Of a stretch of DNA of 24,337 bases, positions 1 through 24,337 are shown one piece after another; position 1 is the stretch's first letter; every line of letters starts with the position of its first letter. The notes under the pieces were generated by a model. It worked only from the letters and a program-made list of their open reading frames with translations, was not told the DNA's origin and did no database searches. Made by a program: the position numbers and the translations under genes. Source of the DNA: a virus; the IMG/VR virus record IMGVR_UViG_3300018041_000060, positions 1 through 24,337 of that record. One strand, written 5' to 3'.

Positions 1-53
1 AAATCAACCATTTTATCATTTAGTATTTTCATTGTTTGTTGATGTTCACTCAT
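1..53 (-). CDS. Partial small hypothetical protein (N-terminus only)
   Basis: The first 17 codons of a minus-strand gene run off the left edge of the window. The visible N-terminus reads MSEHQQTMKILNDKMVD. The start is chosen because a GGAGG Shine-Dalgarno core (complement of 57-61) lies just upstream and because the ATG overlaps the TGA of the preceding 41-aa gene (ATGA overlap at 50-53), typical of translational coupling. No function can be named from so little sequence. Confidence 0.6.
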   Translation of the reverse strand, partial: MSEHQQTMKILNDKMVD

Positions 54-175
54 CTGTCCTCCTTTGTTTCTTCAGTAAATGTATAAGTATTTTCGCCATA
101 TTTTTTAAACCAATGACAAGGACATTGTTCTAACCAATCGTGAAATTCTTCACTCATTGTGCTTATATCACTCAT
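50..175 (-). CDS. Small hypothetical protein, 41 aa, Cys-Pro-Cys motif
   Basis: This is a complete 41-codon gene on the minus strand, beginning MSDISTMSEE and ending ETKEDR. Its ATG follows an AGGAGG ribosome site and overlaps the TGA of the upstream gene by ATGA; its own TGA overlaps the next ATG. This tight spacing is strong evidence that it is translated despite its size. It carries the motif EQCPCHWFKKYGE. Short acidic proteins with a W-L-x-x-C-P-x-x-W pattern recur in marine phage early regions, but I know no function. The Cys pair could bind metal or form a disulfide; there is no second pair, so a monomeric zinc site is unlikely. Confidence 0.7.
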   Translation of the reverse strand: MSDISTMSEEFHDWLEQCPCHWFKKYGENTYTFTEETKEDR

Positions 176-366
176 CTATCCTCCTTTTTATTTAGTTCAT
201 GTCGAACGTCATGTATGCTTGGTATTAGTTCATGTTCTAATTCTTCTTTTTTATTATTATCCCATACATCTGCATTAGCTTCACCATACTTTTTGATAAA
301 TTGTTCTCTAGTAAGTTCAGCTGCAGCTTCGGTCATTTCTAATACCCAATTACCTATTTTACTCAT
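172..366 (-). CDS. Small hypothetical protein, about 64 aa (longer start possible at 462)
   Basis: An acidic, mostly helical protein that starts MSKIGNWVLEMTEAAAELT and includes REQFIKKYGEANADVW. I chose ATG at 366 because GAGGA lies 4-5 bases upstream, and because small marine-phage proteins of this kind, as I remember them, begin with this M-x-K-I/G-x-W-V pattern. The frame is open further, to ATG at 462, which would give 96 aa and a 26-base overlap with the preceding gene; that start has no visible Shine-Dalgarno. The stop overlaps the next gene's ATG (172-175), so the genes are coupled. No function is recognised. Its place in a run of tiny minus-strand genes fits an early accessory or host-takeover role, which is inference. 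Confidence 0.65.
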   Translation of the reverse strand: MSKIGNWVLEMTEAAAELTREQFIKKYGEANADVWDNNKKEELEHELIPSIHDVRHELNKKEDR

Positions 367-436
367 TATTTCCTCGCTTGTATGTATACCATAGTAATAC
401 CTACTATTAGTAATATGGTTATGTCTAAGATACCCA

Positions 437-934
437 TTATCTTTGATTTGCTGTATATTCATTAATCATGTCAATAATTTGTTCATCTTCTTCCATAGAA
501 GTTACATAATTATGTTTATCCATGAGTTCTTGATTAACAGCACCAGCAATAGCGTTTACATCTTCTTCTCCATAATGTTTTCTTATGAGTTCTGAAGCTG
601 TATGTTCAAAGTCAAAGTCAGCTTTCGGCTCTGTCTTAGGAGTAGCTGGTGTTTCTTTTAATGTATTTACATTGCCAAATATTTCACCAGTAGCTGGATC
701 CCATATATTGCCATTATCATCTACATTAAATACTCTTTTCTTTAATCTCGATAGACCTTTTAGTTTTCTTTCAAGAACATTCATATCATAGATATCGCCC
801 ATAGTTTTAGCGAAATCTTCTGATATAAATAATCGGTAATACCATACACCTTTACGCTTAGCAGCTTTGTATAGTTTACTGTTCAGTAATGAGCTACCTA
901 CCCATATACCTGATTTAAATGCTTTAGTTATCAT
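437..934 (-). CDS. Hypothetical protein, 165 aa
   Basis: A leftward gene with GGAGA seven bases before its ATG. The N-terminal third (about residues 1-65) is basic and partly hydrophobic (IWVGSSLLNSKLYKAAKRKG, then VWYYRLFISEDF). The middle has a short NGNIWDPATGE segment. Residues about 93-107 form a Pro/Thr/Lys-rich linker. The C-terminal 55 residues are acidic and probably helical (ELIRKHYGEEDVNAIAGAV). The layout suggests two small domains joined by a flexible linker. No catalytic motif and no family is recognised. It is first of the short minus-strand run that continues to the window's left edge. Confidence 0.75.
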   Translation of the reverse strand: MITKAFKSGIWVGSSLLNSKLYKAAKRKGVWYYRLFISEDFAKTMGDIYDMNVLERKLKGLSRLKKRVFNVDDNGNIWDPATGEIFGNVNTLKETPATPKTEPKADFDFEHTASELIRKHYGEEDVNAIAGAVNQELMDKHNYVTSMEEDEQIIDMINEYTANQR

Positions 935-965
935 ATATTATTCTCCGTTGTTTTCGGTTAAGTCA

Positions 966-1000
966 GTCCAGTGCACCTGGAATTACCACCGAATTGTGGC
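966..1000. other. Structured spacer with two small inverted repeats
   Basis: The 135-base gap between two minus-strand genes contains CCAG-5-CTGG (968-980), nearly a full palindrome around TGCAC, and CCAC-6-GTGG (986-999) followed by CTTTTG. GAATT is directly repeated at 980-984 and 991-995. These could be operator half-sites for the downstream minus-strand genes or small RNA hairpins. Together with the terminator to the right they could form a short plus-strand RNA, but no convincing promoter is visible. Confidence 0.35.
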
Positions 1001-1029
1001 TTTTGTATGTTATTCTTAACCAATAGAAA

Positions 1030-1057
1030 CGCGAGCCGTAGGCTCGCGAATTTTTTT
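1030..1057 (+). terminator. Rho-independent-type terminator, possibly bidirectional
   Basis: A perfect 8-bp GC-rich stem (CGCGAGCC / GGCTCGCG, loop GTA) is followed by AA and seven T on the plus strand, the classical form of an intrinsic terminator. Both flanking genes are on the minus strand. Read leftward, the hairpin lies just after the stop of the 206-aa gene and is followed by TTTCTATT, so it could also end the leftward transcript. The better T-run faces right, which suggests either a bidirectional terminator or a barrier to rightward transcription from outside the window. Confidence 0.8.
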
Positions 1058-1069
1058 ATAAAATCCCAA

Positions 1070-1690
1070 CTATGCGTAAGCTGGGATTAACTCAGAAGAT
1101 ATAGTACCATCTTCATTGTCTAAAGGTTTTTCTAATTTACCCATAGTAGAATTATAAAACTCTTTTAGTTTTTGTTTTTGTTCAGTTTTAATTGTATTTA
1201 CTTTGTTTTGTCTTTGTTCACTAGGCATATACTTTGTTGCTTTAGATGCATAAGGGACATATTCATCACCAGTTATTTCTTTGAAATACTTAGTATAAGC
1301 AACCATTCTTGCATAAGCATGATTGAAGTTATGCTCCCTCGCATTGAATTGTTTTTCTAATGCATGAAGTTTAGTATGTGCAATCTCTTGAGATCTAGCA
1401 TACATATCAAGATTTGATATTCTTGAACTAGCACCCATTTTGTCTTTTTCCCATTTTAAACCATTTTCTGCATAACTGAGCATTTTGTCAGCATATGATA
1501 CTTGGTTATATAAACTTGGGATAATGCCATTCATTTGATAGACAAATGATTGCAATGAGTTATTTACCTCATTACCCTCTGCGTCAGTATCTTTGAACTC
1601 TGTATGGATATGAGTATCATACATCATTCTTAGTGCATTAAGATTAGTTTCTATTAAGTCATTTAATAATTTATCATTTAATTTATTCAT
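1070..1690 (-). CDS. Hypothetical helical protein, 206 aa
   Basis: A leftward gene next to the divergent regulatory region. It is rich in Lys, Glu, Asn and Tyr and is predicted by eye to be mostly alpha-helical, with likely coiled segments around residues 90-125 and 160-190 (NKVNTIKTEQKQKLKEFYN). There is no signal peptide or membrane segment. The ATG at 1690 has only a weak GAAAG upstream. It is probably the first gene of the leftward transcript; a terminator-type hairpin follows its stop. I do not recognise the family. Position opposite the packaging genes suggests an early or regulatory gene, but this is only context. Confidence 0.75.
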   Translation of the reverse strand: MNKLNDKLLNDLIETNLNALRMMYDTHIHTEFKDTDAEGNEVNNSLQSFVYQMNGIIPSLYNQVSYADKMLSYAENGLKWEKDKMGASSRISNLDMYARSQEIAHTKLHALEKQFNAREHNFNHAYARMVAYTKYFKEITGDEYVPYASKATKYMPSEQRQNKVNTIKTEQKQKLKEFYNSTMGKLEKPLDNEDGTISSELIPAYA

Positions 1691-1779
1691 TTTATTACTT
1701 TCATTTTAAGTTAATTAGTGAGCTTTTCTCACTGTCTTGTAAGTACAGTTAGTGGTTTAGATATACTTGTCACTTTATC

Positions 1780-1833
1780 CCTTTCCCCAAATCTTACGAA
1801 TATGGGGGGGTAAAGGCAGCTATGCTGCACCCC
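1780..1833 (+). repeat. Overlapping, mutually exclusive inverted repeats
   Basis: CCTTTCCCC (1780-1788) is complementary to the G-run plus AAAGG (1804-1816, one bulged T). The same G-run can instead pair with CCCC (1830-1833), enclosing the perfect 5-bp hairpin GCAGC/GCTGC at 1816-1828. The two folds cannot form together. In addition CTGCACCC (1825-1832) is exactly complementary to GGGTGCAG at 1984-1991. Competing stems are typical of attenuators or RNA switches, but no transcript is shown, and they could equally be DNA-binding sites. Confidence 0.55.
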
Positions 1834-1840
1834 TTGTGGG

Positions 1841-1868
1841 TTGACTAGTTTATCTTAACCATTATCAT
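1841..1868 (+). promoter_or_regulatory. Candidate sigma70-type promoter, rightward
   Basis: TTGACT (1841-1846) and TATCAT (1863-1868), each five of six to consensus, are separated by 16 bases. Transcription would begin near 1875 and run through the T-rich tract and hairpins towards TerS. In such AT-rich DNA chance matches are common. Confidence 0.4.
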
Positions 1869-1880
1869 GTTTATAGACAT
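1845..1880 (-). CDS. Possible 11-aa leader peptide
   Basis: On the minus strand AAGGAGG (complement of 1892-1898), a near-perfect Shine-Dalgarno, stands 11 bases before an ATG that opens an 11-codon frame, MSINMIMVKIN, then TAG. No longer frame follows before the 206-aa gene, some 155 bases downstream. It may be a leader peptide or a relic of a lost gene. Only the ribosome site argues for translation, and its spacing is a little long. Confidence 0.25.
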   Translation of the reverse strand: MSINMIMVKIN

Positions 1881-1983
1881 TAGATATATATCCTCCTTAT
1901 CTTTATTATTATTTATTATATTCTTATTCTTAATTCTTTATTTTTATTCTTTTATTTTCTTTAGCCCAGATCGAAGCCCTTTA

Positions 1984-2027
1984 GGGTGCAGACCTTGGCT
2001 GCACTTTAGCGAGAGCTGGATTAGCTC
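1984..2027 (+). repeat. Pair of hairpins upstream of TerS
   Basis: GTGCAG (1986-1991) and CTGCAC (1999-2004) form a perfect 6-bp stem with loop ACCTTGG, extendable by two G-U pairs. GAGCT (2013-2017) and AGCTC (2023-2027) form a second stem with loop GGATT. CCC-TTTA-GGG (1977-1986) competes with the first. They lie between the T-rich tract and the promoter at 2055, so they could shape a leader RNA or a protein-binding site near the terminase gene. Confidence 0.45.
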
Positions 2028-2054
2028 CATATTGTCACACTGTGTTGATTATGC

Positions 2055-2082
2055 TTGACATGATTTTATCAATGATTACAAT
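2055..2082 (+). promoter_or_regulatory. Strong candidate sigma70-type promoter for TerS and the packaging genes
   Basis: A perfect -35 hexamer TTGACA (2055-2060), a 16-base spacer and TACAAT (2077-2082, five of six to the -10 consensus). Transcription would start near 2089, leaving a leader of only about 11 bases before the TerS ATG at 2101. It faces the long rightward gene series, so a host RNA polymerase holoenzyme would be expected to use it. Confidence 0.6.
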
Positions 2083-2100
2083 TATCCAACGATAGCGAGT

Positions 2101-2481
2101 ATGACGGATAATACGGAATTAACAGATAAACAGAAGGCTCTTGTCGATACCATCGTATCAACAGGTTGTAGTATAGTTGAAGCAGCAGAAAAGGCTGGAT
2201 ATTCAACAAAAGTCAGTAGAGAATCAGCTAGGGTAAGTGCTTCTCGTACATTACGACTTCCAAAAGTACAGAGATACATGATGGAATGTGTGTCAAGAAC
2301 GATAGGTCTAGGTGCTGTCACCGCAAGTAATAAGTTAGTACAACTTAGTAACAATGCTAAATCAGAGTACGTACAACTAGAAGCAAGTAAGGATATACTA
2401 GATAGAGTTGGGTTACGTACACCAGATAGAGTTAATCACCAAGTAGTCGGAGATATAAAGGTTAGTATCGATCTTAGCTAG
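2101..2481 (+). CDS. terS: Terminase small subunit-like protein (TerS)
   Basis: A 126-aa protein that would bind phage DNA and load the large terminase for packaging. Residues about 8-32 (TDKQKALVDTIVSTGCS then IVEAAEKAGYS) match the opening of Terminase_2/XtmA-type small subunits: a conserved T-x-K-Q..F/V..Y/V strand-helix and a helix-turn-helix with the A-A-x-x-A-G-Y-S turn. RTLRLPKVQRYM resembles the following L-x-x-P-x-V-x-x-Y/L segment. The length is normal for the family. The ATG at 2101 follows a strong promoter by about 18 bases; the ribosome site is weak (GCGAG). TerL lies 1.7 kb downstream, separated by small basic genes, which is farther than usual. Confidence 0.75.
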   Translation: MTDNTELTDKQKALVDTIVSTGCSIVEAAEKAGYSTKVSRESARVSASRTLRLPKVQRYMMECVSRTIGLGAVTASNKLVQLSNNAKSEYVQLEASKDILDRVGLRTPDRVNHQVVGDIKVSIDLS

Positions 2482-2603
2482 AACGAGAGGGTGGGGGTTA
2501 AAAACTAACAAGTGGTTAGTGGTAAAGATGTCATACACACAACAGAGTTAAAAAAAGTAAACATATGTGCGTAGACAAAAATATTTCTAAGATTTAAGGT
2601 AAA

Positions 2604-2690
2604 ATGTCTTTAGACGATAAACCAAGAGAGGGTTTCTCTCACGCCTTGCAAGGCAATAAAAATTATGAAGAAAAAAAGTACAGTAAATAA
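2604..2690 (+). CDS. Possible 28-aa small protein
   Basis: An ATG at 2604, with AAGG four bases upstream, opens 28 codons: MSLDDKPREGFSHALQGNKN followed by YEEKKYSK. It overlaps the next gene by 26 bases. The mixed, charged composition is protein-like and the frame would fill the otherwise empty gap after TerS. The palindrome at 2643-2654 is inside it. There is no family match that I know, so this may be a chance frame. Confidence 0.3.
   Translation: MSLDDKPREGFSHALQGNKNYEEKKYSK
2626..2654 (+). repeat. Tandem hairpin and perfect 12-base palindrome
   Basis: GAGAG-GGTTT-CTCTC (2626-2640) is directly followed by the perfect palindrome GCCTTGCAAGGC (2643-2654), ending 10 bases before the start of the next gene at 2665. 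No T-run follows, so it is not an ordinary terminator. It could be an RNA-processing or stability element, or a dimeric protein-binding site, controlling the small basic gene series. Confidence 0.45.
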
Positions 2691-2844
2691 GGCTGGTAAC
2701 TATACTAAGCCTACTCTTAGAAAAAGACTGTTTCAGTCCATTAAGTCATCTGCTGTACAAGGTACTGCTGCTGGACAATGGTCTGCTAGAAAAGCACAGC
2801 TATTAGCCAAAAGATATAAAGCTGCTGGTGGTGGATATAGATAA
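2665..2844 (+). CDS. Small basic protein, 59 aa, Q-W-S-A-R-K-A motif
   Basis: A complete 59-codon gene starting MKKKSTVNKAGNYTKPTLRK and ending in AAGGGYR. It is strongly basic, with the recognisable motif GQWSARKAQLLAKRYKAAGG at residues 37-56. I recall this motif from short proteins in marine podoviruses and cyanophages, with no known function. Its TAA shares an A with the next ATG (ATAATG), so the two genes are coupled. It is the first of several small cationic proteins between TerS and TerL, which suggests a nucleic-acid or head-related role; that is inference. Confidence 0.75.
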   Translation: MKKKSTVNKAGNYTKPTLRKRLFQSIKSSAVQGTAAGQWSARKAQLLAKRYKAAGGGYR

Positions 2845-3089
2845 TGGCTTTAGCAAGGTCACAACAATCGCTAAAAGCATGGGGTAAACAGAAATGGCGT
2901 ACCAAATCTGGTAAAAAATCATCTGAAACAGGGGAAAGATATTTGCCAAGTGCTGCTATTAAAGCTTTATCTCCTAGTGAATACGCTAGAACTACTGCTG
3001 CTAAAAGAAAAACAAAGAAAAAAGGCAAACAAGTGTCTAAGCAGCCTAAAAGTATAGCAGCTAAAGTAAAAAAGTTTAGGAGTTTTTAA
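2844..3089 (+). CDS. Small basic protein, 81 aa
   Basis: A Lys/Arg-rich 81-residue protein. The N-terminal half has SLKAWGKQKWRTKSGKKSS, then ETGERYLPSAAIKALSPSEY, and the tail is a run of basic residues ending FRSF. The pattern W-x-x-Q-K-W-R-T-K-S-G-K-x-S..G-E-R-Y-L-P..A-I-K-x-L matches a domain of unknown function common in marine phage genomes; I am not sure of its family number. The ATG overlaps the upstream stop, and its own stop overlaps the next ATG (TAATG). No membrane segment, no catalytic motif. It may bind DNA through its charge. Confidence 0.8.
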   Translation: MALARSQQSLKAWGKQKWRTKSGKKSSETGERYLPSAAIKALSPSEYARTTAAKRKTKKKGKQVSKQPKSIAAKVKKFRSF

Positions 3090-3337
3090 TGGCAACTCCA
3101 GCATGGCAAAGAAAAGAAGGAAAGAATCCAAAAGGTGGATTAAATGCCAAAGGTAGAGCTAGTTATAATAGAGCTACTGGTGGCAATCTTAAAGCCCCTT
3201 CCAAGAAAAAGGGCAATAAGAGAAGAAAATCATTTTGTGCAAGAATGAAAGGTATGAAAAAGAAACTGACTTCTGCAAAAACAGCAAGAGATCCTGATTC
3301 TAGAATAAATAAATCACTTAGAGCGTGGAACTGTTAG
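3089..3337 (+). CDS. Small basic protein, 82 aa, F-C-A-R-M motif
   Basis: An 82-residue Lys/Arg-rich protein. It opens ATPAWQRKEGKNPKGGLNAK (residues 2-21), continues GRASYNRATGGNLKAP, then KKSF-type KSFCARMKGMKKKL (about 47-60) and ends RINKSLRAWNC. This TPAWQRKEGKNP..GGLNAKGR..FCARM..W-x-C layout is a widespread small phage family without known function. The two cysteines (C50 and C82, the last residue) are its most striking feature and could form a disulfide or hold metal in a dimer. Translationally coupled to the gene before it; the stop is followed by a 75-base gap. Confidence 0.8.
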   Translation: MATPAWQRKEGKNPKGGLNAKGRASYNRATGGNLKAPSKKKGNKRRKSFCARMKGMKKKLTSAKTARDPDSRINKSLRAWNC

Positions 3338-3345
3338 TAAGTGAA

Positions 3346-3374
3346 TTGAAATAATATTTTATTTCTAATATAGT
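3346..3374 (+). promoter_or_regulatory. Weak promoter candidate with an inverted repeat in the spacer
   Basis: TTGAAA (3346-3351), a 17-base spacer and TATAGT (3369-3374) resemble a sigma70 promoter. The inverted repeat GAAATAA-TATT-TTATTTC (3348-3365) covers the spacer and could be an operator. The DNA is almost pure A/T here, so chance is a serious alternative. It lies in one of the few gaps in this gene series. Confidence 0.25.
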
Positions 3375-3419
3375 TGTAGTTTACCTAAAAAAATTTTATA
3401 ACAACGAGGAATGAAAACT

Positions 3420-3599
3420 ATGACTATTGATGATTTAACGACTACTGTAAGAATACTTCAAGAAGAAGTAAAAGATATTAAAGAAATAAATAATGTATTA
3501 ATAAATAAGCTAGATAAAGCTTATGAAGATAGAATAGTATTGCGTAGTCAAGTTTTAAAGTCTAAAGTTAATAAAGAAAGTGAGGTCGAAAATGCCTAA
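3420..3599 (+). CDS. Small coiled-coil protein, 59 aa
   Basis: The protein MTIDDLTTTVRILQEEVKDI..., then KEINNVLINKLDKAYED, has hydrophobic residues at heptad spacing for most of its length, so a dimeric or trimeric coiled coil is likely. I chose the ATG at 3420 rather than 3411 because GAGGA (3406-3410) touches the first ATG but is nine bases before the second. The stop overlaps the start of the next gene (3592). It is acidic to neutral, unlike the basic proteins around it, and might be their partner or an assembly factor. No family is recognised. Confidence 0.6.
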   Translation: MTIDDLTTTVRILQEEVKDIKEINNVLINKLDKAYEDRIVLRSQVLKSKVNKESEVENA

Positions 3600-3711
3600 A
3601 GTTGGTAAAATGAAATTTCCATATACTGCTGCTGGAAAGAAAAAAGCAAAAGAAACAGCAAAGAAAAAAGGAATGAAAGTTGTCAAGCAAAGCAAAAAGA
3701 AAGGGTACTAG
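3592..3711 (+). CDS. Small lysine-rich protein, 39 aa
   Basis: A complete 39-codon gene: MPKVGKMKFPYTAAGKKKAK followed by ETAKKKGMKVV and KQSKKKGY. About two fifths of the residues are lysine. The pattern M-P-K-V-G-K-x-x-F-P/A-Y-T-x-x-G-K is one I recognise from many marine phages, always as a tiny protein of unknown function near packaging or structural genes. It overlaps the end of the coiled-coil gene by 8 bases and the start of the nuclease gene by 32 bases. GAGGTCGAAA lies just upstream as a ribosome site. It belongs to the cationic set between TerS and TerL. Confidence 0.75.
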   Translation: MPKVGKMKFPYTAAGKKKAKETAKKKGMKVVKQSKKKGY

Positions 3712-4270
3712 AGTAGAGAACGAAATAGTAAAACTCTTTCAAGCTGAAGGGTTTAATGCCAGGCGACAACCTTTATCTGGTGCTATTGCTGCGTTCCCTC
3801 ATGATGTTCAAGTATCTGACCTATTTCAGGGAACTAACATTGAAGTCAAAGCTAGAAAAAATGGCGAGGGCTTCGCCCAATTAGATAAATGGAAAGGATC
3901 TGCTGATCTTTTAGTATTAAAGAAAGACTTTTCTAACCCAATGGTATATCTTGATTGGGATTTATTTAAGGAGTTTTTGTATGAGTATAGACAAAACAGA
4001 CGACGTAACGAATCTGGAGAACAGGCAGCTGTTCAACATTTCTCTAGCAGAAAGACGGAAGCTAAGGCAGATCGTAAGAAAGGTACATCTAAAATTCCTT
4101 CCAGAAGCTTCAGTAACGGACAGGGAGTGCGACAAATTGATAGAAAGCCTTGGCCCAAAAGTCAGAGAAAAATTGCTAAGAGAAGCGATAGACAAGAATC
4201 TGGTATAAATGGCACAGCTAAGTTACAAACCAGATGGCAATACCTTAAAGAACTTTCTAAAGGGCAATGA
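3680..4270 (+). CDS. PD-(D/E)XK-type nuclease, Holliday-junction-resolvase-like, with an overprinted tail
   Basis: The conserved part is residues 1-97. It has G-T-R-V-E-N-E-I-V-K-L-F (catalytic-type Glu in the first helix), then RRQPLSGAIAAFPHDVQVSD (Asp in the first beta strand) and NIEVKARKNG (the E-x-K pair), ending LVLKKD...VYLDWDLFKEFL. This is the arrangement of small phage resolvases, usually about 100 aa, which cut branched DNA before packaging. The start is TTG at 3680: AAGGAA lies six bases upstream, a stop codon stands two codons before, and no ATG precedes the motifs. After residue ~100 the frame remains open for another 95 codons, through a whole separate 75-aa gene and 62 bases of TerL. 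That tail is basic and low in structure. It may be real overprinting or a lost stop codon. Confidence 0.7.
   Translation: MSSKAKRKGTRVENEIVKLFQAEGFNARRQPLSGAIAAFPHDVQVSDLFQGTNIEVKARKNGEGFAQLDKWKGSADLLVLKKDFSNPMVYLDWDLFKEFLYEYRQNRRRNESGEQAAVQHFSSRKTEAKADRKKGTSKIPSRSFSNGQGVRQIDRKPWPKSQRKIAKRSDRQESGINGTAKLQTRWQYLKELSKGQ
3981..4208 (+). CDS. Small conserved protein, 75 aa, upstream of TerL
   Basis: MSIDKTDDVTNLENRQLFNI opens a helical, charged protein ending KLIESLGPKVREKLLREAID. The motif D-R-E-x-D-K-L-I-E-S-L-G-P-x-x-x-E-K-x-x-x-x-A-x-D just before TerL is one I associate with uncultured marine phages. AAGGAG (3968-3973) lies seven bases before the ATG at 3981, which decides this start over an in-frame ATG at 3951. 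It lies wholly within the extended nuclease frame but in another frame, and its TAA directly precedes the TerL ATG. The function is unknown; it may couple to or assist the terminase. Confidence 0.7.
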   Translation: MSIDKTDDVTNLENRQLFNISLAERRKLRQIVRKVHLKFLPEASVTDRECDKLIESLGPKVREKLLREAIDKNLV

Positions 4271-5726
4271 ATTTTTTAGAGGTTTACGAGGGCCAGTAGG
4301 AAGTGGCAAGTCTGTTGCTTGCGCTATTGAAGTACTTAGACGAGCTCTCCAACAAGAGAAAAATGCTCAAGGAAAAAGAAAAAGTAGATGGGCAGTTATT
4401 CGGAATACTAATCCGCAACTTAAAACAACTACTATCAAAACATGGTTAGATTGGTTTCCTGAGAATGAATGGGGTGTATTTTCATGGTCAGTACCTTATA
4501 CGCATAGAATAAATGTAGGTGAACTAGAATTAGAGGTCATATTCTTAGCTTTAGATAGGCCTGAGGACGTTAAAAAGCTTTTATCATTAGAACTAACAGG
4601 TGTATGGGTAAACGAAGCCAGAGAGCTTCCTAAGAGCATTATTGACGCTTGTACTATGAGGGTAGGTAGATATCCTAGTATGCGTGATGGTGGTGCTTCT
4701 TGGTATGGAGTTATTGCAGATACAAACGCACCAGAAGAAGATCATTGGTGGCCTATTATGGCTGGTGATGTACCAGTACCAGATCATCTTTCAAGAGATG
4801 AAGCTTTAATGTTAGTGAAGCCTGAGAACTGGAATTTTTATACGCAGCCATCTGCTTTATTAGAAGATAAAAATAAAGATGGTACACTCAAAGGATATAA
4901 AAGAAATAGTAAATGTGAAAATCAAAACAATCTTACACAAGATTATTATAACAATATTATCAAAGGTAAGATGAAAGGGTGGATTGATGTTTATGTAATG
5001 AATAAACTAGGATCTTTAGAAGAAGGTAAACCAGTATATCCTAACTGGAATATGGAAATACATTTATCAAAAGAAGATCTAGAGCCGGCTCAAACAACAG
5101 TTTTTGTTGGTATTGACTTTGGACTAACACCAGCTGCAGTGTTCGGTCAAAAGCTACCTAATGGTAGATGGATAATACTTCAGGAGTTAGTTTGTTTTGA
5201 TATGGGTATTGCAAGATTTAGTGAATTATTAAAATATGAATTTGCAAAAAATTATAGAAACTTAGATATAGAAGTATTTGGTGATCCAGCTGGAGATTTT
5301 AGAGCTCAAACAGATGAAACTACACCATTTCAAATACTGCGACAAAATGGCATAATGGGTAAACCTACTCATAGTAATGATGTAGCTCTTAGAATAGAAG
5401 CTGTTGAAACTTCATTAGCTAGATTAGTAGAAGGATCTGCTGGTTTCTTAGTAGATCATAGATGTATTAATCTTAAAAAAGGATTTAATGGTGGTTATTT
5501 CTACAGAAGAATGCAGACTTCAGGTGATAGGTATGATGAAAAGCCAATGAAGAATAGATATTCTCATGTTCATGACGCATTACAATATTTATTATTAGGA
5601 GCTGGTGAAGGTAAACAATTAATATCTGGTAAAGCTAAAAATCCAACAGTAGTTAAGACTAGAGGTTGGAATATATTTGGTAATAAAAAAAGAAGAAGTG
5701 TATGGCAAAACAGAATGAATGGTTAG
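4209..5726 (+). CDS. terL: Terminase large subunit (ATPase and nuclease)
   Basis: The motor that pumps phage DNA into the procapsid through the portal and cuts it. Near the N-terminus is a Walker A motif GPVGSGKS (residues 28-35), and LTGVWVNEARELP (about 129-141) is the Walker B strand with the catalytic Glu136. The C-terminal RNase H-like nuclease begins with VFVGIDFGLTPA (Asp303), continues with EVFGDPAGDFR near residue 360, and ends with a SHVHDALQYLLLG block near residue 455, supplying the usual acidic metal ligands. At 505 aa it is of normal length. The start directly follows the stop of the 75-aa gene, and the end overlaps the next gene by 25 bases. Two complete domains and no frameshift are seen. 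Confidence 0.93.
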   Translation: MAQLSYKPDGNTLKNFLKGNEFFRGLRGPVGSGKSVACAIEVLRRALQQEKNAQGKRKSRWAVIRNTNPQLKTTTIKTWLDWFPENEWGVFSWSVPYTHRINVGELELEVIFLALDRPEDVKKLLSLELTGVWVNEARELPKSIIDACTMRVGRYPSMRDGGASWYGVIADTNAPEEDHWWPIMAGDVPVPDHLSRDEALMLVKPENWNFYTQPSALLEDKNKDGTLKGYKRNSKCENQNNLTQDYYNNIIKGKMKGWIDVYVMNKLGSLEEGKPVYPNWNMEIHLSKEDLEPAQTTVFVGIDFGLTPAAVFGQKLPNGRWIILQELVCFDMGIARFSELLKYEFAKNYRNLDIEVFGDPAGDFRAQTDETTPFQILRQNGIMGKPTHSNDVALRIEAVETSLARLVEGSAGFLVDHRCINLKKGFNGGYFYRRMQTSGDRYDEKPMKNRYSHVHDALQYLLLGAGEGKQLISGKAKNPTVVKTRGWNIFGNKKRRSVWQNRMNG

Positions 5727-6115
5727 TATATTTCTACGAAAATAGAGATTATCATAGGCATACTAAATTTTTTAAAAAAGGTTTTAAACATTGTGGAGTA
5801 ATGGGATATGATCCTGAAAAAAAAATATGGTTAATAGCAGAGTTTTTGTTTGGTAAATTAAATATAGAAATACTTAATGAACAAGAAGTAGATAAAATAT
5901 TTAGATTAATACAAATGAAGAATGGACACATACTTAAAGTTCCTGTGCAAGACACTATTCCTAGTTTTCCAACAATTATGGGATCTTGGATAAAAGAACA
6001 TAGTTGCGTTAGTTATGTACAAAGAATGATTGGTTGGTCTAGATTTTGGATATTTACACCTAATCAGCTATATTGTGCGTTGAAAAAGAATGGAATGTGT
6101 GAAATAGAACTATAA
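5702..6115 (+). CDS. Hypothetical protein, 137 aa, possible permuted papain-like enzyme
   Basis: The protein starts 25 bases inside the terL end. It has a pattern of conserved-looking residues: F-K-H30-C31-G-V-M-G-Y-D, then W-L-I-A-E47, and later EHSCVSYVQRMIGW (C102), followed by a FTPNQLYCAL block. A His, then an acidic residue, then a Cys at the start of a helix is the order expected of circularly permuted NlpC/P60-like cysteine hydrolases. I recall similar H-C...C-V-x-x-V-K-x-x-L-G...T-P-x-x-L-Y proteins after terL in marine phages. If active, it could be a peptidoglycan or assembly hydrolase; this is inference from motifs only. No signal peptide or membrane segment. Confidence 0.65.
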   Translation: MAKQNEWLVYFYENRDYHRHTKFFKKGFKHCGVMGYDPEKKIWLIAEFLFGKLNIEILNEQEVDKIFRLIQMKNGHILKVPVQDTIPSFPTIMGSWIKEHSCVSYVQRMIGWSRFWIFTPNQLYCALKKNGMCEIEL

Positions 6116-6117
6116 TT

Positions 6118-6339
6118 ATGGGTGCATTTAAAAAACCAAAGTATGAAGAAACTGCTGCGGATAAAGCAATTAGAGAAGATATTGAAAATAGAAGAAAAGA
6201 AGAATTATTAGAACAAGAAGAATTAGAAAAAAAAGATAAAAAATTAAAAAAAAGAAAAGCAAAAGGTATGGTTGGTATGCGATCATTATTCTCAAGAGCT
6301 GGTGGTAGAGGATTTTATCAAGAAGGAAAACAAAAATAA
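6118..6339 (+). CDS. Small charged protein, 73 aa, upstream of the portal gene
   Basis: The protein begins MGAFKKPKYEETAADKAIRE and continues into a long Glu/Lys-rich helix (about residues 20-48), then a short Gly/Arg tail (MRSLFSRAGGRGFYQ). The same build, a short M-G-x-F/L-x-x-P head, a charged helix and an R-S-L-x-S...G-x-G-F/Y end, is common in small proteins near the portal gene of T7-like phages, where the role is not known. It follows the previous stop by two bases and its own TAA shares a base with the next ATG. Probably a single helix in solution or a virion-associated peptide. Confidence 0.7.
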   Translation: MGAFKKPKYEETAADKAIREDIENRRKEELLEQEELEKKDKKLKKRKAKGMVGMRSLFSRAGGRGFYQEGKQK

Positions 6340-7103
6340 TGGGCAGTAAAACAAGTACAAGTTCATCTTCTGGTGGAGGAGGAGGTGGAAGTAATAACAA
6401 TAATAATAATCAAGCTAATCAAATTGCTAAACAAGTAAAAAAAGATATTGGTTTAACAGCAGTAGGAGGTATTGGTGGCCCACAAATGGGATATGTTGCA
6501 TCAAATGTACCTAACCCTCAAATGTATGGAAAAGCTGCATCTGAATCAGCTAAAAAAAGAATGGCAGAAGCTGGTATGGGAACATACAATCCTGAAACAG
6601 GAAGTTTTCAAAATGTTGTAAATAATCAAATTATATCAGGAACTGGATCTGTAATGGGTGCTTCTATGGGTAGTGGTGAATCAACTATTATGGGTCAAAT
6701 ACCTATTTCTAAACAAATGTTTGAATCTCAAAAAAAATTAAAAATGATGGCATTACTTCCATTGTCAGCATTAGCACCTTTTCCTGTTTCTAGTGTTTTA
6801 GGTTATGCTGCAAACCAAGCAAGAAAAGATCAGTATAGTAATTATGTAAATAGTTTTAATCAAGGTGGTTTAATTAGAGAAACATCATCTACTTCTTATG
6901 CAAGTCAAAGAGATAGAGATACTTCCGACGCAAAAATACAAGATACTAAAGCACAAGCAGAAAGTGGAGAAGCTGCAGCAGTACAACAAGCATTAAGCAG
7001 AAAAGCTGCAATAGCTAGAAAAGAAGCAGCTGTAAAAGGATCAAGAACATTTTTTGGTGGAAGAAAAAGAACAATAGAAGGTAGAATGGTTGGAGGATTA
7101 TAA
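6339..7103 (+). CDS. Hypothetical protein, 254 aa, low-complexity N-terminus and hydrophobic segment
   Basis: Residues 3-25 are almost only Ser, Gly and Asn (including six Gly and six Asn in a row), encoded by triplet repeats. The middle (25-130) is Gly/Met/Asn-rich. Residues about 138-160 (KMMALLPLSALAPFPVSSVL) form the only hydrophobic, possibly membrane-inserting segment. The C-terminal third is a charged Ala/Glu/Arg-rich helix ending GRKRTIEGRMVGGL. No known motif is seen. It lies between terL and the portal gene and is coupled on both sides (TAATG overlaps). A virion or ejection role is possible because of the hydrophobic segment, but not shown. Confidence 0.7.
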   Translation: MGSKTSTSSSSGGGGGGSNNNNNNQANQIAKQVKKDIGLTAVGGIGGPQMGYVASNVPNPQMYGKAASESAKKRMAEAGMGTYNPETGSFQNVVNNQIISGTGSVMGASMGSGESTIMGQIPISKQMFESQKKLKMMALLPLSALAPFPVSSVLGYAANQARKDQYSNYVNSFNQGGLIRETSSTSYASQRDRDTSDAKIQDTKAQAESGEAAAVQQALSRKAAIARKEAAVKGSRTFFGGRKRTIEGRMVGGL

Positions 7104-8704
7104 TGGCTTTTATACCAGTAGCAGAAAAAAATATTTCATCAGGATATACTGATAATAAATTTAAAAATTTTTTTAAAAAGTATCAAGATGCAGAAACAAT
7201 CTTTGATCATTGGAAAGATAAATATGAAGAAGCATATGAATATACAATGCCTTCAAGAGAATCTTTTTATGAAGAAACAATAGGTGAAAGACGTACTGAT
7301 AAAATATTTGATGAAACTGCAGTAGTAGGTATTCAAGAATTTGCTAGTAGATTACAAGCTGGTATAGTTCCTACTTATGGCAGATGGGCAAACTTTGAAG
7401 CTGGTACTGATATACCAGAAGATCAAAGACCAGCAGTTAATGAAGCATTAGATGAAATAACTAAATATGTTTTTGAAATATTAGCTGGATCAAACTTTAA
7501 TCAAGAAGTACATGAAGCATTTATGGATTGTGCTATTGGCACTGGTGTAATGCTAGTAGAAGAAGGTGATGCATTAAATCCTATAAAATTTACTGCAATT
7601 CCTTTACCCAAAGTAATGTTAAATAATGGGCCAGATAATAGAGTAGATACAGTATTTAGAAAAAGACAAATAGCTTACAACCAATTAATGACTGCTTATC
7701 CTAAAGCGGAAATGTCTGAAAAGATGTTAAAAGCTATTGAGAATAATGAAACTAAAAAAGCAAATATTGTAGAAGGTGTTTACAAAATTTACGATGAAGC
7801 AAACACAGAAAAATATAAATATTGTGTTGCTTGTATGAATGAAGAAGAAATTATTTTTGAAAAAGAATTAGATGGAGTTGGTAGCAATCCTTATATTGTA
7901 TTTAGATGGAATAAAGGATCAGGTGAAGTTTATGGAAGAGGGCCTGTATTTAATAGCATGGCTGCAATTAAAACAACTAATCTTACAGTAGAACTAATAT
8001 TACAAAATGCACAAATGAATATTAGTGGAATATATACTTATGAAGATGATGGTGTTGTTAATCCTGATAATATAAATCTTGTGCCAGGTGCTTTAATTCC
8101 TGTAGCTCCAAATAGTAGAGGTCTTACACCTTTAGCTGGTGCTGGTAGATTTGATGTAGCTCAATTAATATTAGCTGATATGCGTCAAAATATTAAGAAA
8201 GCATTATACATGGAAACATTAGGTAGACCAGAAGGTACACCAATGTCTGCTACTGAAGTATCTGAAAGAATGGCAGATTTATCAAGGCAAATTGGATCAT
8301 CATTTGGTAGACTACAATCAGAATTTGTAACACCATTACTTCGTAGAGTAATTAGAATATTATCTAAACAAGGTAGAATTGAAATACCAAAAATTGATAA
8401 TAGAGAAGTAACTATTATATCTCAATCACCATTAGCTCAGGCACAACATCAACAAGATGTTGCAGTAGTTAATAATTTTAATGCAATACTAGCTCAAACA
8501 TTTGGCCCACAAATTCTTAATATGATTGTTAAACAAGATGAAGTAGCTAGATATTTAGCAGAAAAACTTGGTTTACCAGAAAAATTAATAAGAGATCCAC
8601 AAGAGCAACAACAAATGATACAAGAGTTGCAAAACATGGCACAACAGTCTAATATGGCACAAAATGAGTTGGGAATCCCTAGTCAATCGCCACAAGGACA
8701 GTAA
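7103..8704 (+). CDS. Portal (head-tail connector) protein, T7 gp8-like
   Basis: A 533-aa protein of the podovirus head-tail connector family. It would form the dodecameric ring at one capsid vertex, dock TerL and join the tail. Family hallmarks are the N-terminal DHWKDKYEEAYEYTMPSRES (about residues 35-54), IFDETAVVGIQEFASRLQAG (about 69-88) then PTYGRWANFE, and a GEVYGRGP block (about 273-280). After these come the long C-terminal helix SATEVSERMADLSRQIGSSF and the RLQSEFVTPLLRRVIRIL block. The end is Gln-rich, as is common. GGAGG is six bases before the ATG. The next gene begins 41 bases inside the portal end. Length fits the family. Confidence 0.92.
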   Translation: MAFIPVAEKNISSGYTDNKFKNFFKKYQDAETIFDHWKDKYEEAYEYTMPSRESFYEETIGERRTDKIFDETAVVGIQEFASRLQAGIVPTYGRWANFEAGTDIPEDQRPAVNEALDEITKYVFEILAGSNFNQEVHEAFMDCAIGTGVMLVEEGDALNPIKFTAIPLPKVMLNNGPDNRVDTVFRKRQIAYNQLMTAYPKAEMSEKMLKAIENNETKKANIVEGVYKIYDEANTEKYKYCVACMNEEEIIFEKELDGVGSNPYIVFRWNKGSGEVYGRGPVFNSMAAIKTTNLTVELILQNAQMNISGIYTYEDDGVVNPDNINLVPGALIPVAPNSRGLTPLAGAGRFDVAQLILADMRQNIKKALYMETLGRPEGTPMSATEVSERMADLSRQIGSSFGRLQSEFVTPLLRRVIRILSKQGRIEIPKIDNREVTIISQSPLAQAQHQQDVAVVNNFNAILAQTFGPQILNMIVKQDEVARYLAEKLGLPEKLIRDPQEQQQMIQELQNMAQQSNMAQNELGIPSQSPQGQ

Positions 8705-8918
8705 AAAAGATACTAGCGAAATAGATCAAATATTCGCTGCAGTTTTTTCTGATCCTGATGGTAAAAAAATATTGGAATACTTTGATAGTATTGTTATGAA
8801 TACTACAGTAAATCCTACTGCTGATAGTAGAGTATTATGGCATTTAGAAGGACAACGATTTATGCTGCAACAAATTAAAAATAGAATTAAGCGAGGTAAA
8901 GAATGGAAGAAGAAGTAG
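8664..8918 (+). CDS. Bbp19-like small protein, 84 aa
   Basis: Residues about 21-80 read FAAVFSDPDGKKILEYFDSI, then a T-x-N-P..D segment, and HLEGQRFMLQQIKNRIKRGK. This F-x-x-P-x-G-x-x-V/I-L-x-x-L..E-G-Q-R-x-x-x-x-x-I pattern is that of the small proteins named after Bbp19 of Bordetella phage BPP-1, found between portal and scaffold in podoviruses. Their role is not settled; the context suggests head assembly. It overlaps the portal gene by 41 bases and the scaffold gene by 16. No clear Shine-Dalgarno is seen before the ATG at 8664, so translation probably depends on ribosomes finishing the portal gene. Confidence 0.75.
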   Translation: MSWESLVNRHKDSKKDTSEIDQIFAAVFSDPDGKKILEYFDSIVMNTTVNPTADSRVLWHLEGQRFMLQQIKNRIKRGKEWKKK

Positions 8919-9640
8919 TTACTCAAACAGAACAAACAGAAGAAAGCTCTAAACCAGATTATGTTCAAGATAAATTTTGGAACAAAGATACTAATGAAAT
9001 TAACATAGAAGAATTATCTAGTAGTTATAATTCTTTAGAAAAAAAATTAGGATCAAGAACAGAAGATTTATCTAAACAAATTAGAGAAGATATAGCTAAT
9101 GAAGTAAAAGCTAAAGTTCCTGAAAACTATGAAATCAGTATGCCTGAAATACCAGAAAATGTACAAATGGATATTGATCCTGAAATGCCTTTATTACAAT
9201 GGTGGCAAAAAACTGCAAAAGAAGTTGGATTATCTCAAGATCAATTTAATACAGGTATAGAAGCTTTTGTTAATAATGAGATAGGAAGTTTACCTGATCT
9301 TGAAAATGAGAAACAATTATTAGGTGAAAATGCAAATGCAAGAATAGAAGCTGCTGATTTATGGAGTAAGAAAAATTTATCTACTGATTCCTATGATGCT
9401 ATATCTGAATTTGCTAGTACAGCTAAAGGTGTAAAAGCATTAGAAGAAATAATGAAACTTAATAAAGATGCACCAATACCACAAACTGAAACAGCTATTG
9501 ATGCTGCTCCTAGTTTAGATGATCTTAGATCTATGATGAAAGATCCTCGATATTGGAAAGATGGAGATAGAGATCAAGCTTATATTAATAAAGTAAGTAA
9601 CTTATATGAAAAGTACTACGGAAATCAAAAGGCGAGTTAA
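8903..9640 (+). CDS. Capsid scaffolding protein
   Basis: A very acidic, helical 245-aa protein placed directly between portal and major capsid genes, the usual place of the scaffold that guides procapsid assembly and then leaves. The N-terminus (residues 1-30) is Glu/Thr-rich and disordered-looking, followed by a DKFWNKDTNEINIEELSSSY block that is common in T7-like scaffolds, long helices to about residue 120, and a C-terminal segment with LDDLRSMMKDPRYWKDGDRD, a D/K-P-R-Y-W-x-x-x-x-x-D block typical of these proteins and probably the capsid-binding end. GAGG is six bases before the ATG. It overlaps the following gene by 35 bases. Confidence 0.82.
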   Translation: MEEEVVTQTEQTEESSKPDYVQDKFWNKDTNEINIEELSSSYNSLEKKLGSRTEDLSKQIREDIANEVKAKVPENYEISMPEIPENVQMDIDPEMPLLQWWQKTAKEVGLSQDQFNTGIEAFVNNEIGSLPDLENEKQLLGENANARIEAADLWSKKNLSTDSYDAISEFASTAKGVKALEEIMKLNKDAPIPQTETAIDAAPSLDDLRSMMKDPRYWKDGDRDQAYINKVSNLYEKYYGNQKAS

Positions 9641-9878
9641 AGCTACTTGGCGTGATGCACAATCGTTTGCTGAATGGCTAGATCCTATTGAGGGTAAAAA
9701 ATTAAAACCAGCTATAAATTATAGTGAAGGATATGTCTTAAAAGATGATGATGATGTATTAATTTTATACATGACATATAATGATACAGATATTGGTGAT
9801 ACTTGTGTTATTCCTAAAGAAAATGTTGTTGATATTTGTGAGTTGAAAAATCTTAAAAAAAATGTCAGTAAAGAATAA
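9606..9878 (+). CDS. Small hypothetical protein, 90 aa, beta-rich
   Basis: Residues about 9-86 (VKATWRDAQSFAEWLDPIEG, later YVLKDDDDVLILYMTYND, then CVIPKENVVDICEL) look like a small beta-barrel or SH3-like fold: a V-x-W-x-D-A start, a central G-Y-x-L-x-D-D-D..V-x-x strand and a final I-P-K-x-x-V-x-x-I-x-x-L strand. Proteins with this layout are frequent in phage genomes, with no assigned activity as far as I know. It overlaps the scaffold gene by 35 bases, without a clear ribosome site, so it is probably translated by coupling. It is followed by the 95-base capsid leader. Confidence 0.7.
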   Translation: MKSTTEIKRRVKATWRDAQSFAEWLDPIEGKKLKPAINYSEGYVLKDDDDVLILYMTYNDTDIGDTCVIPKENVVDICELKNLKKNVSKE

Positions 9879-9893
9879 ATAGACCTCTAAGGC

Positions 9894-9945
9894 CCTAGAT
9901 ATGCCTGTAAAGATAACATATCAAACTCCTGTGAGACAATCTAGG
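9894..9945 (+). repeat. Inverted repeat in the capsid gene leader
   Basis: CCTAGAT (9894-9900) and ATCTAGG (9939-9945) are exact inverted copies 38 bases apart, and CCTGT occurs twice between them. They lie in the 95-base gap before the major capsid gene, ending 18 bases before its GGAGG ribosome site. A long-loop hairpin could be an RNA-processing or stability element that raises capsid expression; a regulator site is the alternative. I see no convincing promoter in the gap. Confidence 0.45.
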
Positions 9946-9973
9946 TAAACTTAACAAGCATACGGAGGTTAAA

Positions 9974-10819
9974 ATGTCTGCTTCTATTACTAATGCTTTT
10001 ATCACTCAGTTCGAAGCTGAAGTGCATATGGCATATCAAAGAATGGGTAGTAAGCTAAAAAGCCTAGTGCGTACTGTAAACGGAGTAAGTGGTGAATCTG
10101 TAAAATTCCAAAAAGTTGGAACAGGTGAAGCTACAAGCAAAGCAAGACACGCAGAAGTAGTTGCTATGAACATTTCTCACACAAATGTAACTGCAACTCT
10201 AGCTGATTTCTATGCGTCTGATTACGTAGACAAACTAGACGAGCTTAAAACCAATATTGACGAAAGATCAGTTGTTGCAAATAATGCAGCATATGCTCTT
10301 GGTCGTAAAACTGATTCTATCATTACAGATGCTATGAGTTCTGCTACTACACTAGCTAACAATGCTGGTGCTCAAGGTGGTACTGTGGCAACTGACATGA
10401 ACGTAGATAAGTTCCAAGAAATGCAAGCGCTTTTCGGAACTAATGATGTTCCTGATGATGGCTCAAGATACTGGGCAATCGGCCCTAATCAATGGTCTAA
10501 CTTACTTGATGATGATCAATGGTCAAGAATGGAATACATTGGATCTAACGAATTACCTTTCTCTGGTATGAATTACACAGCGAAAAAATTCTTAGGTTTC
10601 TTAGTATTTGTACATTCTGGTCTAGATTCATCTGGCTCTACTGATAGACACACTATTGCATGGCATAAGTCATCAATGGGTCTAGGTGTAGGATCTGAAG
10701 TTAGAACTGAAGTAAACTACATACCTGAAAAGGTATCTCACTTAATGACTTCTTACTTATCTATGGGATCAATTCTAATTGATACTAATGGTATTAGAGT
10801 ACAGAAGTGTGCGGAATAG
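9974..10819 (+). CDS. Major capsid protein
   Basis: A 281-aa protein located right after the scaffold gene. It shows typical podovirus coat features: an N-terminal helix (SITNAFITQFEAEVHMAYQR), a SVKFQKVGTGEATSKARH segment, LADFYASDYVDKLDEL and a C-terminal part rich in short strands ending SILIDTNGIRVQKCAE. An HK97 fold is expected. It has a strong GGAGG five bases before the ATG and is one of few genes here with a leader of its own. Codon use differs from the neighbours: TTC, AAC, TAC, GAC and CTT/CTA are clearly more frequent, as expected for the most abundant virion protein. The stop overlaps the ribosome site of the next gene. Confidence 0.88.
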   Translation: MSASITNAFITQFEAEVHMAYQRMGSKLKSLVRTVNGVSGESVKFQKVGTGEATSKARHAEVVAMNISHTNVTATLADFYASDYVDKLDELKTNIDERSVVANNAAYALGRKTDSIITDAMSSATTLANNAGAQGGTVATDMNVDKFQEMQALFGTNDVPDDGSRYWAIGPNQWSNLLDDDQWSRMEYIGSNELPFSGMNYTAKKFLGFLVFVHSGLDSSGSTDRHTIAWHKSSMGLGVGSEVRTEVNYIPEKVSHLMTSYLSMGSILIDTNGIRVQKCAE

Positions 10820-10829
10820 GAGGTAATTA

Positions 10830-11084
10830 ATGGCATACGAAACTTCAAATCCGATTAAGAAGATATCAGGAGCTGGTGCTGGAAACTCACTATGGTTTTA
10901 TACTGATGGTGATGCTAAAGCAGCTGTTGTAGCTTCTGGCTATTTCAATTCTGCTTACAAAGAATTAAGCAAAGGTGATGTTATCCTTTGTTCAATCGGT
11001 GTAGGTGGAACTCACGAAATGGACGTAATAACAGTTACTTCTGAAACAGGTGCAACTACTGTAACAACAGTAGCTCTTGCATAA
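10830..11084 (+). CDS. Small capsid-associated (decoration-like) protein, 84 aa
   Basis: The protein opens MAYETSNPIKKISGAGAGNS, has SLWFYTDGDAKAAVVASGYF (about 19-38), a K-G-D-V-I-x-C strand and a Val/Thr-rich end. It looks like a compact beta-rich protein. The A-x-Y-F...G-D-x-I layout is frequent in phage genes directly after the capsid gene, where decoration or head-fibre proteins occur; no direct proof here. AGGAGG, six bases before the ATG and overlapping the capsid stop, predicts high expression, and C-ending codons are again more common than in later genes. A strong hairpin follows 16 bases after its stop. Confidence 0.7.
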   Translation: MAYETSNPIKKISGAGAGNSLWFYTDGDAKAAVVASGYFNSAYKELSKGDVILCSIGVGGTHEMDVITVTSETGATTVTTVALA

Positions 11085-11100
11085 GGAGATTAACAACTAT

Positions 11101-11118
11101 GAGGGGGTTTACCCCCTC
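11101..11118 (+). terminator. Strong GC hairpin after the capsid/decoration genes
   Basis: GAGGGGG and CCCCCTC form a perfect 7-bp stem with loop TTTA, the most stable hairpin in the virion region. It is followed by TAGTCAAATA, not a T-run, so it may be a partial terminator, a 3' stability element for the abundant capsid message, or both. T7 has its main late terminator at the same place. An ATG at 11099 lies at its foot and would be hidden, which favours the next ATG at 11138. Confidence 0.55.
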
Positions 11119-11137
11119 TAGTCAAATAGGAGAAATT

Positions 11138-11908
11138 ATGGCAATAAGTGCAGCAGTAGGTGTAGGTAAAAAAATAGTTGGCAAAGCTATAAGTGCTGCC
11201 AAAAAGAAAAAAAAAGATTTAGAAAATAAAGGTAAAACAATAAAAAAAAGTGCTAAAGAAAATATTTTAAAAGATGCACAAAAAATAAAAGATCCAAGTG
11301 GAAAAAAAATAAGAGGTAATATTAAAGGTGTAGATGCAATTCCAAATGTTATGGCTGGAGCTGCTGGACAAACAGCAACAAAAGTAAGTGGTAAAGCTAT
11401 AAATGTTGCAAAAAATGTAAGTGATAAAACTGTTAAAACTGCTAAAAAAATAAAAGATGATCCAATAGGATCTGCAAAAAAAGCAACAGCAAATTTAATA
11501 GGTGATGATAAAGACGAAGTTATAGGTTTTGGTGTAGGAGCTTTAGCTGCTATGGGAACTGCTGCATTAACAGCTTCATTAACAAAATCTAATGCAAAAC
11601 CAGAACAAGAATTTACACAAGAAAGAAGATCTGATGGTAGATTTGCTACAATATATAAAGGTAAAAATGCAAATGTTGTTGCAAGTGCTAAACAATTATC
11701 AACAAAAGAAATTGATGATGTAAGAACACAATTAGCAGTATTAGATAGTATTATTGAATCTGATAATCCAAAATCAAGAAGTAAAGAATTTAAACAAACA
11801 GTAGGTTATTTAGCAACAAAATATAAAATATCTAATATTAGTGGAAAAAATTTATCTATTATAATTCCTAATGTAGAAGGTGGAGTACAATTAAGACAAA
11901 GAGCTTAA
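11138..11908 (+). CDS. Hypothetical Lys/Ala-rich protein, 256 aa, with one hydrophobic segment
   Basis: The ATG at 11138 is chosen because AGGAG (11128-11132) lies five bases before it; the in-frame ATG at 11099 is inside the foot of a hairpin. Residues 1-135 are extremely Lys/Ala-rich and helical (AAKKKKKDLENKGKTIKKS). Residues about 143-160 (VIGFGVGALAAMGTAALTAS) form a Gly/Ala-rich hydrophobic segment that could cross a membrane. The C-terminal 90 residues look like a folded domain (RSDGRFATIYKGKNANVV...). I do not know the family. Placement between capsid and tail tube genes, plus the basic and membrane-like parts, would suit an internal virion or ejected protein; that is inference. Confidence 0.7.
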   Translation: MAISAAVGVGKKIVGKAISAAKKKKKDLENKGKTIKKSAKENILKDAQKIKDPSGKKIRGNIKGVDAIPNVMAGAAGQTATKVSGKAINVAKNVSDKTVKTAKKIKDDPIGSAKKATANLIGDDKDEVIGFGVGALAAMGTAALTASLTKSNAKPEQEFTQERRSDGRFATIYKGKNANVVASAKQLSTKEIDDVRTQLAVLDSIIESDNPKSRSKEFKQTVGYLATKYKISNISGKNLSIIIPNVEGGVQLRQRA

Positions 11909-11909
11909 T

Positions 11910-12518
11910 ATGGCAGTAACTAAAGTAGATATAGCTTCAAGAGCATTAGTAATGATAGGTGCAAATCCTATTGCTTCATTTACTGATGGAACAACAGAAG
12001 CTAACGTAACTAACACAATATACGAAGAAATTATTGAATCTAGTTTAACTAGACATAATTGGAGATTTGCAACAGGACAACAACAATTATCTTTATTAGC
12101 AGATTCTCCTACTGGTAGATTTGAATATGCATATCAAATACCAGCTAATCCTGAATGTTTAAAAATATTAGCAGTTACAGTTAATGATGCATTAATACAA
12201 TATAACAGATACGAAGATAAAATTTATTTAGATGGTTTTGGATCTCAAAGCACAGTAATTATGGATTATATTTTTAGACAAAGTGAAGATCAATTTCCTC
12301 CTCATTTTAGATTAGCAATAGAATATAAACTAGCTAGTATTTTTGGTGGATCAGTAGCAAGAGACGCAGCTTTAGTAAGAGAGTTTGATCAACTAAGTGA
12401 AAGACAAATGCTAATAGCTAAAAACACTGACTCACAAGAAACTACTACTAAAACACTTTCTACTGATAGATTTATAACAGAAAGAAGAAGCAGTCGTAGT
12501 GGACTTGTGGTCGGATAA
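11910..12518 (+). CDS. Tail tubular protein A (T7 gp11-like adaptor)
   Basis: This 202-aa protein would form the ring between portal and tail nozzle. The family signature is clear at the N-terminus: VTKVDIASRALVMIGANPIA, a F-x-D-G-T-x-E-A turn, YEEIIESSLTRHNWRFAT with Trp51, and then a Tyr/Pro-rich YAYQIPANPECLKIL stretch. The C-terminal helix (RLAIEYKLASIFGG) is also typical, followed by a Ser/Arg-rich tail. It starts two bases after the previous stop and shares TAATG with tail tube B. Length fits T7 gp11. Confidence 0.88.
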   Translation: MAVTKVDIASRALVMIGANPIASFTDGTTEANVTNTIYEEIIESSLTRHNWRFATGQQQLSLLADSPTGRFEYAYQIPANPECLKILAVTVNDALIQYNRYEDKIYLDGFGSQSTVIMDYIFRQSEDQFPPHFRLAIEYKLASIFGGSVARDAALVREFDQLSERQMLIAKNTDSQETTTKTLSTDRFITERRSSRSGLVVG

Positions 12519-14737
12519 TGCCTAGAAAAGTAAGACAAGTATATACAAATTTTTCTGCTGGAGAAATTAATAATCTCCTTAATGCAAGAACTGATGCTAA
12601 AGCATATTTTGAAGGTGGTAAACAAGTACGCAACTGGTATTTATTAGATGAAGGTGGAGTAATGCGTAGACCAGCTACTGAGTATATGGCTACAATGCCA
12701 GCAGAATGTAGAATTATTCCATTTATATTTTCTAATGATGAGGTTGCAATATTTGTTTTATCAAATAATAGACTTGATGTTTATTCTAACGCTGGTGCTG
12801 TAATACAATCTAATATAACTTCTAATTGTAATTGGACTACTGCTCAATTATTTGAATTAAATTTTGCACAGTTTGGTGATACTGTTTTTATTACACATAG
12901 AGATAATCCTTCAATTCAAATTAAAAGAACTTCTGCAACTACATTTACTGTATCAGTATTTCAATTTGAAGAAGATGAAGATGTAGTAGTTTCTGGAGCA
13001 TATAAAACTCATGCACCATTTTATAAATATGAAGATCATGATGTTACATTAACAATAAATACTGCTGCAACAGGAACAGGTAGAACAATTACAGCGTCTA
13101 GTGGTTTTTTTACAACAGATTATGTAAATCATTATTTAAAAATAGATGGATCTCAAGTTAAAATAACTGGATATACAAGTGCAACAGAAGTAACAGTAAC
13201 TGTTATTGAAGCTATAGCTGGAGGTGTTGGGCCTCATTATGAATGGGAAGAAGAATTAATTTCTATTCGTAGAGGTTATCCTCAAGCTGTTTGTTTTCAT
13301 GATAATAGGTTATGGTTTGGAGGAGTAAGGGATAAACCTTCAGCAATTATTGCAAGTGAAATTGGAGGTTATTTTAATTTTGATTTAGGAACTGGATTAG
13401 CTAATGAAGCAATTAATGTATCTATTGCAAGTGGTGAAGTAAATGAAGTAAGGCATTTATTATCTTCTCGTAACTTACAAATATTTACAGATAGTGGTGA
13501 ATATTATGTACCTGTATCATCACAGTCTGCTGCAATTACTCCAGCAAGTATAGCATTTTTAAGACAAACACCTTATGGCTGCAATAGAGCTGCGCCAATA
13601 CCTTTTGATGGTGCTTCTTTGTTTAGTCAAAAAAATGGTAAAGCAATTAGAGAATATGTTTTTTCAGATATTGAACAAGCATATAGATCTACAAGTGTAT
13701 CTGTATTAGCTTCTCATTTAATTGATAGACCAAAACAATTATCAATGATGACTGGTAATGAAATTAAACCAGAACAATTTGCTTTTTTTTTAAATAGTGG
13801 ATCTAATGATGATGGTAAAATAGCTGTATTTCATTCTATTCGTGATGAAAAAATAGCTGGTTGGACTATGTGGGAAACACAAACTGGAGATAAATATCAT
13901 AGTATAGCTGCATTAAATGATCAATTATTTGTTATAGTAAAAAGAGTAGTACCTTCTGGTACAGTATATTTTTTAGAAAGATTTGCTAATGATGATACTA
14001 TAACTCTTGATTGTTCTACAACTACTACTGTATTTCAAAAAGGTACACCTTTAGTAAATGGAGCTAGTCAAACTGGAAACTCATTATCTGTAGATGGTTT
14101 TACTTCTGCACCAGCTATACAAGAAACTTTTACTATTGCTGGTAATGCAACTAAATATACTATTACTGCTGTTACACAAACTGCTGCTGGATATGATTTA
14201 ACATTAGATCAAAACTTAGCAGTTAGTCCTAGTGATAATGCTGTAATAACTATTGTAGAAGGATTTGTTCATACAGTAAATGCAATTTATGAAAACACAG
14301 ATAAAGTATTTGCAGTATATGGTAATGGATCTTTAGGTGAATTTACAGTAGATAGTAATAACAGAATAACATTAACTTCTGCTCCTTTTCCAACTGGAAC
14401 TAGAGTAGGATTTAATTTTACTCCTATATTAGAAACAATGCCAATAGATAAAGAAATAGATACAGGCCCATTAACAGGACAACCTAGACGAGTTAATAAA
14501 GCTATTGTAGATATATCTGGTGGTTTAGATATAACTATGAAAGCACAAGATTTAAATTCAAAAGAGTTAGTAATACAACAAGCTGGTTTTACTGCTGGTA
14601 CAGATATTAGTCCAGTTACAGATAAAAAAGAATTTAATTTTTTAGGTTATAGTAAAAATCCTACAATTACTATTAGCCAAAACGATCCTTTACCATTAAA
14701 GGTATTAGGAATAGCTATGGAGTTACAATTCGCATGA
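12518..14737 (+). CDS. Tail tubular protein B (T7 gp12-like nozzle)
   Basis: A 739-aa beta-rich protein expected to form the tail nozzle below tail tube A and hold the fibres. The N-terminus has the hallmark NFSAGEINNLLNARTDAKAY followed by G-x-x-x-R-N-W-x-L-x-x-E-G-G-V-x-R-R-P (about residues 12-53). A second hallmark, RRGYPQAVCFHDNRLWFGGV then A-S-E-x-G-x-Y-F-N-F (about 252-289), follows. The rest is repeated beta strands. The length is close to T7 gp12. It is coupled to both neighbours: TAATG in front, ATGA overlap behind. Confidence 0.9.
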   Translation: MPRKVRQVYTNFSAGEINNLLNARTDAKAYFEGGKQVRNWYLLDEGGVMRRPATEYMATMPAECRIIPFIFSNDEVAIFVLSNNRLDVYSNAGAVIQSNITSNCNWTTAQLFELNFAQFGDTVFITHRDNPSIQIKRTSATTFTVSVFQFEEDEDVVVSGAYKTHAPFYKYEDHDVTLTINTAATGTGRTITASSGFFTTDYVNHYLKIDGSQVKITGYTSATEVTVTVIEAIAGGVGPHYEWEEELISIRRGYPQAVCFHDNRLWFGGVRDKPSAIIASEIGGYFNFDLGTGLANEAINVSIASGEVNEVRHLLSSRNLQIFTDSGEYYVPVSSQSAAITPASIAFLRQTPYGCNRAAPIPFDGASLFSQKNGKAIREYVFSDIEQAYRSTSVSVLASHLIDRPKQLSMMTGNEIKPEQFAFFLNSGSNDDGKIAVFHSIRDEKIAGWTMWETQTGDKYHSIAALNDQLFVIVKRVVPSGTVYFLERFANDDTITLDCSTTTTVFQKGTPLVNGASQTGNSLSVDGFTSAPAIQETFTIAGNATKYTITAVTQTAAGYDLTLDQNLAVSPSDNAVITIVEGFVHTVNAIYENTDKVFAVYGNGSLGEFTVDSNNRITLTSAPFPTGTRVGFNFTPILETMPIDKEIDTGPLTGQPRRVNKAIVDISGGLDITMKAQDLNSKELVIQQAGFTAGTDISPVTDKKEFNFLGYSKNPTITISQNDPLPLKVLGIAMELQFA

Positions 14738-15210
14738 GTGCTAACGCTTCTACAATGTTTGCAGCTGCTGCAATAGTTAGTGCAGTAGGTACGGTTGCTA
14801 GTGTTCAATCACAACGAGCTGCATTGCAAAGAGAAAATTATAGATTAGAAACAGAAAAAAAATTAGCAGCAGTTCAAGCATTAGAAGAAGAAAATGCTAG
14901 AAAAGAAATGTTAAATGATACTATTGCTCAAAATTTAGCATGGCAATCTATAAGTGGATATTCTGATGATAGTAGAAGTTTTTTAAATATAAATCAACAA
15001 GCTAAAAATAAAGCAAATAAAGATATTAGTAACATTAGATTAATGGGAAAAAATATACAAAATAAATATACATCTATGTTGTATGAAAATAAATATAAAG
15101 AAAATGATTTAGTATTTGGTGGATATGTTTCTGCTATTAGTGAGCTTACTACAGGGTATGCTCAATATGATTATTATGGAGATGGTGGAAGTAAAAAAGA
15201 TATAGGATAG
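14734..15210 (+). CDS. Internal virion / ejection protein, T7 gp14-like
   Basis: A 158-aa protein with an Ala/Val-rich hydrophobic N-terminal segment (residues 7-24, TMFAAAAIVSAVGTVASV), followed by a charged helix (QRENYRLETEKKLAAVQALE) and a Tyr/Gly-rich end. Size, hydrophobic start and place directly after tail tube B match T7 gp14, which is ejected first and makes a pore in the outer membrane. The sequence itself is weakly conserved in this family, so the call rests mainly on order and architecture. ATGA overlap with the tube B gene. Confidence 0.72.
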   Translation: MSANASTMFAAAAIVSAVGTVASVQSQRAALQRENYRLETEKKLAAVQALEEENARKEMLNDTIAQNLAWQSISGYSDDSRSFLNINQQAKNKANKDISNIRLMGKNIQNKYTSMLYENKYKENDLVFGGYVSAISELTTGYAQYDYYGDGGSKKDIG

Positions 15211-15211
15211 T

Positions 15212-17455
15212 ATGGCATTAACAACAGGTAAAAGACAAGTAACAACTACTGCTTCTTCAGTAGCAAATAGAATGGGTGTAGTACCAGCTTATGCTGGTGA
15301 TCCAGTTTCTACTATTGCAAAAGTTGCAACAGAAAAATTAGATTTTTTTGCTAAACGTCAAGCGTCATTAGAAGAAGCAAAATATAAAGCTGATTTAGAA
15401 ATAAAAACATCTAAGTTTATTAATTTAAAAGCAAGAGAACATTTTAACGATCCAAAAACTTTTACAGCAACAACTGATAGTTATATTGAATCTTTAGTAA
15501 ATGAAGCTCCTACAAGATATAAGTCTTGGACTAAAAGCATGATTTCAGGAAAAGCTATTAGAAAAGGTGAAACAATATTTGCTAATAGAATTAAACAAGA
15601 TCATGATGATGCTATTAAATTACAAGAAGAAAGAGTAAGAACTCATAATGAAGAAACTTTAGAAGATTTATTTGATTTAGCTACTGTAAGTCAAGGTGAT
15701 CCTGAACTTAAAAAAGATTCTACTTTTACAAATAACATAGATGATTATCATAAAAATGTTTGGTTACCTAAAGTTTCAGAAATGTATAAAAGTCATTTAG
15801 AAGTATATAATGCAGCATATCCTGAAGATAGAAATAATATGCTTACACCACAAGAATTTTTAAGAACAATGCAAGTTTCTTTTGAACAGTTAAGAGTAAA
15901 TACAAAAGTTAAAAATATAATTGATAGTACAATGTTAGAAATAACTGAAATGGGTGGAAATTATCAAATAGGTAATGATAAAATTAAAGAATTAAATTTA
16001 AGAATTACAAAAATGTTAAATGAAGAATATATGAAAAATCCTCAAATAGATGTTTTAGATGGTAAAGCTACTTTAGTAAATACAACTAAAGAAGAAAGAA
16101 AACAAATAATTTCTAATGCTGAATCATTTATGAAAGGTCATTTAAATGTATATAACAATCAATTAGTTAAATATGAAAGTGAAAAAAAATTAGCAATAGC
16201 AGATCAATTAAATAATGATTTATATAATTTTGTAAATAATCCTGATGATTTTGGAATAATAACTGAATTACAATTAGAAAGAAAAATGATTGATTTAGAA
16301 TTAGATGATAATCAAAAATTAAATTATCGTAATTCTTATTTTGGTGGACAAATGATTAAAGGAAGTATTGATGAAAATTTACAAAATTTTGTTGGAGATA
16401 CTAGTGGTATGAAAATGGACACATTTTCAGGAAGATTATTTACGAGTTTAGATCAAAAAGGATATTTAGAAGCATTAGGTATTAATAATCAAGAAGATTT
16501 AAAAAAAATAATTATACAACAACATATTAAAAGAATATTTCCAAGTTTAAGAACAATCGAAACAGAAGATGGCCCAAAAAAAATAATAGTGCCAGGTGTT
16601 GATAGTATTGCTGATACTTGGTTAGGAACTGAATCTGTATTTATGCAAGATTCAGAAGGAAATACTGTTTTAGATAAAGATCAAAATGCATTAGCTACTG
16701 CTAAATTTAATAAAATGGTTGGTTATGCAAAAATGATGGGTGAGCCAATACCACAACTAACAAGTTTTTTTAATGATATAATGAATATTAATGTAAAAAA
16801 TGAAACTGATTTAATAAAGTTAGATAATGCTGCATATATGGTTAATTATTTTTTAGATACAGATGGTTTTGAATTTATGTTCAAAGGTATAGACAATGAT
16901 GTAAGAGCAAATATTTTAAAATTACAAGAATATCATAAATTACGTCATGCTGATTTTGACAGATTAACAAGAGTAGATGTAGCACAAAGTTTTTTTGAAA
17001 GTCTTAAACCTAAAGAATCTACAAGAACTGGACAAATTAAAATAGCTATGGATAATTTTATTAATTATGGAGAAGAAGGTGATGATAGTGCAGATCAAAT
17101 AAATTTAACAGAAATGGTAGATGAATATATAAAAAAATATCAAGATAATAGAGTAGCATTTAGTGTTCCTTTAAATTTAGCTCAACCAGTTTTTACTTCA
17201 TTAGTTTCTGGAGAAATGACACCAATATTAGGTGATTCAGTTGTTGATAGTATGACAGTAGATTCTAATAGAGTAAGAAAAGCTATAAGACCTTATTTAG
17301 ATATTTATTTAACTAATATGTTTCAAGATGAAAGTTATGTTACTAAACAATCAATTGAAAAAAATTTAAACAAAGCAATGAAATTTATAATGGAAGATTT
17401 TGCTAATGATGGATTTAATTGGAAAGTTTTTAGTGGGAGTAGTTATAATGAGTAA
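15212..17455 (+). CDS. Internal virion / ejection protein, T7 gp15-like
   Basis: A 747-aa, almost entirely helical, highly charged protein with no membrane segment. The N-terminus (YAGDPVSTIAKVATEKLDFF and the following KRQASLEEAKYKAD) and the second gene position after tube B fit T7 gp15, which forms the periplasmic tunnel with gp16. T7 gp15 is 747 residues by my recollection, the same size, though sequence similarity is not visible by eye. Strong A-rich codon bias. The ATG lies two bases after the previous stop, and the end overlaps the next start by 8 bases. Confidence 0.75.
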   Translation: MALTTGKRQVTTTASSVANRMGVVPAYAGDPVSTIAKVATEKLDFFAKRQASLEEAKYKADLEIKTSKFINLKAREHFNDPKTFTATTDSYIESLVNEAPTRYKSWTKSMISGKAIRKGETIFANRIKQDHDDAIKLQEERVRTHNEETLEDLFDLATVSQGDPELKKDSTFTNNIDDYHKNVWLPKVSEMYKSHLEVYNAAYPEDRNNMLTPQEFLRTMQVSFEQLRVNTKVKNIIDSTMLEITEMGGNYQIGNDKIKELNLRITKMLNEEYMKNPQIDVLDGKATLVNTTKEERKQIISNAESFMKGHLNVYNNQLVKYESEKKLAIADQLNNDLYNFVNNPDDFGIITELQLERKMIDLELDDNQKLNYRNSYFGGQMIKGSIDENLQNFVGDTSGMKMDTFSGRLFTSLDQKGYLEALGINNQEDLKKIIIQQHIKRIFPSLRTIETEDGPKKIIVPGVDSIADTWLGTESVFMQDSEGNTVLDKDQNALATAKFNKMVGYAKMMGEPIPQLTSFFNDIMNINVKNETDLIKLDNAAYMVNYFLDTDGFEFMFKGIDNDVRANILKLQEYHKLRHADFDRLTRVDVAQSFFESLKPKESTRTGQIKIAMDNFINYGEEGDDSADQINLTEMVDEYIKKYQDNRVAFSVPLNLAQPVFTSLVSGEMTPILGDSVVDSMTVDSNRVRKAIRPYLDIYLTNMFQDESYVTKQSIEKNLNKAMKFIMEDFANDGFNWKVFSGSSYNE

Positions 17456-18998
17456 TGTACAACGATATGATTTGTTTGATCATTATGGTAAATTAGGTTT
17501 TACTAAAAAACAAATACAAGATGATATGATTTTTACTTTGCAAGAAAGAATGGCAAATATGAGTAGTTTGCAAAAAGAAGAATATGGTATTAATGATGAT
17601 TTTTATAACAGAACAAACTTATTTGATATGTATGACGCTGGAAGAATAATAGCTACATATGATGATAAGTCTACTGAGCCATATCCTACCTATAATTTAA
17701 AAGTTGATTTTGATGGTGATGGTGTTTTTTCTGTTTTACATAATCCTGATAATACAGCAGTTAATTTTAGACCTGTTATGGGTGGACAATTTGCAGATAA
17801 AAGATTTACAAGAGACGCTTTTTTTAGTGAATATTTTAAAAATCAATATGAAACTATGGTATCTGCTATGCCAAGTGATGTTAGAGATTTTTTAACTGTT
17901 AATCCTTGGGCTAATGATTTTCTTCAATCAACTATAACTGGATATTCTAGATTTGCAGAATTTGATAGAGAAGTTACAGAAAAATTTGCAAACTTTATTG
18001 ATGATTTTTCTAATCAAGAAAATAGAGTTGGGCCTCCTAGTGTATTTAAAAGAATAGTAAGAAGTGTTTTTGAAAACACAATAGGTTTTGACGCTAATAA
18101 AGATAGATTAGAATATGAAGTACAACAAGCACAAAAAGAATATATTGAACAAACTAAATTAAATAAAGTAAATGAAAATAATTTTATAAGCAATCCTTAT
18201 TTAGCTCATATATATAAAAATGAAGGAGCGTTTAGTGAAACAGTTTATGATCCTATGAATAAAAATAGATCTTATGAACATTTATCAAAAATGGAAAATG
18301 GAAAATATGTTAATGATCCAACAATAGGATTTGGATTATCTTTAAATGATAAATGGGTAACTAATCAATTAATTAATAAAGGATATAATATTGATTTATT
18401 ATTAAAAGGTGAACAACAATTAAAAAGATCAGATGGTATGGACATATCAGTTGATTACATGAATATTAAAAAAGATGATTTAGTAAATTTTTTTGGTGAA
18501 GATTTAAATAAACCAGAAAATAGTTATTTAATGTTAGCTTTATTAGATTTAAGTTATTTAAGTGGTTTTAATGTAGATGGAAGTTTTATTGGAGATAGAA
18601 TGAAATCAGCAGTAAAAGGTGCTTTAACTGCTAAAACAACAGAAGAAAAATTAGGATATTTAGGAAATTTTGCTTCTTATATTCCTAGTGATTTATTAGA
18701 TAAACCATCTGGTGAAATGTTAGATTTTTTAGACCCAGATGTACAAGATGTAAAACCATATATTGGATATGATAATGAAAATCAAACTTATAAAATGTAT
18801 CCTGAATCTACAATAGCACAAGAATTATTTAATGATAGTGCTAGATATATGCAATACAGAGGAAGATTTTTAAATAACTTTGCATTGTTAGAAAAATGGG
18901 CGCAAGGTAGTTCTACTGCAGCACCTTTTCCAAAATATGATGATCAATTACCTTCTTTAAAAGAAGATGACAATATGCCAGTTATAGAAATAAAATAA
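17448..18998 (+). CDS. Ejection-associated protein with a GH24-type lysozyme domain
   Basis: The start is ATG 17448, chosen because GGGAG lies eight bases before it and it overlaps the gp15-like stop; an in-frame ATG at 17400 lacks such support. The 516-aa protein has a charged helical N-terminal part (1-245), then a domain opening with HIYKNEGAFSETVYDP. Glu259, Asp268 (nine residues on, as in T4 lysozyme) and the TIGFG block (Thr292) match the GH24 muramidase triad, with about 18 extra residues between Asp and Thr. The domain runs on to about residue 430. It should cut peptidoglycan during DNA entry, the task of the transglycosylase domain of T7 gp16. Coupled to both neighbours. Confidence 0.75.
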   Translation: MSNVQRYDLFDHYGKLGFTKKQIQDDMIFTLQERMANMSSLQKEEYGINDDFYNRTNLFDMYDAGRIIATYDDKSTEPYPTYNLKVDFDGDGVFSVLHNPDNTAVNFRPVMGGQFADKRFTRDAFFSEYFKNQYETMVSAMPSDVRDFLTVNPWANDFLQSTITGYSRFAEFDREVTEKFANFIDDFSNQENRVGPPSVFKRIVRSVFENTIGFDANKDRLEYEVQQAQKEYIEQTKLNKVNENNFISNPYLAHIYKNEGAFSETVYDPMNKNRSYEHLSKMENGKYVNDPTIGFGLSLNDKWVTNQLINKGYNIDLLLKGEQQLKRSDGMDISVDYMNIKKDDLVNFFGEDLNKPENSYLMLALLDLSYLSGFNVDGSFIGDRMKSAVKGALTAKTTEEKLGYLGNFASYIPSDLLDKPSGEMLDFLDPDVQDVKPYIGYDNENQTYKMYPESTIAQELFNDSARYMQYRGRFLNNFALLEKWAQGSSTAAPFPKYDDQLPSLKEDDNMPVIEIK

Positions 18999-21900
18999 TG
19001 CCTGACGTATATATTGCTAATGGTGATCCTTATTATCAAACAGATAATAATATTTATAAACAAGATACACAACCTACAACTTTTAATTTTGTAAATATAA
19101 CAGGAGGTGTTTTTGATGAAAACGTTGTAGCAATGGGAGCTAAAAAATTAGTACAAACTGTATTTGATAATAGACCAGATTTATATAAAGTAGATGTAAG
19201 CTACGATCCTTTTTATGATCCACAATTAGCACCTTATAAAGATTTTATCGGTAATTTTTTACATTCTAAAAGTGAAGATCATACTACTTATTTATTAGAT
19301 AGATTTAAAAAGAAAATGAAATCTATAAATGGAGATCCAGGCTATATAATTGGAAGAATAATTGGAGGTCTTACAGATCCATCAAGTATATTTATGTTTA
19401 CCAAAGGTGCTAATCTTTTACTTACTGGGAGTAGATTAAAAAGAAGTGCATTAGGTGGAAGTATTATTGGTGGAGAAGAAGCTATAAAAGGTTATCTTGA
19501 TGATACAAGAACAGCTGCAGAAAGAACTACTATAACTGCTGCTGGATTTATAGTTCCAGCATTATTTCCAGCAATAGCTAATGGTAAATCTGCTAAAAAA
19601 TTTGATAAATATGCAGCTATGTATGATGAACAAGACGCATTTGCTGCTGGTACTACTGGTGCTGCTGTACCAAGAAGTAGCAGAATAATGACAGAAGAAC
19701 AAATACAAGAAATGAATAAAATAGCTCCTACTGGTTTAGGTGTATTTGGGGAACAAGGACCATACAATCCTGTATTTAGAGTTATGAAACAAGGAGTAAG
19801 TGAAGCTCAAGAAATGATGGAAAGAATGTTAGAAATTCCTTTATTTCAAAATAAAAATTTAAAAGATATTATTACTAGTCCAACTATAGAACGTAAAATT
19901 AAAATGCGTTATGCTCCATTAGTTGTTACTACTACAAAAAAAATAGAAGCTGCATATAATAGTTATTTAGCTAGACAAGGAGCTAAAAGTCAAAACTTTT
20001 TAGAAAGAGGTTTAGATACAAAATTTGTAAAAAACAAAGCATATATGACACCTAAAGAATTTAGACAAAATATTTGGGAATATAAAATGGGTCAAAGATA
20101 TGGAACTCAAACAATATTTGATGAAGATGTAATTACTGCATCAAAAGCTATTGATGATTTTTATAAAACAATAGGTAAAGAATATGACACTTTAGAAATA
20201 CCACAAAAAGCAATGCAAGGACATATTAATTTTTTACAAAAAATTTTAGCTAAAACTAAAAATCGTAAAAAAAGAGAAGATTATATTTTGCAAATTGCTA
20301 AGATGGAAAAACGATTAGAATATGTAAAAAAAAATGGATCATTAATAGATAATTATATTAATGTTGTATATCGTAGAGATGTTATTGAAGCTAACTTTGA
20401 TAAGTTTGTAAAAACTTTAGGAATGGCTTTACGAGAAAGAAATCCAGCAATTACACAAGATGAAATATTAGATATTGCAGAAGGATTTAAAGGATATCAA
20501 CCTGTAATAGCTATGCCTAATTTAGCAGATGAATTAAAAATAGCTGCTGGTAAAGGAACTTCGGCTGACATTGATGGATATATAGAAAAGATAAATAAAA
20601 TATCTAATAGGTTTAAACAACGAACAATAGATATTGATTACAGACATTTATCAAAAGAAGGTTTTATTGAAACAGATACACAAACATTAAATAAAATGTA
20701 CTTTAATCAAACAATTCCTGACATTGAAATTACTAAAGCATTTGGTGATCCTATGGGATTTGGTACAAATTATATTCCTAAACAAAATCAAATGGGAATA
20801 CAACAAATTGCTGAAGTATATGATGAAATGATTATAGCAGCTAAAACTCCTAAACAAGCTGAAGCATTAGAAATACAAAAAAATAAAATATTAAAAGATT
20901 TAGATGCTGGTATACATTTATTAAGAGGCACTTATGGTTTAGCAGAAGATCCTAATAGATCTGTTAGCAGAGGTATTAGATTAATGAAATTATATAATGC
21001 TATGACTATGCTTACAGGAATAGCTCAAACAGTAGATATAGCTAGATTAGTAATGATTAATGGTATGGGTAAATCTTTTAATATTTCTTGGGATTTATTA
21101 ACAAGTGGTTACTTTAAAGAAATATATAAAATGAATTTAAAGACTACTCAACTTGGTGGTGAATCTTTAGATATGTTTGCTAGTACAAGAGCTATGGCTA
21201 TGTATGGTTTAGATGATGCATTTGGTGTATTTAATAAATTTGAACGAGGTGCTAGTAGTATGGGTAATTTATATTTTACCTATTTAAATTTATCTAACCC
21301 TTGGAATACAGCAGTAAAAAATATTGCTTCCTTATATAATGGAACAAGAATATTTGATACAATAGAAACACAAATACTTACTGGTAAAATATCTAAAGTA
21401 AATATGGCTAGACTAAGAAGTATGGGTATTAGTGATTCTATGGCAAAAAGAATATACAAACAATATACTAAATACGGTTATGGAAAAAATGCTAGGAAAT
21501 GGAAAGAAAATGGAGATACATATAAATCATTAAGAGTAGCTAATTCTGACGAATGGGTAGATAAAGAAGCTGCAGAAGTTTATCATCAAGCAATAGGTAA
21601 ACAAGCTAATATTGATATTGTTACTCCAAGTAAAGGTGATGTGCCATTATGGGCAAATACAGAAATAGGTGGCATGCTTACACAATTTAAAAAATTTGGT
21701 ATGGCTGCTACTCAAAGAATATTACTTAGAGGATTGCAAGAAAAAGATGCTAATTTCTTTAGTGGAGTATTATTATTAATGGCAGCTGGTGCTGGAGTAG
21801 ATGCATTTAGACAAAAAGCATTTAATAGAGATTATAGTAAAAAACCTACAGGTCAAAAAATTGTAGATGCATTTGATAGATCAGGATTAGGTGGTATTTA

Positions 21901-22195
21901 TTCTGATATTAATAATGCTATTGAAAGATTAGGTAATAATGAAATAGGACTAAGACCATTATTAGGTGCTAAAAAACCTTATGGAACATATAGAGATATA
22001 TTTAATAATCCAGTACCTGATGTACTTGGGCCTACTGCTAGTCAAATAGCTAATATATCAGATATTATGTGGACTTGGGGTAGTGGTAAGTACAATCATC
22101 ACACAGCAAGGAATGTGCGTAGACTTTTACCGTTTCAGAATGTATGGTTTTTAGATTCATTATTTGACGAGATAGAACAAAAAGGACTAAGATGA
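18998..22195 (+). CDS. Large internal virion / ejection protein, gp16-like without enzyme domain
   Basis: A 1065-aa protein, third to fourth in the ejection set and directly before the fibre gene, like T7 gp16. The N-terminus (residues 1-100) is Tyr/Asp-rich. Residues about 113-190 hold Gly-rich hydrophobic helices (PGYIIGRIIGGLTDPSSIFM, then ITAAGFIVPALFPAIA) that could insert into membrane. Long charged helices fill 270-640. The last 400 residues include more amphipathic helices (FFSGVLLLMAAGAGVDAF) and end ARNVRRLLPFQNVWFLDSL, an R-x-L-P-F-x-N-x-W ending I associate with marine podovirus core proteins. No lytic transglycosylase motif is seen, since the muramidase is in the preceding gene. 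Confidence 0.75.
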   Translation: MPDVYIANGDPYYQTDNNIYKQDTQPTTFNFVNITGGVFDENVVAMGAKKLVQTVFDNRPDLYKVDVSYDPFYDPQLAPYKDFIGNFLHSKSEDHTTYLLDRFKKKMKSINGDPGYIIGRIIGGLTDPSSIFMFTKGANLLLTGSRLKRSALGGSIIGGEEAIKGYLDDTRTAAERTTITAAGFIVPALFPAIANGKSAKKFDKYAAMYDEQDAFAAGTTGAAVPRSSRIMTEEQIQEMNKIAPTGLGVFGEQGPYNPVFRVMKQGVSEAQEMMERMLEIPLFQNKNLKDIITSPTIERKIKMRYAPLVVTTTKKIEAAYNSYLARQGAKSQNFLERGLDTKFVKNKAYMTPKEFRQNIWEYKMGQRYGTQTIFDEDVITASKAIDDFYKTIGKEYDTLEIPQKAMQGHINFLQKILAKTKNRKKREDYILQIAKMEKRLEYVKKNGSLIDNYINVVYRRDVIEANFDKFVKTLGMALRERNPAITQDEILDIAEGFKGYQPVIAMPNLADELKIAAGKGTSADIDGYIEKINKISNRFKQRTIDIDYRHLSKEGFIETDTQTLNKMYFNQTIPDIEITKAFGDPMGFGTNYIPKQNQMGIQQIAEVYDEMIIAAKTPKQAEALEIQKNKILKDLDAGIHLLRGTYGLAEDPNRSVSRGIRLMKLYNAMTMLTGIAQTVDIARLVMINGMGKSFNISWDLLTSGYFKEIYKMNLKTTQLGGESLDMFASTRAMAMYGLDDAFGVFNKFERGASSMGNLYFTYLNLSNPWNTAVKNIASLYNGTRIFDTIETQILTGKISKVNMARLRSMGISDSMAKRIYKQYTKYGYGKNARKWKENGDTYKSLRVANSDEWVDKEAAEVYHQAIGKQANIDIVTPSKGDVPLWANTEIGGMLTQFKKFGMAATQRILLRGLQEKDANFFSGVLLLMAAGAGVDAFRQKAFNRDYSKKPTGQKIVDAFDRSGLGGIYSDINNAIERLGNNEIGLRPLLGAKKPYGTYRDIFNNPVPDVLGPTASQIANISDIMWTWGSGKYNHHTARNVRRLLPFQNVWFLDSLFDEIEQKGLR

Positions 22196-23589
22196 GTATA
22201 ACGATATCGGCAACTGATCCAAGAATACAATATACTGCAAGTAGTGGTCAAACTACATTTGCTGTTCCATTTGAATTTTTTGCTGACGCTGATTTACAAG
22301 TAAAAAATACTAATTCTGGTGGAGTAGATACTACTCTTACATTATCTAGTAATCCAACTACTGTAGTACAATACTCAGTAAGTGGTGCTGGAGAAACAGG
22401 TGGTGGTAATATTACTTTAGGATCTGGTGCTACTGCTGGTGATAAATATACAATTACTAGAAATTTAACAGTATCAAGAAGTACAGATTTTCCTAATTCT
22501 GGTGTATTCCCAATAGAAACACTTAATACAGAATTAGATAAAATTATTGCTATGATACAGCAAAAAGGAATTGATATTAATTTATCTCCTAGAGCTTCTT
22601 CTACTACATCAACAGCGTATGGTTTAACATTTCCAGAGTTGGTCGCAAATAAGTTATTAACTGTAAACAGTGCTGGTAATGCATTAGAATTTTCACAAGA
22701 GATAGTTACATTTAAAGGTAATTGGTCGGCAAGTGTTGCATATGTTCAAAGAGATATTATCAAAGATACATCAACAAATAATATATTCATTTGTAATAGC
22801 AGTCATACCTCAAGTGGATCGCAACCAATTACAACTAATACTGATTCGGCTAAATGGGATTTAATAGTAGATGCAGCTAGTGCTACTTCATCAGCAAGTG
22901 CGGCAGCAGCTAGTGCTACAGCAGCAGCAAATTCAGCAACAGCTGCGGCAACATCTGAAACAAATGCAGCGACTAGTGAAACTAACGCTGGAACATCTGA
23001 AACAAATGCGGCTACTTCTGCTACTACTGCAACTACACAAGCTAGTGCTGCAGCAACATCAGCAAGTAACGCTTCAACAAGCGAAACTAATGCTGCTACA
23101 TCTGCATCTAATGCTTCAACAAGTGCTACTGCGTCAGCTTCTAGTGCAACAAGTGCTGCAAGCTCGGCAACCACAGCAACAACTCAGGCAAGTGCTGCTA
23201 GTACCTCTGCAACAAACGCAGCTACAAGTGCTACCAATGCTTCTACGTCAGAAACTAATGCAGCAGCTTCTGCAACAACTGCTTCTACTCAAGCTAGTAA
23301 TGCTAGTACTTCTGCAACTAATGCGGCTACTTCTGCAACAGCAGCTCAAACTGCTCAAGCAGCAGCAGAGGCAGCAGCCGATAATTTTGATGATACATAC
23401 TTAGGTGCTAAATCATCTGATCCTAGTGTGGACAATGATGGTGACGCTTTGACAACAGGTGATTTATATTTTAATACAACAAGTAACGAGTTAAAAGTTT
23501 ATAATGGCAGTTCATGGCAAACTGCCGCAGTAGATGCAAGTAGTTTTGCTTCTGCTGGTTTTGCAATAGCCATGGCAGTTGCTTTATAA
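22192..23589 (+). CDS. Tail fibre protein, T7 gp17-like N-terminus with heptad-repeat shaft
   Basis: A 465-aa fibre in four parts. Residues 1-140 match the T7 tail-fibre attachment domain (QYTASSGQTTFAVPFEFF, later GDKYTITRNLTVSRSTDF and LNTELDKIIAMIQQ). Residues about 170-226 (FKGNWSASVAYVQRDIIKDT, a N-I-F-I-C-N-S-S-H block, then W-D-L) look like a small CBM5/12-type module. Residues 228-395 are 24 Ala/Ser/Thr-rich heptads forming a coiled shaft. Residues 396-465 (AKSSDPSVDNDGDALTTGDL, Y-F-N..L-K-V-Y-N-G-S-S-W-Q) are a conserved tip motif seen on many marine phage fibres, usually as a spacer to another adhesin. It overlaps the upstream gene by ATGA. There is no chaperone or receptor domain beyond this, so the adhesin may be a later gene. 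Confidence 0.85.
   Translation: MSITISATDPRIQYTASSGQTTFAVPFEFFADADLQVKNTNSGGVDTTLTLSSNPTTVVQYSVSGAGETGGGNITLGSGATAGDKYTITRNLTVSRSTDFPNSGVFPIETLNTELDKIIAMIQQKGIDINLSPRASSTTSTAYGLTFPELVANKLLTVNSAGNALEFSQEIVTFKGNWSASVAYVQRDIIKDTSTNNIFICNSSHTSSGSQPITTNTDSAKWDLIVDAASATSSASAAAASATAAANSATAAATSETNAATSETNAGTSETNAATSATTATTQASAAATSASNASTSETNAATSASNASTSATASASSATSAASSATTATTQASAASTSATNAATSATNASTSETNAAASATTASTQASNASTSATNAATSATAAQTAQAAAEAAADNFDDTYLGAKSSDPSVDNDGDALTTGDLYFNTTSNELKVYNGSSWQTAAVDASSFASAGFAIAMAVAL
22873..23376 (+). repeat. 24 consecutive 21-base (heptad) repeats in the fibre gene
   Basis: The DNA encodes 24 uninterrupted seven-residue units of the kind A-T-N-A-A-T-S, E-T-N-A-A-T-S, A-S-N-A-S-T-S and A-T-T-A-T-T-Q. 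Units of 14-21 residues recur in order (for example E-T-N then A-S-N; A-T-T-x-x-T-Q followed by A-S-x-A), suggesting growth by duplication. Such Ala/Ser/Thr heptads form trimeric fibre shafts, as in lambda Stf. Codon third positions vary, so the copies are not recent exact duplicates. Confidence 0.85.
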
Positions 23590-23598
23590 GGAGATATA

Positions 23599-23922
23599 AT
23601 GGCACAAAATTTTAGAAGATTTACTGGTAATAATATCGGTGCTTCGCCATCAACTATTCTCACAGCTGATTCTTATGATACCATAGTAGGTATTCATGTA
23701 ACCAATATTCATACATCTGCAATTAATGTTGATGTATATATAAATGATGGTGCTAATGATATTTATTTAGGGAAAAGTATGCCAATCCCTGTAGGTGGAG
23801 CTTTACAAGTTTTAGGTACAGGAAAAGTAGTCGTACAATCTGGTGATGCATTGAAAATAGTTTCAGATACAGCTTCAAGCGTTGATGCTTGGGTATCTTG
23901 TGTAGACGCAATAAGTACATAA
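23599..23922 (+). CDS. Small beta-rich virion protein, 107 aa, fibre-associated
   Basis: A compact protein with alternating strands: N-F-R-R-F-T-G-N-N-I-G start, IVGIHVTNIHTSAINVDVYI, then P-I-P-V-G-G-A-L-Q-V, GKVVVQSGDALKIVSDTASS and a final strand. The V-x-G-I-x-V-x-N..D-x-x-V..P-V-P-x-G-x-x-L..G-D-x-I-K-V-x-S-D-T-A-S-S pattern is common in phages next to fibre genes. Probably a jelly-roll or immunoglobulin-like structural protein at the tail; the exact place is unknown. AAGGAG lies five bases before the ATG. The next gene starts two bases after its stop. Confidence 0.72.
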   Translation: MAQNFRRFTGNNIGASPSTILTADSYDTIVGIHVTNIHTSAINVDVYINDGANDIYLGKSMPIPVGGALQVLGTGKVVVQSGDALKIVSDTASSVDAWVSCVDAIST

Positions 23923-23923
23923 T

Positions 23924-24337
23924 ATGGGATATATAGGAGCACAACCAGCAACTAACTTTGAAACAGTTAGAAAACAGGTATCTACAACGAATAGTGGAAC
24001 AACTATTACGTTAGATTATTCTGTTTCTAGCGTTCAAGATATATTGGTAACAGTTAATGCTGTTGTTCAAAGTTATGATAACTATAGTGTAAGTGGCACA
24101 ACACTTACTCTTGGTGGTACTCTTAATAATGATAGAGTAGAGATCTTATATGTAGGCAGAACATTTCAAACTGTAACTCCTGGAGTCGGAACAGTAACCA
24201 ATGACATGCTTGTTAATTCTAGTATTACATTAAATGGCTCGGCAGTTTCTTTAGGTGGTAGTGCTACTGTAGATAATAGTCCAAATTTTTTAGCTTACAG
24301 GTCATCTTTAGACCAATCTATTTCAAATGACACTTAC
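23924..24337 (+). CDS. Tail fibre/adhesin-type protein, 5' part only
   Basis: The first 138 codons of a gene that runs off the right edge. It starts MGYIGAQPATNFETVRKQVS, followed by strands TTITLDYSVSSVQDILVTVN and AVVQSYDNYSVSGTTLTLGG, then R-V-E-I-L-Y-V-G-R (an N-terminal fibre attachment module that pelagiphage-type fibres share) and a V-T-N-D-M-L linker. The last visible residues, SPNFLAYRSSLDQSISNDTY, look like the first strand of a C1q-like jelly-roll domain found on phage fibre tips. It starts two bases after the previous stop; no strong ribosome site is visible, so coupling is likely. It may be the receptor-binding protein. Confidence 0.75.
   Translation, partial: MGYIGAQPATNFETVRKQVSTTNSGTTITLDYSVSSVQDILVTVNAVVQSYDNYSVSGTTLTLGGTLNNDRVEILYVGRTFQTVTPGVGTVTNDMLVNSSITLNGSAVSLGGSATVDNSPNFLAYRSSLDQSISNDTY

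Follow-up and report, generated by a model that had tools for sequence, protein, structure and literature searches.

The head of phage T4 contains internal proteins, among them one that acts against host restriction. The T4 prohead protease cuts after Glu, and the cleavage rule of T4 gp21 is I/L-x-E. In the podovirus T7, the genes of two small proteins, gp6.7 and gp7.3, lie in the late head region, and both proteins are packaged and ejected. The T4 internal proteins are basic, number about 300 copies, can bind DNA when the salt is low and are in many cases ejected, and the prohead protease trims propeptides off them (PMC9026906).

Here, we describe a group of small, very basic proteins of a marine bacterial virus, encoded in a record of 24,337 bases (IMGVR_UViG_3300018041_000060), the whole of which is referred to as the window. 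The phage is a podovirus whose portal is of the Head-tail_con type and which also encodes a T7-type capsid assembly protein. Among isolates, Pelagibacter phage Hodr (EXVC031P) is the nearest, with an identity of 65% for the large terminase subunit (TerL) and 58% for the portal. In the GenBank record of Hodr (L009, OQ414635), the locus tags bear the name of another phage, EXVC032PBaldr. The protein families concerned have entries in databases, but as domains of unknown function. New here are the proposal, from published proteomes, of a function class for one of them, DUF6321, namely that of virion protein, and the finding that two others, A and B, form an obligate pair.

As in the window, A, B and a DUF6321 protein (C) are encoded upstream of TerL in Hodr. 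However, in Hodr A and B are fused into one protein of 132 aa, the DUF6321 protein lacks both of the cysteines discussed below, and the gene order differs. In the T4-like cyanophages (S-CREM2 gp137, Syn9 gp114 and P-HM2 gp112), DUF6321 is recognised above the Pfam cut-off and is found, as in the window, between the small terminase subunit (TerS) and TerL, but there it ends a long multi-module protein, whereas in the window it is a free protein of 82 aa beside A and B. The T4 proteins IPI, IPII and IPIII are small, basic and packaged in the head; the likeness of the window proteins to them lies in size and charge and, for relatives of C, in association with the virion, DNA binding and ejection being known for T4 only. 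In contrast to IPI-III, the podovirus proteins are conserved far more strongly, and no N-terminal capsid targeting sequence or propeptide was seen in the podovirus forms. The T7 proteins gp6.7 and gp7.3 are likened to this cassette by description and not by homology, as they share its small size and its late head-region coding.

Genes between TerS and TerL

All the genes considered in this interval are on the plus strand. TerS (2101..2481) was recognised by PF03592 (E 6e-10) and phrog_51 (E 3e-12), and TerL (4209..5726) by phrog_2 (E 2e-19). Between them, A (2665..2844, 59 aa) and B (2844..3089, 81 aa) gave full-length matches to two PHROG profiles with no assigned function, phrog_17747 (E 2e-28, 99.5 bits) and phrog_14910 (E 2e-33, 115.8 bits), respectively. 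C (3089..3337, 82 aa) belongs to DUF6321 (PF19846, E 6e-25), and E (3592..3711, 39 aa) belongs to a family with the motif MPKVGK..FPYT..GK, whose relatives were recognised by a local HMM. The A-B and B-C junctions are one-base overlaps within TAATG, so that A, B and C are probably translationally coupled; the reading frames of D and E overlap as well.

A preliminary description of this DNA, made from the sequence alone, had reported four closely spaced Lys/Arg-rich proteins of 59, 81, 82 and 39 aa, and all of them were recovered with these lengths. The non-basic coiled-coil peptide that it placed at 3420-3599 is also present, but its start is at 3411, position 3420 being an internal ATG; this protein, D (3411..3599, 62 aa), is coiled-coil-like. 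Two further reading frames of the interval had been left uncounted. F (3680..4270), which overlaps E, has a TTG start and encodes a Holliday junction resolvase that resembles Hjc/RusA (phrog_244, E 2e-11; phrog_23036, E 2e-6). G (3951..4208), an ORF of 84-85 aa directly before TerL, has a weak match to PF10784, below the cut-off, and a possible counterpart of 64 aa at the same place in Hodr.

The net charges of A, B, C and E are +15, +21, +22 and +14, and their pI values, 11.6, 11.3, 11.6 and 10.5, are the four highest among the window gene products tabulated. Lys and Arg together account for 25-38% of their residues. For D, the corresponding charge and pI are -1 and 5.4. Elsewhere in the window, the stretch that separates the major capsid gene from tail tube A encodes a very basic protein of 269 aa (11099-11908; pI 10.1, net charge +25), for which a comparison with Pfam gave no match.

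The distinct motifs that the preliminary description had named in A, B, C and E proved to be conserved in alignments: these are, besides that of E, G-x-W-S-A-R-K-A-Q...Y-K-x-x-G-G-G-Y in A, W..QKWRTKSGK..TGERYLP..AIK.L in B and F-C-A-R-M ... W-N-C in C. Eighteen columns were invariant among 30 diverse sequences of A, and 21 of the 80 positions among 31 diverse sequences of B. Between related phages, dN for A, B and C was about 0.09-0.25 and dS about 0.8-2, the latter being near saturation; judged by this sequence comparison, the three genes are under purifying selection. The A family was found in 18 phage records, and B gave at least 599 matching stretches in viral contigs. For E, a BLAST search against phages returned no match, probably because of the short length and the composition of the protein, and the local HMM later located relatives both in viral contigs and in the phages HTVC035P and Lederberg. 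In one contig (L043, 940-1491), an ORF of 183 aa ends in the E domain, and its N-terminal part resembles a window ORF located just after TerL (5702-6115). The matches of D numbered six, all of them near-identical relatives, among which the window itself and a second copy of it are counted, and this places D outside the conserved set. A, B, C and E are genuine, conserved, widespread and very basic proteins.

The association of these genes was followed in 80 viral contigs, for which B was the only bait and which, having been picked by similarity to B, are not independent. In 76 of them, B was preceded by A on the same strand, and in the remaining four, fewer than 600 bases are left upstream of B before the contig ends; in other words, A was present in all 76 contigs in which it could be sought. 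C was found in 58 of the 80, on the same strand every time. Among the isolates looked at, A and B occurred together in 8/8. A and B constitute an obligate pair. The proposal that the proteins of this interval form a set was thus borne out for A with B, often together with C, but not for D. Profile comparison detected no homology among A, B and C, and a resemblance between B and C noted by eye was dropped. A weak resemblance of A to the PSAYANAW module, which is found beside C or inside the cyanophage-type polyprotein, is not claimed (hmmsearch E about 1e-3; hhalign 70%, 13 columns). Scanning of genome contigs with a single protein yielded 37 loci, mostly in MAG contigs, which are probably phage sequence; in the plasmids scanned, none was found.

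DUF6321 proteins in purified virus particles

C matched PF19846 with 88 bits, against a gathering cut-off of 28.5, over positions 1-72 of the 72 of the profile. Among 50,697 phage records, 544 contained the domain, and most of these belong to cyanophages. Two cysteines of C, one in the FCAR motif and one in the final WxC, were both present in 119 C sequences, both absent from six and never found singly; in these related, hence not independent, sequences, such a co-occurrence suggests a disulfide or a shared metal. The long C proteins of the cyanomyovirus type (L113, L120, L128, L165 and others) contain recurring short modules whose order varies, namely PSAYASG..VKCR, RYCPKC..., WVQLGGKYAGKPC and a probable beta domain before DUF6321.

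In the virion proteome of S-CREM2, gp137 was detected by four unique peptides with a coverage of 4.1%, so low that the peptides may stem from another part of the protein than its C domain, and its basic neighbour gp136 was detected by eight unique peptides (PMC10665884). These two are the genes located between TerS and TerL in this phage, and the C-terminus of gp137 is a DUF6321 domain (40.8 bits against the cut-off of 28.5). CsCl-purified particles can contain contaminants. In S-SCSM1, gene 29 (517 aa), which is situated between the genes of TerS (gene 25) and TerL (gene 32), carries the C domain at its end and bears the label of a virion protein. We counted 48 such labels in the record of this phage; mass spectrometry reported 45 proteins, and the three non-structural proteins named in the same paper all bear the label (PMC9602691), which indicates that the label follows detection closely but not exactly. 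The C-bearing protein is probably present in S-SCSM1 virions. In S-SZBM1, the C protein (gene 192) was absent among the 30 virion proteins listed, which include genes 190 and 195 of the same TerS-TerL interval (PMC9146016).

Two other genes of the S-SZBM1 interval (L172) were noted. Gene 194 (15256-17376) was first taken as the DUF6321 protein of this phage, but it has no DUF6321, which is found in gene 192. It encodes a long cationic protein containing TYREFIAEG, which we take to be close to the capsid targeting sequence of the T4 internal proteins. Gene 195 (17381-17641, 87 aa), located right after TerS, is an abundant virion protein, with the third highest emPAI in the virion (PMC9146016).

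At least one relative bearing the C domain is virion-associated. The evidence is direct for relatives of this kind, and it is by inference that it is extended to A, B and E. The preliminary description had suggested that the proteins are packaged with the genome; this agrees with S-CREM2 gp137 and with the label of S-SCSM1 gene 29, but not with the C protein of S-SZBM1. Since a protein with a C-type domain was found in purified cyanophage particles, packaging in the virus head is the most likely fate of the cassette proteins, and C, at least, is probably a component of the particle. With moderate confidence, we therefore regard A, B, C and E as late-made, folded, basic virion proteins, probably located inside the head.

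A doubtful, though plausible, alternative is that these proteins are made late but act outside the virion as nucleic-acid binders, for example as RNA- or ribosome-binding regulators of late expression, and that they lie in the late operon by chance. Their high charge and the folded domains predicted for B and C would suit such a role. The same is true of their arrangement in HTVC035P and Lederberg, where C, E, A and B end the late operon after the peptidase gene and face the convergent replication genes, and of the virion list of S-SZBM1, from which C is missing, virion detection being limited to relatives of C. On the other hand, a C-bearing relative is found in S-CREM2 virions and probably in those of S-SCSM1, which argues against this alternative.

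Genomic positions and predicted folds

C is located between TerS and TerL in P-HM2, Syn9, S-CREM2, S-SCSM1 and S-SZBM1, and it follows TerS in S-RIM2, in which TerL lies beyond the stretch read. In MEP402, the order C-A-B is found immediately upstream of TerL. Together with the TerS-TerL position in the window and probably in Hodr, and with the presence of the resolvase F in the same interval, such locations could point to packaging accessories, which would load or regulate TerS/TerL or guide the processing of concatemers with F. We consider this unlikely, because the families also occur away from terminase genes: none is annotated beside them in HTVC035P, Lederberg, HTVC104P and HTVC204P, in the last of which C ends the late operon after the peptidase gene, facing the replication genes. 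Moreover, among the 10 B contigs with a recognised TerL, the latter was close by in only about half, these distances being incomplete, as many TerLs escape recognition by phrog_2 on its own and many of the contigs are fragmentary.

In P-SCSP1a, C separates the major capsid gene from that of the tail tube, and in Eistla, it is found between the scaffold and the capsid. In CRP-1 and HMO-2011, A and B lie upstream of the lysozyme, terminase and portal genes. The SU10-type head-tail adaptor accounted for 8 of the 117 non-redundant neighbours of B in metagenomic contigs, and the other recognised neighbours included families of terminases, capsid proteins, connectors, tail fibres and lysozymes and, in some cases, integrases and oxygenases; this tally is descriptive and does not measure enrichment. 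The varied positions in other phages indicate that the constant element is the late virion/lysis module and not the terminase. Assistance in packaging, which the preliminary description had put forward together with a protamine-like condensation of DNA, is thus weakened.

AlphaFold2 models were computed from alignments of 31 sequences for B and 28 for C. Both proteins were predicted to be compact and mostly helical, with a mean pLDDT of 88.1 and a pTM of 0.69 for B, and of 87.7 and 0.68 for C. Sequence searches of the PDB gave no credible match, and in fold searches against solved structures, in which known DNA-binding folds such as HU, histone-like and HTH were of interest, the best Z value for C was 2.0 and B had no match. 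A phage protamine, in which unstructured polycations would be the main agent condensing the packaged DNA, is improbable in the light of these models. The pI values of 10.5-11.6 and the content of Lys and Arg are in keeping with it, and E alone, very short and Lys-rich, could fit. However, protamines are short, Arg-rich and unstructured, whereas B and C are confidently predicted to be folded, have specific invariant residues, more than a quarter of all positions in B, and contain no low-complexity Arg tracts, and the cysteines of C covary as a pair. That the proteins decorate the exterior of the shell as cement is very improbable: in P-SCSP1a and Eistla, C is a direct neighbour of the major capsid gene, but in the cryo-EM structure of P-SCSP1u the icosahedral shell consists of the major capsid protein alone (PMC10575957), a comparison which goes by isolate series and assumes that P-SCSP1u has C.

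A possible role inside the head

As virion proteins of the kind favoured here, A, B, C and E would be expressed late within the virion-morphogenesis module, in which their genes are located, and would enter the procapsid with the scaffold or through an affinity for DNA, to which their charge alone points. They would then lie close to the packaged genome within the head and may leave the particle together with it, their targets in the host being nucleic acid or defence, in a manner analogous to T4 IPI-III or T7 gp6.7/7.3. In podoviruses such as the window phage, they are supplied by separate genes, with A, B and C probably coupled in translation. In the T4-like cyanophages, the C domain forms the tail of a multi-module protein, from which it is perhaps freed by the prohead protease. 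Among 26 fused C proteins, 24 had a Glu in the five residues that precede the domain, where 31% would be expected from the rest of the same proteins, and among 70 separate ones, a single protein had it; these sequences are related, and the fit to the I/L-x-E rule of T4 gp21 is only partial. As the T4 protease cuts after Glu, this residue suggests that the fused proteins could be cut into free modules, similar to those that have genes of their own in the window.

On a wider scale, we tentatively propose, as a possibility, a hitherto unrecognised, ocean-wide class of small, folded, basic, head-internal proteins built from common modules and shared by unrelated tailed phages of SAR11, SAR116, roseobacter, methylotroph and cyanobacterial hosts. 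In podoviruses, each of these proteins would have its own gene, coupled to the others, and in T4-like phages, the prohead protease would cut them from a single polyprotein. They would be ejected with the DNA to protect it or to act on the host.

The joining of virion proteomes to DUF6321 provides a first function class for this family and a small set of proteins that can be tested in cultured SAR11 phages. If these proteins are internal and ejected, they would be a cargo that very abundant ocean phages have conserved and deliver, much as T4 does with its internal proteins.
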